From positions 434,001-498,000 of the forward strand of contig NZ_BCYP01000018.1 in the NCBI RefSeq assembly GCF_001598255.1: DNA of 64,000 nt, written 5' to 3'. This document shows positions 1 through 64,000 of this stretch, piece by piece (the stretch's first letter is position 1; each line of letters begins with the position of its first letter). The DNA comes from Mitsuaria chitosanitabida ATCC BAA-476 = NBRC 102408 (GTDB lineage Bacteria; Pseudomonadota; Gammaproteobacteria; Burkholderiales; Burkholderiaceae_C). The notes under the pieces are model-generated. The model was not told the origin of the DNA and did not search any database. It was given only the letters and a program-made list of their open reading frames with translations. Position numbers and translations under genes: made by a program.

Positions 1-1265
1 CCGCCGCGCTGACCCTGGTGGGCTCGTTCTTCATGCCCGGCGGCGCGCCCGCCGCGGGCTGGACGCTCTATGCGCCGCTGACGCTGCAGATGGGCCCCTC
101 GATGGACGCCGGCATCTTCGCGATGCACATCCTGGGCGCGTCCTCGATCATGGGCTCGATCAACATCATCGTGACCATCCTCAACATGCGCGCCCCCGGC
201 ATGACGCTGATGAAGATGCCGATGTTCGCGTGGACCTGGCTGATCACCGCCTACCTGCTGATCGCGGTGATGCCGGTGCTGGCCGGCGCCATCACGATGA
301 CGCTGACGGACCGTCACTTCGGGACCAGCTTCTTCACGCCCTCGGGCGGCGGCGACCCGGTGATGTACCAGCACATCTTCTGGTTCTTCGGCCACCCCGA
401 GGTCTACATCATGATCCTGCCGGCCTTCGGGATCATCAGCCAGATCGTGCCGGCCTTCGCGCGCAAGCGGCTGTTCGGCTACGCCTCGATGGTCTACGCG
501 ACCGCCTCGATCGCGATCCTGTCGTTCATCGTCTGGGCCCACCACATGTTCGCCACCGGCATGCCGGTGACGGGCCAGCTGTTCTTCATGTACGCGACCA
601 TGCTGATCGCGGTCCCGACCGGCGTGAAGATCTTCAACTGGCTGGCGACGATGTGGCGCGGCTCGATGACCTTCGAGACCCCGATGCTGTGGGCGATCGG
701 CTTCATCTTCGTGTTCACGATGGGCGGCTTCACCGGCCTGATCTGCGCGATGGCCCCGATCGACATCCAGATCCAGGACACCTACTACGTGGTGGCGCAC
801 TTCCACTACGTGCTGGTCGCGGGCTCGCTGTACGCGCTGTTCGCCGGCGTCTACTACTGGGGCCCGAAGTGGACCGGCGTCATGTACTCGGAGACGCGCG
901 GCAAGATCCACTTCTGGGGCTCGCTGATCTTCTTCAACGTGACCTTCTTCCCGATGCACTTCCTGGGTCTGGCCGGCATGCCGCGTCGCTACGCCGACTA
1001 CCCGATGCAGTTCGCCGACTTCAACGCGCTGGCCTCCATCGGTGCCTTCGGTTTCGGACTGATGCAGGTGTACTTCTTCATCGCGGTCGCGATCCCGATG
1101 ATGCGCGGCAAGGGCGCGAAGGCGCCGCAGAAGCCGTGGGAAGCCGCCGAGGGCCTGGAATGGGAAGTGCCGTCGCCGGCCCCGTTCCACACCTTCGAGA
1201 CGCCGCCCAAGCTGGACGTCACCGCGACGCGGATCATCGGCGACACGTCGCACGCGGCGCACTGA
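1..1265 (+). CDS. ctaD: cytochrome c oxidase subunit I, 3' part (partial at window edge)
   Basis: Catalytic heme-copper subunit of the aa3-type terminal oxidase, an inner-membrane proton-pumping protein that reduces oxygen. The reading frame is open from the first bases (codon phase begins at base 3), so the true start lies upstream; an internal GTG at 18 is not the start. The core motifs are present. HPEVY (393-407) carries the CuB histidine and the cross-linked tyrosine, WAHHM (534-548) carries the next two CuB histidines, the GVKIF stretch contains the K-channel lysine, and AHFHY carries the heme a3/a histidines near 798-806. The chain ends in a charged tail and TGA at 1263. It heads a same-strand run of oxidase assembly genes. 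Identity is certain from the motifs; the missing N-terminus is only an effect of the window. Confidence 0.97.
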
Positions 1266-1289
1266 GCCCCATCTCGCAGGAGCACCGCC

Positions 1290-1409
1290 ATGGCGCTGAC
1301 CCCCGAGCAACGCAAGAGCAATCTGCGCCTGGCGCTGGTCCTGGCCAGCGTGGCCGCGGTCTTCGCGATCGGTTTCGTCGTGAAGATCGCCGTGCTGGGC
1401 GCGGCTTGA
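1290..1409 (+). CDS. cytochrome oxidase small assembly protein (39 aa)
   Basis: A 39-codon ORF lies 24 bases after ctaD and starts ATG at 1290 behind a CAGGAG ribosome-binding site (about 1277-1282). The peptide begins MALTPEQRKSNLRLAL and has a single hydrophobic helix at about residues 12-35, so it is a one-pass membrane peptide. Burkholderiales oxidase operons commonly have a very short membrane protein at this spot between ctaD and ctaG, usually called cytochrome oxidase small assembly protein. Its position and topology match that family. The exact role in oxidase biogenesis is not shown by the sequence. Its size makes it easy to miss in annotation. Confidence 0.8.
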   Translation: MALTPEQRKSNLRLALVLASVAAVFAIGFVVKIAVLGAA

Positions 1410-1461
1410 GCGGCCTCATGCCCGAGCCGCGCGCACAGGCCCATCAGGTCGCGAGCACACG

Positions 1462-2070
1462 ATGAGCCGCCGCAAGATCGCTGACTGGCTCCGCCGGGAG
1501 AACCTGCGGATGACCGGCAAGCTGCTGGTCGTGGTGGGCCTGATGTTCGGCTTCGGCTACGCGCTGGTGCCCATGTACCGCGCGATCTGCACGGCGCTGG
1601 GCATCAACGTGCTGTCGCTGTCGGAGCGTCAGCACGCGGTGCGGGCCGAGGACGTCAAGAACACGCAGATCGACTACAGCCGGCAGATCACGATCGAGTT
1701 CGACGCCAACGCGCGCGGTCCCTGGGACTTCAAGCCGGCCAAGCGGCATCTGGTGGTCCATCCGGGCGAGCTGACGACGGTGATGTACACGTTCCAGAAC
1801 ATCCAGACGCGGACCATGTCGGCGCAGGCGATCCCGAGCTACGCGCCCAAGCAGGCGACGCCGTATTTCAACAAGCTGGAGTGCTTCTGCTTCAACGAGT
1901 ACACGCTGAAGCCGGGCGAGCAGAAGGAGTGGCCGGTGGTGTTCGTCATCGACCCGAAGATCCCGAAGGACGTGCGCACGATCACGCTGTCCTACACCTT
2001 CTTCGAGGTGGCGGGCAAGGGCAAGGCGCAGGCGGCGGCCCCGGTGCTGCGCGCCGGTCCGAGCAGCTGA
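1462..2070 (+). CDS. ctaG: cytochrome c oxidase assembly protein CtaG/Cox11
   Basis: Copper chaperone that delivers copper to the CuB site of subunit I. The 202-residue protein has one N-terminal membrane anchor (about residues 18-38, with VPMYRAICTALGI just after it) followed by a periplasmic beta-rich domain. The copper-binding CFCF motif is at residues 141-144 in the context KLECFCFNEYTLKPGE, which is diagnostic of the family. Length is typical. It follows the small assembly gene by 52 bases and precedes the DUF2970 gene by 7, so all are probably co-transcribed. An in-frame ATG at codon 17 is a less likely start because it falls at the edge of the anchor. Confidence 0.96.
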   Translation: MSRRKIADWLRRENLRMTGKLLVVVGLMFGFGYALVPMYRAICTALGINVLSLSERQHAVRAEDVKNTQIDYSRQITIEFDANARGPWDFKPAKRHLVVHPGELTTVMYTFQNIQTRTMSAQAIPSYAPKQATPYFNKLECFCFNEYTLKPGEQKEWPVVFVIDPKIPKDVRTITLSYTFFEVAGKGKAQAAAPVLRAGPSS

Positions 2071-2077
2071 GACCGGC

Positions 2078-2341
2078 ATGGCGTCGCCGATGTCCGAGGA
2101 GCTCAAACCCGGCGAGGATCTGAAGCAGGCCGCGCAGCGCAAGGGCTCGTTCTGGGGCACCTTCCGCGCGGTGGCGTGGTCGTTCTTCGGGGTCCGCAAG
2201 GGCTCGGAGTACGAGAAGGACGTGTCGCAGCTCAATCCGCTGCACGTGATCGCGGCGGGCGTGATCGCGGCGGCGCTGTTCGTGGTGGGATTGATCCTGC
2301 TGGTGCGCTGGGTCGTGAGCAGCGGCGCGGCGATGAATTGA
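2078..2341 (+). CDS. DUF2970 domain protein in the oxidase operon
   Basis: Small membrane protein of 87 residues with a soluble N-terminal half, including the AVAWSFFGVRKGSEYEKD stretch typical of DUF2970, and one C-terminal transmembrane helix at about residues 54-78. It lies between ctaG and ctaE, the usual place for this family in Burkholderiales, which suggests a part in oxidase assembly or stability. No biochemical function is established that I know of. ATG at 2078 gives the full domain; an in-frame ATG four codons later (MSEELKPG) is an equally possible start. Confidence 0.85.
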   Translation: MASPMSEELKPGEDLKQAAQRKGSFWGTFRAVAWSFFGVRKGSEYEKDVSQLNPLHVIAAGVIAAALFVVGLILLVRWVVSSGAAMN

Positions 2342-2456
2342 GCGGGGCGGGGCGCGCTGGGTCGCGCGACGTCCTCGCGGTGGTTGCAGTTTGAAGTTGT
2401 AGTCGTTCAGAGAAATCAGCGGTCGTTCGCGCGACCGCGTTCGAGGAGAGACAGGC

Positions 2457-3341
2457 ATGTCGGCAACGACGATTCAAGGCAAGGCCCCTTACTACTTCGT
2501 GCCCGGTCCGTCCCGGCATCCGGTCATGGCCGCGTTCGGCCTGTTCTGGGTGATCCTGGGCGCCGCGCAGTGGATCAACGGCCACGACTGGGGCAAGTGG
2601 TCGCTGCTCGTGGGCCTGCTGTGGTGGGCGTTCACGCTCAAGCAGTGGTTCGGCGACGCCATCCGCGAGAGCGAAGGCGGCATGTACAGCGACCGCATCG
2701 ACCTGTCGTTCCGCTGGAGCATGGGCTGGTTCATCTTCTCGGAGGTGATGTTCTTCGCGGCCTTCTTCGGCGCGCTGTTCTGGTCGCGCGGGTACAGCAT
2801 CCCTACGCTGGGCAGCCTGGACAACGCCCTGCTGTGGCCGGACTTCAACGGCCTGTGGCCGAGCGTCGCGGCGGGCGCCACGGCGTCGCCGGCGGGCACT
2901 GTCGAGGCCTTCGCGACCATGGGGCCGTGGCCGATCCCGACGATCAACACGGCGCTGCTGCTGACCTCGGGCGTGACGCTGACCATCGCGCACCATGCGC
3001 TGATCGCGAATCACCGCGCGCGTTGCATCGGCTTCATGTGGCTGACGGTGCTGCTGGGGATCACCTTCCTGGGCTTCCAGGGCTACGAGTACTTCCACGC
3101 GTACCACGAGCTCAACCTGAAGCTGAACTCGGGGATCTTCGGCTCGACGTTCTTCATGCTGACGGGCTTCCACGGCTTCCACGTGTTCGTGGGCATGCTG
3201 ATGCTGCTGTTCATCACGCTGCGCCTGATGAAGGGGCACTTCACGCCGGATCGCCACTTCGGCTTCGAGGGCGCGGCCTGGTACTGGCACTTCGTGGACG
3301 TCGTCTGGCTGGGGCTGTACGTGGTCGTGTACTGGATGTGA
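2457..3341 (+). CDS. ctaE: cytochrome c oxidase subunit III
   Basis: Third core subunit of the aa3 oxidase, 294 residues and seven transmembrane helices, which stabilises subunit I. It begins MSATTIQGKAPYYFVPGPSRHP, as betaproteobacterial CtaE proteins do. The C-terminal helices carry GFHGFHVFVGM and AAWYWHFVDVVWLGLY, both highly conserved in the family. The start is supported by GAGGAGA about 10 bases upstream. A 115-base gap separates it from the DUF2970 gene, leaving room for an internal promoter. A strong intrinsic terminator follows 20 bases after the stop. Confidence 0.97.
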   Translation: MSATTIQGKAPYYFVPGPSRHPVMAAFGLFWVILGAAQWINGHDWGKWSLLVGLLWWAFTLKQWFGDAIRESEGGMYSDRIDLSFRWSMGWFIFSEVMFFAAFFGALFWSRGYSIPTLGSLDNALLWPDFNGLWPSVAAGATASPAGTVEAFATMGPWPIPTINTALLLTSGVTLTIAHHALIANHRARCIGFMWLTVLLGITFLGFQGYEYFHAYHELNLKLNSGIFGSTFFMLTGFHGFHVFVGMLMLLFITLRLMKGHFTPDRHFGFEGAAWYWHFVDVVWLGLYVVVYWM

Positions 3342-3360
3342 TCGGGCATCGACAATGAGA

Positions 3361-3386
3361 AAGCGCCGCTGAGCGGCGCTTTTTTC
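3361..3386 (+). terminator. Rho-independent terminator after ctaE
   Basis: An 8-bp perfect G+C-rich stem (AAGCGCCG at 3361-3368 with CGGCGCTT at 3374-3381) with a 5-base loop is followed by a run of T to 3386. It closes the ctaD-ctaE transcript. The DUF2909 gene just beyond reads on the opposite strand. Confidence 0.9.
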
Positions 3387-3408
3387 TTGGGCTCGCTGAC
3401 TGCCACGG

Positions 3409-3450
3409 CCCTCACCCCCACCCCTCTCCCGCAAGCGGGCGAGGGGACAG
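3409..3450. repeat. REP-like intergenic palindromic element
   Basis: A pyrimidine-rich lead (3409-3420) runs into an imperfect palindrome at 3421-3446: CCCCTC, one mismatched base, CCCGC, a two-base centre, then GCGGG, one mismatched base, GAGGGG. This motif class is a common dispersed element between genes in beta- and gammaproteobacteria. It sits between the convergent ctaE and DUF2909 genes, a typical location. Only one copy was noticed in this window. Confidence 0.6.
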
Positions 3451-3475
3451 TCGGCGGTCCTCGGAGAAAAGGGCC

Positions 3476-3685
3476 CTATTTCCCGACCGGCAGACCCGTG
3501 GGGTGGATCCAGCCCATCCAGGCCGAGAAGAGGATGAACAGGAAGAGCGCCACCGACAGCGCCACCCGCAGGGCGAGGGCGCGGAACATGGTGGCCTTGC
3601 CCTTCTGCTTGCGGAGCATGAGCACCCCGGCCGAGCCGAGGGCGCCGAGGATGCCGATGAACGCGACGAGGACGATGAATTTCAT
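3476..3685 (-). CDS. twin transmembrane protein (DUF2909)
   Basis: A 69-residue membrane protein with two hydrophobic helices (about residues 3-23 and 40-58) joined by a short basic loop containing RKQKGKATMFRALALRVALS. This matches the twin-transmembrane DUF2909 family found beside SURF1 and ctaE in Burkholderiales. It reads on the minus strand, convergent with ctaE and divergent from SURF1, whose start is 59 bases away. Its constant company with oxidase genes suggests a link to cytochrome oxidase biogenesis, but no function can be read from the sequence. Confidence 0.8.
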   Translation of the reverse strand: MKFIVLVAFIGILGALGSAGVLMLRKQKGKATMFRALALRVALSVALFLFILFSAWMGWIHPTGLPVGK

Positions 3686-3744
3686 GGCGGACGATTATTC
3701 ACGCCGAGGTCCGCGAGGACATCGGGCGACGCCCGGGGATGCGC

Positions 3745-4602
3745 ATGGCTGAGACGACCACGCTGCCCGCGGCACCGCCCCGTCGGGGGCGACGCGGCGT
3801 CCTGCTGATCGCCGCGGTCGCCGGCATCGCCGCGACGGTCGCGCTGGGCCTCTGGCAACTCGATCGTGCCGATCAGAAAAAAGCGCTGCAACGGGCGATC
3901 GACGAACGCGCGCTCCTGAGTCCGATCGCGGGCCGCGATCTCCCTCCCGCCGATCTGCCGCCCCCGGGCGCGCTCGAGCACCGCCGCGCCGCGCTCACCG
4001 GCCAATGGGACGGCGCCCACACCGTCTACCTCGACAACCGCGTGATGGAGGGCCATCCCGGCTTCTACGTCGTCACGCCGCTGAAGCTGACGGGCCGTCA
4101 CGACGCGATCCTGGTCCAGCGCGGCTGGGTCCCCCGCAACGCCGCGCGCCGCGAGGACCTGCCTCCCGTGAGCACCCCGGCGGGCGATGTGCGCATCGAG
4201 GGCCGGCTCGCGGCCTCGCTGTCCCGGGCCTTCGAACTCGGACGCGAACCGGGGTCGGGGCCGATCCGGCAGAATGTCGACCTCGCGGCCTTCCAGGCCG
4301 AAACCGGTCTGCGCCTGCTGCCGCTGGTGCTGCTGCAAGGCGATCCCGATCGCGTCGACGGCCCGTCCGCCGCCGCGTCGTCGGCAAGCCCCGCGGTCGC
4401 CGGTCCGGCGGGCGCGAGTCCGCCCAACGACACGTCCGATGGCATGCGCCGGCATTGGCCCGCGCCCACCGTCGACGTCCACAAGCATTACGGTTACGCC
4501 TTTCAATGGTTTGCGCTCGCGGCGCTGATCCTGGGTCTTTATGTCTGGTTCCAAGTCCTCGCCCCCCATCGCGCTGGCCGAGCCGTCGGCGCCCATGACT
4601 GA
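3745..4602 (+). CDS. SURF1 family oxidase assembly protein
   Basis: SURF1 proteins help insert heme A into subunit I of the oxidase. This 285-residue protein has the expected two-helix layout: an N-terminal helix ending in GLWQLDRADQK and a C-terminal helix after the signature HYGYAFQWFALA, with a large periplasmic domain between. A Pro/Ala/Ser-rich insert around residues 205-232 looks like a flexible loop. I prefer ATG 3745 because GGGG at 3735-3738 is then correctly spaced; an in-frame ATG at 3739 adds two residues. The 3' end overlaps the next gene. Confidence 0.92.
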   Translation: MAETTTLPAAPPRRGRRGVLLIAAVAGIAATVALGLWQLDRADQKKALQRAIDERALLSPIAGRDLPPADLPPPGALEHRRAALTGQWDGAHTVYLDNRVMEGHPGFYVVTPLKLTGRHDAILVQRGWVPRNAARREDLPPVSTPAGDVRIEGRLAASLSRAFELGREPGSGPIRQNVDLAAFQAETGLRLLPLVLLQGDPDRVDGPSAAASSASPAVAGPAGASPPNDTSDGMRRHWPAPTVDVHKHYGYAFQWFALAALILGLYVWFQVLAPHRAGRAVGAHD

Positions 4603-5299
4603 GGCCGCGCCCGCGCCGGTCGACACGCCGCTGCCGCCGGACGGTCCGGTGACGCTGGCCGTGCACAGCATGCCCATGCCCTTGGGGGAGGACGTCGATC
4701 CGCCCAGGCGCTCGCGCTGGACCCTGTGGCTGGTGCTGCTCATCTGCGCCGCGCCGGTGGTCGCCTCCTACTTCAGCTTCTACGTGCTGGACCTGCGCGG
4801 CCGCGCCTACAGCGACCTGATCACGCCCACCCGCGACCTGCCGCCCACGATGGCGCTGAGCACGCTGCAGGGCGCGCCGGTGGCCGCCGAGGCGCTCAAG
4901 GGCCAGTGGCTGCTGACCTACGTCCCCGACCGCGCCTGCGACACCGGCTGCGAGCGCATGCTCTTCATGCAGCGCCAGTTGCGCGAGATGCTCGGCAAGG
5001 ACCGCGACCGGCTGGACAAGCTGGTCCTGATTCCCGACGACGTGCAACTCACGCCCGCCCAGGTGGACGCGCTCACTGGCCACGGCGCTCCCGCGACTGT
5101 CTTGCGCGCCAGGCGCGACGCGATCGAGGGCTGGCTGATGGCCGCGCCCGGCCACCGCCTGGGCGAGCATCTGTTCCTGGTCGATCCGATGGGGCGCTGG
5201 ATGCTGCGCTCCCCGGCGACGCCCGACCCGTCGCAGCTGAAGAAGGACCTCGAGCGCCTGATGCGCGCCAACGCCGGCTGGGACAAGCCGGGCCGTTGA
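4595..5299 (+). CDS. SCO-like membrane-anchored CxxxC protein in the oxidase cluster
   Basis: A 234-residue protein with a short proline-rich cytosolic tail, one transmembrane helix (about residues 42-64) and a periplasmic thioredoxin-fold-like domain. It carries CDTGC (Cys115, Cys119), the CxxxC pattern seen in SCO/SenC copper or redox proteins, and a later HLFLVDPMGRWMLR segment like the SCO core strand. I do not see the third copper-ligand histidine in the usual place, so it may be a redox partner rather than a copper donor. It lies between SURF1 and ctaA, which supports a job in oxidase assembly. ATG 4595 overlaps the SURF1 stop; an in-frame ATG at 4541 would overlap SURF1 by 62 bases and is less likely. 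Confidence 0.75.
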   Translation: MTEAAPAPVDTPLPPDGPVTLAVHSMPMPLGEDVDPPRRSRWTLWLVLLICAAPVVASYFSFYVLDLRGRAYSDLITPTRDLPPTMALSTLQGAPVAAEALKGQWLLTYVPDRACDTGCERMLFMQRQLREMLGKDRDRLDKLVLIPDDVQLTPAQVDALTGHGAPATVLRARRDAIEGWLMAAPGHRLGEHLFLVDPMGRWMLRSPATPDPSQLKKDLERLMRANAGWDKPGR

Positions 5300-5320
5300 G
5301 AGGATGAGGACGACGCGCGC

Positions 5321-6532
5321 ATGAACGGATTGGCCATCGGTTTCGATTTCGAGCCACTGCTGGAGTTGCTGGCGGTGGCCGCGCTCGTGGGCTCGGTGCC
5401 GCTGCTGGTCTGGCAATGGCGGCATCGGCACGACGCGACCGCGCGTCGCCTGCGCGCGCTGACGGTGCTCGCCGCCTTCCTCACCTTCGACCTGATCCTG
5501 ATCGGCGCGCTGACCCGCCTGACCGATTCCGGCCTGGGCTGTCCCGACTGGCCCGGCTGCTACGGCAGCGCCTCCCCGCTGGGCGCGCGCGACGAGATCC
5601 ATGCCGCGCAGACCGCCATGCCCACCGGCCCGGTCACGCACGGCAAGGCCTGGATGGAGATGCTGCATCGCTATCTGGCGGGCGGCGTGGGCTTCCTGCT
5701 GGTCGCGCTGGCGATCATGAGCTGGTGGGTCTGGTGGCGCCGCCGTCGCGACGCGCGCGGCGATCGTGGTGACCGCGGCGTCGAGATCTCGCCCTGGTGG
5801 GCCACGCTCTCGTTGATCTGGATCCTGGTGCAGGGGCTGTTCGGCGCCTGGACCGTGACGATGAAACTGTTCCCGGCCATCGTGACCAGCCACCTGCTGC
5901 TGGCTTTCGGCCTGCTGGTGCTGCTGGCCTGGCAGGCTGAATCCTATGAACCGCGCCCGCTGAGCGGGTCCGCGGGCTTGCGCGCGGCGGTGGGCGGGTT
6001 CACGCTGCTGGTGATCGCGCAGATCGCGCTGGGTGGCTGGGTCAGCACGAACTACGCGGTCCTGGCCTGCCAGGATTTCCCGACCTGCCAAGGCCAGTGG
6101 CTGCCGCCGACCGACTTCGACCACGGCTTCACGCTGTGGCGCGAGCTGGGCCGCGGCGCCCAGGGCGGCTATCTGCCCTTCGAGGCGCTGACGGCCATCC
6201 ACCTGGCGCATCGCGTCGGCGCGATGATCGTGTTCGTGGCGCTGCTGGCGCTGGCCGCGGCGCTGTGGCGCCACGGCGCGGGCGATCCGGCCGGGGAAGG
6301 GCGGCGCTGGGCGCGGCGGCTGCTGGCGGTCGGCGCCTGGCAGTTGGCCTCGGGCCTGTCGAATGTGGTGCTGGGATGGCCCTTGGTGGCCGCCCTGGCG
6401 CATACCGGTGGCGCGGCCGCGCTGCTGTTGATGTGTTCCATCGTGCTGGCGCGCCTGCGTGCCGGCACCCGGACGTGTGTGATCGAGACGACGCGCCACA
6501 GCGTCGGCCTCATGACGGTGAGTTCGAAATGA
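5321..6532 (+). CDS. ctaA: heme A synthase (COX15/CtaA)
   Basis: Oxidises the C8 methyl of heme O to make heme A for the aa3 oxidase. The 403-residue integral membrane protein has about eight helices and the conserved [21 protein letters not shown] opening. Histidine-bearing helices include [37 protein letters not shown] and [13 protein letters not shown] second Cys pair occurs at [12 protein letters not shown]. The start ATG follows the previous stop by 21 bases with a GAGGATGAGGA leader. The stop overlaps the ctaB start as ATGA, implying translational coupling of the two heme-tailoring enzymes. Confidence 0.95.
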
Positions 6533-7437
6533 GTTCCGCGACCTCCGCCGCCTTGCCTTCGCGCTGGTGGCAGTTCTATCAACTGACCAAGCCCAAGGTC
6601 GTGCAGCTGATCGTGTTCTGCGCGGTCATCGGCATGGCGCTGGCCATTCCCGGCCTGCCGCACGGGGCCGAGTGGGGCACGCTGGTGGCGGCCACGGTCG
6701 GCATCTGGCTGGTGGCCGGCGCGGCCGCCGCCTTCAACTGCCTGATCGAGCAGCACATCGACGCCAAGATGAAGCGCACCGCCTGGCGGCCGACCGCCCG
6801 GGGCGAGCTCAGCCGCAACCAGACCCTGGCCTTCTCGGGCCTGCTGTGCGCGCTGGGCTCGGCGCTGCTGTACGTGCTGGTGAACCCGCTGACCATGTGG
6901 CTGACCTTCGCCACCTTCGTCGGCTACGCGATCATCTACACGGTGGTGCTCAAGCCGCTGACGCCGCAGAACATCGTGATCGGCGGCGCCTCCGGCGCGA
7001 TGCCCCCCGTGCTCGGCTGGGCCGCCATGCGCGGCGACCTGGGTCCTGAGCCCTGGCTGATGTGCCTGATCATCTTCCTGTGGACCCCGCCGCACTTCTG
7101 GGCGCTGGCGCTGTACCGCAGCGAGGACTACCGCAAGGCCGGCCTGCCCATGCTGCCGGTGACGCACGGCAACGAGTTCACGCGGCTGCAGATCTTCCTC
7201 TACACCTGGGTGCTGTTCGCCGCGACGCTGCTGCCCTTCCTCAGCGGCATGAGCGGCTGGATCTATCTGGCCGCGGCCGTGGTGCTGGGGCTGAAGTTCT
7301 GCCACCACGCCTGGCTGCTGTGGCGCGAGTACTCGGAAGCGCTGGCGCGCAAGACCTTCATGTTCTCGATCCTGCATCTGTCGCTGCTCTTCGGCGCGCT
7401 GCTGCTCGATCACTACGTGAGCCCGTGGATCGGCTGA
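6529..7437 (+). CDS. ctaB: protoheme IX farnesyltransferase (heme O synthase)
   Basis: Transfers a farnesyl group to heme B to give heme O, the step before CtaA. It has 302 residues and about nine membrane helices of the UbiA prenyltransferase superfamily. The first Asp/Asn-rich substrate motif is [20 protein letters not shown]. The second conserved region is [20 protein letters not shown], followed by [10 protein letters not shown]. The start ATG at 6529 shares four bases with the ctaA stop; an upstream extension of this frame runs through ctaA and is not coding. Length is normal for the family. Confidence 0.96.
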
Positions 7438-7504
7438 GGCCGGCCGCGACGCTCCCTGACTGCCGCGGCCCGCGCGCCGCCTCGACGACGAATCGGAAGT
7501 GCCC

Positions 7505-8110
7505 ATGATCTCGCGACGTCCCCTCCTGCTGTCGGCCCTCGGCGCGGCGGCCCTGCTCGCCGGCTGCGACAAGCTCGGCTTCGGCCAGAAGGCCAGCTTC
7601 CAGGGCGTGGACCTGACCGGCGCGGCCTACGCGCGCGGCTTCAACCTGCCGGACCAGAACGGCCGCTCGCGCAGCCTGGAGGACTTCAAGGGCAAGGTGG
7701 TGGTGGTCTTCTTCGGCTTCACCCAGTGCCCGGACGTCTGCCCGACCACGCTGGCCGAACTGGCGCAGGTGAAGAAGGCGCTGGGCCCGGACGGCGACAA
7801 GGTGCAGGGCGTGTTCATCACCGTCGATCCGGAGCGCGACAAGCCCGAGCTGCTCAAGCCCTACCTCGAGAGCTTCGATCCCAGCTTCATCGGTCTGCGG
7901 GGCACGCCGGAGCAGCTCAAGGATGTCGCCAAGGAGTTCAAGATCTACTACGCCAAGGTGCCGGGCCAGACCCCCGACAGCTACACCATGGACCACACCG
8001 CGGCGAGCTTCCTGTTCGATCCGCAGGGCCGGATCCGGGTGTTCTCGCGCTACGGCGCGGGGGCGAGCGCCATGCTGGCGGACGTCAAGACGCTGCTGAG
8101 CGGCGCCTGA
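7505..8110 (+). CDS. SCO1/SenC family copper/redox lipoprotein
   Basis: Delivers copper to, or reduces, the CuA site of oxidase subunit II. The 201-residue protein starts with a lipoprotein signal (LLAGC, acylated Cys21). It has the SCO copper motif CPDVCPTT (Cys75 and Cys79) and the distal histidine in TMDHTAASFLFD (His164), so all three copper ligands are present. ATG 7505 is preferred; a GTG at 7499 would add two residues. It is the last gene of the oxidase biogenesis group, 67 bases after ctaB. Confidence 0.93.
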   Translation: MISRRPLLLSALGAAALLAGCDKLGFGQKASFQGVDLTGAAYARGFNLPDQNGRSRSLEDFKGKVVVVFFGFTQCPDVCPTTLAELAQVKKALGPDGDKVQGVFITVDPERDKPELLKPYLESFDPSFIGLRGTPEQLKDVAKEFKIYYAKVPGQTPDSYTMDHTAASFLFDPQGRIRVFSRYGAGASAMLADVKTLLSGA

Positions 8111-8184
8111 TCCGAAGGGGGCCTCCCGGCCCCCGACGCGGCGGCAGCGCCCGCCATCCGCGCGCGGCACGAGAGCCGGAGGCC

Positions 8185-8214
8185 CAAACGAAACAGGCTC
8201 CTCACGGAGCCTGT
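8185..8214 (-). terminator. Rho-independent terminator of rpoH
   Basis: A perfect 9-bp stem (ACAGGCTCC at 8193-8201, GGAGCCTGT at 8206-8214) has a 4-base loop. Read on the minus strand it is followed by a T-rich tract (TTTCGTTT), so it ends the rpoH transcript 31 bases after its stop. It could also slow plus-strand read-through from the SCO gene. Confidence 0.8.
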
Positions 8215-8245
8215 CGTCGTTCCGGGCCGGAAACGCCCCGGCCGC

Positions 8246-9154
8246 TCAGGCGGCGGTCATCGCCTTGCGCATCTTCTTCATGGCCGCGACCTCGATCTGG
8301 CGGATGCGTTCGGCGGAGACGCCGTACTCGGCGGCCAGCTCATGCAGCGTCATGCCGCCGGAGCTGTCGTCGTTCACCTTCAGCCAGCGTTCTTCGACGA
8401 TGCGGCGGCTGCGCGGGTCCAGCGATTCCAGCGCCAGACGCAGGCCATCGCTGGCCAGGTGATCGCGCGAGCGCGATTCCAGCACCCGGGTCGGCTCCTG
8501 CGAGTCGTCCGCCAGGTAGGCGATCGGCGCGTAGGTCTCGCCGTCGTCGTCGGTCTGCGGCTCCAGGGCCACGTCGCCGCCGGACATGCGGGTTTCCATC
8601 TCCAGCACGTCCTCGCGCTTGACGTTGAGCGTCTCGGCCACGTGGGCGATCTCGCTCTCGGTCAGCGACGCGCGCTGCTGGTGATCCGAGTGCTCCTTCA
8701 GCGCGTGCTTCATCGAGCGCAGGTTGAAGAACAGCTTGCGCTGGGCCTTGGTCGTGGCGACCTTGACCATGCGCCAGTTCTTCAGGATGTACTCGTGGAT
8801 CTCGGCCTTGATCCAGTGCATCGCGTACGACACCAGGCGCACGTTCTGCGCGGGGTCGAAGCGTTTGACGGCCTTCATCAGGCCGACGTTGCCTTCCTGG
8901 ATCAGGTCGCCCTGCGGCAGGCCATAGCCCAGGTACTGGCGCGAGATCGAGACGACCAGGCGCAGGTGCGACAGCACCAGGCGGCCGGCGGCGTCGACGT
9001 CGCCCTTGCTCTGCAGGCGCTCGGCGTAGTCGCGTTCTTCTTCCGACGTCAGCAGCGGGATGCGGTTCACCGCCGTGATGTAGGCGTCCAGGTTCCCCAG
9101 CGAAGGCACCAGAGCCCAGGGATCGCGGACCGTCAATGCAAGGTTGTTGGACAT
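8246..9154 (-). CDS. rpoH: RNA polymerase heat-shock sigma factor RpoH (sigma-32)
   Basis: Directs RNA polymerase to heat-shock promoters. The 302-residue protein has sigma-70 regions 2 and 4. Region 2 includes HLRLVVSISRQYLGYGLPQGDLIQEGNVGLM and the -10-binding helix with MHWIKAEIHEYILKNWRMVK. The RpoH-box QRKLFFNLR separates RpoH from other sigma factors. The C-terminal helix-turn-helix is LHELAAEYGVSAERIRQIE. I place the start at ATG 9154, preceded by AGGAGA about 9 bases upstream; a longer frame to 9217 would run through the operator. A CIRCE operator lies 53 bases upstream, implying HrcA control. Confidence 0.97.
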   Translation of the reverse strand: MSNNLALTVRDPWALVPSLGNLDAYITAVNRIPLLTSEEERDYAERLQSKGDVDAAGRLVLSHLRLVVSISRQYLGYGLPQGDLIQEGNVGLMKAVKRFDPAQNVRLVSYAMHWIKAEIHEYILKNWRMVKVATTKAQRKLFFNLRSMKHALKEHSDHQQRASLTESEIAHVAETLNVKREDVLEMETRMSGGDVALEPQTDDDGETYAPIAYLADDSQEPTRVLESRSRDHLASDGLRLALESLDPRSRRIVEERWLKVNDDSSGGMTLHELAAEYGVSAERIRQIEVAAMKKMRKAMTAA

Positions 9155-9206
9155 GTGTTCGTTTCTCCTGTATCGGGCCGGTCTTCCGGGCCGATGAGCG
9201 GTGATA

Positions 9207-9233
9207 TTAGCACTCACGTCCGGTGAGTGCTAA
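9207..9233. promoter_or_regulatory. CIRCE operator (HrcA site) upstream of rpoH
   Basis: TTAGCACTC (9207-9215), a 9-base spacer, then GAGTGCTAA (9225-9233). This is an exact match to the CIRCE consensus with perfect 9-bp arms and standard spacing. HrcA is the repressor known to bind CIRCE. On the minus strand a possible promoter (TTAGCA, 18 bases, TAATAT at 9209-9204) is embedded in it, so HrcA binding would block rpoH transcription. hrcA itself is not in the window. Confidence 0.92.
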
Positions 9234-9323
9234 CAGCGTCCCGAAACTCACTGTTTCTCGTGGGGCGTCAATGGATTCACCGGAGAAATGAGTATGGGCA
9301 AGCCGTCTTAGCACCGACTTAAG

Positions 9324-12119
9324 TCATTGACCTGCTTGATAAATATCAGAAGTTCGTAGTTCGAAGCTGAAGGTCGCCCCGGCGCCCTCGGTGCTGGCGA
9401 CCTGGAGCTGACTGCCCATCAACTCCAGCAGCCGCTGGGTGATGACCAGCCCGATGCCGGTCCCCTCGATGCCGCCGGCCTCCCGGCCGAGCCGGTTGAA
9501 GGGCTGGAACAGCTGGGCCCGCTGGGCCGGCGTCAGGCCGGGGCCCGTGTCGGCGATGCTGACCTCGATCCGGGACGGGCCGCATGGCCGGGCCTTCAGC
9601 CAGACATGACCGCCCTCGTGGTTGTACTTGACCGCGTTGCTCAGCAGATTGGTCAGCACTTGCTTGAGCCGGGTGGCGTCCACGTGCACCAGATCGACCT
9701 CGGGCGCCAGATCCACCTCGATGGCGACCTGACGGCGCTGGCGCTGGGTCTCCACCATCGCCAGGCTGTCCGCGACGATGGGCGTCAGCGCGTGGTCGCC
9801 CAGCCGGACCCGCAACTGGCCGACCTCCAGCCGCGACAGGTCCAGCGTGTCGTCGATCATCGCCAGCAGATGCCAGCCCGAATGCTGGATCTGCGCCACC
9901 CAGACCAGTTGCCGCGGGCTGAGCGTGTGACCCGGCTCCTGGTCGGTCTCCAGCAGCTGCGAGAACCCCAGCATCGCGTTCAATGGGGTGCGCAGCTCGT
10001 GGCTCATGCGGGACAGGAACTCGTTCTTGGCCTTGTTGGCGGCGATCTCCGCCTCGTGCTCCCGCTCCAGCTCGGCCAGGCGCAGCTGCTCACCGATGTC
10101 CTCGACGATGCCCAGCAGGCGATAGGGCCGGCCCTGCGCGTCGCGCAGCAGGCTCACGGTGGAGCGCACCGGGACGACTTGGCCGTCGGCGCCGATGTAG
10201 CGCTTGATGCGGCTGTAGCGGTCGATCTCGCCGCGGATCAGCGCCAGGCCGAGCCGGCTGTCCTCGGCGCGGTCGTCGGGATGGGTGAAGGCCAGTACCG
10301 AGCGCGCCTTCAGCTGCTCGATCGGGATGCCCAGCAGCCGCGAGAAGTAGGGGTTGATCTCCAGCGGGCGCGCGTTGATGTCGGCGGCGACGACGCCCAC
10401 CGGCGCGTGCTCGACGATCATGCGGAAGCGCTCCTCGCTGTCGCGCAGGCGCAGGGTGGCCTCGTCGACCAGCCGGGCCACGCGCGCGGTGCTGCCGGTG
10501 ATGACCAGCAGCAGCACGCCCAGCAGCGCGGTGCCGGCCAGGCCGGCCAGCGCGAAGGGCAGGGTCGCGTTGCCCTCGAGCACCGGCAGCCCGGACGGGC
10601 TGTAGACCTGCAGGCGCCAGACCCGGCCGGCGAAGTCCAGGTCGCGCTCGCTGCGTGGAAGGGCCTCGGGCAGGTCCGTGCAGCGCGGGTCGCCGGCCAG
10701 CAGCGCGTGCGCGGTGCGGGGTGTCGCGTCGATCAGGCAATAGTCCAGGCGCGGCCGGGCCGGCAGGGCGTCGCGCAGCAGGGTCTCGGGCCGCAGCGTC
10801 GCGAAGGCCAGCCCTTTCGGCGCATGCGCACGGCCCATGGCGTCACGCGGGGCGGCGGCGCCATCGTCGTAGATCGCGCGGTAGACCACCACGCCCATGA
10901 TTCGCACGCCCACGTCCTGCGACAACGGGAAGCTCTCGCTGGCGGCGGGCTGGCCGGTGGCGATGGCGCGGTCCTGCGCCTCGCGGGCCTGGGGGATGCT
11001 GCGGATGTTGACGCCCATCGCGGGACGGTTGCGGGCATAGGGCGCGATCAGGCGGATCGGCAGCACCTTGCTGTCGGGCGAGGCCGGACTGTCGCCGGGC
11101 CGGTTGCGCTCGTGGACGTGATAGTCGGGATAGCCGTCGGCCCGCGCGGTGCGCTCGAAGGCCGCGATGTCGGCGGGGCGGACCTCGGGCGCCCATCCCA
11201 CCGCGTAGACCGCGCCGCCCGCCCGGGCCCGTTCCGCATGGGCGCGCTCGAAGTCGTCACGACTCAGGCCGGGCGCCACCATCAGCAGGCTGTGGTTGGC
11301 CTCCAGCGCGGACAGCGGCGCGGTGAGCGTGTCGGCCAGGGTGTCCAGGGCGTTGAAGGCCTCCAGCTCGAACGCATGGCGACGGCGACTTTCCTCGTTG
11401 CGGGCCACGTGCAGGGTGGCGGCGAACAGCAGCGCGCAGGCGACCAGCAAGGGCAGCGCGACGCTCATCTGGCGCGGCGCCCAGTGCGCGCGCGGCAGGC
11501 CGAACAGCGTCAGCGCGACCGGCGCGCCGATCAGGACCCCGATGGCATCGCCGATCCACCAGAACAGCCAGTGCTGCCCGAGCTGCCCGGCCCCGATCGC
11601 GCCCGACACCCACAGCGCGGCCACGCCGAGCGTGGGGCTGACCAGGCAGGCCACGCCCACGGTGGCGCCCAGGAAGCGCAGCAGCTCGCGGGGCTCGGTG
11701 AGGGTGGGATGCGGACCGAGCCAGCGCCGCGCCAGCCACGCGCCCAGCCAGGCCTGCAAGACGTTGCCCATGCCCACGGACAGCGCCTGCAGCAGGTTCA
11801 GGTGGTCGCGCTCCAGCGAGAGCGAGAGATTGACCAGCGCGCCGCCGACCAGGATGCCGGGCAGCGCGCGCGGCCCCCAGCGCAGCACGGCGGCGACGGC
11901 CAGCCCCGCGGCGGGGTAGATGGGAGAGACGTAGTCGGGGGGAAGGATCAGCCGCAGCGCCAGCGCGCCGAGCGCGGCATAGGCCAGCGCGATGGCCAGA
12001 TTCAGCAGCACCAGCCGCGGCCAGCCGAGCGCCGGCCGCGCGCCTTCGGCGTCGATGTCGGGCCGCGACGCGGCGGCGGTGGACGGGGAGGCGGGCGCGG
12101 GGGAGGGCGCGGCGGTCAT
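9324..12119 (-). CDS. membrane sensor histidine kinase (MASE1-CHASE-PAS-HisKA-HATPase)
   Basis: A 931-residue hybrid-free histidine kinase. The N-terminal third is a multi-helix MASE1-type membrane sensor with PPDYVSPIYPAAGLAVAAVL. It is followed by a periplasmic CHASE-like domain (SALEANHSLLMVAPGLSRDDF, then VYAVGWAPEVRPADIAAF). After a further helix near residue 540 comes a PAS domain (RDSEERFRMIVEHAPVGVVA). The HisKA box SHELRTPLNAML has its phospho-acceptor at His707. The HATPase domain shows LLSNAVKYNHEGG, DTGPGL and GTGIGL. No receiver domain is attached and no response regulator is next to it, so it is an orphan. Ligand and partner are unknown. Confidence 0.9.
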   Translation of the reverse strand: MTAAPSPAPASPSTAAASRPDIDAEGARPALGWPRLVLLNLAIALAYAALGALALRLILPPDYVSPIYPAAGLAVAAVLRWGPRALPGILVGGALVNLSLSLERDHLNLLQALSVGMGNVLQAWLGAWLARRWLGPHPTLTEPRELLRFLGATVGVACLVSPTLGVAALWVSGAIGAGQLGQHWLFWWIGDAIGVLIGAPVALTLFGLPRAHWAPRQMSVALPLLVACALLFAATLHVARNEESRRRHAFELEAFNALDTLADTLTAPLSALEANHSLLMVAPGLSRDDFERAHAERARAGGAVYAVGWAPEVRPADIAAFERTARADGYPDYHVHERNRPGDSPASPDSKVLPIRLIAPYARNRPAMGVNIRSIPQAREAQDRAIATGQPAASESFPLSQDVGVRIMGVVVYRAIYDDGAAAPRDAMGRAHAPKGLAFATLRPETLLRDALPARPRLDYCLIDATPRTAHALLAGDPRCTDLPEALPRSERDLDFAGRVWRLQVYSPSGLPVLEGNATLPFALAGLAGTALLGVLLLVITGSTARVARLVDEATLRLRDSEERFRMIVEHAPVGVVAADINARPLEINPYFSRLLGIPIEQLKARSVLAFTHPDDRAEDSRLGLALIRGEIDRYSRIKRYIGADGQVVPVRSTVSLLRDAQGRPYRLLGIVEDIGEQLRLAELEREHEAEIAANKAKNEFLSRMSHELRTPLNAMLGFSQLLETDQEPGHTLSPRQLVWVAQIQHSGWHLLAMIDDTLDLSRLEVGQLRVRLGDHALTPIVADSLAMVETQRQRRQVAIEVDLAPEVDLVHVDATRLKQVLTNLLSNAVKYNHEGGHVWLKARPCGPSRIEVSIADTGPGLTPAQRAQLFQPFNRLGREAGGIEGTGIGLVITQRLLELMGSQLQVASTEGAGATFSFELRTSDIYQAGQ

Positions 12120-12172
12120 GCCGCCAGCCTACCCGCGTCGCGCACCGCCCGATACCGCGATCCGCCCCACGA

Positions 12173-12274
12173 TCCGGGGCTGTCCCCGGAATCCAACGAC
12201 GGGGCGGAACCGTGCGGATCCGGATGGACGCCAGGTGTGCGGAACAGGGTCGACGGCGCGGCCGCGGCCGCGCC
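12173..12274. other. intergenic stem-loops between efflux operon and kinase gene
   Basis: The 190-base gap holds two hairpin candidates. TCCGGGG (12173-12179) pairs with CCCCGGA (12184-12190), and a continuous 20-base palindrome of alternating G/C spans 12255-12274. Either could attenuate read-through from the minus-strand efflux operon into the kinase gene. Neither has a clear T-run, so I do not call a standard terminator. Confidence 0.35.
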
Positions 12275-12309
12275 GGCCTCGGGCTGGACGGACGTGTCCA
12301 GCGCCTGGA

Positions 12310-13773
12310 TCAGGCCGCCTCCCAGCCCAGCCCCAGGCTTTTCTGCAGGGCGACGAAGTCCTTGAGCAGCTCGGCCTCGCCGTCCAGCGCCTTGAGGCGT
12401 GCGTCCGTGTCTCGCCGCTGGGCGTCGAGCAGGTCCACCTGGCTGGCCGTGCCGGCCTGGCGGCGTTGCTGCGCGAGATCCAGCGCGCGTGCCGTCGACG
12501 CCTGCTGCGCCCGCAGATGCAGCAAGGCCTGGCGTTGCTGGCCGAAGCGCGACAGCGACGTGTTGGCGTCCTGCAGCGCCCCGAGCACCGCGGCCTTGTA
12601 GTTGGCGACGGCCTCGTCGCGGCCGGCCTCGGCCTGGCGCACCGCGGCGGCGGTGCGGCCGAAGTCCAGGAAGTTCCAGCTCAGGTACGGAACCGCGGCC
12701 AGCGCCAAGCTGTCTGCACGCAGCAGCTTGCCCGGGTCGGTCGCGGCGACGCCGATGTTGCCCAGCAGGCTGAGCTTGGGGAAGTACTTCGCCTTCTCCT
12801 GGCCGATCTGCGCGGTGCGGCCGGCGAGGCGTCGCTCCGCGGCGCGGATGTCGGGGCGACGCTGCAGCAGCCCGGCCGGATCGCCGATGGCGACCTCGCG
12901 CGGCGCTGCGGGCAGGGCGGGCGTGGCGCTGGCGAGCTGCGCGTCCAGCGCGCCCGGGGCTTGGCCGGTCAGCAGGGCGAGACGGTCCATCGAGGCGGCG
13001 ATCTCGGCCGCCACGTCGGTCAGCGCGGCCTGCGTGGTCTCGGCCTGCTGGGCGCGCTGCTCGACGTCGTCGGCCGGGGCCACGCCTTGCGCGAGCCGCT
13101 GCCGCGCCAGGGCGAGCGCTTGCGCGTCCACGGCCGCGGTGTCGCGCAGCAGCGCCTGACGCCGTTGCTGCGCGCGCAGGCCGACGTAGGTCTGGGCGAC
13201 CTCGGCGGTCAGAGAGACCTGCGCGTCGGCCAGATCGGCCTGCACCGCCTGGGCCTGCGCCGTGGCGGACTCGACCGCGCGGCGGGGGCCGCCGAACAGG
13301 TCCACCTCCCAGGTCGCGTCGAAGCCGACGCTGTAGAGATGCAGCGTCGATTCATGGTCGGTGCCCGGGGCTTGCCAGACACCGGCACCCAGCGCGGAGG
13401 CCGAGCCGCTCGGACGCCGGTTGGCCTCCTGCGTGCTGAGGGTCGCGCGGGCCGAGCGCAAACGGGCCTCCGCGGCCTGCAGGGTCGGGCTGTCGCGCAG
13501 GGCCTGGTCGACCAGCGCGTCCAGCGCCGGATCGTTCAGCGCGCGCCACCAGGTGGCCGCGACCGGCGCGGTGCTCTGATCGTTCGCGTCGCCGCGCGCG
13601 AAGCGCGCTGCGGCCAGGGCGTCCTTGGCGATGCCGGGCGCGCCGTCGTAGTTCGGACCGACCGCGGCGCAGCCGGCGAGCAGCAGCATCGCCGCGGCCG
13701 CCGCCACGGCCGACAGGGTCGTGAGCGTCGTCAGGCCGACGCGGATCGGCGAGGGGAATCGGAAAGTCGTCAT
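12310..13773 (-). CDS. outer-membrane efflux lipoprotein, NodT/OprM (TolC) family
   Basis: Outer-membrane channel of a tripartite drug or metabolite exporter. The 487-residue precursor has a lipoprotein signal ending LLLAGC (Cys35) and the family opening AAVGPNYDGA. Two long helical repeats follow, rich in Ala, Gln and Arg with heptad patterning, including YLSWNFLDFGRTAAAVRQAEA, typical of TolC-like barrels. Start ATG 13773 places the signal peptide correctly; the frame is open further upstream but that part lies inside the MFS gene. It follows the MFS pump gene by 65 bases and is the last gene of the emrA-emrB-nodT-like operon. Confidence 0.93.
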   Translation of the reverse strand: MTTFRFPSPIRVGLTTLTTLSAVAAAAAMLLLAGCAAVGPNYDGAPGIAKDALAAARFARGDANDQSTAPVAATWWRALNDPALDALVDQALRDSPTLQAAEARLRSARATLSTQEANRRPSGSASALGAGVWQAPGTDHESTLHLYSVGFDATWEVDLFGGPRRAVESATAQAQAVQADLADAQVSLTAEVAQTYVGLRAQQRRQALLRDTAAVDAQALALARQRLAQGVAPADDVEQRAQQAETTQAALTDVAAEIAASMDRLALLTGQAPGALDAQLASATPALPAAPREVAIGDPAGLLQRRPDIRAAERRLAGRTAQIGQEKAKYFPKLSLLGNIGVAATDPGKLLRADSLALAAVPYLSWNFLDFGRTAAAVRQAEAGRDEAVANYKAAVLGALQDANTSLSRFGQQRQALLHLRAQQASTARALDLAQQRRQAGTASQVDLLDAQRRDTDARLKALDGEAELLKDFVALQKSLGLGWEAA

Positions 13774-13838
13774 GAGGGGTCTCGATGCGGGGCGCTCAGG
13801 AAACGAGCCGCGTGGGGAGGGCGTGGCGTGCGCGTCGC

Positions 13839-15467
13839 TCAGTGCGCATCGTTCTGCACTGGGGCCGCGCCCGGGGCGGGCGGCTTCGGCGCCTTGAGCG
13901 TGAGCGCCAGCGGGATGCACAGCAGCAGCGCGATCGCCAGCACGTAGAAGGTTTCGGAGAAGGTCATCACACTGGCCTGCTGATGGATGGTCAGCACCAG
14001 CTCCTTGATCGCCTGCAACTGCGCGTGGGCGAAGTCGCCGACCTGCGCGAAGTGGCTCGCGGCGCTGGCGGCCAACCGCTCCTGCAGCGTCGTGGAGTTG
14101 GCGTCGAGCGTCTCGCTCAGGCGCTCGACGTGCAGGCTGTTGCGGCGGTCGATGAAGGTGCCGATGACGGCCAGTCCCACCGAGCCGCCCAGGTTGCGGG
14201 CCATGTTGTAGATGCCGGCCGCGTCGCCCGATTCCTCGCGCGTCACCGTGGCCATCGAGGCCTGGTTGAGCGGCATCATGCAGAGCATCTGTCCCACGCC
14301 GCGCAGCAGCTGCGAGCCGATGAAGTCGTGGCCGACGCTCTGCGCGGTCAGGCTGATGTCCAGCAGGCAGCTGGCGGCGAAGGCGAGCAGGCCCAGGATC
14401 ACCATCACGCGCAGATCCACGCGCGTGATCAGCCGCGGCAGGATGGGCATCATCAGGAAGGCCGGCACGCCGGCGAGCAGCATGATCGCGCCCGACTGCT
14501 GCGCGTTGTAGCCGGCGATCAGCGCCAGGAACTGCGGCACCAGGTAGGAGATGCAGTACAGCCCCGCGCCGACGGTGAAGACGATCACGATGACGCTGGC
14601 GTAATGGATGTTGCGCATCAGCTTGAGCCGCAGGATGGGCTTGGCGGCATAGCGCTGGGAGAGCGCGATCATGATCATCCCGGCGGCCGAGATCAGGCTC
14701 AGCGTCACGATCAGCGGGGACTCGAACCAGCGTTCGCGCTGGCCCTCCTCGAGCACCACGGTCAGCGTCGACAACCCGACCGCCAGACCCACGATGCCCA
14801 GCCAGTCGGCGCGGATGAACTGGTCCAGATGCGTGCGCTCGGAGGGCAGGCCCAGCAGCAGCAATGCGAGCAGCGCGCCGCAGACCGGCACGTTGATGAA
14901 GAAGCACCAGTGCCAGCTCGCGTTCTCCGTCAGCCAGCCCCCGAGCACGGGCCCGAGCAGCGGCCCCAGCAGCACGATCAGCCCGAACAGCGTCATGCCG
15001 ACCGGGAGCTGATGGCGCGGCAGGCGGGTGCGGATGATGGTCTGCGCGGTGGGGATCATCGCCCCGCCGGTGAAGCCCTGGCCGATGCGGGCCAGGATCA
15101 GCATCGGCAGGCTGCCCGAGAGGCCGCACAGCACGGAGAACAGCGTGAACAGCGCGGCGTTGCCGACCAGGAAGTTGCGCAGGCCGAAGACGCGGGTCAA
15201 CCACGCGGCCAACGGGATCATGACGATCTCCGACATCAGGTAGCCGGTGGAGATCCAGGTGCCTTCGGTGCCGGTCGCGCCGACCGAGCCCTGGATCTGC
15301 GGCAGCGCCGAGTTGGTGATCGAGATGTCCAGCGTCGCCATCAGCGCGCCGAGCGCGCCGGCGGCCACCGCGATCCAGTCGGTCGCGCTGGCGTTGGGCT
15401 CGGCGTGGGCCGGCGCGGCGGGGGACCGGATCGGCGCGGCGCCGGCGGGTGCCGCCGCTTCAGCCAT
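13839..15467 (-). CDS. DHA2-family MFS multidrug efflux permease (EmrB/QacA type)
   Basis: Inner-membrane proton-driven exporter of 542 residues with about 14 helices. Features include the DHA2 motif in helix 1 (GALMATLDISITNSALPQIQGS), a GSLPMLILARIGQGFTGGAMIPT loop and the motif-C-like LLGPLLGPVLGGWLTE. It starts inside the last codons of the membrane fusion gene (8-base overlap), so the two are translationally coupled. With that HlyD-type adaptor and the NodT channel it forms a complete three-part pump. Substrate cannot be read from the sequence. Confidence 0.94.
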   Translation of the reverse strand: MAEAAAPAGAAPIRSPAAPAHAEPNASATDWIAVAAGALGALMATLDISITNSALPQIQGSVGATGTEGTWISTGYLMSEIVMIPLAAWLTRVFGLRNFLVGNAALFTLFSVLCGLSGSLPMLILARIGQGFTGGAMIPTAQTIIRTRLPRHQLPVGMTLFGLIVLLGPLLGPVLGGWLTENASWHWCFFINVPVCGALLALLLLGLPSERTHLDQFIRADWLGIVGLAVGLSTLTVVLEEGQRERWFESPLIVTLSLISAAGMIMIALSQRYAAKPILRLKLMRNIHYASVIVIVFTVGAGLYCISYLVPQFLALIAGYNAQQSGAIMLLAGVPAFLMMPILPRLITRVDLRVMVILGLLAFAASCLLDISLTAQSVGHDFIGSQLLRGVGQMLCMMPLNQASMATVTREESGDAAGIYNMARNLGGSVGLAVIGTFIDRRNSLHVERLSETLDANSTTLQERLAASAASHFAQVGDFAHAQLQAIKELVLTIHQQASVMTFSETFYVLAIALLLCIPLALTLKAPKPPAPGAAPVQNDAH

Positions 15468-16692
15468 GGCGGGCCTCCGTGGCCGCCGACGCGCCGACGG
15501 TCCTCGCGGCCGCGGGCTTGCCGTCCGCGGACTTGCTGTCGGCGGCCCTGGCGCCGGAGCCGTCGCGGGTGTCGACCTCGGCGGTCACCGACAGGCCGGG
15601 CAGCAGGCGCTCGCGCACGGCGGCCTCGGCCTGGACGCGGATCCGCACCGGCACGCGCTGGACGATCTTGGTGAAGTTGCCGGTCGCGTTCTCCGAGGGC
15701 AGCAGCGCGAACTGCGCGCCGGTGCCGGGCGAGAAGCTCTCGACGGTGCCGTGCAGCTCGGCGTCGGGCAGCGCGTCCACATGCAGCGTCACCGGCTGGC
15801 CCGGACGCATGCGACCGATCTGCGTCTCCTTGAAGTTGGCGACCAGGTAGACGTCCTGCGTCGGGACCACGGTCATCAGCCGCGTGCCCGGTTGCAGCAG
15901 CTGGCCGACGCGCACGGTGGTGTCGCCGACGCGGCCGTCGATGGAGGCGCGCACCACGGTGTCGTCGACGTCCAGGTGGTTCTGCCGCAGCGCGGCCTCG
16001 CCGGCCTCGACTTGCGCCTTGGTCTGCGCGATCTGGGCTTCGCTCGACTGGAGCTTGCCTTCCGCGGCTTTCACCGCGGCGTTGCTCGCGGCCAGGCTGG
16101 CGACGGCCTGGTCGCGCGTGTTGCGCAGTTCGGAGAGCCGCTCGGCGGTGGTCGCGCCCGTGGCGGCCAGCGGCGTGTGCCGGATGACCTCGTCCTGCGC
16201 GTGGGTCAGGGCGAAGCGGGCCGAATCGGCCTGGGCGCGGGCCTGCGCGAGCGCGGCCTGCTGTTGCAGCAGGTCGGCCTCGACGCGGCGGATGTCGGCC
16301 TTGCGCGCGTCGATGGTGGCTTGCGACTGGTCGGCGGCGGCCTGGTACTGGCGCGGGTCCAGTCGCACCAGCGGATCGCCGCGCTTCACCGGCTGGTTGG
16401 CGACGACATAGACCTGCGTCACGTAGCCGCCGACCTTGGGCGCGGCGGTGACGCTGTCGGCCTTGAGGTAGGCGTCGTCGGTGGACTCGATGAAGCGGCC
16501 GACGGTCCACCAGTGCACGCCATAGACGCCGGCGGCGACCGCCGCCGCCGCGGCGATCGCGAGCAGCACCGGACGGCGCTTGCGGGGGGGCTTGCCGTTG
16601 ACGGCGGGAGAAATCTGGGCCGCCGAGGGGGCGGGGGCGGAGGACGGCACGGCGTCGGGCCCGTTCGGGCCGGCGGGGGTCTGGGAGGACAT
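15460..16692 (-). CDS. HlyD/EmrA family membrane fusion protein
   Basis: Periplasmic adaptor that joins the MFS pump to the outer-membrane channel. The 410-residue protein has a cytosolic proline-rich tail, one membrane anchor (RRPVLLAIAAAAAVAAGVYGVHWW) and the split biotinyl-lipoyl domain (STDDAYLKADSVTAAPKVGGYV near the N-terminus and VRASIDGRVGDTTVRVGQLL later). A long alpha-helical hairpin lies between. I chose ATG 16692 (MSSQTPAGPNG); the frame continues upstream to 16764, but that would run through the operator region. It is the first gene of the efflux operon and divergent from the TetR regulator. Confidence 0.93.
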   Translation of the reverse strand: MSSQTPAGPNGPDAVPSSAPAPSAAQISPAVNGKPPRKRRPVLLAIAAAAAVAAGVYGVHWWTVGRFIESTDDAYLKADSVTAAPKVGGYVTQVYVVANQPVKRGDPLVRLDPRQYQAAADQSQATIDARKADIRRVEADLLQQQAALAQARAQADSARFALTHAQDEVIRHTPLAATGATTAERLSELRNTRDQAVASLAASNAAVKAAEGKLQSSEAQIAQTKAQVEAGEAALRQNHLDVDDTVVRASIDGRVGDTTVRVGQLLQPGTRLMTVVPTQDVYLVANFKETQIGRMRPGQPVTLHVDALPDAELHGTVESFSPGTGAQFALLPSENATGNFTKIVQRVPVRIRVQAEAAVRERLLPGLSVTAEVDTRDGSGARAADSKSADGKPAAARTVGASAATEARHG

Positions 16693-16716
16693 GGTCGGGC
16701 CGGTGCTCCGGCGCAA

Positions 16717-16774
16717 AGAATTATTCCGGTCGATATCTTTTTCCAGTTGGAATAATTCTGTCAACTGCTATATT
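16717..16774. promoter_or_regulatory. divergent operator/promoter region between efflux operon and TetR gene
   Basis: Perfect 11-bp inverted arms, AGAATTATTCC (16717-16727) and GGAATAATTCT (16749-16759), are 21 bases apart. A second repeat, CAGTTG/CAACTG (16744-16749 and 16762-16767), overlaps them. For the efflux operon, TTGACA (minus strand, 16764-16759) is followed 18 bases on by AAAGAT, between the 11-bp arms. For the TetR gene, TTGGAA (16748-16753) and TATATT (16769-16774) are possible boxes. The AT-rich island stands out from the G+C-rich surroundings. It is the likely binding site of the neighbouring regulator. Confidence 0.7.
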
Positions 16775-16895
16775 TTTGGTTTCCGCCCGGCGCGCGCCGA
16801 GGTGTGCGATTTCCTCCTTCTGGCCTTCACGCGGCCTTGATGTCGACGCGCCACGCCTTTGCGACCGCACCGGGGTGGCCAGCCGTACCCCCGCC

Positions 16896-17612
16896 ATGAC
16901 AGACGCCTCCGATCGACCCGCCCGTTCGCCCCGCCACCGCGCCGAAGCCTCCTATGCCCGGGGCGAGGAGACGCGTCGACGCATCATCGAAGTGGCCATG
17001 CGGCTGTTCGCGGAGCGCGGCTTCGAGGGCGCGTCGACGCGCGAGATCGCCAAGGCGGCGGGGGTGAATGCGCCGGCGCTGCAGTACTACTTCGACAACA
17101 AGGAAGGCGTGTACCGCGCCTGCGCCGAGTACATCGCGGAGAGCTCGCGGGCCCACTTCGCGCCGGTGGTGGCGCGGACCGAGGCGGTGCTGGAGGATCC
17201 GGCGGCGACGCCGGAGCAGGTCTTCGGCGCGTTCGGCGACATGCTGGACGCGCTGACCGATTTCCAGCTGCTGCCCGACGACGCCGAGTACCGCCGGCTC
17301 TTCATCGCCCACGAGCAGGTCGGCCATGCGCCGGGCGTGCTGTTCGCGCTCTTCGACAGCACCGTGCGGCCGCGCATGGGCGAGGTGTCGGCGCGGCTGG
17401 TGGCGCGCTACTGCGGCCTGCGACCGACGGACCCCATGCTGCCGATGCGCGTGATGATGTTGTGCGGGCAGGTGATGGTGTTCTCGCTGGGCAAGCGGAC
17501 CCTGCTGAGCAAGCTGGGCTGGGACCAGTTCGGTCCCGACGAGGTGACCAAGATCAAGCGCGCCGCGCGCGATCACGCGCGCGTGCTGATGGACAGCTGG
17601 AAGCAGTCCTGA
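16896..17612 (+). CDS. TetR/AcrR family regulator, CecR-like (DUF1956 C-terminal domain)
   Basis: A 238-residue repressor. The N-terminal DNA-binding domain is canonical (TRRRIIEVAMRLFAERGFEGASTREIAKAAGVNAPALQYYFDNKEGVY in family terms; key helix-turn-helix around residues 45-70). The C-terminal ligand domain, with YRRLFIAHEQVGHAPGVLF, resembles the CecR/YbiH type, which in other bacteria controls HlyD-type exporters. It is divergent from the efflux operon, which suggests it represses the pump and itself. ATG 16896 is the first start that gives a normal TetR N-terminus. The inducer is unknown. Confidence 0.88.
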   Translation: MTDASDRPARSPRHRAEASYARGEETRRRIIEVAMRLFAERGFEGASTREIAKAAGVNAPALQYYFDNKEGVYRACAEYIAESSRAHFAPVVARTEAVLEDPAATPEQVFGAFGDMLDALTDFQLLPDDAEYRRLFIAHEQVGHAPGVLFALFDSTVRPRMGEVSARLVARYCGLRPTDPMLPMRVMMLCGQVMVFSLGKRTLLSKLGWDQFGPDEVTKIKRAARDHARVLMDSWKQS

Positions 17613-17660
17613 TCTTCGCGCGGCGGCCTGCGCCGCGCTGATGCTCTCCTCGGCCGGAAT

Positions 17661-17690
17661 GAAGAACGCCCGCGACAGCGGGCGTTTCTC
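17661..17690. terminator. bidirectional terminator between TetR gene and ychF
   Basis: A perfect 9-bp stem (AACGCCCGC at 17665-17673, GCGGGCGTT at 17678-17686) has a 4-base loop, with T-rich bases after it on the plus strand and an A/T-rich flank for the minus strand. It lies between two convergent genes and can serve both. Confidence 0.8.
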
Positions 17691-17732
17691 GTCATGCCCA
17701 GGGCGGGTGCCCCGGGCTGGATCGGATCTGGC

Positions 17733-18824
17733 TCAGACGTTGAACAGGAAGTTCAGCACGTCGCCGTCCTTGACCACGTAATCCTTGCCTTCCGCGCGCA
17801 TCTTGCCGGCGTCCTTGGCGCCCGACTCGCCCTTGAACTGGACGAAGTCCTCGAAGGCGATGGTCTGGGCGCGGATGAAGCCGCGCTCGAAGTCGGTGTG
17901 GATCACGCCGGCCGCCTGCGGGGCGGTGTCGCCGATGTGGATGGTCCAGGCGCGCACTTCCTTCACGCCGGCGGTGAAGTAGGTCTGCAGGCCCAGCAGC
18001 TTGAAGCCGGCGCGGATCAGGCGGTTCAGGCCCGGCTCGTCCTGACCCATCTCGGCCAGGAACATCGCGCGGTCCTCGTCCTCCATCTCCGACAGCTCGG
18101 CCTCGGTCTTGGCGCAGATCGCCACCACCGGACCGTTCTGGGCCGCGGCGTACTCGCGCAGGCGGTCCAGGAAGGGGTTGTTCTCGAAGCCGTCCTCGGC
18201 CACGTTGCCGACGAACATCGCCGGCTTGGCGGTGATCAGGCACAGCGGCTTCAGGATGACCAGCTCTTCCTTGCTGAAGTCGATGGTGCGCACCGGCTTG
18301 GCCTGGTCCAGCGCTGCCTGGCACTTCTCCAGCACCTTCACCAGCGCGATGGCGTCCTTGTCGCCCGCGCGCGCCACCTTGTTGTAGCGGTGCAGGCTCT
18401 TCTCCACCGTGCCCAGGTCGGCCAGGCACAACTCGGTCTGGATCACCTCGATGTCGGCGATCGGGTCGACCTTGCCGTTCACGTGGATCACGTTCGGATC
18501 CTCGAAGCAGCGCACCACGTTCACGATCGCGTCCGTCTCGCGGACGTGCGACAGGAACTGGTTGCCCAGACCTTCACCCTTGGACGCGCCCGCCACCAGG
18601 CCGGCGATGTCCACGAACTCCACGATCGCCGGCACGATGCGCTCGGGCTTGACGATCTCGGCCAGCGCGCCCAGGCGCGGGTCCGGCAGCTCGACCACGC
18701 CCACGTTGGGCTCGATCGTGCAGAAGGGGTAGTTCTCGGCGGCGATGCCGGCCTTGGTCAGGGCGTTGAAGAGGGTGGACTTGCCGACGTTGGGCAGGCC
18801 CACGATGCCGCATTTGAGGCTCAT
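17733..18824 (-). CDS. ychF: redox-regulated ribosome-associated ATPase YchF (Obg family)
   Basis: Universally conserved P-loop ATPase of the Obg/OLA1 group, 363 residues. It has the P-loop GLPNVGKST (residues 9-17), the switch [20 protein letters not shown] and the altered specificity motif NVAEDGF that favours ATP over GTP. A C-terminal TGS domain ends [20 protein letters not shown]. Length is normal. It is a single-gene unit, convergent with the TetR gene and divergent from the UbiH-family gene. Confidence 0.97.
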
Positions 18825-18962
18825 GGGAAGGCTTTCGGGAACTTGAGGATGGGCGGCCAGAGGGTTCCGTCAACCCGCCGGCGCTTGTGGGCCGATGGCG
18901 ACGCCCGCGGCGCGAAGCGCGCATTTTAGTCGGCCCGCGCGGGGAGACCCCAGCCCCCTGCC

Positions 18963-18968
18963 TACAAT
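18963..18968 (+). promoter_or_regulatory. candidate -10 box giving a near-leaderless transcript
   Basis: TACAAT at 18963-18968 lies 8 bases before the ATG of the UbiH-family gene. If used, transcription would begin at or within a few bases of the start codon. No Shine-Dalgarno sequence is seen before this ATG, which fits. I find no good -35 box. Confidence 0.4.
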
Positions 18969-18976
18969 CCCCCGCC

Positions 18977-20086
18977 ATGGAAAAGTTCGACGTCCTCGTG
19001 CGCGGCAGCGGCTGCGTCGGCCGCAGCCTGGCCCTGGCGCTCGGTGCCCGCGGATACCGCGTCGCGCTGCTGGCCCGCCCCAGCGCCCCGACCCGCTCCG
19101 GCGACGTGCGCGCCTATGCGCTCAATGCCGCCTCGGTCGCGCTGCTGACCCGGCTGCGTGTCTGGGAAGCCCTGGCCGAGGATGCCCGCACGCCCGTGCA
19201 CGACATGCGCATCCACGGCGACCGCGCCGGCGCCGCCCTGCATTTCAGCGCCTGGGAGCAGGGCGCCGGCGAGCTCTGCCACATCGTCGATGCGGCGGCG
19301 CTGGAGGACCAGCTCGACGCCGCGCTGCGCTTCGCCCCTCACGTGCACCGCGTGACCGAGGCCGTCCCCGCCACCCTGCAGGCGCTGTGCGAGGGCCGCG
19401 ACACCGGCGCGGCGCAGGAGTTCGGCGTCCGCTACGAGCGCCACGACTACGGCCACCTGGGTGTCGCCACGCGCCTCACGTCCAGCCAGCCGCATCAGAA
19501 CCAGGCCTGGCAGTGGTTCCGTTCCCCCGACGTGCTGGGGCTGCTCCCGTTCGACCGCCCCGAGCCCGGCCACAGCTACGGCATGGTGTGGTCGCTGCCG
19601 CGCGAGCGCGCGCAGCAGATGCTGACCGCCGGCAAGGCGGAATTCGAATCGGCGCTGCTGGAGGCCACCGGCGGCCTCGCCGGCACGCTGTCGCTGGCCG
19701 GCGAGCGCCAGGCCTGGCCGCTGCAGCTGTGCCGCGCCGACCGCCTGTGCGGTCCCGGCTGGGTGCTGCTGGGCGACGCCGCCCACCTGGTCCATCCGCT
19801 GGCCGGCCAGGGCCTGAACCTGGGCTTGGCCGACGTGGAAGCCCTGGCCGACGTCATCGCCGCCAAGGAATCCTGGCGCGGCCTGGGCGACGAGAAGCTG
19901 CTGCGCCGCTACGAGCGCGCCCGCATCGTGCCGACCTGGGCGATGGGCGAGCTCACCGACGGCCTGCTGCGCGGATTCGCCAGTCAAATCCCGGTGATCG
20001 CGCGCCTGCGCAATGACGGCCTGCGGCTGGTCGACCGCGCGGGCCCCCTGAAGAAGTGGCTGACGGCGCGCGCGCTGGGCCAGTGA
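18977..20086 (+). CDS. UbiH/UbiF/COQ6-family FAD-dependent monooxygenase
   Basis: Flavoprotein hydroxylase probably acting on the ubiquinone ring. The 369-residue protein has the N-terminal dinucleotide-binding RGSGCVGRSLALALGARG and the second FAD motif GWVLLGDAAHLVHPLAGQGLNLGLAD, which is the UbiH/COQ6 signature. A conserved RAYALNAASVALL segment is also present. Which ring position it hydroxylates cannot be told from the sequence. Its downstream neighbour is dsbC, an arrangement common in Burkholderiales. ATG 18977 is chosen as the only start giving the Rossmann fold at residue 5; the frame remains open upstream without plausible coding content. Confidence 0.88.
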   Translation: MEKFDVLVRGSGCVGRSLALALGARGYRVALLARPSAPTRSGDVRAYALNAASVALLTRLRVWEALAEDARTPVHDMRIHGDRAGAALHFSAWEQGAGELCHIVDAAALEDQLDAALRFAPHVHRVTEAVPATLQALCEGRDTGAAQEFGVRYERHDYGHLGVATRLTSSQPHQNQAWQWFRSPDVLGLLPFDRPEPGHSYGMVWSLPRERAQQMLTAGKAEFESALLEATGGLAGTLSLAGERQAWPLQLCRADRLCGPGWVLLGDAAHLVHPLAGQGLNLGLADVEALADVIAAKESWRGLGDEKLLRRYERARIVPTWAMGELTDGLLRGFASQIPVIARLRNDGLRLVDRAGPLKKWLTARALGQ

Positions 20087-20163
20087 ACGACACAATCCCA
20101 CCATCGCCGCGCGCGATCCGCGCGGCGCATGACCGGCCCGATCCGAACCGAATGAAGGCGACC

Positions 20164-20904
20164 ATGAAGTACGTTTCCCGCAAGACCCTGGCCCTGCCGC
20201 TGGCGATGGCCGCCCTGGCCCTGTTCGGCTGCACCGCGCAGGCCAACGAGGACACCATCCGCAAGAACCTCGCGACCGTCCTGCCCAAGGAGATCAAGAT
20301 CGACGAGGTGCGCGCCAGCCCGATCACCGGCCTGTGGGAAGTGCGCATCGGCTCCGAGATCCGCTACACCGACGCCAGCGGCCAGTACCTGATCGAGGGC
20401 GAGATCCTCGACCTCAAGAACAAGCGCAACCTGACGCAGGACCGCGTCAACAAGATCACCGCGATCGACTTCTCCTCGCTGCCGCTCAAGGACGCGATCG
20501 TCTGGAAGAAGGGCGACGGCAAGCGCCGCATCGCCGTGTTCGCGGATCCGAACTGCGGCTACTGCAAGCGCTTCGAGAAGTCGCTGCAGGAGGCCAACAA
20601 CGTGACGGTCTACACCTTCGTCATCCCCATCCTGGGCGGTGATTCGCCGGACAAGGCCCGTGCCGCCTGGTGCGCCAAGGACAACACCATCGCCTGGCGC
20701 AACTGGATGCTGGACGGCGCCGCGCTGCCGCGCGCCGACGGCAAGTGCGACGCCAGCGCCATCGACCGCAACCTGGCGCTGAGCCAGAAGATCCGCGTCA
20801 ACGGCACGCCGGCCATCCTCTTCGAGGACGGCAGCCGCGCCCCCGGCGCGATCTCCGCCGAACAGCTCGAGCAGCGTCTGCAGTCGCTCGAGAAGAAGTC
20901 CTGA
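20164..20904 (+). CDS. dsbC: DsbC-type periplasmic disulfide isomerase
   Basis: Reshuffles wrong disulfides in periplasmic proteins. The 246-residue precursor has a signal peptide (MKYVSRKTLALPLAMAALAL, cleavage probably after CTAQA). An N-terminal dimerisation domain contains VRASPITGLWEVRIGSEIRYTD in family-typical position, followed by a thioredoxin domain with active site CGYC in FADPNCGYCKRFEK and the cis-proline loop RVNGTPAILFEDG. A second Cys pair (WCAKDN and GKCDAS) matches the structural disulfide of DsbC. An in-frame ATG at 20152 would add four residues. It follows the UbiH-family gene by 77 bases. Confidence 0.93.
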   Translation: MKYVSRKTLALPLAMAALALFGCTAQANEDTIRKNLATVLPKEIKIDEVRASPITGLWEVRIGSEIRYTDASGQYLIEGEILDLKNKRNLTQDRVNKITAIDFSSLPLKDAIVWKKGDGKRRIAVFADPNCGYCKRFEKSLQEANNVTVYTFVIPILGGDSPDKARAAWCAKDNTIAWRNWMLDGAALPRADGKCDASAIDRNLALSQKIRVNGTPAILFEDGSRAPGAISAEQLEQRLQSLEKKS

Positions 20905-20950
20905 TCCACGCGGATTTCCCGCGGCCCACCGCGCCCCCGGCGCCTGAGCG

Positions 20951-21427
20951 ATGAACGACCGTACCGCCCCGTCCTCCAGTTCCTCCGCCGCCGCCTCGCC
21001 GGCGCGCGGCGTCAATCCCGTCGCGCTGCGGCTGGGCTACGCGGGGCTGATCCCCTTCATCCTGGGCGCCGCGCTGGTGTGGCTGGTCCGCGAGGACGCG
21101 CATCCCTACGTCACCGACGGGCTGTCGCGCTACGCGGCGGTCGTGATCTCCTTCCTCGGCGCGATCCACTGGGGCCTGGGCTTCCGCCAGACCGTCCCGT
21201 CCCCGACCCCCTTCATCTGGGGCGTCGCTCCAGCGCTGCTGGCCTGGATCGCCTCGACCATGCCGGCCTACGCCGGGCTGGTCGTCGAGGGCTTCCTGCT
21301 GATCGTCTGCTACCTGGTCGATCGCCGCCTGTACCCGTCGCTGGGCGCCTCCGCCTGGCTGACGCTGCGATTCCGCCTCAGCGCCGTGGCGGCCCTGAGC
21401 TGCTTCATCGCCGCCCAAGGCACCTGA
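20951..21427 (+). CDS. DUF3429 membrane protein
   Basis: A 158-residue inner-membrane protein with a Ser/Ala-rich cytosolic tail and about five helices. The helices contain LGYAGLIPFILGAALVW and VISFLGAIHWGLGF, the conserved core of DUF3429. No function is established for the family. It starts 46 bases after dsbC, so it may share that transcript. The G/C-rich hairpin at 21436-21466 follows its stop and could end it. Confidence 0.82.
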   Translation: MNDRTAPSSSSSAAASPARGVNPVALRLGYAGLIPFILGAALVWLVREDAHPYVTDGLSRYAAVVISFLGAIHWGLGFRQTVPSPTPFIWGVAPALLAWIASTMPAYAGLVVEGFLLIVCYLVDRRLYPSLGASAWLTLRFRLSAVAALSCFIAAQGT

Positions 21428-21435
21428 GCGCGCCC

Positions 21436-21466
21436 GGGGCGACCGCGGTGGACCGCGGGTTGCCCC
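21436..21466 (+). terminator. possible stem-loop terminator after DUF3429 gene
   Basis: GGGGC-ACCGCGG pairs with CCGCGGGT-GCCCC (21436-21466) around a 4-base loop, giving a long but slightly imperfect G/C stem. There is no T-run, so termination would be weak or Rho-aided. Confidence 0.35.
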
Positions 21467-21546
21467 TGAGCGCCCGATGAACGAGTAACGCCCCGCAGGG
21501 TCCGGCCTCCGTGTCAGGCCGGGCCAGTCTTGGTAGGCTGTCCCCC

Positions 21547-23319
21547 ATGACTTCCCCCACCGCTTCGGCCACCGCCGCGATCCACTACCGCGTCGCCGTT
21601 TCCGACCTGCATGCGCACCGCTTCGAGGTGACGCTCACGGTGCCCGCCCCCGAGGCCTCACAGACGCTCAGCCTGCCGGTGTGGATCCCCGGCAGCTACC
21701 TGGTGCGCGAGTTCTCCCGCCATGTCGGCGTCGTGACCGCGCGCCAGGGGCAGCGCGAGGTGCCGGTGCGCCAGGTCTCCAAGAACACCTGGGCGTTCGA
21801 CTGCGCCGGCCGCGGCGCGCTGGTCGTGAGCTATCCGGTCTACGCCTTCGACACCTCGGTGCGCGCGGCCTTCCTGAACGCGCAGCGCGGCTTCTTCAAC
21901 CCGACCAGCCTGTGCCTGCGCGTGCATGGCAAGGAGTCGCTCCCCCACCGCATCGAGATCGCCGGCCTGCCCAAGGGCTGGGACATCGGCACGGCGATGC
22001 GGGCGGTGGAGGGCGCGTCGCAGCAGTTCGAGTCCGCCGACTACGACGAGCTCGCCGACCATCCCTTCGAGCTGGGACCGTTCTGGCGCGGCGAGTTCGT
22101 CGCCGAGGGCGTGCCGCATGAATTCATCGTCTCCGGCGCGTTGCCGATCCTCGACGGCGAGCGCCTGCTGCGCGACGCCCAGCGCATCTGCGAGGCGCAG
22201 ATCGCGTTCTGGCATTGCCACAAGAGCCGGCCGCCGATGGACCGCTACGTCTTCCTGCTCAACTGCGTGGACGACGGCTACGGCGGCCTGGAGCATCGCG
22301 CCAGCACGGCGCTGATCGCGTCGCGGCGCGATCTGCCGCGGCTGGGCCAGAACGAGGTCTCCGACGGCTACGTCAAGCTGCTGGGCCTGATCAGCCACGA
22401 GTACTTCCACACCTGGAACGTCAAGCGCCTGCGTCCCGACGTGTTCGAGCGCTACGACTACGAGCAGGAGAATTACACCGAGTTGCTGTGGTTCTTCGAG
22501 GGCTTCACCTCCTACTACGACGACCTGTTCCTGGTCCGCTCGGGCCTGATCGACGAGGCCCGCTACCTGAAGCTGATCGCGCAGACCTTCACCCAGGTGC
22601 TGGGCGCGCCCGGGCGCAAGCATCAGAGCGTGGCCCGTTCCAGCTTCGAGGCCTGGACCAAGTACTACCGCCAGGACGAGAACACGCCCAACGCGGTGGT
22701 GAGCTACTACGCCAAGGGCGCGATGGTGGCGCTGGCGCTGGACCTGACGCTGCGCGGCGCGGAGAAGACCGCCTCGCTGGACGAGCTGATGCGGGGGCTC
22801 TGGAAGGAGAGCGGCGGCGGTCCGGTGAGCGAGGCGCAGATCCTGCGCAAGCTGACCGACCTGGGCGGCGAGCTGGCCGCTCAGTCGCTCTCGACCTGGG
22901 TCCACGGCACCGACGACCTGCCGCTGCCGCAGTTGCTGGAACGCATGGGCGTGCGCTGGGGCCATGACAAGCCGACGCTGGCGCAGCGCCTGGGCCTGCG
23001 CGTGTCGGAGAGCGACGGCGCGATCACCATCAAGCAGGTGCTGCTGGACAGCGCCGCGCTGGCGGCCGGCCTGAGCGCCGGCGACGAACTGATCGCCTGC
23101 AACGGCTGGCGCGTGCGCAAGCTCGAGGACCTGCCGCTGATGCTGGACCAGCAGGACCCGCAACACCTGACCCTGCTGGTCGCGCGCGACCAGCGGATGC
23201 TGACGCTCACGCTGGCGCTTCCCACGCAGGAGGGCGCCGCGCGTCCCGTCTGCCTGGGGCTGCTGGACAAGGCCCCGGCGCGGGCGCAGAGCCTGCGCCG
23301 CGCATGGCTGGGCGGCTGA
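21547..23319 (+). CDS. M61-family metallopeptidase with PDZ domain
   Basis: Glycyl-aminopeptidase-like zinc protease, 590 residues. The zinc site is HEYFH (His284, Glu285, His288) in LISHEYFHTWNVKRLRP. The third ligand is Glu318 in WFFEGFTSYYDD. The N-terminal beta domain begins IHYRVAVSDLHAHRFEVTL and includes the family motif LPVWIPGSYLVREFSRHV. A PDZ domain occupies about residues 490-570 (VLLDSAALAAGLSAGDELIACNG). I see no clear signal peptide, so it may be cytoplasmic. ATG 21547 gives the family N-terminus; the frame stays open 36 bases further up. Its end overlaps the DUF3108 gene by 16 bases. Confidence 0.93.
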   Translation: MTSPTASATAAIHYRVAVSDLHAHRFEVTLTVPAPEASQTLSLPVWIPGSYLVREFSRHVGVVTARQGQREVPVRQVSKNTWAFDCAGRGALVVSYPVYAFDTSVRAAFLNAQRGFFNPTSLCLRVHGKESLPHRIEIAGLPKGWDIGTAMRAVEGASQQFESADYDELADHPFELGPFWRGEFVAEGVPHEFIVSGALPILDGERLLRDAQRICEAQIAFWHCHKSRPPMDRYVFLLNCVDDGYGGLEHRASTALIASRRDLPRLGQNEVSDGYVKLLGLISHEYFHTWNVKRLRPDVFERYDYEQENYTELLWFFEGFTSYYDDLFLVRSGLIDEARYLKLIAQTFTQVLGAPGRKHQSVARSSFEAWTKYYRQDENTPNAVVSYYAKGAMVALALDLTLRGAEKTASLDELMRGLWKESGGGPVSEAQILRKLTDLGGELAAQSLSTWVHGTDDLPLPQLLERMGVRWGHDKPTLAQRLGLRVSESDGAITIKQVLLDSAALAAGLSAGDELIACNGWRVRKLEDLPLMLDQQDPQHLTLLVARDQRMLTLTLALPTQEGAARPVCLGLLDKAPARAQSLRRAWLGG

Positions 23320-24437
23320 GTCCGCGCGCCCGTCGTGGCGCGCTCGGCCTGGGCGCGCTGACGCTGGCGGTGCTCGCGGCCCACTTGCTGCTTCTGCGCG
23401 GCGCGCAGGGGCTGCACGACCGCTGGATGCCGGAGACCCCCGAGCCGGACCGGCTGGAGGCCGCCTTCGTGCGCGAGCTCCAGCAGGCCCCGCCGCCACC
23501 GCCCCCCCAAGGAACCCAAGGCAAGGTCGGCACCCCGCCGCCAAAGCTGAGCCCCACGCCCGCGTCGACCGACGGCCTCGCGCCCTTGTCGAGGGACGAG
23601 GCCGCGAGCGCGCCGCCGCCGCCCGAGGTGCGGGCACTGGTCGCGCCGTCCGCGCTGGCGGTGTCGGACGCGGTGGGCGAGTTCATCCCGGGCGTCGAGT
23701 GGCCGCTGTCGACCGAGCTCGACTACCAGCTCACCGGCGACTTCCGCGGCCCCGTCTATGGCGACGCGCGCGTGCAATGGCTGCGCAGCGGGGCGCACTA
23801 CCAGGTCCATCTGGAGGCCTGGGTGGGGCCGTCGATCGCGCCGCTGATGTCGCGACGCCTGAGCAGCGATGGCGAGATCACGCCCGAGGGCCTCGCGCCG
23901 CGGCGCTTCGACGAGGTCACCGGCGGTCTCGCCGGCGGCAATCGCCATGCGACGCTGCTCTTCGACGTCGGCGGCGTGCGCATGGCCGACGGCCGGCGCG
24001 AGCCCGTGGCCGATGGCACGCAGGACGCGGCCAGCCAGTTCGTGCAACTGACCTGGATGTTCCTCACCGGCCGGCAGGTCGCCCAGGGCGATCAGCTCAT
24101 CCAGCAGCCGCTGGCTTTGCCGCGCAACGTGCACCTGTGGCGCTACAAGGTGCGCGACCTGGAGGACGTGGCGACGCCGCTGGGACCGATCCCGGCATGG
24201 CACATCGATTCCGACATGGATGACCCGCGCGGCGACATGCAGGCGGAGTTCTGGCTGGCGCCCTCGCTGCAGTTCATGCCGGTGCGGGTGCGGATCTGGC
24301 AGGACCGGCCGCGGGATCCGCGCACCCACATCGACCTGGTGCTCAAGCGCCCGCCGCGTCAGGCGATGGCCGCGGCCGCGCCCGCGTCGGGAGCGGCGTC
24401 CGGCCCGACGGCGGCGCCGGCCTCGTCGCCCCTATAG
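23304..24437 (+). CDS. DUF3108 domain protein, membrane-anchored periplasmic
   Basis: A 377-residue protein with an N-terminal anchor (about residues 12-34), a long Pro-rich linker (about 60-115, with PPPPPPQGTQGK) and a C-terminal beta domain beginning WPLSTELDYQLTGDFRGPVYGDA. That domain matches DUF3108, which resembles lipid- or polysaccharide-binding periplasmic folds. The start overlaps the M61 gene by 16 bases, so the two are coupled. No function is established. The Pro/Ala-rich tail after residue 350 is probably disordered. Confidence 0.8.
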   Translation: MAGRLSPRARRGALGLGALTLAVLAAHLLLLRGAQGLHDRWMPETPEPDRLEAAFVRELQQAPPPPPPQGTQGKVGTPPPKLSPTPASTDGLAPLSRDEAASAPPPPEVRALVAPSALAVSDAVGEFIPGVEWPLSTELDYQLTGDFRGPVYGDARVQWLRSGAHYQVHLEAWVGPSIAPLMSRRLSSDGEITPEGLAPRRFDEVTGGLAGGNRHATLLFDVGGVRMADGRREPVADGTQDAASQFVQLTWMFLTGRQVAQGDQLIQQPLALPRNVHLWRYKVRDLEDVATPLGPIPAWHIDSDMDDPRGDMQAEFWLAPSLQFMPVRVRIWQDRPRDPRTHIDLVLKRPPRQAMAAAAPASGAASGPTAAPASSPL

Positions 24438-24462
24438 TTGCCCGCATTCAACGGAGACCCCC

Positions 24463-25272
24463 ATGACCCCAGTCCTGACCGAGACGCCCTTCGAGAACAT
24501 CCTGGTCGAAGTCGTCGGCACCGGCGAGCGCAAGACCGGCCTGATCCGGCTGAACCGCCCCAAGCAGCTGAACGCGCTGAGCGATCCGCTGATGGACGAG
24601 CTGGGCCGCGCGCTGCGGGCGTTCGACGCCGACGACGGCATCGGCTGCATCGTGCTGACGGGCAGCGAGCGCGCCTTCGCGGCGGGCGCGGACATCCCGA
24701 CGATGGCGCCGCACACCTTCATGTCGGCGTTCAAGAGCGGGCTGATCTCCAAGAACTGGGAGACGATTCTGGAGATCCGCAAGCCGGTGATCGGCGCGGT
24801 GGCGGGCTTCGCGCTGGGCGGCGGTTGCGAGCTGGCGATGATGTGCGACTTCATCATCGCGGCGGACACGGCGCGCTTCGGCCAGCCGGAGATCAAGCTG
24901 GGCATCATCCCCGGCGCGGGCGGCACGCAGCGCCTGCCGCGCGCGGTCAGCAAGAGCAAGGCCATGGACATGCTGCTGACGGCCCGCATGATGGACGCCG
25001 CCGAGGCGGAGCGGGCCGGCCTGGTGTCGCGCGTGGTGCCGGCCGAGCAGCTGATGAGCGAGGCGCTGACCGCGGCCGAGACCATCAACGGCTTCAGCGG
25101 CCCGTCGACGATGCTGATCAAGGAACTGGTCAACCTGGCCTACCAGGGCCCGCTGACCGACGGCGTCGCGGTGGAGCGCCGCTACTTCCACGCGCTGTTC
25201 GGCTCCGACGACCAGCGCGAGGGCATGGACGCCTTCCTGGCCAAGCGGGCGCCGGCGTTCAAGCACAAGTGA
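24463..25272 (+). CDS. enoyl-CoA hydratase/isomerase family protein
   Basis: Crotonase-fold enzyme, 269 residues, probably hydrating trans-2-enoyl-CoA in fatty-acid oxidation. It has the oxyanion-hole stretch ERAFAAGADI, the first catalytic glutamate in ALGGGCELAMMCD and the second in FGQPEIKLGIIPGAGGTQRL, the full pattern of true hydratases. ATG 24463 follows GGAGA. TATAGT at 24433-24438 could be its -10 box. It is a single-gene unit. Its exact acyl chain preference cannot be read from the sequence. Confidence 0.93.
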   Translation: MTPVLTETPFENILVEVVGTGERKTGLIRLNRPKQLNALSDPLMDELGRALRAFDADDGIGCIVLTGSERAFAAGADIPTMAPHTFMSAFKSGLISKNWETILEIRKPVIGAVAGFALGGGCELAMMCDFIIAADTARFGQPEIKLGIIPGAGGTQRLPRAVSKSKAMDMLLTARMMDAAEAERAGLVSRVVPAEQLMSEALTAAETINGFSGPSTMLIKELVNLAYQGPLTDGVAVERRYFHALFGSDDQREGMDAFLAKRAPAFKHK

Positions 25273-25403
25273 GCAAGCCCGGGGCCGCCGCGACGCGTGA
25301 TCACAGAGGGTGGCCCGGTTCGGCGAGCGTCGCCGAATTGCATGAATGTGTCAGCGATCCTTGACCCTTGCCGCTGTACGGTCAGCGCTCAACTGGGCGA
25401 TTG

Positions 25404-25454
25404 TTGACGATCGGCGAACGGATCTTTCCGGAATGGCTAGTGTTTCCCCTAGGG
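25404..25454 (+). promoter_or_regulatory. regulatory region of the DUF4148 gene
   Basis: The 257-base gap before the DUF4148 gene is less G+C-rich than its surroundings. It holds TTGACG (25404-25409), a possible -35, and the 8-base palindrome CCCTAGGG (25447-25454) in a TTTCCCCTAGGGTGG context. This may be a regulator site. A -10 box is not clear. Confidence 0.35.
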
Positions 25455-25529
25455 TGGACCGCCTAGAGTTCAGCCCATGGACGACGCGGAGTGCGGAGTC
25501 CGGTGCCACAAACCCCTGAAGGAACCGCC

Positions 25530-25814
25530 ATGAACACGCTGAACAAGTTCACCCTGATCGCCGCCGCCCTGCTGTCCGCCGGTGCCGCCTTCGCCGCCGA
25601 GCCCGTCGAGAAGACCCGCGCCGAAGTGATCGCCGAGCTGCAAGCCGCCCGTGACTCCGGCGAAGTCGCCACCCTGTCGGCCGACCAGGCTGGCGTGAGC
25701 GGCCTGAGCAACGGCATCAACGCCCCGAGCGCCCAGCAGCTGGCCGCCAAGGCCGCCGCGCTGAAGACCGCCAAGAAGGGTGGCTCGACCGAGCCGGTCA
25801 ACGCCGCCAAGTAA
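25530..25814 (+). CDS. DUF4148 small secreted protein
   Basis: A 94-residue precursor with a clean signal peptide (MNTLNKFTLIAAALLSAGAAFA, cleavage after AFA). The mature part begins EPVEKTRAEVIAELQAARDSGEV, the core of DUF4148, followed by an Ala/Lys-rich tail. The start has GAAGGAA 6 bases upstream. Such genes are abundant, often multicopy and stress-responsive in Burkholderiales, but the molecular role is not established. It stands alone with its own terminator. Confidence 0.88.
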   Translation: MNTLNKFTLIAAALLSAGAAFAAEPVEKTRAEVIAELQAARDSGEVATLSADQAGVSGLSNGINAPSAQQLAAKAAALKTAKKGGSTEPVNAAK

Positions 25815-25895
25815 GGCCAGGCCTCGCAGGGCCCTCACGGGTCGGCCCCATCGACACCGCCGGATGCGCCGGCCGGCGATCGGGGCAGAGACCAA

Positions 25896-25930
25896 AAGCA
25901 AAGGGACGCCGATCGGTGTCCCTTTTGCGT
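25896..25930. terminator. bidirectional terminator between DUF4148 gene and lysS
   Basis: AAAGGGAC (25900-25907) pairs with GTCCCTTT (25918-25925), extended inwards by GCC/GGT pairing. T residues follow on the plus strand and an A-rich flank (CCAAAAGC) serves the minus strand. It lies between two convergent genes. Confidence 0.85.
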
Positions 25931-25988
25931 TGGGGCCGCCCGGACGCCTGTCCGGCTCGGCGGCAGGGCCCGCGGGCCCCCCGTCACG

Positions 25989-27530
25989 TCAACCCTCGCG
26001 GCGCAGCGCCGGGAAGAGGATCACGTCGCGGATCGACGGGCTGTCCGTGATCAGCATCATCAGGCGGTCGATGCCGATGCCGCAGCCGCCGGTCGGGGGC
26101 ATGCCGTACTCCAGCGCCCGGATGAAGTCGGCGTCGAAGAACATCGCCTCCTCGTCGCCCGCGTCCTTGTTGGCGACCTGCGACTGGAAGCGCGCGGCCT
26201 GGTCCTCGGCGTCGTTCAGCTCGGAGAAGCCGTTCGCGTACTCGCGGCCGGTGATGAAGAGCTCGAAGCGCTCGGTGATCGTCGGGTCCGCATCCGAGGC
26301 GCGCGCCAGCGGCGAGACCTCGACCGGGTAGTCGACGATGAAGGTCGGCTCCCAGAGCTTCTCCTCGACCGCCGCCTCGAACATGCCGAACTGCAGCGCC
26401 GACAGGCCCCAGTGCGCCGGAGCTTCCTCGCCCAGCGCCTTCAGCTTGGCGCGCAGCGCCTCGGCGTCATCCGCCTCGGCCTCGGTCACGCCGGCGTGCA
26501 CGATCAGCGACTGACGCACCGACAGACGGGTGAAGGGCTTCTCCAGGTCGACCGGCTTGCCGGCGTAGGTCACCAGCGCGCTGCCGGTCGCGGCGCGGGC
26601 CGCGTGTCGGATCACTTCCTCGGTGAAGCTCATGACCTCCTGGTGAGTCCAGTAGGCCGCGTAGAACTCCATCATCGTGAACTCGGGGTTGTGCCGGACG
26701 CTGATCCCCTCGTTGCGGAAGTTGCGGTTGATCTCGAACACGCGCTCGAAACCGCCCACCACCAGGCGCTTCAGGTAGAGCTCCGGCGCGATGCGCAGGT
26801 ACATCTCCTGGTCCAGGGCGTTGTGGTGCGTGATGAAGGGCTTGGCGTTCGCGCCGCCCGGAATCGGGTGCAGCATGGGCGTCTCGACTTCCAGGAAGCC
26901 GTTGTCGACCATGTACGAGCGGATCGACGACACCGCCTTGGAGCGCGCCACGAAGCGGTCGCGCGCCTTGCCGTCCGAGATCAGGTCGGCGTAGCGCTGG
27001 CGGTACTTCTGCTCCTGGTCGGCCATGCCGTGGAACTTGTCCGGCAGCGGGCGCAGCGACTTGGTCAGCAGGCGCAGCGTCGTCACCTTGACCGACAGCT
27101 CGCCGGTGCGGGTGCGGAAGAGCGTGCCCTCGGCGCCCAGGATGTCGCCCAGGTCGAAGTGCTTGAAGTCGGCGTAGACCTCTTCGCCCAGCGCGTCCTT
27201 GGACAGGAAGAGCTGGATCGCGCCGGTCGCGTCCTGCAGCGTGGCGAAGCTCGCCTTGCCCATGATGCGCTTGAGCATCATGCGGCCGGCCACGGTCACC
27301 TGGACGGCCTGCGGCTCCAGCGCCTCGTTGGCGACTTCGCCGTACTGCGCCTGCAGCGGCTGGGCGCGGTGCTGCGGTTTGAAGTCGTTGGGGAAGGCCG
27401 CGACGCCCTGGGCTTTGGCCTTCTCGCGGACCGCGGCGAGTTTCTCGCGGCGTTCGGCGATCAGCTTGTTCTCGTCTTGGGCGGGTGCCGCTTGGTCGGC
27501 ACCGGTCTGGGGGTCTTGGGGCTGGCTCAT
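25989..27530 (-). CDS. lysS: lysine--tRNA ligase, class II
   Basis: Charges tRNA-Lys. The 513-residue protein has an N-terminal OB-fold anticodon domain ([23 protein letters not shown]) and a class II catalytic core. Motif 1 is near [22 protein letters not shown], motif 2 is [27 protein letters not shown] and motif 3 is [13 protein letters not shown] use ATG 27530 ([10 protein letters not shown]); a TTG four codons upstream is unlikely. It is a single-gene unit, divergent from the polysaccharide locus 162 bases away. Confidence 0.97.
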
Positions 27531-27692
27531 CGTGGGCTGCAAAAAAGGCAGGGCGCGATTTTAGGCGCTCGCGACGCTCCAGCCGCGGTCCGGGCGGCAG
27601 GCGGCGCGGGAATCGCCATTTCGGCTCGTAAAATCCGGCGCTTCGCCCGCCCGCGCGCGGGAACCCCTGCGATCCCCGTGATCCCGCGTCTC

Positions 27693-28757
27693 ATGCCTCA
27701 GTTCCCCCTCCTGGACCGCCCGGTCCGTGTCGCCCTGGTCGGCTGTGGCCGCATCTCGAAGAACCACGTCGAGGCGCTGGCCCGCCACCAGGACCGCGCC
27801 GAGCTGGTCGCCGTCTGCGACATCCGTCCCGAGGCCGTCCAGGCCGCGCTGGCCCAGACCGGCCTGCCGCCCGAGCGCGGCTTCGACTCGCTGCAGGCGC
27901 TGCTGGCGGGCTCGGACGCCGACCTGATCGTGCTGTCCACGCCCAGCGGCCTGCATGCCCAGCAGGCCATCGCCTGCGCCCAGGCCGGCCGCCACGTGCT
28001 CAGCGAGAAGCCGATGGCCACCAAGTTCGAGGAAGGCCAGGCCATGGTCCGCGCCTGCCGCGAGGCCGGGGTCAAGCTCTTCGTCGTCAAGCAGAACCGC
28101 CTGAACGCCACCGTGCAGCTGGTCAAGAAGGCGCTGGACCAGGGCCGCTTCGGCCGGATCTTCATGAGCACCGTCAACGTGTTCTGGACCCGCCCGCAGA
28201 GCTACTACGACGCCGCCCGCTGGCGCGGCCGCTGGGACATGGACGGCGGCGCCTTCATGAACCAGGCCAGCCATTACGTGGACCTGCTGGACTGGCTGGT
28301 CGGCCCGGTCGACAACGTGCACGCCTACACCGCCACGCTGGACCGCGACATCGAGGCCGAGGACACCGGCGTGATGAGCCTGCGCCTGCGCCACGGCGGC
28401 CTGGCGTCGATCAACGTCACGATGCTGACCTACCCGCAGAACCTGGAGGGCTCGATCACCATCCTGGGCGAGAAGGGCACGGTCAAGATCGGCGGCACCG
28501 CGGTCAACAAGATCGAGCACTGGCAGTTCGACACCCCGCATCCGGACGACGAGCTGGTGAAGAACGCCAGCTACGAGACCACCAGCGTCTACGGCTTCGG
28601 CCACGCGGCCTATTACGACAACGTCATCCAGACGCTGCGCGGCGAGGCGCAGGCGCAGGTCGACGGCTACGAGGGCCTGCGCTCGCTGGAGCTGCTGATC
28701 GCCTGCTACCGCAGCGCGCGCGACGGACAGCGCGTCGGCCTGCCGCTGGTGTTCTGA
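27693..28757 (+). CDS. wbpB: Gfo/Idh/MocA oxidoreductase, WbpB/WlbA-like UDP-GlcNAcA 3-dehydrogenase
   Basis: Probably oxidises C3 of UDP-N-acetylglucosaminuronate, the first committed step to 2,3-diacetamido uronic acids. The 354-residue protein has an N-terminal Rossmann motif ([17 protein letters not shown]), the EKPMA catalytic-lysine motif ([14 protein letters not shown]) and the conserved [20 protein letters not shown] and [18 protein letters not shown] segments. The next two genes are the WbpD- and WbpE-type enzymes, which fixes the pathway. The UDP-GlcNAc 6-dehydrogenase (WbpA) needed before it is not in the window. TAAAAT near 27629 may be the -10 box of this polysaccharide operon. 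Confidence 0.9.
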
Positions 28758-28758
28758 C

Positions 28759-29355
28759 ATGGGCTGGTGGAAGCACGACAGCGCCCTCGTCGACGAGGGC
28801 GCGCAGCTGGGTGAGGGCACCAAGGTCTGGCACTTCAGCCACGTGTGCGCGGGCGCGCGCATCGGGGACGGGTGCTCGCTGGGGCAGGGCGTGTACGTCG
28901 GCAACGACGTGACGATCGGCCGCAACGTCAAGATTCAGAACAACGTGTCGGTCTACGACGCGGTGACGCTGGAGGACGACGTCTTCTGCGGCCCGTCCAT
29001 GGTCTTCACCAACGTCTACAACCCACGCTCGGCGGTCTCCCGCAAGAACGAATACCGCCGCACGCTGATCAAGCGCGGGGCGACGCTGGGCGCCAACTGC
29101 ACCATCGTGTGCGGCGCGACCGTCGGTGACTACGCCTTCGTCGGCGCCGGTGCCGTGATCAAGGGCGACGTGACGCCCTACGCGCTGATGGTCGGCGTGC
29201 CGGCCCGCCAGATCGGCTGGATGAGCCGCCACGGCGAGAAGCTCGATCTGCCGGTCCAGGGCCAGGGCCGCGCGGCCTGCCCGGCCAGCGGCGATGTCTA
29301 CGAACTCAACGACCGGGCGCTGCGCCTGGTGGATGCCACGGAGCCTCAGGCATGA
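28759..29355 (+). CDS. wbpD: WbpD/WlbB-type N-acetyltransferase (left-handed beta helix)
   Basis: Acetylates the 3-amino group of UDP-2-acetamido-3-amino-2,3-dideoxy-glucuronate. The 198-residue protein is built of hexapeptide repeats ([20 protein letters not shown] and [20 protein letters not shown]). It has the WbpD-specific stretch [20 protein letters not shown]. It begins one base after the wbpB-like stop, and its own stop overlaps the aminotransferase start, so the three are tightly coupled. Confidence 0.9.
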
Positions 29356-30455
29356 GCTTGCCCTTCATCGATCTCAAGGCCCAGTACGCGGCGCTCAAGC
29401 CCAGCATCGACGCGCGCATCCAGCGCGTGCTGGACCACGGCCAATACATCATGGGTCCGGAGGTCAAGGAGCTCGAGACCGCGCTCGCGGCCTACGCCGG
29501 CACCAAGCACTGCATCACCGTCGCCAGCGGCACCGAGGCGCTGCTGATCGCGCTGATGGCGCTGGACCTGCAGCCCGGTGACGAGGTCATCACCACGCCC
29601 TTCACCTTCGCCGCGACGGCCGAGACCATCGTGCTGCTGGGCGGCGTGCCGGTTTTCGTCGACATCGAGCCGGACAGTCTGAATCTCGACGCCATGCTGA
29701 TCGAGGCGGCCATCACGCCGCGTACCAAGGCCATCATGCCGGTGAGCCTCTACGGCCAGGTCTGCGACATGGACGCGATCAACGCGGTGGCGGCCAAGCA
29801 CGGCGGCATCCCGGTGATCGAGGACGCGGCGCAGTCCTTCGGCGCGAGCTACAAGGGCCGCAAGAGCTGCGGCCTGTCGACCTGGGGCGCGACCAGCTTC
29901 TTCCCGAGCAAGCCGCTGGGTTGCTATGGCGACGGTGGCGCGCTGTTCACCGACGACGACGCGCTGGCCCAAGCCGCGCGCGAGATCCGCGTCCACGGCC
30001 AGAGCCAGCGCTACACGCACACGCGGGTGGGCGTCGGCGGTCGCATGGACACGTTGCAATGCGCGGTGGTGCTGGGCAAGCTGGAACGCTTCGACTGGGA
30101 GATCGCCCGGCGCCTGGCCATCGGCGAGCGCTACCAGCAGCTGATCGGAGAGTTGCCGCTGCAGCGACTGGCCGTGCGCGAGGACCGCGATTGCGTCTGG
30201 GCGCAGTTCACCGTGCAGGTGGACCGCCGCGAGGCGGTGGTCGAGGCGCTGAAGCAGGCCGGCGTTCCGACGGCAGTGCATTACCCCAAGCCGCTGCATC
30301 GTCAGCCCGCCTATGAGAACCGCTGCCGCATCGCGACGCCGCTGACGAATTCGGAGGCCGCCGCGCAGCGCGTGATGAGCCTGCCGATGAGCGCGGACCT
30401 GAGCGAGGCGCAACAGGACCAGGTCGTCGCCGCGTTGCGCGCCGCGCTGACCTGA
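29352..30455 (+). CDS. wbpE: WbpE/WlbC-type DegT/DnrJ/EryC1/StrS aminotransferase
   Basis: PLP enzyme that aminates the C3 keto sugar made by the WbpB-like protein, using glutamate. The 367-residue protein has catalytic Lys187 in [17 protein letters not shown], the cofactor aspartate in [10 protein letters not shown] and the start [20 protein letters not shown] typical of WbpE. ATG 29352 overlaps the upstream stop as ATGA. With the two genes before it, it should give UDP-2,3-diacetamido-2,3-dideoxy-glucuronic acid, which a WbpI-type epimerase could convert to the manno form. Confidence 0.92.
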
Positions 30456-30480
30456 TCCGGACACGCGAGGCAAACACCCG

Positions 30481-31062
30481 ATGGCGCTGCTGGGCTACAC
30501 GCTGGATGCGGTGCGCGCGCGACTGGGCGCGCGGGTCGCGGCGTGGCTGGGCCTGCGCGTGGGCGCGGGCGTGCGGATCCATCCCGGCGCGCGCGTGCGC
30601 TCGGGGGCAGGGAGCGCCATCGGCGACGGCTCCATCCTCTATCGCGACGTGCAGGTGCTCGCCACCGGCGAGGGCCGCTTCACGATGGGCGCGCGCAGCC
30701 ACATCGCGCCGGGCGGCTATCTGCTGGTCGCCGGACAGCGCCTGTCCATCGGCGACGACGTCGCCATCGGCCCGGGTCTGATGGTCTTCTGCGAATCCAA
30801 CGCGGTGACCGCCACCGGTCTCTTCCGCGAGGCCTATCGACGCGCCGACGTGCGCATCGGCAGCAACGTGTTCATCGGCGCCCGCGTGACGGTGCTGCCG
30901 GGCAGCGTCATCGACGACGACGTGGTCGTCGCGGCGCATGCGGTGGTGCGTGGACTCCTGGCCTCGGGCTGGGTCTATGGCGGCGTGCCGGCACGGCCGC
31001 TGCATCGCATCGACAGGAATGACGGCACCGACGGCGCGAGCGTGCCGTCGAGCGGCTCATGA
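30481..31062 (+). CDS. hexapeptide acyltransferase-like protein
   Basis: A 193-residue left-handed beta-helix protein with repeats such as GVRIHPGARVRSGAGSAIGDG and DVRIGSNVFIGARVTVLPGSVI. It resembles the maltose/galactoside O-acetyltransferase branch found in polysaccharide loci. The loop that normally carries the catalytic histidine reads MVFCESNAVTATG here, with no histidine, so activity is uncertain or uses a different residue. It is too short and lacks the N-terminal Rossmann part of PglD. It lies between the WbpE-like and a divergent DegT gene, whose start overlaps its stop. Confidence 0.75.
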   Translation: MALLGYTLDAVRARLGARVAAWLGLRVGAGVRIHPGARVRSGAGSAIGDGSILYRDVQVLATGEGRFTMGARSHIAPGGYLLVAGQRLSIGDDVAIGPGLMVFCESNAVTATGLFREAYRRADVRIGSNVFIGARVTVLPGSVIDDDVVVAAHAVVRGLLASGWVYGGVPARPLHRIDRNDGTDGASVPSSGS

Positions 31063-32387
31063 AGGGTCATGTCGCCGGCGCGCTGCGCTGGCGTGACCTG
31101 CCCGCCGCGCTGCTGCACTGGCTGCGGCGCGGTCACGCGAGCGGCGAGGACTTCCGCGCCGCGTTCGCGCGCAGCCTGGGCATCGGCGTTGACGAGCTGA
31201 AGCTCTTCGGCAGCGGCCGCGCGGCGCTGCACGCGTTCACCGCGACGCTCGAGCTGCCGGCCGGCTCGGAGGTGCTGCTGCCCGGCTACACCTGCGTGGT
31301 CGTGCCCAACGTGTTCATGCACCTGGGGCTGACGGTCCGCTATGTCGACATCCCCGCCGACAGCTTCAACCCGAGCGCCGAGGACTGGTCCGCCGCGATC
31401 GGCGCGAGGACGCGGATGGTGGTGGTGCCGCACAACTTCGGTGTCGTCACGGCGGGCCTGGACCTGTTGCGGGCGAAGCATCCCGACGTCGTCTTCGTCG
31501 AGGACGCTGCCCATGCGTGGGGCGGCGTCGAGTCCGACGACGCGGCGGAGCACTCGGGTTCCGGCGACGAGGTCAGCACAGGGATGGTCGGTGCCGGCGG
31601 TCCTGGCCACGGTCGCGGCCGTGTCGCCGGCACGCTGGGTCACGCGGCCTTCTTCAGCTTCGAGTACTCGAAGCCGCTGACGACCGGCACGGGCGGCGCG
31701 CTCGTCGTCCACGACGCCGCGCTGCGCGAGCGCTTCGCCGCGTTCGAGGCCAAGCGCCCCGCGCTGCATGCGCCGTCGACCTCGACCGTCGTCAAGCAAC
31801 TGCTCACGCTGAGCTGGCATCGGCTCACGATGAGCCTGCCGCGTCCGGCGCTGAATGCCTTGGTCGCGATCCTGCGCACGCCGTCGCGGATGCTGGGCGT
31901 CGTCGCCAAGACGCCGGACAGCGAGATCGCCGGCGACAGCCAACCCGACTACCGCGCCGGCCTGCATCCGCTCAGCGCCGCGATCGGCCTCACCCAAGCC
32001 CGCCGCTTCGCCGAGATCCACGCGCTGCGTCGCGCGCAGTCCGCCGACTACGACGCGCTGCTCGGCGATCTGCCGGGATGGGAGCGACCGGCATCGACCG
32101 CGGGTGCCGTGCTGCTCCGCTATCCGGTGCTGCTGCCCGACACCGCCACACGCGATGCCGCGATCGAAGCGCTCGCTCAGGCCGGCATCGTCGGCGGCAC
32201 CTGGTTCGACGACGTGGTCCATCCCAAGGGCAGCCGCCGCTTCGGCTACGCCGAGGGCGACTGCCCGCATGGCGAGCGCGCTGCTCGCACCGTGCTCAAC
32301 CTGCCGCTGGGCCGCCACGCGCGGCTCAGCGCCGCGCAGCGCGCCGCCGTGCGCGCGATCGCCGAGCGCTTCGGAGGCGCTCGATGA
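31059..32387 (+). CDS. divergent DegT/DnrJ/EryC1/StrS-type aminotransferase with insertion
   Basis: A 442-residue fold-type I PLP enzyme. It has FGSGRAALHAF for phosphate binding, VFVEDAAHAWGG for the cofactor aspartate and Lys205 in FFSFEYSKPLTTGTGGAL as Schiff-base lysine. Between the aspartate and lysine blocks an extra low-complexity stretch (about residues 157-189, rich in Gly, Ser, Asp) interrupts the usual spacing. The C-terminal half is more diverged than in the other DegT proteins here. It overlaps both neighbours by four bases. The substrate is probably a nucleotide-linked keto sugar but cannot be named. Confidence 0.8.
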   Translation: MKGHVAGALRWRDLPAALLHWLRRGHASGEDFRAAFARSLGIGVDELKLFGSGRAALHAFTATLELPAGSEVLLPGYTCVVVPNVFMHLGLTVRYVDIPADSFNPSAEDWSAAIGARTRMVVVPHNFGVVTAGLDLLRAKHPDVVFVEDAAHAWGGVESDDAAEHSGSGDEVSTGMVGAGGPGHGRGRVAGTLGHAAFFSFEYSKPLTTGTGGALVVHDAALRERFAAFEAKRPALHAPSTSTVVKQLLTLSWHRLTMSLPRPALNALVAILRTPSRMLGVVAKTPDSEIAGDSQPDYRAGLHPLSAAIGLTQARRFAEIHALRRAQSADYDALLGDLPGWERPASTAGAVLLRYPVLLPDTATRDAAIEALAQAGIVGGTWFDDVVHPKGSRRFGYAEGDCPHGERAARTVLNLPLGRHARLSAAQRAAVRAIAERFGGAR

Positions 32388-33688
32388 GCCTCCGCCGCCG
32401 CTTCGCTCAACTGGCGAGCGCCTCGCTGCTGACGCAGGCGATTCCGATGCTCGCCGCGCCGCTGCTGACCCGTTGGTATGGGGCGGAGGCGCTCGGCCAC
32501 TGGGCGCTGTTCGTGGCGCTCGCCGCCAACCTCGCGACCATCGCCAACGCGCGCTACGAGTACGCCATCGTCATCCCCCGCCGCGACGGCGAGGCCGCGC
32601 TGGTGCTCCAGCTCGCGCTCTGGATCGCGCTCGCGATGGGCCTCGTGACGGCCGTCGGCGCCGGCGCCTGGCACCTCGCGATGGCGCATCACGCCAAGCT
32701 CGGCGGCCGCTGGGTCTCGCTGGACGCGCTCGACCCGTGGCTGCTGATGCTCGCGCCGGTCGTCGCGCTCGCGGGTCTGCAACAGGCGCTCAGCCTCTGG
32801 AACAACCGCCAGAACAACATCGGCGTCATCGCCCAGGCCCGTGTGCTGCAGCAGGGCGTGATGGCCGCCGCGCAGGCGGTCGCCGCGCTGGGCGGCTTCG
32901 CCGGCGTCGCGGCGCTCGTGCTCTCGCAGAGCCTGGCCTCGCTGCTCGCGCCGCTGTGGCTGCTCAAGCGCGGCAGCCGCTGGCGCCGCGCCACCCGGCT
33001 CGACGAGTCCGGCAAGACCTGGCACTGGCGCCACCTGCGCCGCCTGGCCTGGCGCTACAAGCAGTTCCCGCTGCTCAACAGCCCGCATGCCTTCGTCAAC
33101 GCGGCGCAGGAAACCCTGGTCCTCGCGCTCATCGCCGCCTGGGCCGACGCCGCGACGGCCGGCTACTACGCGCTGATGGTGCGCCTCGTGAAGGCGCCGG
33201 CGACGCTGGTCGGCGGCGCGCTGTCCGAGGCCCTGCTGGGCGAGCTCGCCCGCGACTGGCAGCGCGGCGTCGACCTGCGCCCGCGCCTGATCCGCGCGAT
33301 CCGCCTGCTGGCGATGGTCGCGCTGCCCTGCATGCTCTTCCTGATGGCCGCCGGCCCGGCCTTCTTCGGCTGGCTGCTGGGCGCCGACTGGGCCCGCGCC
33401 GGCGAGTACGGCCGCTGGCTCGCGCCTTACGTCGCCGCCCACTTCATCGCCGCGCCGCTGACGGTCACGCCCATGGTGACCGGCCGCCAGCAGGGCGCGC
33501 TCGTCTTCAGCCTGATCGGCAACGCGCTCTACGTGCTGCCGGTGGCGATCGTGCTGAGCCGCGGCGGCGATCTGACCACCGCGCTCGGCGCCATCGCCGT
33601 GCTGCTGCCCCTCTACTTCGCGATCTACCTGGGATGGCTGGTCCGCGGCGCCGCGCCGCGCCTGGACCGCCACGGAGTGCCTGCATGA
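32384..33688 (+). CDS. Wzx-type oligosaccharide flippase (first copy)
   Basis: Polytopic inner-membrane protein of 434 residues with about 12 helices and the family opening SLLTQAIPMLAAPLLTRWYGAEALGHWALFVALA. It moves undecaprenyl-linked repeat units to the periplasm. ATG 32384 overlaps the preceding stop (ATGA), and its own stop overlaps the next glycosyltransferase. A second flippase gene lies at 52448-53821, so the locus may assemble two glycans or use one flippase for a modification. Confidence 0.88.
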   Translation: MSLRRRFAQLASASLLTQAIPMLAAPLLTRWYGAEALGHWALFVALAANLATIANARYEYAIVIPRRDGEAALVLQLALWIALAMGLVTAVGAGAWHLAMAHHAKLGGRWVSLDALDPWLLMLAPVVALAGLQQALSLWNNRQNNIGVIAQARVLQQGVMAAAQAVAALGGFAGVAALVLSQSLASLLAPLWLLKRGSRWRRATRLDESGKTWHWRHLRRLAWRYKQFPLLNSPHAFVNAAQETLVLALIAAWADAATAGYYALMVRLVKAPATLVGGALSEALLGELARDWQRGVDLRPRLIRAIRLLAMVALPCMLFLMAAGPAFFGWLLGADWARAGEYGRWLAPYVAAHFIAAPLTVTPMVTGRQQGALVFSLIGNALYVLPVAIVLSRGGDLTTALGAIAVLLPLYFAIYLGWLVRGAAPRLDRHGVPA

Positions 33689-34821
33689 GACTGGTCCTGA
33701 TCGGGGACGGCGAAAGTCCCCACCTCCTGAAATGGGCCCGCGCGCTCTCGCAGCAGCGCGAGCTCGAGCTCTGGGCCGCGTCCACGCGCGGCTTCGCGCC
33801 GGAGTTCCACTTCCTGATCCCCGAGGATCGCCGGCTCGCGCTGGGCACCGATCCCTCGCACGCGGGCGGCAACATCGCGGTGCTCAAGCAGCTGCCCGCG
33901 CTGGGCGCCTGGCTGCGCAAGGTCGACGCCGACTGGCTGCACGCGCACTACCTGACCTCGCACGGCACGCTGGCCTGGGCCGCGCGCCGCGGCTGGAAGC
34001 TGCGCGCCCGCATCGCCGGCTCCGCCTGGGGCAGCGACATCCTCGTCACCCCGAATCAGGGCTGGGCCTATCGCTGGCTGACCACGCAGGTGCTCAAGGC
34101 CTGCGCGGTGACGACCTCCGACTCCGAGCACATGGCGGCCCGCATGCGCGAGCTCGGCGCTGCCGAGGTCATGACCTTCCCCTTCGGCCTGGAGCAGATG
34201 CCCAAGCAGAACGTGCGCAAGCAGCCCTGGCTGTTCTTCGCCAACCGCGGGCTGGAGCCGATCTATCAACCGCATCGCGTCATCGAGGTCTTCGCCGCCA
34301 TCGCCGCCAAGCGGCCCGAGGCGCGCCTGGTGGTCGCCAACGACGGCTCGCTGCGCGGCGCGCTGGAGGATCAGGCCCGCTCGCTCGGCCTGGCCGACCG
34401 GATCGAGTTCACCGGCCGCCTGGACGCCACGGCGCAGGGCCGCCGCTATGCGCATGCGCGCTGGTTCCTGAGCCTGCCGGAGAGCGACTCGGTGTCGGTG
34501 TCCGTGCTCGAGGCGATGGCGCACGAGTGCCTGCCCATCCTGTCCGACCTGCCCGCGAATCACGAGGTGCTGGGCACTGCGGGCAGCTTGGAACTCGTCC
34601 AGCCCGAGACCCTGCTGGGCCGTCACGGGCTGATCCTCAAGCACGACGAGGACCTCGCCACCTTGCCGGACCGGCTGCAACTGCTGGTCGGCGAAGCCGA
34701 TGTCGGCGGCCAGTCCGTCGACGCGGACCGCCTCGGCGCCGCCAACCGGGCGTGGATCGCGGAGCACGCGATGTTCGGCCCCGCCGTCTCCCGATTCATC
34801 GAGCGCCTGAAGCGGGCCTGA
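33685..34821 (+). CDS. GT4-family glycosyltransferase
   Basis: A 378-residue GT-B enzyme. The N-terminal domain starts MRLVLIGDGESPHLLKWA with the DWLHAHYLTSHGTLAWAAR acceptor region. The C-terminal donor domain has RIEFTGRLDATAQGRRYAHA and the E-x7-E-like motif around LPESDSVSVSVLEAMAHECLPI, which places it in GT4. The donor and acceptor cannot be read from the sequence. It overlaps the flippase stop by four bases. Confidence 0.85.
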   Translation: MRLVLIGDGESPHLLKWARALSQQRELELWAASTRGFAPEFHFLIPEDRRLALGTDPSHAGGNIAVLKQLPALGAWLRKVDADWLHAHYLTSHGTLAWAARRGWKLRARIAGSAWGSDILVTPNQGWAYRWLTTQVLKACAVTTSDSEHMAARMRELGAAEVMTFPFGLEQMPKQNVRKQPWLFFANRGLEPIYQPHRVIEVFAAIAAKRPEARLVVANDGSLRGALEDQARSLGLADRIEFTGRLDATAQGRRYAHARWFLSLPESDSVSVSVLEAMAHECLPILSDLPANHEVLGTAGSLELVQPETLLGRHGLILKHDEDLATLPDRLQLLVGEADVGGQSVDADRLGAANRAWIAEHAMFGPAVSRFIERLKRA

Positions 34822-34905
34822 GCGCCCGCGCCCCATGTCCGCCGAGTTCCCGCCGAGTCCGCCTCCCACCGCCTGCCCCCAAGCGCCGATCCTCTCCACG
34901 TTCCC

Positions 34906-36120
34906 ATGAAGCTGCTGCTCATCAATCACTACGCCGGCTCGCCCAAGCACGGCATGGAATACCGCCCCTTCTACCTGGCCCGCGAGTGGGTGAAGGCCGG
35001 CCACCAGGTGCTGATCCTGGGCGCGTCCTACTCGCACGTGCGCACGACGCAGCCGGATCCCGGCATGGCGCGCATGAGCGGCGTGAACTACCACTTCTAC
35101 GAGACCCCCGAGTACCAGGGCAACGGCATGGGCCGGGTCAAGAACATCTGGTCCTTCTGCCGGCAGGTCTGGAAGGATGCCGACATCCTGGCGCGCGAGT
35201 TCGAGCCAGACGTGGTGATCGCCTCCAGCACCTACCCGATGGACGTGTGGGTGGCGCGCCGCATCGCGCGCCTGGCCAAGGCCAAGCTGGTCTACGAGGT
35301 GCACGACCTGTGGCCGCTCTCGCCGATCGAGCTGTCCGGCATGTCGCCGCGCCACCCCTTCGCGATGCTCTGCCAGAAGGCCGAGAACGATGCCTACCGC
35401 GATGCCGATGTGGTCGTGTCCATGCTGCCCAAGGTGCACGGCCACATGGCCGAGCACGGGCTGGACCTGAACAAGCTGCACATCGTCCCCAACGGCATCA
35501 CGCTGGACGAATGGAGCGAGCACGGCGAGCCCCTGGACGCCGCGGTGCAGGCGCATCTGGTCGCGCTGCGCGCGGCGGGCCGCACGGTGGTGGGCTATGC
35601 CGGCTCGATGGGCGAGCCCAACGCGCTGGATGTCCTGCTGGACGCCGCCAAGCTGGTGAAGGACCGGCCGATGAGCTTCGTGCTGGTCGGCGGCGGCCAT
35701 CTGCGCGAGAAGCTCGAAGCGCGCGTGCGCGACGAAGGGCTGACGAACGTCGCGATGTTCCCGCCCATCCCGAAGGCGCAGATCCCCTCGCTGCTCAAGG
35801 GCTTCGACATCGCCTACATCGGCTGGCAGCGCACGCCGATCTATCGTTTCGGCATCGCGCCCAACAAGCTGATGGACTACATGATGGCCAAGCGGCCGGT
35901 GCTGCACTCGGTGGAGGCCGGCAACGATCCGGTGGCCGAGGCCGGCGCCGGTCTGACCGTCGCGCCGCAGGATGCGAAGGCCGTGGCCGACGGTCTGCTG
36001 CGCCTGGCCGCCGTGCCCGCCGCCGAGCGCGAGGCGATGGGCGAGCGGGGCAGAGCATTCGTCCTGGCGAATCACACCTATCCGGTGCTCGCGCAGCGCT
36101 TCATCGACGCGGTGTCCTGA
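34906..36120 (+). CDS. GT4-family glycosyltransferase (WbuB-like)
   Basis: A 404-residue GT-B enzyme of the WbuB-like group. It opens [28 protein letters not shown], has [20 protein letters not shown] and the donor-site segment [28 protein letters not shown]. Members of this group often add N-acetyl-fucosamine-type or related amino sugars, but specificity is not provable here. The start lies 84 bases after the previous gene, and the codons before it show no competing start. Confidence 0.87.
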
Positions 36121-36251
36121 GGCTCGTCGCCTCGGCACCACAGGTCACCCGCTCCGGAACGATCTCAGCCGTCCGTCCCGCGCAGGTCCGCTTTCCGCAG
36201 TCCCGCAGTCCCGATCCACGCAGTCTTCACCCAGGCAACGCCGACGACGAC

Positions 36252-36995
36252 ATGACCCAGGACCGAGAACTTCAGGCGATCGCCCAGCGCTATGCCCGCC
36301 GCGACGAGCGGCTCGCTGGGCTGGAGCGCTACAGCCTGCTGCGCCCCGAGGTCTGGCAGATGCTGCACGAGCGCCAGGCCGCGACGCTGCGGCTGCTGGC
36401 CGCGCATCGCGCCGCGCCGGGCTCCAGCCTGGCGGGCGTGGACGGTCCGCTGCCCCCTTCGGAGTGGCGCATGACCGAGGTCGGCTGCGGCGCCGGCGGC
36501 AACCTGATGGACCTGCTGCGGCTGGGCGCGCTGCCCCAGCACCTGACCGGCATCGAGCTGCTGCCCGAGCGCCTGGAGGCGGCCCGCGCCGCCTTGCCGC
36601 AGCAGCTGCGGCTGCTGGCGGGCGACGCCTCGCAGGCGGCGGTGGAGCCGGGCAGCCAGGACCTGGTGCTGCAGTCGACGGTGTTCTCGTCCATCCTGGA
36701 CGACGCCCTGCAGCGGCGGCTGGCCGACGCGATGTGGCGCTGGCTGAAGCCGGGCGGGGCGGTGCTCTGGTACGACTTCATCGTCGACAATCCGCGCAAC
36801 CCGGACGTCCGGGGCGTGCCGCTGGCGCGGGTGCGCGCGCTGTTCCCGCAAGGGCGGGCGACGGTGCGCCGCGTCACGCTGGCGCCCCCGATCGCGCGCG
36901 CGGCCTGCCGCGTGCACCCCGCCGCCTATCGCGTCCTCAACACGATTCCACTGCTGCGCAGCCACGTGCTGGCGCTGATCACCAAGACACCATGA
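36252..36995 (+). CDS. class I SAM-dependent methyltransferase
   Basis: A 247-residue enzyme with SAM motif [20 protein letters not shown], the acidic loop [13 protein letters not shown], the LLAGDASQ motif II region and motif [25 protein letters not shown]. It probably O- or N-methylates a sugar of the repeat unit, or caps the chain. A 131-base gap precedes it, and its stop overlaps the next aminotransferase. The frame is open far upstream only as a G+C shadow of the glycosyltransferases. Confidence 0.82.
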
Positions 36996-38179
36996 GCCAA
37001 GACCAGAACTCCGGCGGCGAGCCGCTGCCCTTCCTGCCCTTCGCGCTGCCCCAGCTGGGCGAGGAGGAGATCGCCGAGGTCGTCGACACGCTGCGCAGCG
37101 GCTGGGTCACGACGGGTCCCAAGGCCAAGCGCTTCGAGCAGGCCTTCGCCGAGTTCCTCGGCGACTCGCAGATCGAATGCGTGGCGGTGAACTCCGCGAC
37201 GGCCGGCCTGCATCTGGCACTGGAGGCCCTGGGCATCGGCCCCGGCGACGAGGTCATCACCACGACCCACACCTTCACCGCGACCGCGGAGGTGGTGCGC
37301 TACATGGGCGCCGACGTGGTGCTGGTCGACATCGACCCGGCGACCATGAACATCGCCATCGACCAGATCGAGGCCAAGATCACGCCGCGCACCAAGGCCA
37401 TCATTCCGGTGCATTACGCCGGCCTGGCCGTGGACATGCTGACGCTGCTGGACATCGCGCGCAAGCATGGCCTGAAGGTGGTCGAGGACGCGGCGCACGC
37501 ACTGCCCACGACGCTGGAGAAGGAGCTGATCGGTACCATGGGCAGCAACGCCACGGTGTTCAGCTTCTACGCCAACAAGACGATGACGACGGGCGAGGGC
37601 GGCATGCTGGTCACGCGCGACCCGGAGCTGGCCAAGCGCGCCCGCGTGATGCGTCTGCACGGCATCAACCGCGACGCCTTCGACCGCTTCACGGCCAAGA
37701 CGCCGAGCTGGTACTACGAGATCGTCGCGCCCGGCTTCAAGTACAACCTGACCGACATCGCGGCGGCGCTGGGGCTGCACCAGCTCAAGCGGCTGCCGGC
37801 CTTCCAGGCGCGTCGCGAGCAGATCGCCGCGCGCTACTTCGAGGCCTTCGCGGACCTGCCGCTGATCCTGCCGCCGCGCGCCCCCAACGAGGACGTGCAC
37901 AGCTGGCACCTGTACGTGCTGCGCCTGAGCGACGCGGCGACGGTGACGCGGGACGAGTTCATCGAGCGCATGTTCGCGCTGGGCATCGGCTGCAGCGTGC
38001 ACTACGTGCCGCTGCACCAGCACCCGTACTGGAAGGAACGCTACGGCCTGACGGCCGAGATGTTCCCCGAGTCGCAGAAGGCGTATGAGCGCACCGTGAC
38101 GATCCCGCTGTACACGGCGATGACGGACGCGCAGGTGGAGCGCGTCGTCGACGCGGTGCGCCGCAGCCTGGGACGCTGA
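36992..38179 (+). CDS. DegT-family aminotransferase, PglE-like
   Basis: A 395-residue PLP enzyme with catalytic Lys196 in [17 protein letters not shown] and the cofactor aspartate in [12 protein letters not shown]. It is like the aminotransferases that aminate C4 of UDP-4-keto-6-deoxy-GlcNAc. The two following genes are an initiating sugar-phosphate transferase and a WbpM/PglF-type 4,6-dehydratase. The three-gene set points to a UDP-4-amino-4,6-dideoxy-GlcNAc (bacillosamine-type) first sugar. No clear PglD acetyltransferase is present. The start overlaps the methyltransferase stop. Confidence 0.85.
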
Positions 38180-38198
38180 CGCGCGGGTGGATGGGCCG

Positions 38199-38792
38199 AT
38201 GGCCAAGCGACTTTTCGACATCGTCTGCGCGGGCCTGGGCCTGCTGCTGCTGAGTCCGCTGCTGGTGGCGGTGGCGGCGTGGATCAAGCTGGATTCGCGC
38301 GGGCCGGTGATGTTCCGGCAGGAGCGGGTGGGGCGGCACGGCAAGCCCTTCCGCATCCACAAGTTCCGGACCATGCGGGTGGATGCCCCGAAGCTCGGCC
38401 CGCAGATCACCATCGGCGAGGACGCGCGCATCACGCGCAGCGGCCGCTGGTTGCGGGCGAGCAAGGTGGACGAGCTGCCGCAGCTCTGGGACGTGCTGCG
38501 CGGCGCGATGAGCCTGGTGGGCCCGCGCCCCGAGGTGCCGCGCTATGTCGCGCTGTACCCGGCGGGGCTGCGCGAGGTGGTGCTGTCGGTGCGGCCGGGG
38601 ATCACCGATCCGGCCTCGCTGAGCTTCCGCAACGAGAGCGAGCTGCTGGCCAAGGCGGCGGATCCCGAGCGGGAGTACGTCGAGGTGGTGATGCCGATGA
38701 AGCTGGGGCTGGCGGCGGACTACGTGCGCAACGCCAGCCTGATGGGCGACATCCGATTGATCCTGGCGACGCTGGGCGCGATCAAGCCCTGA
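38199..38792 (+). CDS. initiating sugar-phosphate transferase (PglC/WcaJ family)
   Basis: Transfers the first sugar-1-phosphate to undecaprenyl phosphate at the inner membrane. The 197-residue protein is of the short PglC-like type: one N-terminal re-entrant helix (MAKRLFDIVCAGLGLLLLSP) and the conserved PVMFRQERVGRHGKPFRIHK, KFRTM, SKVDELPQLW and MSLVGPRPE motifs. ATG 38199 is preferred over a GTG at 38187. The 20-base gap to the aminotransferase suggests one transcript. It makes the locus Wzx/Wzy-dependent from the first step. Confidence 0.92.
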   Translation: MAKRLFDIVCAGLGLLLLSPLLVAVAAWIKLDSRGPVMFRQERVGRHGKPFRIHKFRTMRVDAPKLGPQITIGEDARITRSGRWLRASKVDELPQLWDVLRGAMSLVGPRPEVPRYVALYPAGLREVVLSVRPGITDPASLSFRNESELLAKAADPEREYVEVVMPMKLGLAADYVRNASLMGDIRLILATLGAIKP

Positions 38793-38847
38793 CCGCGGGC
38801 GATTTCGGCGATCAAGGCGAACCGAGCGAGCACGACGAGCAAGCGCG

Positions 38848-40761
38848 ATGGGGAAAGAGAAAGACACGATGAACTGGTTGTCCCTGGATGCCTTCCTGAC
38901 GCGGATCCGTCCGTACCGCGAGAGCCTGGCGCTCGCGCTGGACATGGTGGCGGTGGCGCTGGCGTGGCAGGCGACCTATCTGTTCCGCCTGGGCTTCGAG
39001 CGCTGGTTCGAGGCCCGGCCTGGTTACGACCACTGGGTGATGCTGGGCATCGTGGCGCTGTACGGCGTGCTGCTCAAGCTGTTCCGCGTGCCCAAGGGCA
39101 TGTGGCGTTTCAGCGGCTTCGGCGAGGTGAAGCGGCTGGCGGCCGTGTGCGTGATCGCCGGCCTGATCGGCGCGGTGGCGGTGCTGATGGCGCAGCTGAC
39201 GGCGGTGCCGCGGGCGGTGCTGGCGCTGCATCCGGTGTTCACGCTGATGGCGCTCGCGACCATGCGCATGGGCTACCGCATGCTCTACGAGCACATGCGC
39301 AGCCGCATCAGCGGCAGCGCGCAGGAGCAGCGACGCGCGCTGGTGATGGGCGCGGGCGACGCGGGCCGGCTGCTGGTGGCGGGCATCCAGCATCAACAGG
39401 GCTGGGTGGTGGTCGGCTACCTGGACGACGCACCGGAGAAGCGCGGCGCGCGCGTGGCCGGCGTGCCGGTGATCGGGACGCTGGAGGACGCATCGCGCCA
39501 GGCGGACACGCAGGGCATCACGCACGTGATCGTGGCGATGCCGGGCGCGACGACGGCGGAGCGCCGCCGCGCGTTGGACCTCGCGGGCAAGACGGGCCTG
39601 GCCGTGCTGACCGTGCCGAGCAGCCAGGAGCTGCTGGCGGGTCGCGCGGTGAATCAGGTGCGCGACATCGAGCCGGAGGACCTGCTGGGCCGTGAGCCGG
39701 TGCAGCTGGACGAAGGCGGCATCAGCGAGTGCATCGGCGGCAAGGTGGTGCTGATCACGGGGGCGGGCGGCTCGATCGGATCGGAGCTGTGCCGGCAGGT
39801 GGCGCGCTACGGCCCGTCGCGGATCGTGCTGTACGAGCTGAGCGAGTTCGCGCTGTACCGGATCGAGCAGGAGCTCGGGGAAAGCTTCCCGCACATCCCG
39901 CTGGTGCGGCTGATCGGGGACGTGAAGGACCTGGAGCACCTGAAGTTCACCTTCGCGAAGCACCGGCCGCAGATCGTGTTCCACGCGGCGGCCTACAAGC
40001 ATGTGCCGCTGATGGAGGAGGAGAACGCGTGGGCGGCGCTGCGCAACAACACGCTGGGGACGTATCACGCGTGCCTGGCGGCGGCGGAGAGCGGGGTCGA
40101 GCGCTTCGTGCTGATCTCGACGGACAAGGCGGTGAATCCGACGAACGTGATGGGCGCGACGAAGCGGGCCGCGGAACTGGTGATCAGTCACATGGCCGGG
40201 CAGGGGCATGCGACGAAGTTCATGGCGGTGCGGTTCGGGAACGTGCTGGGGTCGAGCGGGAGCGTGATCCCGAAGTTCAAGGAGCAGATCGCGAAGGGCG
40301 GGCCGGTGACGGTGACGCATCCGGAGATCACGCGCTACTTCATGACGATTCCCGAAGCGGCGCGCCTGGTGGTTCAGGCGGGAGCGATCGGGGAGTCGGG
40401 GCAGGTCTTCGTGCTCGACATGGGCGAGCCGGTGAAGATCGTGGATCTGGCGAAGACGATGATCCGGATGAGCGGGAAGGACCTGCGCGATATCCGGATC
40501 GAGTTCTCGGGGTTGAGGCCGGGGGAGAAGCTTTATGAGGAGCTGCTGAGCGACAGCGACAAGACGCTTCAGACCACGGTGTCCAGGTTGCTGCTGGCAA
40601 AGCTGGATGACGAAGTGGCTCTGAGGGACGTGGCGACTTGGCTGCAGCGCAGTGTCGCGGTGCCACGCGGCCGGCTGGACACCGAAGCGCGTCAATTGCT
40701 GGCGAGCTTGCTGGGCGAGGAGTACCGCGGGCGGGACTCGAACGCGATGCAAACGCGATAA
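38848..40761 (+). CDS. WbpM/PglF-type UDP-GlcNAc 4,6-dehydratase, membrane-anchored
   Basis: Converts UDP-GlcNAc to UDP-4-keto-6-deoxy-GlcNAc. The 637-residue protein has four N-terminal membrane helices (about residues 25-135), a CoA-binding-like domain (VMGAGDAGRLLVAGI) and a C-terminal SDR domain with TGAGGSIGSE (from residue 304). The usual catalytic Tyr is replaced by Met in STDKAVNPTNVMGATK, as known for WbpM/PglF/CapD enzymes. An in-frame ATG at 38869 (MNWLSLD) is an equally good start. It supplies the substrate for the PglE-like aminotransferase just upstream. Confidence 0.93.
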   Translation: MGKEKDTMNWLSLDAFLTRIRPYRESLALALDMVAVALAWQATYLFRLGFERWFEARPGYDHWVMLGIVALYGVLLKLFRVPKGMWRFSGFGEVKRLAAVCVIAGLIGAVAVLMAQLTAVPRAVLALHPVFTLMALATMRMGYRMLYEHMRSRISGSAQEQRRALVMGAGDAGRLLVAGIQHQQGWVVVGYLDDAPEKRGARVAGVPVIGTLEDASRQADTQGITHVIVAMPGATTAERRRALDLAGKTGLAVLTVPSSQELLAGRAVNQVRDIEPEDLLGREPVQLDEGGISECIGGKVVLITGAGGSIGSELCRQVARYGPSRIVLYELSEFALYRIEQELGESFPHIPLVRLIGDVKDLEHLKFTFAKHRPQIVFHAAAYKHVPLMEEENAWAALRNNTLGTYHACLAAAESGVERFVLISTDKAVNPTNVMGATKRAAELVISHMAGQGHATKFMAVRFGNVLGSSGSVIPKFKEQIAKGGPVTVTHPEITRYFMTIPEAARLVVQAGAIGESGQVFVLDMGEPVKIVDLAKTMIRMSGKDLRDIRIEFSGLRPGEKLYEELLSDSDKTLQTTVSRLLLAKLDDEVALRDVATWLQRSVAVPRGRLDTEARQLLASLLGEEYRGRDSNAMQTR

Positions 40762-40802
40762 TCACGCTTTACAAATATTCAGAGGCAGGGAACTCTTCAG
40801 AC

Positions 40803-41594
40803 ATGACTGTGATCGACTTCGCACGGCTGCGAGCCGCCCTGAAGGACTTCAACCAGCGCAAGCCCTTCAGCCATGTGGTGATTGACGACTTTTTCCCGAT
40901 CGATGTGGCCAAGGCGCTCGAAAGCGAGTTTCTGCCTTACGACCACGAGAAGTGGTTCTTCTACAAGAATGCCATCGAGGACAAGAAGACGCTCAACGAT
41001 TGGAATGTGTTCCCGTCATTGACCTATCGGGTCTTCAAGGAACTGACATCGGACGCCATTTCAAAGGCGATGGCGGATGCGCTTGATGTCAATCTTTACC
41101 CTGACCAGGGACTGCATGGGGGCGGTTGGCACATTCACAGTACCGGGGGCAACCTCAACCCGCATCTGGATTACTCGATCCACCCCAAGGTTCGGCTGCA
41201 GCGCAAGCTCAACCTGATCATCTACCTCTCGTCGGACATGACCGAAGCACATGGCGGCCACCTCGGATTCTGGTCGCATGATGCAGGCAATCGCGCCCCC
41301 CGCGACCTGGAGCGGGAGGTGGCTCCGCGCTTCAACCGCGCGGTGCTCTTCGACACCACGCAGAACAGTTGGCACGGCCTGTCGCGGCCACTGACGCAGC
41401 CTGAGAACGTCTATCGCAAGTCGCTCGCCGTCTACTACTTGACCGACGTCCCAGAGGGGTGCGACCCGCGCGAGAAGGCATTGTTCGCGCCTCGCGAGGC
41501 GCAGGCCAATGACCCCGCGGTGCTGGAACTGATCGAGACTCGATCGCACAGCACTCGATTCAAGGAGGCCTATCGGACGCCTGAATCGGTCTGA
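40803..41594 (+). CDS. 2OG-Fe(II) oxygenase family protein
   Basis: A 263-residue protein with the double-stranded beta-helix core of Fe(II)/2-oxoglutarate dioxygenases. Iron ligands are His121 and Asp123 (HLD) and His191 (SWHGLS); Arg205 (YRKSLAVYYL) can bind 2-oxoglutarate. It begins FSHVVIDDFFPIDVAKALE, like prolyl-hydroxylase-type proteins. In polysaccharide loci such enzymes are thought to hydroxylate a sugar or a carrier protein, but the substrate here is unknown. It is the last plus-strand gene, convergent with hddA. Base composition is visibly lower in G+C than the genes before it. Confidence 0.8.
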   Translation: MTVIDFARLRAALKDFNQRKPFSHVVIDDFFPIDVAKALESEFLPYDHEKWFFYKNAIEDKKTLNDWNVFPSLTYRVFKELTSDAISKAMADALDVNLYPDQGLHGGGWHIHSTGGNLNPHLDYSIHPKVRLQRKLNLIIYLSSDMTEAHGGHLGFWSHDAGNRAPRDLEREVAPRFNRAVLFDTTQNSWHGLSRPLTQPENVYRKSLAVYYLTDVPEGCDPREKALFAPREAQANDPAVLELIETRSHSTRFKEAYRTPESV

Positions 41595-41605
41595 CTGGAA
41601 GAGGG

Positions 41606-41630
41606 CGGCAAGGCGAGGACGCACTTGCCG
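41606..41630. terminator. possible stem-loop at the convergence point
   Basis: CGGCAAG (41606-41612) pairs with CTTGCCG (41624-41630) around an 11-base loop between two convergent operons. It lacks a T-run on either strand, so it is only a weak candidate. Confidence 0.3.
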
Positions 41631-41643
41631 CACTACGCCCTGT

Positions 41644-42687
41644 CTAGACGGCCGCCTGGATCCAGCTTTGGGCACCAATGGCCGTGAAATGGAAGTTCAT
41701 GACTTCTCCGTTGTGCCGACGAAGTCGGCGCAGTACCGCCATCCGGCGGGCTGGCGGAACGAAGAACATGAAGAAGCCGCCACCACCAGCGCCCGAGATC
41801 TTTCCAGCCAGGGCTCCCGCGTCGATGGCGTCGTCATAGATGGCATCGAGCTGGGGATTGCTGACGCTGGCGGCCAGCTGCTTCTTGGCTTCCCACGACT
41901 GACGCAGGATGGCCGCGTACCGCACGAGGTCGCCGCGCAAGATGGCCTCTTTCATCGACACCGCATCCTGCTTCAACGCAGCCATCGCGGTCAGCGACGG
42001 CGAGGACTTGGCTTTCGTCCGCTCGATCTGCTGCTCGATGATCTTGGCGGATTCTCGAGACTGGCCGGTATAGAACAGAACGGTCGAGGCCTCCAGTTCG
42101 TTGAGCAGCCATTCCTTGATGCGCAGCGGATTCACGAGGACGCGATCGGCACCCGGCCCGAACTCGATGAAGTTGAATCCGCCGAATGCAGCCGCGTACT
42201 GGTCCTGCTTGCCGCCAGCAAGCTTCAATTCCTCACGCTCGATCTCGTAGGCGAGGTGCGCGAGTTCATATTCGCCAAGCCCTAGTCCCAGCCATTCGGA
42301 GAACGCCTGGATGATGCAGACGACCATCGTCGACGAGGTGCCGAGGCCGGAGCCGGCGGGGGCATCCGCGAAGGTCGTGAGCTTGAAGGACAGTGGTTTG
42401 CCGCCGTTGAACTGCCGGACGATGCGGTTGTAGATCCCGCGGTGCAGGCGCAGCGGGTCGACATCGGGCAACGCCGGCATTGAATCGAGTTCAACCGTTT
42501 CCTCTCGATCCTCGGCGGCGAAGATGATTCGCCCATCGTCTCTGGGCTCCAGGATGGCCTGGGCGTAGAGGTCAATGGTGGCGTTGAGGACAAAGCCGCC
42601 TTGTTCCTCGCTGAAGGGGCTGACGTCGGTGCCGCCGCCAGCAAGGCCAAGTCGGAGCGGGGCGCGTGCGCGATAGATCTGATTCAT
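41644..42687 (-). CDS. hddA: D-glycero-alpha-D-manno-heptose 7-phosphate kinase (GHMP family)
   Basis: Phosphorylates C1 of heptose 7-phosphate in the GDP-D,D-heptose pathway. The 347-residue protein has the GHMP ATP motif [11 protein letters not shown] (residues 110-120), the N-terminal [20 protein letters not shown] substrate motif and the C-terminal [15 protein letters not shown] motif, all as in HddA. ATG 42687 gives the normal start. It is the fourth step-gene of a contiguous gmhA-hddC-gmhB-hddA set, which supports the substrate assignment over other sugar kinases. Confidence 0.92.
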
Positions 42688-42739
42688 GGCACCTCGTGCG
42701 ATTCGATGTGAGCAAATGGGGGGCGCCGCGCGCCACTCC

Positions 42740-43300
42740 TCAGGAATGGGCGAGCGCCCGGGCAGCGGCGAGCAGGTCCGATGCGACCAGGTCCGCCTCG
42801 GCGCGCGCGGAGGCTTCGATGGCATGGCCAGATTCGACGAGGACGGTGCGATGCACACCAGCGCGTCGACCTGCCTGAATGTCGCTCAGCTTGTCGCCGA
42901 TCAGCACGCTGCCGGCCAGGTCGAGGTCGAGGTCCCTCTCGGCCTGTAGAAGCATGCCGGGAGCAGGCTTGCGGCAGTCGCATTCGATGGCGAAGGCGGC
43001 GATGCTGCCCTGTGGATGGTGGGGGCAGAAATAGATGCCATCCAGAACGACGCCCCCCTCGGCCAAGCGCGCGCGCAGGTGGTCGTGCAGCCGCTCCATG
43101 GCGGTCTGGTCGTAGTAGCCGCGCGCGATGCCTGCCTGGTTGGTCACGACCACCAGCTTGTAGCCCGCGTCTCGGAGCAGCGCGAGACCTTCGACCACCC
43201 CGGGCAACAGGACGAAGTCCTCGATGCGGTGGACGTAGTTGCGCTCCTCGTTGATGACGCCGTCGCGGTCGATGAAGGCGGCCTTAGCCTTGCCGGACAT
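42740..43300 (-). CDS. gmhB: D-glycero-D-manno-heptose 1,7-bisphosphate 7-phosphatase
   Basis: HAD-IIIA phosphatase of 186 residues that removes the 7-phosphate of heptose bisphosphate. Motif I is [17 protein letters not shown] (Asp11 and Asp13) and motif II is [12 protein letters not shown]. The zinc-binding loop FCPHHPQGS with [10 protein letters not shown] is specific to GmhB. The acidic motif is [16 protein letters not shown] 43300 lies within the end of hddC (17-base overlap). Confidence 0.93.
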
Positions 43301-43997
43301 AGTCTTGGACGCGGGTGTCGAAGAGGTGATAGTCATCGGGGATGCCGATGTCGATGAACGGGCCCGCCAACTCACGCGCCTGGAGCGCGCGCTGGCCCAC
43401 CAGGCGCGGCATCACGCTGGTCTCCATGGAGAAGGCGCCGGCGGGTTCGCCGTCGAAGGCGAGCCGATGGACACGGTACAGCCCCGCGTTGATCGGTCCA
43501 GCGCCGGCCTGACCTTTCTCGAGGAAGGCCGTCACTCGATGAGTTGGATCGACGGCGACACCGCCGAAACGACCGCGATCAGGCACCTGGACGGTAGCGA
43601 TGCGCATGCGTTCGCCGCCCTCGACATCCAGCGGTGCCAGCATGCTGTTGAGGGGGCCGCCGAGGAAGGTGTCGCCATTGGCGATCAGCGCGTCGTCCAG
43701 CCCGGTTTCCTCCATCGCGAAGCGAGCGGCTCCCCCGGTACCGAGCAGCTCGCGTTCGATCACGGTATCGATGACCAGGTCGTGTGCCCAGGGTTGCGCC
43801 AGCGATCGCAGGACCTGATCGGCGCCATGGCCCAGCGCCAGGACAAAGCGCGGGACGCCGCGCTCGGCGAGCGAGCGCAACTGCCATTCGAGGAACGGCC
43901 TGCCGGCGATTGGCGCCAGGCATTTCGGAAGGTCGGGCACAGCGCTGCGCAAGCGCGTGCCGAGACCTCCGGCCAAGACGACGCAGGGGACACTCAT
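43284..43997 (-). CDS. hddC: D-glycero-D-manno-heptose 1-phosphate guanylyltransferase
   Basis: Nucleotidyltransferase of 237 residues that should make GDP-D-glycero-D-manno-heptose. It has the signature [20 protein letters not shown] (residues 6-25 region) and GPFIDIGIPDDYHLF near the C-terminus. The flanking GmhA, GmhB and HddA genes favour HddC over other sugar nucleotidyltransferases. It overlaps the gmhA stop by four bases. Confidence 0.88.
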   Translation of the reverse strand: MSVPCVVLAGGLGTRLRSAVPDLPKCLAPIAGRPFLEWQLRSLAERGVPRFVLALGHGADQVLRSLAQPWAHDLVIDTVIERELLGTGGAARFAMEETGLDDALIANGDTFLGGPLNSMLAPLDVEGGERMRIATVQVPDRGRFGGVAVDPTHRVTAFLEKGQAGAGPINAGLYRVHRLAFDGEPAGAFSMETSVMPRLVGQRALQARELAGPFIDIGIPDDYHLFDTRVQDYVRQG

Positions 43998-44590
43998 GCC
44001 TGATTGGGAGCGAGATGACCGAACATCTGCAGTTCAACCTCGGCGCAGATCATGTGGCCGAGCAGGATGTGACATTCCTGGATCCGTGGCGTATGACGGC
44101 TGGGAGCTCGCAGCACGTGATCCACGCCGGCCAGATCACCTCCAAGGCCGCACAGCGCGATCGAGGTGACCTGAAGCTCCTTGCAGGCCTCGAAGGCACG
44201 CAGCACGTTGGGCGACTTGCCCGAGGTGGTGATGCCCACGAACACGTCGCCCGGCCGGGCTTGCGCCTGCAACTGACGCAGGAACAGGCGTTCGTAACCG
44301 TAGTCGTTGCCGATGGCGGTGATCATCGACGTATCGGTGGAGAGCGACAGCGCCGGGAGACCCGGGCGGTCGAACTCGAAACGGCTGACGAATTCGGCGG
44401 CAAGGTGCTGAGCGTCGGCTGCGCTTCCCCCATTGCCCGCAAAGATGGCGCGGTTCCCGCGCTTGACTGCGGCCACGATGGCGTCGGTCGCGGCAGCGAC
44501 GGCGTGGATCAGCGCCTCATCGGCCAGCAGCTGTTGCTTGACTTCGATGGACTTGGCGATGGATTGCTTGAAACGGTCGATGGTGGTCAT
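43994..44590 (-). CDS. gmhA: sedoheptulose 7-phosphate isomerase (SIS domain)
   Basis: Converts sedoheptulose 7-phosphate to D-glycero-D-manno-heptose 7-phosphate, the first step of heptose synthesis. The 198-residue SIS-domain protein has IFAGNGGSAADAQHLAAEF, LSLSTDTSMITAIGNDYGYE and VFVGITTSGKSPNVLRAFE, all characteristic of GmhA. Because a complete GDP-heptose set follows, this copy probably serves the polysaccharide rather than the LPS core. Confidence 0.95.
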   Translation of the reverse strand: MTTIDRFKQSIAKSIEVKQQLLADEALIHAVAAATDAIVAAVKRGNRAIFAGNGGSAADAQHLAAEFVSRFEFDRPGLPALSLSTDTSMITAIGNDYGYERLFLRQLQAQARPGDVFVGITTSGKSPNVLRAFEACKELQVTSIALCGLGGDLAGVDHVLRAPSRHTPRIQECHILLGHMICAEVELQMFGHLAPNQA

Positions 44591-44622
44591 GATGGGGGGC
44601 TAAGGGATCCGGAACCTTGCGA

Positions 44623-45783
44623 TCAGGCGCCGAGGTCTTGCGACAGACCGAGATGAGCGTACACACCGAGCAGAGCGTCGGTCATCTTCTCGATCGTAAA
44701 TTGGTTCTCGTAGCGGCGGCGCCCACCTTCTCCAAGACGGCGGGCCAGCTCGGGGTCTTCGAGCACGCGGCGCAACGCCGCGGCCAGCGAAGCGGCATCG
44801 CCAGGCTTGGCGTTCAAGCCGGTCTCCCCATCCACATTGACCCACGGCACGCCGGATCCGACGATGTCTGTTGCCACGACGGGACGACCGAACGACATCG
44901 CCTCCAGCATAACCAGACCAAAGGCCTCGGAACGCATCAGCGAGGGCAGGCAGAAGATGTCGGCCGCTTCGTAATAGGACGGCAGGTCCTCGTCCTCCAC
45001 TCGACCCAGCAGGTGCACACGGTCGCCAATCCCCGCAGCGACGACCTTCTCGCGTAGGCTGGGCAGCAGTTCGCCGCCCCCGCCGATCAGCACGATGACA
45101 TCGTCATTCAGCGATGATGCCGCCTCGATCAGAATGTCAAAGCCCTTGTAGTAGGTCATCCGCCCAAGCGCGAAGATGATCTTCTTGCCCGGATACTTGG
45201 CGCGAAGGGATGCTGCCCGCTCTCGTCGTATGGCTGGATCGCCTTGCTTTCCCACATCCTGCACGCACAGCGGAACCGCGTGGACCTTGTCGCGAAATGC
45301 TTGGAGCCAAGGCGAAGTCTCCGCATAGGGGGGCGAGGTCGCGATGATCGCGTCGGCACGATGCAGCAGCCAGTTCTGAAGCGGCGCGTAGAGCTTCAGC
45401 AGGTTCTTCTGCTTGACGATGTCGCTGTGCCAATGAACGACAAGCTTGGCCTCGGGGCGCGTGAGCCACAGGGCCAGATTCGCCATCGGATTCGGCAAAT
45501 GGACGTGCACGACCTGGTGGTCGCGCTGAAGTCGGCGCAACCAGGGGATCAGCGACGGGGTCATCGAAGTGGACGCGACCTGGCCCCACGAAGCGACCCT
45601 CGTCACGGGGATCGTGCCCGATTCGACGACAGTCTCACGAACGACATTGGCGCAAAGAATCTCGACTTGCCAGTTGCGAGCGGTAAGACCGTCCGCGATA
45701 TCGCGTACTGCGGTCTCGATACCGCCGTTGATGGGCGGATAGAACTTCGTCAGCTGAAGGCTGCGCAACGGGGTGGGCGGCAT
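44623..45783 (-). CDS. GT4-family glycosyltransferase
   Basis: A 386-residue GT-B enzyme. It opens LQLTKFYPPINGGIETAVRDIADGL, a classic GT4 acceptor-side start. The donor side has IIFALGRMTYYKGFDILIEA, LLGRVEDEDLPSYYEAADIF and the E-x7-E motif in SEAFGLVMLEAMSFGRPVVAT. Sugar specificity is unknown; heptose transfer is possible given the adjacent GDP-heptose genes but not shown. ATG 45783 is chosen because the longer frame lacks a family N-terminus. Confidence 0.9.
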   Translation of the reverse strand: MPPTPLRSLQLTKFYPPINGGIETAVRDIADGLTARNWQVEILCANVVRETVVESGTIPVTRVASWGQVASTSMTPSLIPWLRRLQRDHQVVHVHLPNPMANLALWLTRPEAKLVVHWHSDIVKQKNLLKLYAPLQNWLLHRADAIIATSPPYAETSPWLQAFRDKVHAVPLCVQDVGKQGDPAIRRERAASLRAKYPGKKIIFALGRMTYYKGFDILIEAASSLNDDVIVLIGGGGELLPSLREKVVAAGIGDRVHLLGRVEDEDLPSYYEAADIFCLPSLMRSEAFGLVMLEAMSFGRPVVATDIVGSGVPWVNVDGETGLNAKPGDAASLAAALRRVLEDPELARRLGEGGRRRYENQFTIEKMTDALLGVYAHLGLSQDLGA

Positions 45784-45841
45784 GTCGTTGTTGTACTCAA
45801 GGTGGCCAAGAGGCCAAAACATCGGAAGGACAGAGGCGGCG

Positions 45842-46951
45842 TTAGGCGGCCGGACGCACCGCGCCAAGCAGGGCGAGTTGCTGGAGCAGTCCCGTGGCCG
45901 CGCTCCGCCAGGTGTAGAGCTTCGCGCGCTCATGGCCAGCCTCGCGGAGTTCGTCGAGCCAGGCGTCATCTCGCAGGGCCCGAGCCATGGCTTCTCGCAT
46001 CGAGTCCAAGGAGAGTGGATCAAAGTAGGCGGCAGCGGGACCGCAGACTTCAGGGATAGATGCGGCCGTGGAAGCGATCACCGGGCAGCCACAGAGCATG
46101 GCCTCGATGGGCGGCAGGCCAAATCCTTCGTACACCGAGGGAAAGACGTAGGCGCGCGCCTGCGAGTAGAGCGACTTGAGCTCGGCATCGGTCAGACGAC
46201 CAGCGCGAACGATTCGCGCATCGTTCCGGGCTGCGTCGTCGTTTGCCGCGAAGACAGCTGAATTGCTGCCGCCAACAACCACCAGACGCGCATCCGGATC
46301 GGGAAGACCGGAGAATGCCTGAATCAAGCGTGCGAAGTTCTTGGTTGGATTTGCGCTGCCAACCGCGAGCAGATAGCGAGACGGCGCCACGCCGAGTTTG
46401 GACAGCACCTGATCGTCTCTGTCCTGCACACGCATGTGATCTGCCGCACTGTGAACCACTCCCACTTTCTCTGGCTTGACCCCGAGGTGCAGCGACAGGC
46501 GGGCCTTGGAGAACTCCGATACCGTCAGCAAACGGCGGCTGAGCTTTCCCTGAACCGAAAAGAGGAAGCGATACCAGCGGGAAAAGGTGGCGCTGTAGGC
46601 CGTTGGGAAGTCAAAGACGGCGGTGTCGTGGAAGGTGCAGACCTGCCCGAACTTGAAGAGCGGCGCGCTGCCGGCGAGATTCAATAGCAAAGACCCGCGG
46701 GCGGCGATTGGCAGTCGAAGTTGCTCCCAGACATGCAGGTTGCCCGCAGGGATGCTTCGGACCTCAATACGACGAAAGTTCGGCAAGGGTTGGAGGCACG
46801 GTGTCGGTGCGAGCAGCACGAGCGGCACGTTCGCGAGCCATTGGCCCTCGGCAAGCAAGAGATCCAGCGCCTCCAGAATCTGCATGGCGTAGCGTTGCAC
46901 GCCGGTAACTGGTTGGGCGAGGTATTTGCCGTTGATGAAGAGCGTCGACAT
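45842..46951 (-). CDS. GT4-family glycosyltransferase
   Basis: A 369-residue GT-B enzyme of the mannosyl/rhamnosyl-transferase-like group. The start is [24 protein letters not shown]. The middle has [16 protein letters not shown], and the donor side has [19 protein letters not shown] and [25 protein letters not shown], with both E-x7-E glutamates. The donor sugar cannot be told. It lies 17 bases after the polymerase gene in the same operon. Confidence 0.9.
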
Positions 46952-46968
46952 GTCGTCTGCGAGTCGTC

Positions 46969-48408
46969 TCAAGGAAGGGCTAGGCGCGCGACATGTCGGC
47001 GGCCAAGGATGGCTTGTGTCGCCATCAGCCACAGTGCATAGATGGCGAAGAGATAAATGAGAGAGGCGAAGATGTTGCTGTGGATGCCTTCATTGATCAG
47101 GCCCATCGGGAAGGTGAAAGCGAGCAACGCAAACGCCTGGGCGCGAAGCGAGCCGCGCAGCAGTGCGCGTTCATACAAATCGGACATCCAGGCGATGACG
47201 ACGCCAATGAGCAAGGCGCCCGGCCAAAGAAAGTTCATGTATCCCTCGAGCATGATCGATGGATAAATGTTCACGCCGTCCGCAAAGACGAAGGGATTTG
47301 CCTGTTCGGTGACATACGCCGCCGTGAGAGGTGGTTTGTCCGGCCAGAGATTGCGGGGCACCGCATGCAGCAGCGAATAGACATACGACATCCCAGCCTC
47401 GTTCTTCAGTTGGTGGACCTTGTCGAGCTGAAACGCCTCAGCCATCTGCGGCAGCATGTCGAGGCGCCCCATGAACAGTTTGAACATGAGCTCCCGCTCA
47501 TCGACGAATGTGTTCAAGGCACCCAGATAGACCTCCGCATTGGCAAGCTCGATGTTCCGGACATAGCCGAAGAACGTCACGAGGAAAACCAAAAGCGGAG
47601 CCATCAGCAGTAGATAGATCAACCGCACCGGCCGGACATACAGATGGCACAGCAGGAGATTGATCAGGATGGTCGTCACGAGCGAGTATCGAGCCGCGCC
47701 CAGCACGCCCTCCAGGAAGATCCACAGCGTCATCGCGATCGCGGTTCTGCGATAGAGGCCATGTTTGTATGCGAATAGCAGCAGCAGGAAGTAGCTTGCT
47801 TGGGCCAGCGTGGGAATCTTGAAGAGGTAGGCCGCTCCCTGGTTCTGCGTGGCCTGAGACACGTCGAGTGCCGTATCGCCCGCGCCAACGGCCATCAGCA
47901 TGACAAAGAACAGGAGCTTGAACCCGACGAACGACAGTACGAGCCACCAGTACAGGCGACGGCTGCCGGGAAGGCGCTTGTCGCCGCTGGTTGCCGGCAG
48001 GCGAAGGATGGGGCGAGCCGGCCAGAGCCACTGACCAAAGAGATAACCCACCAGGAACAGCAGCGAGGCGAGAAGTGCCATCTGGAGCGGTTCGGGCTCA
48101 ATCTCGTCTGCGACGGCGAATGCCTTGAGGACGATGTAGAAGAGGAACTCGACGGTGACCCAGAAGGCGCAGGAGAAAAGGAATCGATAGGACGTCCGCG
48201 CGTTCGACGCGATTAATGACATCAACGCCAAGATCGCCCAAAGGCAGGCCTGCGTCAGACAGTCCGGATCAGCGGTGAAACCATAGTCGAGCAAGGAGTA
48301 GCCGCAGCCTGCGGACAGGGCCGCGGCAAACCAAAGCATGCGGGTGCGAAAGTGGTCCCGTGTGTCGAGCATGTGGATGGCGTCCATCGATGCAGCCTTG
48401 TAGATCAC
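46969..48408 (-). CDS. Wzy-like O-antigen/EPS repeat-unit polymerase
   Basis: A 479-residue inner-membrane protein with about 12 helices and a large periplasmic loop near residues 325-395 containing LLHAVPRNLWPDKPP and NIYPSIMLEGYMNFLWPGAL. That loop pattern is typical of oligosaccharide repeat-unit polymerases. It is the only polymerase candidate in the window. A GTG start at 48408 overlaps the preceding stop (GTGA); an ATG at 48387 is also possible. Sequence divergence is normal for Wzy proteins, so identity rests on topology, loop motif and context. Confidence 0.78.
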   Translation of the reverse strand: MIYKAASMDAIHMLDTRDHFRTRMLWFAAALSAGCGYSLLDYGFTADPDCLTQACLWAILALMSLIASNARTSYRFLFSCAFWVTVEFLFYIVLKAFAVADEIEPEPLQMALLASLLFLVGYLFGQWLWPARPILRLPATSGDKRLPGSRRLYWWLVLSFVGFKLLFFVMLMAVGAGDTALDVSQATQNQGAAYLFKIPTLAQASYFLLLLFAYKHGLYRRTAIAMTLWIFLEGVLGAARYSLVTTILINLLLCHLYVRPVRLIYLLLMAPLLVFLVTFFGYVRNIELANAEVYLGALNTFVDERELMFKLFMGRLDMLPQMAEAFQLDKVHQLKNEAGMSYVYSLLHAVPRNLWPDKPPLTAAYVTEQANPFVFADGVNIYPSIMLEGYMNFLWPGALLIGVVIAWMSDLYERALLRGSLRAQAFALLAFTFPMGLINEGIHSNIFASLIYLFAIYALWLMATQAILGRRHVARLALP

Positions 48409-49223
48409 AGTCCCAACCGGCGACGTATGCGGAACAGCCGTTCGCTCATCGCGATGTAGGTGCCCCAGCGGGGGCCCGCATTCGTGGGCAGCAAGCAGCC
48501 GTTTTCGGCGATCGCACCCGAAAGGCGATGCTCAAAATAGATGCTGCGCGCCTTGCTGCGCAACTGCACCGTCGAATAACTGCCGCTACGCAGGCGATAC
48601 CAAAGGTAGGGCGAGCTTGGATATACCAGGGCCGCCTTGAGAAATTGCCGGAATGCGCCAGGCAGGCGCCCCCCCCATGACGCCGAGTCGACATCATGCT
48701 CATGAGTGACGCCATCTTCCTCCGCGAGATCGCGAAGGCGAAGCATCAGTTGGAGTGCCGCACCGTTCAGGACGAAACAAAAGCTCGTGACATAGATGCC
48801 GAGGCCGCTCCAGGGATTCCGCAGGCAGATCGTTGTGTATTCGTCAGCCTTTCCGGCCATCGCTGGAAGTTCGATATCCCGGATCAGGCCACGTTGGCGC
48901 CACGCCGCCCGGAAGTTCGCAGTGGCCGCATGATCGGTGAACAACGTGTCGTTGAGGAACATGACCACCTGCGAGCTGGCGCTAGATCTGAACGCGGCGT
49001 GAGCGCCCGTGAGGTACGCGGAGAAATCGAAATCGAGGTTGTCCGAAGGGAGGGCCGTCCAACCGTTCCCCAGGTCCGACTCGCGCTCGTGCAGGGAGGA
49101 GACGACGTAGCCAGTTACGATTGCGGGATCGTCGCCCACGAGTTCACGAACCCGTCGGACCACCTCCGCCGCGGGAATGCGATAGCAACAGGCAACGATG
49201 GTGATGGAGTCGGTGGTGGTCAT
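48405..49223 (-). CDS. uncharacterised polysaccharide-locus protein, possibly RgpF-like
   Basis: A 272-residue protein that I do not firmly recognise. It starts SITIVACCYRIPAAEVVRRV. It contains DNLDFDFSAYLTGAHAAF, VVMFLNDTLF, GIYVTSFCFVLNGAALQLML and a C-terminal basic region. The NDTLF and TSFCFVLN pieces faintly resemble RgpF-type rhamnan glycosyltransferases, but other core motifs are not evident. No signal peptide or membrane helix is obvious. It lies between a glycosyltransferase and the polymerase gene, so a role in glycan transfer or modification is likely. Confidence 0.6.
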   Translation of the reverse strand: MTTTDSITIVACCYRIPAAEVVRRVRELVGDDPAIVTGYVVSSLHERESDLGNGWTALPSDNLDFDFSAYLTGAHAAFRSSASSQVVMFLNDTLFTDHAATANFRAAWRQRGLIRDIELPAMAGKADEYTTICLRNPWSGLGIYVTSFCFVLNGAALQLMLRLRDLAEEDGVTHEHDVDSASWGGRLPGAFRQFLKAALVYPSSPYLWYRLRSGSYSTVQLRSKARSIYFEHRLSGAIAENGCLLPTNAGPRWGTYIAMSERLFRIRRRLGL

Positions 49224-49247
49224 AAGTGGGTACTGGGCAGCCTGTGA

Positions 49248-50315
49248 TCACGCCGCTTCTCGCAGCTTTCGCTTCAGGCGCTCCTGATGGTCCTGGGCCG
49301 ACGCGACCAGAGAAAGAACCGTCGCCTGGTTGTGGCGACGCATGGCATCAGCGGACGACGCATCAGGCAGTTCGCCGGACTCGAACTGCCGAAGAGTGAC
49401 GCCCTGGAGCGAGGTGCTGTCGAAGTCACCAATGCGTGGCGTGATGACGACCGGAATCACGCCCCAGTACAGATACTCCACCAACTTGGTCGGGCAGGCG
49501 ACCGCATTGACCAGGTCAGCCTCACGCAGAACGAATCCGTACTGGTGGGTGAGATAGAAGTCCTTGACCTTCGCCGGCGCGACGGATTGACATTGGAAAC
49601 GAGGGATCTGGCTCCCCGTCAATCGCGCGCTGAATCGCTCGACGTCACCGGTCAAGAACGAGTAGGACAGCAGCGGCTGCCGCGCCGCAGCGGCGATCAT
49701 CTTGTCGACGTTCTGCCAGGACTGCATGCCTCCGGCATAGATGACCGAGTCAGGCAGACGTTTCGCCATCAGGGCGGCAACCGCGGTGGTGTCATCGCCC
49801 AGATGCGGCAGGATTGGCAGCACTATGTCCTCTCGTGCGCGCTTCTGTCCATGCTTGCCCTTGAAGTGGGCCAGCATCGAGCTCGTCACGCACACGAGCA
49901 CGTCACAACGCCTCAGCGCGAACCGCTCCGCGATGGACATCACCCGCGCCACCGCGCCTCGACCTTCCGCCATCATCTCCTCGGGGACGATGCCGTGGGC
50001 GTCGAAAATCACCGTAGCCGGAGTACGGAAGAACATCAGCCGCAGCGCGTTATGGGCCGAATGCACGTACACGAGTCGCGCGTTCCTCAGTATGGACAGG
50101 ATGCGGAAGAAATGACGGATGACGTTGAGGCAATGAATGGTCGCCGCGCCTTCCTGACGAGTCTCCCCGTTTCTGAAACGCGTGAACGAGAGATCCAGAT
50201 AGGTCCGAGGCACGTCGGACATCAGGCTGTCGATGTGAGCGACACGCTGGATCATTCCATCCTTGGCATTGGCCTCGGAGGGGAAGGATGCAATGACGCA
50301 GATATCGCCGCTCAT
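49248..50315 (-). CDS. putative glycosyltransferase (GT4-like, divergent)
   Basis: A 355-residue protein with a GT-B-like plan. An N-terminal domain holds [16 protein letters not shown] and [18 protein letters not shown]. The C-terminal half has [18 protein letters not shown] and [19 protein letters not shown], the position of the donor-binding KxxEY motif. It is shorter and more diverged than the other GT4 enzymes here. It overlaps the epimerase gene by four bases. Confidence 0.75.
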
Positions 50316-51445
50316 CGACCTTCTTTCATGAACCGTTCGATGCGGGCGGCAATGCGAGCGGCGGCCTGGCCATCTCCGTACGGATTGCTCGCATTGGCCA
50401 TCGCGTCGTAGACACCCGGAGCGTCAAGCAACTCCGCAATGCCCGACACGATGTTGTCTGCGTGTGCTCCTACGAGACGCGCGGTGCCCGCAGCGACCGC
50501 CTCGGGCCGCTCGGTCGTGTCGCGCATGACCAGAACTGGCTTGCCCAAGGACGGTGCCTCCTCCTGGATACCGCCGCTGTCCGTGAGGATGATGTGGCTG
50601 CGCGTCATCAGGTAGACGAAGGACAGGTAATCCTGCGGCGGAATCAGGTGTATGTTGGCCTGTCCACCGAGTGTCTCCTCGACCGGCCCCTTGACGTTGG
50701 GATTCAGGTGGACGGCATAGACCACCTGGACATCGCCGCGGCGCGAAAGCGCCAGCAGCGCGTTGCAGATCTCGCGCATACCGTCGCCGAAGTTCTCGCG
50801 GCGGTGGCCTGTCACCAGGATCAGCTTGCGTTCGCTGTCGAGGAAGGAGAAGCGCTCGTGCAGCGGGGCACTCAGGGACGCGTCATTCGCGAGACGACCG
50901 GTGACCTGGAGGAGTGCGTCGATGACCGTGTTGCCAGTGATCTCGACGGTCGACGGATCGACCTTCTCCGCCTGCAGGTTGGCTGCGGAGGTCGGCGTAG
51001 GGGCAAAGTGCAGGTGCGAGACGAGACCCGTGATGCGCCGATTGAGTTCCTCCGGCCAGGGCGACCACAAGTTCCCCGTGCGCAGGCCCGCCTCCACATG
51101 GCCGACAGGAATGCGCTTGTAGAAACAGGCGAGCGAAGCCATCGAAGTGGTGGTGGTGTCGCCATGCACCAGCACGAGATCGGGGCGTTCCTCGTCGAGC
51201 ACGCGCGAGAGGGCTTCCAGGATTCGCGCGGAAATACCGTCCAAGGTCTGCGACGTGGACATCAGATTCAGATCGTGGTCAGGGACGATGTCGAAGAGCG
51301 ACAGCACCTGATCAAGCATCGAACGATGCTGGGCGGTCACACAGACCTTCGTCTCGAGCCACGATTGATTGCGCAGGGCGCGCACCACGGGCGCCATCTT
51401 GATGGCTTCGGGACGGGTGCCGAAGACGATGAGAACTTTCTTCAC
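50312..51445 (-). CDS. non-hydrolysing UDP-GlcNAc 2-epimerase family protein (WecB or WbpI type)
   Basis: A 377-residue GT-B-fold epimerase. It starts [20 protein letters not shown] and contains [44 protein letters not shown] and [27 protein letters not shown], all family signatures. The start is GTG 51445, one base beyond the stop of the preceding gene (TGACGTG). Motifs alone do not separate WecB (UDP-ManNAc) from WbpI (UDP-ManNAc3NAcA). Because wbpB, wbpD and wbpE are in the same locus, a WbpI role is a serious option. Confidence 0.9.
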
Positions 51446-51446
51446 G

Positions 51447-52451
51447 TCAATGAACCTTGGTGGAGAGTTTGGTGACCGCGGCTCGGCGCAGGTCAAGTGC
51501 GCCCTTGACGATTCCCAGCAGATTCAGCTTGCCGAGAAGCCGCAAGGAGCCGAGCAACATGACTGGATAGCCAAGGCGGATCAAGATGCCCCTCACCTCT
51601 TCCAGATGATGGAGCCCGCCGTTGGCCGCCGTGTAGATCAACGCCTTGATGGGATAGGAGCGACGGAATGTCCGGCCAATCGCTTTCCACATGGATGCCG
51701 TGTCGCCGTGGATCTCAGTGATGAGTCGCCGCATGGTCTGGGCGTCCAGTGCGATGAAGCGCCCCGGTACGGTATTGAAGTCGTTGGGATTGCCGCCGCG
51801 GGCAAGGACGAGGCACTCGTCGGTCGCCGCCAAGGAAGCTCCTTCCGCGAGGGCGGCATGCATCGTGAGCATGTGGATGTAATACGTGCCGACCCAGCCA
51901 AGCACTCGATCACGACGGTCCATCCAGATGGTGCGCCGGAATGCGAAAGAAGAAATGAACGTGAAGAGTAGGCTCATGTTCGGCATGTCGCCGAAGTACT
52001 TTTCCAGAGCAGTGGGAGTCGAGTCGACCTGACCGGCCGGCGGATGCGCGGCATACAGGCGATTCAGCAGGATGTCGGTCTGCACGTAGCCGAAATGCAG
52101 GATGTCGTTCCGTCGCTCGCGGAGCGATCTCAGAAGGCGCTCGATCGTGTGGGGTTCGACGACGTCGTCGCTCCCCAGCAGCCAGCAGTACTCGCCTTGC
52201 GCGAACGCGACGACGGCATCGAAGTTCCGGTCCGGTCCAATATTGGTGTCCTGCACGACCCACCGCAAGGGGAGGCAGTGACGGAACTCTTCGAGCAGTC
52301 CGATCGTGCCGTCGGAAGAAGCGTTGTCGCTGACGACAACCTCGAACTGGTCGTCAAGACCTGCAGCCTGAATGGACTCCAGGCATTCACGCAGAAATCC
52401 TTCTCGGTTGAATGTCGGGATACAGACGGAAAGCAGCGGGCGGCTCGTCAT
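51447..52451 (-). CDS. GT2-family glycosyltransferase (GT-A fold)
   Basis: A 334-residue inverting glycosyltransferase. It begins [21 protein letters not shown], followed by [12 protein letters not shown], which binds the nucleotide, and [11 protein letters not shown] as the DxD-type metal motif. The C-terminal part is hydrophobic and variable. It lies between the second flippase (4-base overlap) and the epimerase gene. The donor is unknown. Confidence 0.9.
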
Positions 52452-53821
52452 TCGGTTCTCTGGCGATATCGGGAAAAGATGAGCGCGCACCAAGGAAGCG
52501 CGACGAACAAGGAAACTGCGGCGTAAGCCGCGACGGTCGCCGTCAGGCTGACGTGCGCCATCCAATAGACCCCGCCGCCGATGAGGACGGCTGCGGCGAC
52601 GGACTGGGCCAGCAAGGGCTCCTCCTTGTGCGCCCGCATGTAGGCCGCCATCGCGAAGACGATCGAGTTCACGACCGTCACGGCGGCGAGCAGCAGCAAT
52701 GCCGGCAGGGGGGGCAGTCGGTCGAGGATCTTCGGCACGAAATGACCCGCGACTTGCGCGAGGCCGACGAACAGGACCACGCAGAAGGTCGTCGCACCGA
52801 CGGAACGAAGTGCCTGGCGGTCAAACAGTGCATTCAGCTCGGCGCGTTCCCGGCGAGCAATGTGCGCGGAGAAGGTCGGGATCTTGGCCGAGATCCAGCT
52901 GATCCCCACAGTCGAGATCGCCGAGAAGATGGTCAGGCCCAAACCCAGGCGTCCTGCGGCGACCTCGCCTTGATGCGCGAACACGACCGGTGTCAGGAAA
53001 TTGAAGATGAAGTAGCCACTCGCCCAACTCAGCGCGATGCGCCATTGGAGCGGGAATACGTCGCGCCCGTAGGTGTAGCCTCCCGCCGGTCGATCGTCGG
53101 CGGGCGTCGACACGCGCTCGCGTAGCCCACGCAGGAGGGGTTGGCGGGAAAGCCACCAAGCCGTGCCGGCCGCCGACACCAGCGGCACCGCGGCGGCTGC
53201 CCAGAGGCCCTGGCCGCTCAGCAACAGCAGCCAGAGCATGGCATAGCCGGCAACGGACTGGCGCAGGCGTAGACGCGCGACCTGGCCGACCTCGCCCAGC
53301 CCCTCGCAGATCGCCAGGCGCGCGCTCATGGCGAGATTGAGCGCCGTGGCCGCGATGAGCACCACCCAGGTGGTCAACCACTGGGAGGTCGGCAGAGAAC
53401 CTTTGTGGGAGAAGAACAGGCTGCCGCCTGCGAGCAGTGCGATGAAGAACAGACTTGCCATCACGGCATTCCACTTCGTCGACAGCGATAGCAGGGAGAC
53501 GACCGCCCTTTGCCAGCGGATGTCTCCGTCCAGATGGGTGTCGGACACGCGACGCAGGTGCGCGGCGGCGTGGCTCGTGAGTTGGGTCAACACGTGATTG
53601 AGACCAAGCTCGAAGAAGATCTGCGTGGCGAGTACCGCGTTGAACGTGTAGTAGTAGCCCTGTTGGGACGGACTGAGAAAAGTGGGGATGAGAAGCGCGG
53701 TGGCGCCCCCGGCGAGGATTGACCAGCCACGGAAGAGGAGCGTCGCCAGGATGTGGAAGTCAAGGCCCAGCCTGGCAAGAACGCCAATACGCGGTGCAGC
53801 GGTGCTGTTTGCATCGCTCAT
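52448..53821 (-). CDS. Wzx-type oligosaccharide flippase (second copy)
   Basis: A 457-residue polytopic membrane protein, about 12 helices, MATE/PST superfamily. It opens with helices containing LLFRGWSILAGGATALLIPTFLSPSQQGYYYTF. It is only distantly like the first flippase at 32384-33688. ATG 53821 overlaps the SDR gene stop by four bases, placing it in the CDP-sugar operon. It probably exports the repeat unit that contains the branched sugar. Confidence 0.87.
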   Translation of the reverse strand: MSDANSTAAPRIGVLARLGLDFHILATLLFRGWSILAGGATALLIPTFLSPSQQGYYYTFNAVLATQIFFELGLNHVLTQLTSHAAAHLRRVSDTHLDGDIRWQRAVVSLLSLSTKWNAVMASLFFIALLAGGSLFFSHKGSLPTSQWLTTWVVLIAATALNLAMSARLAICEGLGEVGQVARLRLRQSVAGYAMLWLLLLSGQGLWAAAAVPLVSAAGTAWWLSRQPLLRGLRERVSTPADDRPAGGYTYGRDVFPLQWRIALSWASGYFIFNFLTPVVFAHQGEVAAGRLGLGLTIFSAISTVGISWISAKIPTFSAHIARRERAELNALFDRQALRSVGATTFCVVLFVGLAQVAGHFVPKILDRLPPLPALLLLAAVTVVNSIVFAMAAYMRAHKEEPLLAQSVAAAVLIGGGVYWMAHVSLTATVAAYAAVSLFVALPWCALIFSRYRQRTE

Positions 53822-54819
53822 GTGTTTTCTCCGGTACGGCCGTCCAAGCCGCTGTCGACCTTGGCTCGGAACACGTCGCGGATCGCCGCCGCCAGATCCA
53901 CCTCCACGCGCAGCCCCAGCTCGTCGCGTGCCCGGCGGACATCCGGCAGGTAGAAGTTGCGACGCGCCGACTGACCGGCCTCGGCCTGCTTCATCACCCG
54001 CACCTCCGGCCTGCGCCCCGGTGCGAGCGCCGCGACCTTGGCCGCGAGCTCCGCGATGGAGACGGCTTCGCCGGACCCCACGTTGTAGGCGCGTTGCGCC
54101 CGGCCGCTCAGCAGCAGCGTCGACAGCCAGCGCGCCAGGTCCCGCTGATCCAGGTAGGAGCGCACCGGCGTGCCGTCCCCCTGGATCACGATGTCGCGAC
54201 CGGCCAGCGCGTCGCGGATGAAGTTGCCGATCGCGAAATGCGCGTCCAGCGGCAGATCCTCGCCGACGAAGGCGAAGCACCGGGCGACCACGGTCTCGAG
54301 GCCATGGGCGTCGTGGTACAGCGCGCAAAGATGCTCCGCCTGTCGCTTGGCCACGCTGTAGGCGTTCTGCGGTTCCAGCGGATCCGGCATGCCGTGGTGG
54401 TCCTCCGGCACGCCTTCCGGAAACTGCGCGATGCTCCCGTACACCCCGCCCGAGCTGGTCAGCAGCACGCGCGGCTTGCCGCAGCGCAGCGCCAGGTCCA
54501 GCACGTGACGCGTGCCGTCGACGATCTGGTTGAAGCGCTGCAGCGGCGTCAGCGACAGGCCCGTGGTCGAGTCCGTCGCGGCATGCAGCACATGCGTGTA
54601 GTCGCCTTTGGGCAGCGTCTCCGGGCGCTGGATGTCGCCGGCGACGAGGCGCACGTCCAGGCCGGCCAGCAGGTCGCCATGCGCCGAGCGGAAGCGCGCG
54701 GGGTCCCGCGACAGCAGCGTGAAGCGGGCGCCGGCGAGTTCCGGCGCGCCGCCCGCGGACCAGTGCCGCAGCAGCGCCTTGCCGAAGAAGCCGGTTCCCC
54801 CGGTGACGAACAGATGCAT
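53818..54819 (-). CDS. NAD-dependent epimerase/dehydratase-type reductase, YerF/RfbJ-like
   Basis: A 333-residue extended SDR with MHLFVTGGTGFFGKALLRHW (GxxGxxG), the catalytic Ser in VLLTSSGGVYGS and YxxxK in NAYSVAKRQ. Such enzymes reduce the 4-keto or the branch carbonyl of CDP-3,6-dideoxy sugars (RfbJ, YerF). It follows the TPP enzyme gene directly (26 bases), the same order of action expected for yersiniose-type sugars. I infer that it reduces the acyl branch, but simple C4 reduction is possible. Confidence 0.8.
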   Translation of the reverse strand: MHLFVTGGTGFFGKALLRHWSAGGAPELAGARFTLLSRDPARFRSAHGDLLAGLDVRLVAGDIQRPETLPKGDYTHVLHAATDSTTGLSLTPLQRFNQIVDGTRHVLDLALRCGKPRVLLTSSGGVYGSIAQFPEGVPEDHHGMPDPLEPQNAYSVAKRQAEHLCALYHDAHGLETVVARCFAFVGEDLPLDAHFAIGNFIRDALAGRDIVIQGDGTPVRSYLDQRDLARWLSTLLLSGRAQRAYNVGSGEAVSIAELAAKVAALAPGRRPEVRVMKQAEAGQSARRNFYLPDVRRARDELGLRVEVDLAAAIRDVFRAKVDSGLDGRTGENT

Positions 54820-54845
54820 CGCGTGTGCCGTGTCTGCCGTGAGGG

Positions 54846-56603
54846 TCAGGCCTTGCCGTCGAACGACAGGCCCTCGAGATAGTCGATCTCGGGGGTCATG
54901 CGGTCGATCGGGTTGGACTCCATCGACCCGCTCTCGGTGATGCGGCTGGAGATCTTCGGGAAGTAGGTCTGCTCCGGATCGATGTGCACGACGAAGGCGC
55001 ACAGGCCCGGGTTGTTGAAATGTTTCAGGAAGACCGGGTCGTTCTCGAAGCCGCGGTTGACGTGCACCACGGGCACGTTCCAGGCCGGGAACAGCTTGTC
55101 CCAGTTGGGCAAGCCCAGGCCGGACTTGCGGTCGCAGCCGAGGTACTTGCCCTTGAAGTAGTTGATCTGCGTCATCCGGATCGAGGCGTGACCCTGATCG
55201 TGGAAGATGAACATCTTCAGGTTGAGTCCGTTGATCTCCGCCGTGCCGACTTCCTGCATGTTTTGCGCGAAGCCGCCGTCGCCCTCGATCAGGATGGTGC
55301 GGCGCTCGTTGTCCGCTGCGACGCAGGCACCGATGGCGCCCGACAGGCCATAGCCCATCGAGGCCAGCGACTTGTTGGTCAGCATGCGCTGTCCGAAGCG
55401 CTGCTTGTACAGCTGCATCGACAGGGTGAACGCGCTGCCGCTGGAGCAGGGGATCACCAGATCGTCGGACTTCGTCAGCGTTTCCAGCGTGACGATGAAG
55501 TCGTAGGGCGACAGGTAGTCGGCGCCGGTCTGGTTGACCGCCTCGACGCGCGGCACCGCGGCGCGCACCTTGCGGGCGTAGTCCAGCCAGGCGTCATGCG
55601 GCTTCAGGTCGGCGGTCACGAAGCGGGAGATGAAGTCGTCGGCATCCACGCACAGGCCCTGGTCGATGCGCGGGTGACCCTTGCGCAGCTCGGCCGGGTC
55701 GATGTCGACCTGGACGATGTGGGCGTCACGACCGAACTCCTGCCAGTTGAAACCGGTCTGCTGCATGCCCAGGCGGGTGCCCACGGCGATGATCAGATCC
55801 GATTGCTGGATCAGGATGTTGCTGCTGCGCTGACCCCAGGTGTTGGGGCGGCCCAGGTAGTTGTCCGCGTAGCCGTCGACGCGGTCCGCGCCGTTGTACG
55901 TGGTCATGACGGGCACGCGGGCCTCGGTCAGGCGCTGCTGCAGGCGCTGTGCGACCTCGTAGCTCACACCGCCGCCGATCAGCAGGACCGGCTTCTTCGC
56001 GGCGTTGTAGCGTGCGACGACATCGGACACGTCGGCCTCGGCGGCGATGGGCAGCGCTGGCTTGGTCGCCACGCCGATCGGCTCGGGCTCGACGGTTGCC
56101 GCCTGCACGTTCAAGGGCATCTCGATGAACACCGGGCCCTTACGCGGAAGCCAGGACTGCGACACGATGTCCTTGAAGGCCTTCGCGTCGACCGGCTCGC
56201 GCAACTGCACCGAGGCCTTGGTCGTGGAGGACAGCAGCTCGACGCCGTTGATCTCCTGGATGCCGCGGCCGCGCAGGCCGTCGGAGGCCAGGTCGCTGAC
56301 CTTGACCTGACCGCCGATCACCAGCAGCTCGCGGCTTTCCAGCCAGGCGCCGGAGACGGCGGTGACGACGTTGGTCAGGCCCGGGCCGGTGGTGACCAGC
56401 GCCAGCGCGCGCTGACCCGGTTCGGCGATCTCATTGAAATACTCGGCGCCGATGCCGGCCGCCACTTCATGCACCACCGGCACGCCGGTGAGGTAGCGGC
56501 TCAGGCTCTCGGTGAGATGCATGATGTTGCCGCCGCCGACATAGAAGTAATGCGTGTAGCCGAGGTCGCGCAGCCACTCGCCGATCTGGTCGCTGTATTT
56601 CAT
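54846..56603 (-). CDS. TPP-dependent acyl transferase of acetolactate-synthase family, YerE-like
   Basis: A 585-residue enzyme with three thiamine-enzyme domains. The catalytic glutamate is Glu46 (VPVVHEVAAG), and GPGLTNVVTAVSGAWLESREL lies nearby. The C-terminal TPP motif begins EGDGGFAQNMQE (Asp442). The usual Asn-Asn end of the motif is His468-Asp469 (FHDQGH), an unusual change at the metal-binding site. In Yersinia, YerE uses pyruvate to add an acetyl unit to C4 of CDP-3,6-dideoxy-4-keto-glucose. The neighbouring rfbF, rfbG, rfbH, ascD and SDR genes support that chemistry. It is not the housekeeping IlvB. Confidence 0.85.
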   Translation of the reverse strand: MKYSDQIGEWLRDLGYTHYFYVGGGNIMHLTESLSRYLTGVPVVHEVAAGIGAEYFNEIAEPGQRALALVTTGPGLTNVVTAVSGAWLESRELLVIGGQVKVSDLASDGLRGRGIQEINGVELLSSTTKASVQLREPVDAKAFKDIVSQSWLPRKGPVFIEMPLNVQAATVEPEPIGVATKPALPIAAEADVSDVVARYNAAKKPVLLIGGGVSYEVAQRLQQRLTEARVPVMTTYNGADRVDGYADNYLGRPNTWGQRSSNILIQQSDLIIAVGTRLGMQQTGFNWQEFGRDAHIVQVDIDPAELRKGHPRIDQGLCVDADDFISRFVTADLKPHDAWLDYARKVRAAVPRVEAVNQTGADYLSPYDFIVTLETLTKSDDLVIPCSSGSAFTLSMQLYKQRFGQRMLTNKSLASMGYGLSGAIGACVAADNERRTILIEGDGGFAQNMQEVGTAEINGLNLKMFIFHDQGHASIRMTQINYFKGKYLGCDRKSGLGLPNWDKLFPAWNVPVVHVNRGFENDPVFLKHFNNPGLCAFVVHIDPEQTYFPKISSRITESGSMESNPIDRMTPEIDYLEGLSFDGKA

Positions 56604-56672
56604 GAGGGATCTCTTGGGTTGTCGTTCAGGGAAGCGGGCGGGCGCGGCTCGTGACCGGACCCGCCGTGCCGC

Positions 56673-57368
56673 TCACTCGTGCGCGAGCTTCAGGAAGCCG
56701 CCGATGATCTGGAAGGCCTGGCCCTGCGTGTAGCTGTCCACGTGGGCGACGTCGTAGCCCCAGCCCGCGTGGATGCACAGGTCCACCTCGGTCTCGAAAG
56801 GCTCCAGGTGGGAGTTCATGTCGTCGATGTAGACGACGTAGTCGCCGTTCTCCAGCCAGCGCTTGTGCTTGGCCACGCCCAGCTTGGAGCCGTGCTCGCG
56901 GATCTCTTCCTGACCGTAGATCTCGATGCCGTCGGCCTCGAAGAACTCCAGCGTGCGCTGGATCGACGCCTTGTTGCGGGTGGACAGGATCTTGAAGGTC
57001 TGCGGGTACTTCATCAGCAGCGGACGCAGCTGATAGAAGAACGGGTAGGGCGACATCAGCTTGGCCCAGTCCGGGTCCTTGATCATCTCGGCGCGCGCGG
57101 CGAAGAAGCCTTCCGAGAAGCGCCAGTCGTCCGCGTCCGGCTCGACCTCGTGCAGCTTGGTGATGTCGCGGAGGATGCGGTCCTTCTGATACAGGCGGCA
57201 GAACTGCCACGCATCCGTCAGCTGGGCGCGGAAGCTCATGAACTCGTCGAAGGACAGTCCGTGGCGATAGCGGTCGTCACCCTTGGCCAGGTGCTCGCAC
57301 ACCTGGTAAGCCTCGTAAGCGCTGTTGAACAGCACGCCGTCGAAGTCGAGCAGGATCAGCGGCTTCAT
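56673..57368 (-). CDS. HAD-superfamily hydrolase
   Basis: A 231-residue haloacid-dehalogenase-type phosphatase with all four motifs: DFDGVLFNS (nucleophile Asp8, acid Asp10), ILSTRNKAS (motif II), the lysine in GVAKHKRWLENG, and VYIDDMNSH (acidic motif). A sizeable helical cap lies between motifs I and II. It is sandwiched between a pyruvate-aldolase family gene and the TPP enzyme gene, so it may dephosphorylate an aldol product before it is used by the TPP enzyme. The substrate is inference only. Confidence 0.82.
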   Translation of the reverse strand: MKPLILLDFDGVLFNSAYEAYQVCEHLAKGDDRYRHGLSFDEFMSFRAQLTDAWQFCRLYQKDRILRDITKLHEVEPDADDWRFSEGFFAARAEMIKDPDWAKLMSPYPFFYQLRPLLMKYPQTFKILSTRNKASIQRTLEFFEADGIEIYGQEEIREHGSKLGVAKHKRWLENGDYVVYIDDMNSHLEPFETEVDLCIHAGWGYDVAHVDSYTQGQAFQIIGGFLKLAHE

Positions 57369-57371
57369 GGC

Positions 57372-58079
57372 TCAGGCCCTCTTGGTGAGCGCGGCCAGAC
57401 GCGCGTTGACGGCCGGCAGGGTGCGCTCGGACTCGCGCGCCCGGCGGCGCAGTAGCACTTCCTCGAGCTTCAGCGCGTGCGTCAGCGCGGACTCCTCCAG
57501 GAAGCGCTCCACCGGCATCACGGCCTTGCGGGTCTCGACGTAGTCGAGCAGGCCGCGCAGCTCGGCGTCCGTCTGCAGCAGCTCGCGCGTGTGCTTGCTG
57601 ACGCTGCCACCCATCGTGACCTTCAGGCCCTTGGCCTTGGCGGCGCGCGCCACCGTCTTGACCATGCCCACGGTGCGGTCCGACTCGACGCTGTCGCCCT
57701 TGTACGAGGCGGTCAGGTCGGTGCGGCCGATGGTGACCTCGGAGAGCGACTTGCCCTCGGCCAGGATGGCGTCGATGTTGGCCACCGCGGTGATCGTCTC
57801 GATGGTCACGCCCACATGCTCGAACGCGCCCTGGGGCAGCATCTCCATGTACTTCTCCATCGCGAAGGCGGTCTCCACCATCGGGCAGACCAGCGACGTG
57901 ATGCCGATGTCGGCCAGGTAGAAGACGTCGCTCTTCGCTTCGGCGCCACTGATCTTGACCAGGTAGTCCTTGCCTTGACGCGCCGCGAACAGGGCCTCGG
58001 CGGCCACGTCGACACGGGTCAGGCCCTCGGCTTCGAACTCGCCCTTCAGGCTGGCGAAAACGCTGTAGTCGATGTCCAT
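57372..58079 (-). CDS. HpcH/HpaI aldolase/citrate-lyase family protein
   Basis: A 235-residue TIM-barrel protein of the metal-dependent pyruvate aldolase family. The metal site is suggested by VTIETITAVANIDAIL (Glu) and EVTIGRTDLTASYKG (Asp); the opening LVKISGAEAKSDVFYLADIG and CPMVETAFAMEKYM are family-like. Such enzymes join pyruvate or oxaloacetate to an aldehyde to give a 4-hydroxy-2-oxo acid. It starts 59 bases after rfbH and ends 3 bases before the HAD gene. A biosynthetic role making a 2-oxo acid for the TPP enzyme is inferred from context. Confidence 0.8.
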   Translation of the reverse strand: MDIDYSVFASLKGEFEAEGLTRVDVAAEALFAARQGKDYLVKISGAEAKSDVFYLADIGITSLVCPMVETAFAMEKYMEMLPQGAFEHVGVTIETITAVANIDAILAEGKSLSEVTIGRTDLTASYKGDSVESDRTVGMVKTVARAAKAKGLKVTMGGSVSKHTRELLQTDAELRGLLDYVETRKAVMPVERFLEESALTHALKLEEVLLRRRARESERTLPAVNARLAALTKRA

Positions 58080-58138
58080 CGTTGTCCTCACTTGTCTCTC
58101 TTGGATGTCTGGGGTCTCGAAGGTCGCGCGGGCGACGC

Positions 58139-59488
58139 TCAGAAATTCACGCCGAAGAACTCTTCCAGCTTGCCGGCGATGTAGTCCAGCTGCTCCTGGC
58201 CCAGCGCCGGGAAGGTGCCCAGCCAGAAGGTCTGGTTCATCACGACGTCGGTGTTGGTCAGCTCGCCGCTGACGCGGTAGTTGCGGCCGGCCATGTAGGG
58301 CTGCTTCGTCAGGTTGCCGGCGAACAGCAGGCGCGTGCCGATCTTGTTCTCTTCCAGGAAGTTGATCAGGTCCGCGCGCTTGACGCCGGCCGTCTCCTTC
58401 ACGATCAGCGGGAAGCCGAACCACGACGGCTCGCTGTTGGGCGTGGCTTCTGGCAGGTGCAGGAACTCGGCCACGCTGGCCAGCTTGGCCTTCAGGTAGG
58501 CGAAGTTGGCGCGACGTTTGGCAATGAACTCCTCGACGCGGTCCATCTGCGCCAGCGCGCAGGCGGCCTGCATGTCGGAGATCTTCAGGTTGTAGCCCAG
58601 GTGGCTGTACGTGTACTTGTGGTCGTAACCGTCCGGCAGGTCGCCGCCCAGCTGCTCCTTGGTCCAGCAGAAACGCTTGTCGCAGGTGTTGTCCTTGCCG
58701 GGCGGGCAGTAGCAGTCACGGCCCCAGTCACGGAAGGATTCGGCGATCAGCTTCAGCTCGGCGTTGTTGGTGAACACCGCGCCGCCTTCGCCCATGGTGA
58801 TGTGGTGGGCGGGGTAGAAGCTCAGGGTGCCGATGTCGCCGAAGGTGCCGACCAGCTGGCCGTTGTACGTGGCGCCCAGCGCGTCGCAGCAGTCCTCGAC
58901 CAGCCACAGGTTGTACTTCTTGCACAGCGCCGTGACCACGTCCAGGTTGAACGGGTTGCCCAGGCTGTGGGCCAGCATGATGGCCTTGGTCTTGGGCGTG
59001 ATCGCCGCCTCGATCTTGCTGGCGTCGATGTTGTGCGTGGCCAGGTCGACGTCGACGAAGACCGGCACGGCACCGAACTGGACGATCGGGTTCACGGTGG
59101 TGGGGAAGCCGGCGGCGACGCCGATGACCTCGTCCCCCTGCTTGATCGCGCGATCGCCCAGCTTCGGGCTGGTCAGCGCCGAGAACGCCACCAGGTTGGC
59201 CGAGGAGCCGGAGTTCACCGTGATCAGGTACTTCACGCCCAGGAACTGCGCCAGGCGTTGCTCGAACATGGCGTTGAAGCGACCGGTGGTCAGCCAGCCG
59301 TCCAGCGAGGCGTCGACCATCATCTTCAGTTCACCGGCGCCGATCACCTTGCCCGAGACGGGCACGGGCGTCTGGCCGGGCACGAAGGCCTTGGGGGCGT
59401 ACGCGATGTCGGCGTACTGCTGGACCAGCTCGCTGATCTGGCTGCGGAGCTTGTCGAGCTGCGGCTGGAAATTGATGGGAGTGGTCAT
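58139..59488 (-). CDS. rfbH: CDP-6-deoxy-D-xylo-4-hexulose 3-dehydrase (RfbH/AscC, E1)
   Basis: PMP-dependent, 2Fe-2S enzyme that removes the C3 hydroxyl of CDP-6-deoxy-4-keto-glucose. The 449-residue protein has the DegT fold, but the Schiff-base lysine is replaced by His228 in [17 protein letters not shown], which is the hallmark of E1. The Cys-rich [20 protein letters not shown] supplies the iron-sulfur ligands. ATG 59488 overlaps the rfbG stop by four bases. It needs AscD (61377-62369) to complete the reduction. Confidence 0.96.
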
Positions 59489-60558
59489 ACGTCGGCTCGG
59501 TATTGAGAGATTTGATTCAGACAGACGGCGCGCATGTCCTGGCCGGACAGCCAGGCTTGATGCCAATCGGTGATGCGGGTCAGCGCGGTCTCGAGCGACC
59601 AGCGCGGGGCCCATTGCAGGCGCTGGCGCGCCTTGGAGATGTCCAGCTTCAGGAAGCTGGCTTCATGCGGGTGATTGCCCGGCTGCAGGGTCCAGGAAGC
59701 GCCGTCGCCCCAGGCGTCGCACAGGTGCTCGACGATCCACTGCACGGGACGGGCGTCCTCGTCGCGGGGACCGAAGTTCCAGCCCTCGGCGTCGGTCTGG
59801 CCTTGCGCATAGAGACGCTCGGCCAGCAGCAGATAGCCCGACAGCGGCTCCAGCACGTGCTGCCACGGACGGATCGCATGCGGGTTGCGGATCAGCACGG
59901 GTTGCTTCTCCTGCAACGCGCGCAGGATGTCCGGCAGCAGCCGGTCCAGGGCCCAGTCGCCGCCGCCGATGACGTTGCCGGCGCGGGCCGTGGCCATCGC
60001 GATGCCCGCGTCCTTGAGGAAGGACTTGCGGTAGGCCGAGCTCACCAGCTCGGCGCAACCCTTGCTGTTGGAGTAAGGGTCGTGACCGCCCATGGGCTCG
60101 TCCTCGCGATAGCCCCAGACCCACTCGCGGTTCTCGTAGCACTTGTCCGTCGTGATGTTCACGATGGCCTTGACCGAGCCCGTGTGGCGCGCGGCCTCGA
60201 GCACGTGCACCGTGCCCATCACGTTCGTGGCGTAGGTTTCAATCGGCTGGTGATAGGACAGGCGCACCAGCGGCTGGGCCGCCATGTGGATGACGATCTC
60301 GGGCTGGAAGTCGTCGAAGGCCGCCTTGACCGCCGCGAAGTCGCGGATGTCGGCGATGCAGTGCTCCATGCCCTCGGCCACGCGGGCGACGTCGAAGAGC
60401 GCGGGCTCCGTCGGCGGTGCCAGCGAGACGCCGCGCAGCGTCGCGCCCATGGACTGCAGCCACAGGCTGAGCCAGCTGCCCTTGAAACCGGTGTGACCGG
60501 TCAGCAGGACGCGCTTGCCCTGCCAGAAGGCGGGATTGGTCTGCGCGAGGCTGCTCAT
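59485..60558 (-). CDS. rfbG: CDP-glucose 4,6-dehydratase
   Basis: Makes CDP-4-keto-6-deoxyglucose. The 357-residue SDR has [21 protein letters not shown] for NAD binding, [20 protein letters not shown] with the catalytic residues, and [12 protein letters not shown] as the YxxxK-type motif. ATG 60558 overlaps the rfbF stop by four bases. It is the second step in the CDP-dideoxyhexose route. Confidence 0.96.
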
Positions 60559-61328
60559 TTCCAGCTCTTCCACGGTGCCTTGCCGGAGGCCCACAGCTCC
60601 TCCAGGAACGTCTTGTCGCGCAGGGTGTCCATCGGCTGCCAGAAGCCGTCGTGCTCCCAGGCCATGAGCTCGCCGTCGGCAGCCAGGCGTTGCAGCGGTT
60701 GCTGTTCCCAGACCGTGGCGTCGTTCTCGAGGTAGTCCAGTACGCGCGGCGACAGCACGAAGAAGCCTCCGTTGATCATGGCGCCGTCGCCCTTGGGCTT
60801 CTCCATGAACTGCTTGATCTGGTTGCCCTGGATGTCCAGCGCGCCGAAACGGCCCGGGGGGTAGGTCGCGGTCAGCGTGGCGGCCTTGCCGTGGCTCTTG
60901 TGGAACTCGATCGCGGCGCCGATGTTGACGTCGCTGACCCCGTCGCCGTACGTGAAGCAGAAAGCCTCGTCATTGCGCACATAGTCCGCCACGCGCAGGA
61001 GTCGGCCACCGGTCATCGAGTCGTCACCCGTGTCCACCAGCGTGACGTTCCAGGGCTCTGCGCGCTTGTGATGGACTTCCATCCGGTTGCTGCGCATGTC
61101 GAAGGTGACGTCGGACATGTGCAGGAAGTAGTTGGCGAAGTACTCCTTGATCACGTAGCCCTTGTAGCCGCAGCAGATCACGAAGTCGTTCACGCCGTGC
61201 TGCGAGTACATCTTCAGGATGTGCCAGAGGATGGGCTTGCCGCCGATCTCGACCATCGGCTTCGGGCGGGTGGAGGTCTCTTCGCTGAGTCGGGTGCCCA
61301 GGCCACCGGCCAGAATCACTGCTTTCAT
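60555..61328 (-). CDS. rfbF: glucose-1-phosphate cytidylyltransferase
   Basis: Forms CDP-glucose from CTP and glucose 1-phosphate. The 257-residue protein has the nucleotidyl motif [23 protein letters not shown] and the characteristic [20 protein letters not shown] and [15 protein letters not shown] segments of RfbF. It is 48 bases after ascD and coupled to rfbG. Confidence 0.97.
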
Positions 61329-61376
61329 GGGAAAGGTCCTATCGGATCGGGATCGTTGGATCGAGGAGGTCGACGC

Positions 61377-62369
61377 TCAGGTCGCGGCCGAGCACACGAA
61401 GGCGTCGGAATGGAATTGGCGCTCGGGCAGGCCGGCCGCGTGCAGCCGGGCCTGGGCACCGTGGATCATGGCGTCGGAGCCGCAGGCGTAGACCAGCGTG
61501 TCGGCCAGGTAGGGGTGCTCACGCAGCATCACGTCCTGCACGTGCCCGCGGGCGCCGGTCCAGGCCTCGTCGGCGCGCGACAGCACGGGGACGAAGCGCA
61601 CGCCCGGCTGCTCGGGCGGCTGCCAATAGAGGTCCTCGCGATGGCGCCCGCCCCAGTAGACGGTGACGGAGCGCGGGGGCGCGTCCTGGGCCAGCGCGGA
61701 CATGCCTTCGAGGATGGCCTTGACGGGAGCGATGCCGGTGCCGGTCGCCAGCAGCACCAAGTCCTTGCCGGCCTGGCCGCGCAGGAAGAAGGTGCCGAGC
61801 GGACCGCGCAGGCGCAGCAGGTCGTTCGCCTTGGCTTGCTGGAACCAGTAGCGGCTCATCGCGCCATCGGCCACTTCACGGATGTGCAGCTCGATCTGCT
61901 TGTCGGCGCGCGGCGCGTTGGCGATGGAGTAGCTGCGGCGCAGACCTTCGGCGCCGATCACGTCGATGTACTGGCCGGGCAGGAAGTCCAGGGCCGAGGT
62001 CGGCGGCAGGCGCAGCATCACGCGCACGACGTCGTGGGACAGGCGCTCGATGGACTGGATTCGGCAGGGCAGGGTCTTGGCCTCGGGCAGCACGACGTCG
62101 CCGAGATCGTCAATCTCCAGCTCCACCGGACCGCAGGCCTGTCGCACGCAGGTGAGGATGAAGCCGTGGGCCTTGTCCTCCGCGCTCAGGCCGAGCTCGT
62201 CATGCGCGGCGACCGTTTCGCCCGAGCGCACGCGCCCCTTGCACGAGCTGCAGCGGCCGGTGCGGCAGCTGTAGTCGAGTACGACGCCTTGACGCAGGGC
62301 GGCGTCGAGCAACGATTCGCTGCTCTGCGCCTCGAACGTCTTGCCGCTGCTGATGGTGACGGTGTGCAT
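61377..62369 (-). CDS. ascD: CDP-6-deoxy-delta-3,4-glucoseen reductase (AscD/RfbI, E3)
   Basis: Electron-transfer partner of RfbH. The 330-residue protein has an N-terminal plant-type 2Fe-2S domain with Cys35, Cys40, Cys43 (DYSCRTGRCSSCKG) and Cys74 (FILTCVRQA). It is followed by an FAD domain (GLRRSYSIANAP) and an NAD(P)H domain (LVLLATGTGIAPVKAILEG). This order is that of E3. Its presence with rfbF, rfbG and rfbH shows that the pathway reaches CDP-3,6-dideoxy-4-ketoglucose. Confidence 0.95.
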   Translation of the reverse strand: MHTVTISSGKTFEAQSSESLLDAALRQGVVLDYSCRTGRCSSCKGRVRSGETVAAHDELGLSAEDKAHGFILTCVRQACGPVELEIDDLGDVVLPEAKTLPCRIQSIERLSHDVVRVMLRLPPTSALDFLPGQYIDVIGAEGLRRSYSIANAPRADKQIELHIREVADGAMSRYWFQQAKANDLLRLRGPLGTFFLRGQAGKDLVLLATGTGIAPVKAILEGMSALAQDAPPRSVTVYWGGRHREDLYWQPPEQPGVRFVPVLSRADEAWTGARGHVQDVMLREHPYLADTLVYACGSDAMIHGAQARLHAAGLPERQFHSDAFVCSAAT

Positions 62370-62390
62370 CCCCGATATCTCTTGTTCTAG

Positions 62391-62825
62391 TTAGGCACGC
62401 CCGTCGTGACTCGTGGCGTCTGGAGCAACTTGATGGATCGGCCCCGCCGTGGCACTCGACGGTCCCTGTCGGGATACCTCGTCACGCAGCGCATCGATCT
62501 CTCGCTGCAGTTGCTCGAACTCTGCTTCCTTGATGGCAAGGAAGCGTCGCGCCATTCGCATCTTTGCGTGAACCCCGCTCGGCGTCAGGATGTAGACATA
62601 GGCGAGCTTGTTGTCCGAGCGACGAAAGTTGTTGACCTTCACCCAGCCACGGTCGATGACGGCGCGCAGGCAGTAATTGATCTTGCCCACGCTCACACCC
62701 ATGCGCATCGCGAGGTCGCGCTGGTTGCTGTCGTTCTTCTGCTCAAGCTGCGAAAGCAACTCGTAGTCGAGCGCCCGACCCGGTTCGGGGTCGCGGCCTG
62801 ACGTGGTCGGATCGTTCGAAGTCAT
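62391..62825 (-). CDS. MarR-family EPS-associated transcriptional regulator
   Basis: A 144-residue winged-helix protein. The N-terminal half has LDYELLSQLEQKNDSNQRDLAMRMGVSVGKINYCLRAVIDRGWVKVNNFR in family terms, ending YVYILTPSGVHAKMRMARRFL, then a coiled C-terminal helix. This is the MarR subgroup that accompanies EPS loci in betaproteobacteria. The start ATG 62825 has no Shine-Dalgarno sequence; a perfect palindrome abuts it (62828-62848). It is 21 bases before ascD and may be co-transcribed with the CDP-sugar genes. Autoregulation is likely. Confidence 0.88.
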   Translation of the reverse strand: MTSNDPTTSGRDPEPGRALDYELLSQLEQKNDSNQRDLAMRMGVSVGKINYCLRAVIDRGWVKVNNFRRSDNKLAYVYILTPSGVHAKMRMARRFLAIKEAEFEQLQREIDALRDEVSRQGPSSATAGPIHQVAPDATSHDGRA

Positions 62826-62827
62826 TA

Positions 62828-62848
62828 CCCGTTCAATCGTTGAACGGG
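62828..62848. promoter_or_regulatory. perfect palindrome abutting the EPS MarR start codon
   Basis: CCCGTTCAA (62828-62836), TCG, then TTGAACGGG (62840-62848): 9-bp perfect arms with a 3-base centre, two bases before the ATG on the minus strand. The TTCAA-N3-TTGAA core looks like a MarR-type operator. As RNA it could also form a hairpin over the initiation region. Confidence 0.75.
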
Positions 62849-62874
62849 CTGGACTCTACCACGCCCCCTCCCCC

Positions 62875-63996
62875 TCAGTTCGCCCGTCGCCGACGCAGCT
62901 CTCGTCTGGCAAAGAAGGCCGTCAGGATGAGCCCTGCAAGTACCGTCGTGACCGCCGCGATCACAGTACGCTGAGGCTTGCTCTTTCGCTCCGGGGGGGT
63001 GGCCGGATCGAGCACCTGGATCAAGGTGCCCTCGCGGGCTTCATCCATCTTCGCGATCTCGAACTGCTTTGCGTAGATCTCGAAGACGGCCTCTTGGTAT
63101 TTGAACTCGCGATACGCGGAGACGTAGTCCTGACTGCCGCTGGCTTCCATCGGGCGCTCAAACTGCGCCAGCTGGCCGCGAAGGCCGGCGAGTGCTGCCA
63201 CTTGCTGCTGCACTTCGGGTGCGCTGTCCGTCATGGTCTTCCGCAGCGTGGACAGGCGTACCTCGGTTGCGGCGATCTCCGCCTTGGTTCGTGCGTAGGC
63301 CTCGGCGGCAGCCTTTGGCTCGCTTTTCAACGCGCCTGCGGTGAAGCCGGTCTTCTGCACATCCAATTGGGCCGCTTTGAGCGCCTCCTTGGTGTGAGCC
63401 ATCTGCTGCTCGAAGAAGACGCGGCGCTGCTGGGCCTCGGTCAATGCGAGATTGTTGGTGACCCAACGAAGTTCATCGACGAAGGCATTTGCCATTTGAG
63501 CGGCCCGGGCAGGATCCTTGTCGTCGACGTCAATCGAGATCAGGTTGTCCTTCTTGCCCGCGCTGATCCGGACGCTGCTGCTCAGTTGCTTGAGCGCATC
63601 CACCCGGAACTTGGATTGGTACAAATCCATCAGTTTGAAGCGATCGATGATGCGATTGCCCACCGTCACGCTCTGCATGATCGAGATGTACTGGTCAGTC
63701 TGGCTCTTCACCGCACCGCCGCCCGCCAGGCCCGCTAGCGCACCCAGCGACGCCAAGGCGTTTGCCGCAGAGTTTTGCTGCTGCTGGGGGCTGACGATCG
63801 TCGCTCGTGCGGTGAAGGTTGGCGTGATCATCAGCGTAATGCCATAGGCCGCAATGCCGATCGCGACGGCGAGCGCGGCGATCTTGAGCCTGTGGGGTTT
63901 CACGGCCGAAGCCAACACGGAGAAGGAAATGCCGTCCTGGAAATCGTCGCCTTGGAGGCTGTTAGCGCTGGTCGAAGTCATGGTGCTGATCGACAT
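62875..63996 (-). CDS. Wzz/chain-length determinant family protein
   Basis: Polysaccharide co-polymerase of 373 residues. It has a helix at about residues 34-54, a long periplasmic coiled-coil domain including FVDELRWVTNNLALTEAQQRRVFFEQQM, and a second helix near residues 345-365 preceded by the Pro-rich PATPPERKSKPQRTVIA. This is the two-helix Wzz topology without a kinase domain. ATG 63996 is four bases from the window edge; an ATG at 63981 is another possible start, and extension beyond the window cannot be excluded. It regulates chain length of the glycan polymerised by the Wzy-like protein. Confidence 0.88.
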   Translation of the reverse strand: MSISTMTSTSANSLQGDDFQDGISFSVLASAVKPHRLKIAALAVAIGIAAYGITLMITPTFTARATIVSPQQQQNSAANALASLGALAGLAGGGAVKSQTDQYISIMQSVTVGNRIIDRFKLMDLYQSKFRVDALKQLSSSVRISAGKKDNLISIDVDDKDPARAAQMANAFVDELRWVTNNLALTEAQQRRVFFEQQMAHTKEALKAAQLDVQKTGFTAGALKSEPKAAAEAYARTKAEIAATEVRLSTLRKTMTDSAPEVQQQVAALAGLRGQLAQFERPMEASGSQDYVSAYREFKYQEAVFEIYAKQFEIAKMDEAREGTLIQVLDPATPPERKSKPQRTVIAAVTTVLAGLILTAFFARRELRRRRAN

Positions 63997-64000
63997 ATCT

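Follow-up and report, generated by a model that had tools for sequence, protein, structure and literature searches.

Few sugars on bacterial surfaces are as strange as the higher branched ones. RfbF, RfbG and RfbH, together with an AscD-type reductase, are known to produce CDP-3,6-dideoxy-4-ketoglucose, and in the yersiniose pathway, which is not known to need an aldolase or a phosphatase, YerF performs the reductase step. The branching itself is carried out by YerE, a ThDP carboligase that acts at C4 of CDP-3,6-dideoxy-4-keto-D-glucose and prefers pyruvate as donor (PMC12247030). ErwE takes no pyruvate and favours longer hydroxylated 2-oxo acids, MMAR_2332 has a donor preference similar to that of ErwE, and MygE has a broad donor range, with ketone acceptance being unproven for the latter two (PMC12247030). 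More than 200 YerE-like enzymes have been predicted, and the vast majority of them still lack a known sugar structure (PMC12247030). A rule by which the branch donor could be read from the neighbouring genes would allow product prediction from genomes, and would supply enzyme engineers with matched pairs of aldolase and carboligase.

The window, a stretch of 64,000 nucleotides of Mitsuaria chitosanitabida DNA, contains a polysaccharide locus in which eight genes, all open frames on the minus strand inside 53818-62369, follow each other in the order ascD-like, rfbF, rfbG, rfbH, aldolase, HAD hydrolase, ThDP enzyme and SDR. This is the cassette described by the first-pass annotation, and its content, order and strand were confirmed by the open frames and by family, domain and motif assignments. 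The cassette and its two flanking genes are as follows:

62391-62825, minus strand: MarR-family EPS-associated transcriptional regulator (TIGR04176, 138.7 bits, cut-off 88)
61377-62369, minus strand: ascD-like reductase, 2Fe-2S / FAD / NAD (PF00111, PF00970 and PF00175 above cut-off)
60555-61328, minus strand: rfbF, glucose-1-phosphate cytidylyltransferase (TIGR02623, 477 bits, cut-off 300)
59485-60558, minus strand: rfbG, CDP-glucose 4,6-dehydratase (TIGR02622, 516 bits, cut-off 278)
58139-59488, minus strand: rfbH, C3 dehydrase, E1 (NF011936, 740 bits, cut-off 423)
57372-58079, minus strand: HpcH/HpaI-superfamily aldolase, 235 aa (PF03328, 33.4 bits, cut-off 25)
56673-57368, minus strand: HAD hydrolase of an unnamed family, 231 aa (motifs and predicted fold)
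54846-56603, minus strand: putative YerE-like ThDP carboligase, 585 aa (PF02776, PF00205 and PF02775)
53818-54819, minus strand: extended SDR, 333 aa (PF01370, 121 bits)
52448-53839, minus strand: Wzx-like flippase, downstream gene (NF041503, 59 bits, below the cut-off of 300)

The locus also contains wecB and heptose-type genes, and other sugars are thus seemingly made there. A role of the aldolase in serving the heptose-type genes was set aside, as about 13 kb lie between them.

RfbF, RfbG and RfbH all scored above curated NCBIfam cut-offs. RfbH furthermore contains the histidine of a PAHHIT motif, presumably the replacement of the PLP lysine, as well as Cys259, Cys261, Cys269 and Cys274, which we take to be the ligands of the iron-sulphur cluster; with its equivalog score, its histidine and its four cysteines the protein corresponds to an E1 C3-dehydrase. 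For the ascD-like protein, no NCBIfam model reached its cut-off among the matches listed (25 of 27), and from its position and domains it is presumed to be the electron donor (E3) for RfbH. The SDR, at the other end of the cassette, is proposed to reduce the branch ketone, and a homologue with at least 40% identity was found in 13 of the 17 YerE-like loci of the same family that contain rfbFGH.

The ThDP enzyme displays a decarboxylase-type three-domain architecture, with PF02776, PF00205 and PF02775 all above cut-off, and shares its cassette with rfbFGH, which places it in the context of a deoxy-ketosugar pathway. Its best solved relative in a PDB search was 8rph (264 bits), followed by an acetolactate synthase (195 bits), and 8rph is the YerE-like JanthE according to PMC12188165. 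By these scores, its solved relatives are headed by a YerE-like enzyme, ahead of acetolactate synthases, and the window enzyme is proposed to be a YerE-like carboligase that adds an acyl unit at C4. A plasmid search with the enzyme at E <= 1e-60 gave no match, and among 80 of 166 relatives listed by a scan with two short peptide patterns there was none from the organisms of ErwE and MMAR_2332 or from caryophyllose producers.

The gene neighbourhood was compared across 80 YerE-like loci, 22 from the ThDP clade of the window and 58 from sister groups, with at least one of rfbF, rfbG and rfbH near the ThDP gene in 20 and 45 of these, respectively. In 21 of the 22 clade loci the ThDP gene is directly preceded by a HAD gene, at a spacing of 9-99 bases (aligned ends; mostly Sphingomonadales), whereas none of the 58 sister ThDP genes has one nearby. 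The HAD-bearing ThDP enzymes formed a single branch (SH-aLRT 100) together with the unlabelled row L092, a clade ThDP gene without a HAD. Since the short spacing recurs in related loci, the order of the HAD, ThDP and aldolase genes is not due to chance. The trio that the first-pass annotation suggested searching for beside rfbFGH in other genomes does recur, with the aldolase 11-147 bases upstream of the HAD in 14 of the 21 HAD-bearing clade loci (aligned ends). Carriers with orthologues of all three enzymes include Croceicoccus pelagius (L034) and Novosphingobium kunmingense (L036). A HAD-profile search of 396 genomes, from the order to which the genome of L040 belongs, gave five matches, each beside aldolase and ThDP genes, with four of the five genomes already in the comparison set.

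The aldolase was found in 55 of the 80 loci and a NeuB-like gene in 8, never both together, while 17 loci, some on short contigs, contained neither. Seven of the 22 clade loci lack the aldolase (L032, L033, L035, L037, L038, L047 and L092; the isolates are L035, L037 and L038, the last being Sphingomonas immobilis, and the rest are metagenome or single-cell assemblies), and a search of their genomes at E <= 0.001 gave no such aldolase. Moreover, L048 has a sister-type aldolase only, 3 kb from the HAD, and in L026 the aldolase is paired with a different, phosphoglycolate-phosphatase-like HAD. The chemistry originally proposed, in which aldolase and HAD together make the acid for the ThDP enzyme, is partly supported by the recurrence of the three genes beside rfbFGH, but not by the 6 of 21 HAD-bearing clade loci for which no such aldolase was found in locus or genome (E <= 0.001). 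Such absences would suit a plain yersiniose-type pathway, where the ThDP enzyme would transfer an acetyl unit derived from pyruvate, the SDR would reduce the product, and aldolase and HAD would belong to the synthesis of a different sugar in the polysaccharide; YerE itself favours pyruvate (PMC12247030), and other sugars are seemingly made by the locus. However, a HAD gene no more than 99 bases from the ThDP gene, throughout nearly the whole clade and in no sister locus, is a tight arrangement for an unrelated sugar, and together with the acid-making gene sets described below this makes a yersiniose-type pathway unlikely.

In 399 genomes of the family of the window, 20 other YerE-like genes were found, 17 of them with rfbF, rfbG and rfbH nearby. 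All 17 of these loci, and none of the other three, contained genes capable of producing a 2-oxo-3-deoxy acid (a sugar-acid dehydratase, a 4-hydroxy-2-oxovalerate aldolase, a NeuB-like synthase or an HpcH/HpaI aldolase); the count is post hoc, since these gene sets were defined once the loci had been inspected. Three of the 17 loci (L157-L159) have JanthE-type ThDP genes with a CDG motif, which adjoin an acetaldehyde-dehydrogenase gene, and a 4-hydroxy-2-oxovalerate aldolase was confirmed in two of them. JanthE reportedly accepts 4-hydroxy-2-oxovalerate (PMC12188165), but as pyruvate and other simple acids are also used (PMC12247030, PMC12188165), the fit between its relatives and their neighbour genes is not exclusive. 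We infer that erwiniose synthesis uses the same two-enzyme set; in Pfam and NCBIfam assignments of the eight cassette proteins of the window, neither the acetaldehyde dehydrogenase nor the 4-hydroxy-2-oxovalerate aldolase family was found. A galactarate/altronate-dehydratase-like gene is present in two family loci, and its product would be expected to yield a 2-oxo-3-deoxy acid of six carbons. These two loci are in line with another explanation, namely that the HAD substrate is a ready-made phosphorylated 2-oxo acid, for example KDPG of the Entner-Doudoroff pathway, with the aldolase as an optional extra. Of the seven clade genomes without the aldolase, five (G860-G864) had a full-score Edd, but Edd also exceeded its cut-off in 13 of 16 other genomes examined, including that of the window, and therefore does not discriminate; a ready-made substrate appears improbable.

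The aldolase itself, which is proposed to form a 2-oxo-3-deoxy acid in phosphorylated form, passed PF03328 weakly (33.4 bits over a cut-off of 25). Its AF2 model (pLDDT 96) had its best PDB folds in the HpcH/HpaI superfamily, with RipC first, followed by HpaI, YfaU and SwHKA (Foldseek, TM about 0.6), at 12-21% identity across the best 50 folds listed, and a PDB sequence search at E <= 0.001 gave no match; in sequence, the protein is far removed from characterised aldolases. Across 34 homologues, Glu94 and Asp121, which we take to be the metal-ligand pair of HpcH/HpaI class II aldolases, were invariant, as was ETRK at 182-185. The catalytic histidine of HpaI sits in a GEHAP motif; the aldolase of the window reads KGEFEAEG in this region and, compared by eye, seems to lack it. 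A plasmid tblastn search gave three remote matches, one in Ilyobacter, among dehydrogenase and aconitase genes, and two in Novosphingobium humi, of which the one retrieved (L014) adjoins rfbF and rfbG; viral contigs searched with the aldolase gave no match.

The HAD protein matched no Pfam or NCBIfam model at E <= 0.001, and hence no named HAD family, and a PDB sequence search at E <= 1 gave no match. Its AF2 model (pLDDT 93) most resembled beta-phosphoglucomutase and phosphoglycolate phosphatase types. The HAD-phosphatase motifs (nucleophile DxD, Ser/Thr, Lys and DD) are complete, with D8, D10, S129, T130, K162, D182 and D183 invariant in all 21 aligned sequences, and the protein is proposed to be a phosphatase. 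It might instead dephosphorylate the CDP-sugar after ligation, or be a non-phosphatase partner of the ThDP enzyme, which would then take the phosphorylated acid. An AroB-like cyclase gene takes the place of the HAD in 44 of the 58 sister loci, and this cyclase family requires a phosphate leaving group, so that with a late-acting cyclase the phosphate would have to survive ligation. The invariant catalytic residues argue against a non-catalytic partner, and we regard these variants as very improbable.

Most likely, then, aldolase and HAD supply a polyhydroxylated C4 branch for the CDP-3,6-dideoxy sugar, as suggested by the HAD-ThDP linkage in the clade and by the acid-making sets in the family loci. 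A carboligase of the YerE type that receives a tailor-made 2-oxo acid, as put forward in the first-pass annotation, remains the best reading, given JanthE as nearest solved relative and the near-constant HAD of the clade. RfbF, RfbG, RfbH and the AscD-like reductase would produce CDP-3,6-dideoxy-4-ketoglucose; the aldolase would condense a phosphorylated aldehyde with a donor of the pyruvate type, and the HAD would strip the phosphate off the resulting phosphorylated 2-oxo-3-deoxy acid. The ThDP enzyme would decarboxylate this acid and place the acyl group on the C4 ketone, and the SDR would reduce the branch ketone. Taken as a whole, the cassette probably makes such a C4-branched sugar for a surface polysaccharide. 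The branch would be an open chain, polyhydroxylated and roughly 4-6 carbons long. Our first guess for the aldol partners is pyruvate and a triose phosphate, which would give a donor resembling 2-keto-3-deoxygluconate and a C5 branch, and our second guess pyruvate and a tetrose phosphate (C6 branch, the length found in caryophyllose).

More tentatively, interchangeable acid-making sets may feed YerE-like carboligases in general and so set the branch, with the clade of the window having exchanged an AroB-like cyclase for the HAD. If so, the AroB-like pathway of the sisters would close a carbon ring, a candidate route to bradyrhizose- or caryose-type carbocyclic sugars, and the exchange would leave an open, fully hydroxylated branch in the clade of the window. 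The odds of this reading are lowered by the bradyrhizose cluster, which is annotated with a dTDP-type dehydratase. Phosphatase versus AroB-like cyclase in otherwise similar clusters offers a testable lead to carbocyclic sugar biosynthesis.

Compared with known systems, the proposed pathway shares with yersiniose synthesis the CDP-ketosugar, its C4 branching by a ThDP carboligase and a reductase step, while the donor of YerE is pyruvate instead of a custom 2-oxo acid. The HpcH/HpaI class II pyruvate aldolases HpaI, YfaU and SwHKA have the fold and the Glu94/Asp121 pair in common with the window aldolase, which differs in its shorter N-terminus, its KGEFEAEG motif and its invariant ETRK (16-21% identity in the fold matches listed). 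JanthE, the nearest solved ThDP enzyme, has CDG where the window enzyme has GDG, and its close relatives in our comparison adjoin a different gene set. ErwE of Pectobacterium atrosepticum adds a long hydroxylated 2-oxo acid to the same CDP-ketosugar as proposed here; erwiniose is a ten-carbon sugar (PMC8657720), implying a branch of four carbons as a difference from our proposal. MMAR_2332 of Mycobacterium marinum, with its ErwE-like donor preference and the long polyhydroxylated C4 branch of caryophyllose, is likewise similar. The caryophyllose structure put forward in the initial annotation proved correct, being a 1,3,4,5-tetrahydroxyhexyl group on C4 of a 3,6-dideoxyhexose in PMC5706390; as given there, the branch ends in CH3, which removal of a terminal phosphate by the HAD would not leave. 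With the preference of ErwE and MMAR_2332 for long hydroxylated 2-oxo acids already in print (PMC12247030), the core idea is not new, but the helper-enzyme set found here beside the known carboligase trick may be a new variant of it.

The gene row named in the first-pass annotation, ascD, rfbF, rfbG and rfbH with an aldolase, a HAD hydrolase, a thiamine-diphosphate (ThDP) enzyme and an SDR, was present in full, in the following setting:

62369 to 53818, minus strand: eight open frames, head to tail, forming the cassette
5' of the cassette: a MarR-type EPS regulator and a Wzz-like gene
3' of the cassette: a Wzx-like gene, a family 2 glycosyltransferase, wecB, another glycosyltransferase-like gene, a protein without matches that could be the Wzy, and heptose-type genes
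41644-44590: these heptose-type genes of the same locus, encoding an HddA-like kinase, a HAD phosphatase, an HddC-like nucleotidyltransferase and a GmhA-like isomerase (best NCBIfam models below cut-off for the three scanned)

The rfbF, rfbG and rfbH products passed equivalog cut-offs, and RfbH retains the PAHHIT histidine and four cysteines, which we take to mark an iron-sulphur C3 dehydrase and not an aminotransferase. The AscD-like protein contains the expected domains, and none of the 25 specific models listed for it reached its own cut-off. At 33 bits, the aldolase is a distant member of the HpcH/HpaI family. Its AF2 model (mean pLDDT 96) matched structures of the HpcH/HpaI superfamily at a TM of about 0.6, with RipC at the top, followed by pyruvate aldolases including HpaI, YfaU and SwHKA. 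Across 34 homologues, E94, D121, K42, E47, E69 and ETRK at 182-185 were invariant, E94 and D121 presumably being metal-ligand positions. Compared by eye, the N-terminal motif appears to differ from that of HpaI, so the substrate cannot be read from it. The HAD protein matched no Pfam or NCBIfam model; its model (pLDDT 93) matched the folds of beta-phosphoglucomutase and phosphoglycolate phosphatase, and the catalytic motif residues were invariant in 21 sequences. The ThDP enzyme has three ThDP domains, and its best solved relative was 8rph (264 bits, with acetolactate synthase behind at 195), described in PMC12188165 as the YerE-like enzyme JanthE.

A four-row ThDP alignment served, via two short peptide patterns, to scan the genome collection for relatives, and the best 80 of 166 were divided into a clade of 22 loci, at least 63% identical to the window enzyme over the best aligned piece, and 58 sister loci at 50-60%. 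Within the clade (best 80 of 166), a HAD gene was found at 21/22 loci, a window-type aldolase at 14/22, any aldolase at 15/22 and an AroB-like gene at 0/22, and HAD and ThDP genes lay 9-99 bases apart by aligned ends at all 21 HAD-bearing loci. The complete order rfbF-rfbG-rfbH-aldolase-HAD-ThDP occurred at 10 of these 22 loci (L034, L036, L039, L040, L041 with one gene inserted, L042, L045, L049, L050 and L107), showing the trio to recur beside rfbFGH elsewhere. Among the sister loci of the same best 80 of 166, the window-type HAD was absent (0/58), matches to the differing HAD of locus L026 were present at 5/58, and an aldolase of another subtype (40/58), an AroB-like gene (44/58) and a small SDR (42/58) were found. 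Sister loci often lie on short contigs; for the 31 with at least 9.9 kb on both sides, the counts were 24 for the aldolase and 26 for the AroB-like gene. In a ThDP tree from a quick search, in which several deep forks had support of only 83-89, all HAD-bearing rows and L092 fell on a single branch (SH-aLRT 100) amid cyclase-bearing rows. A HAD-profile search of 396 genomes of the order of L040 gave five matches, four in genomes already part of the set, and aldolase and ThDP genes adjoined the HAD in all five. These data demonstrate both the identities of the cassette genes and their co-occurrence. L092 itself is a metagenome contig labelled Chitinophagaceae (Bacteroidota), whose ThDP gene is 76% identical to the window's and groups with it, through either horizontal transfer or mis-binning.

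An aldolase was absent from the HAD- and ThDP-bearing loci L032, L033, L035, L037, L038 and L047, L092 has neither HAD nor aldolase at the locus, and a whole-genome search of these seven genomes, three of them from isolates, found no aldolase at E <= 0.001. These strains must either obtain the acid from another source or do without the aldolase. A possible source is KDPG of the Entner-Doudoroff pathway, and Edd scored above cut-off in five of the seven (G860-G864). It did so, however, also in 13/16 other genomes, the window's own included (18/23 overall), so its presence is no test of a KDPG source. Neither an aldolase nor a NeuB-like gene was found at 17/80 loci (best 80 of 166).

For the sister AroB-like protein, the top model was TIGR04425, a putative cyclizing sugar phosphate phospholyase, at 296 and 273 bits in the two proteins tested, both below the cut-off of 400. 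Enzymes of this kind require a phosphate leaving group. A phosphorylated branch or acid might undergo ring closure in the sisters, as against plain dephosphorylation in the window's clade. Bradyrhizose is described in PMC9912281 as a ten-carbon bicyclic sugar, and we infer a putative link between sugars of this type and the AroB-like clusters. A recurrent gene set among L051-L110, termed group II (e.g. L080 1-11743 and L067 3185-11728), comprises rfbFGH, an HpcH/HpaI aldolase, a small SDR, a TIGR04425-like AroB-like gene and a YerE-like ThDP gene, and is a candidate route to carbocyclic branched sugars. Its taxa include Acidobacteriota, Methylomonas, Oxalobacteraceae, Prochlorococcus/Synechococcus, Actinomycetota and one Rickettsiales contig (L083). 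L089 and L101 are contigs titled Bifidobacterium breve; by their ThDP genes they fall with Solirubrobacterales and other Actinomycetota, and the titles look doubtful. On a Novosphingobium humi plasmid record (L014 9932-12744), rfbF, rfbG and an aldolase gene are consecutive.

At E <= 1e-100, a profile search identified a YerE-like enzyme in 21 of the 399 genomes from the window's family, the window's own included. At 17 of the 20 other loci, L026 being among the 20, rfbF, rfbG and rfbH lay nearby, and each of the 17 carried one set of neighbours able to make a 2-oxo-3-deoxy acid; none of these sets accompanied the three loci without the full trio. Family assignment used Pfam for a single representative of each family and tblastn for the remaining members. 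A NeuB-like synthase set accounted for 11/17, an acetaldehyde-dehydrogenase type for 3/17, a galactarate/altronate-dehydratase-like set with mannitol-dehydrogenase-like and inositol-monophosphatase-like genes for 2/17 (L145, L146), and an HpcH/HpaI aldolase with a phosphoglycolate-phosphatase-like HAD for 1/17. Since the sets were named from these same loci, 17/17 is a description and not an independent test. A NeuB-family synthase replaces the aldolase at the family loci L144, L147-L153, L155, L156 and L161 (Pfam on L153, tblastn on the others) and, by tblastn, at L055, L064, L076, L085, L089, L097, L103 and L105. The two types were mutually exclusive in the best 80 of 166, with an aldolase at 55 loci, a NeuB-like gene at 8 and both at 0; these counts and those of the family gene sets are uncorrected for relatedness of the loci. 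The acetaldehyde-dehydrogenase loci L157-L159, which have ascD-rfbFGH within the same stretches, carry a putative erwiniose-like gene set. For L157 and L158 the presence of a 4-hydroxy-2-oxovalerate aldolase was confirmed, and the L159 stretch is cut off by the end of its contig. The ThDP enzymes of the three loci, of JanthE type, all contain a CDG motif, and that of L157, the only one compared, matched JanthE at 1060 bits. JanthE is described as accepting 4-hydroxy-2-oxovalerate with benzaldehyde, and also pyruvate and other simple acids (PMC12188165, PMC12247030), so the neighbours of L157-L159 fit the assay but are not singled out by it.

Most likely, the C4 branch is built by four predicted reactions, in which the aldolase would form a 2-oxo-3-deoxy acid phosphate, the HAD would free its hydroxyl, the ThDP enzyme would decarboxylate the acid and couple its acyl unit to C4, and reduction of the branch ketone would fall to the SDR. 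The first-pass proposal of a custom 2-oxo acid as ThDP donor is not new, its general form being already in print in the donor preferences of ErwE and MMAR_2332. In the 2025 review PMC12247030, YerE transfers the acetaldehyde unit of pyruvate to CDP-3,6-dideoxy-4-keto-D-glucose, while ErwE does not use pyruvate and prefers longer functionalized acids, e.g. 4-hydroxy-2-oxo acids. The same review gives MMAR_2332 (caryophyllose) a donor preference like that of ErwE, with action on the ketone not yet demonstrated, and describes MygE as accepting C3 to C8 acids without ketone activity. Erwiniose is reported as a ten-carbon sugar (PMC8657720) and caryophyllose as a C12 sugar bearing a six-carbon branch (PMC5706390, PMC7821131). 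The caryophyllose branch lacks a terminal hydroxyl, whereas phosphate removal by the HAD in the window pathway would leave one. The sugar of the window is therefore more probably related to caryophyllose than identical with it.
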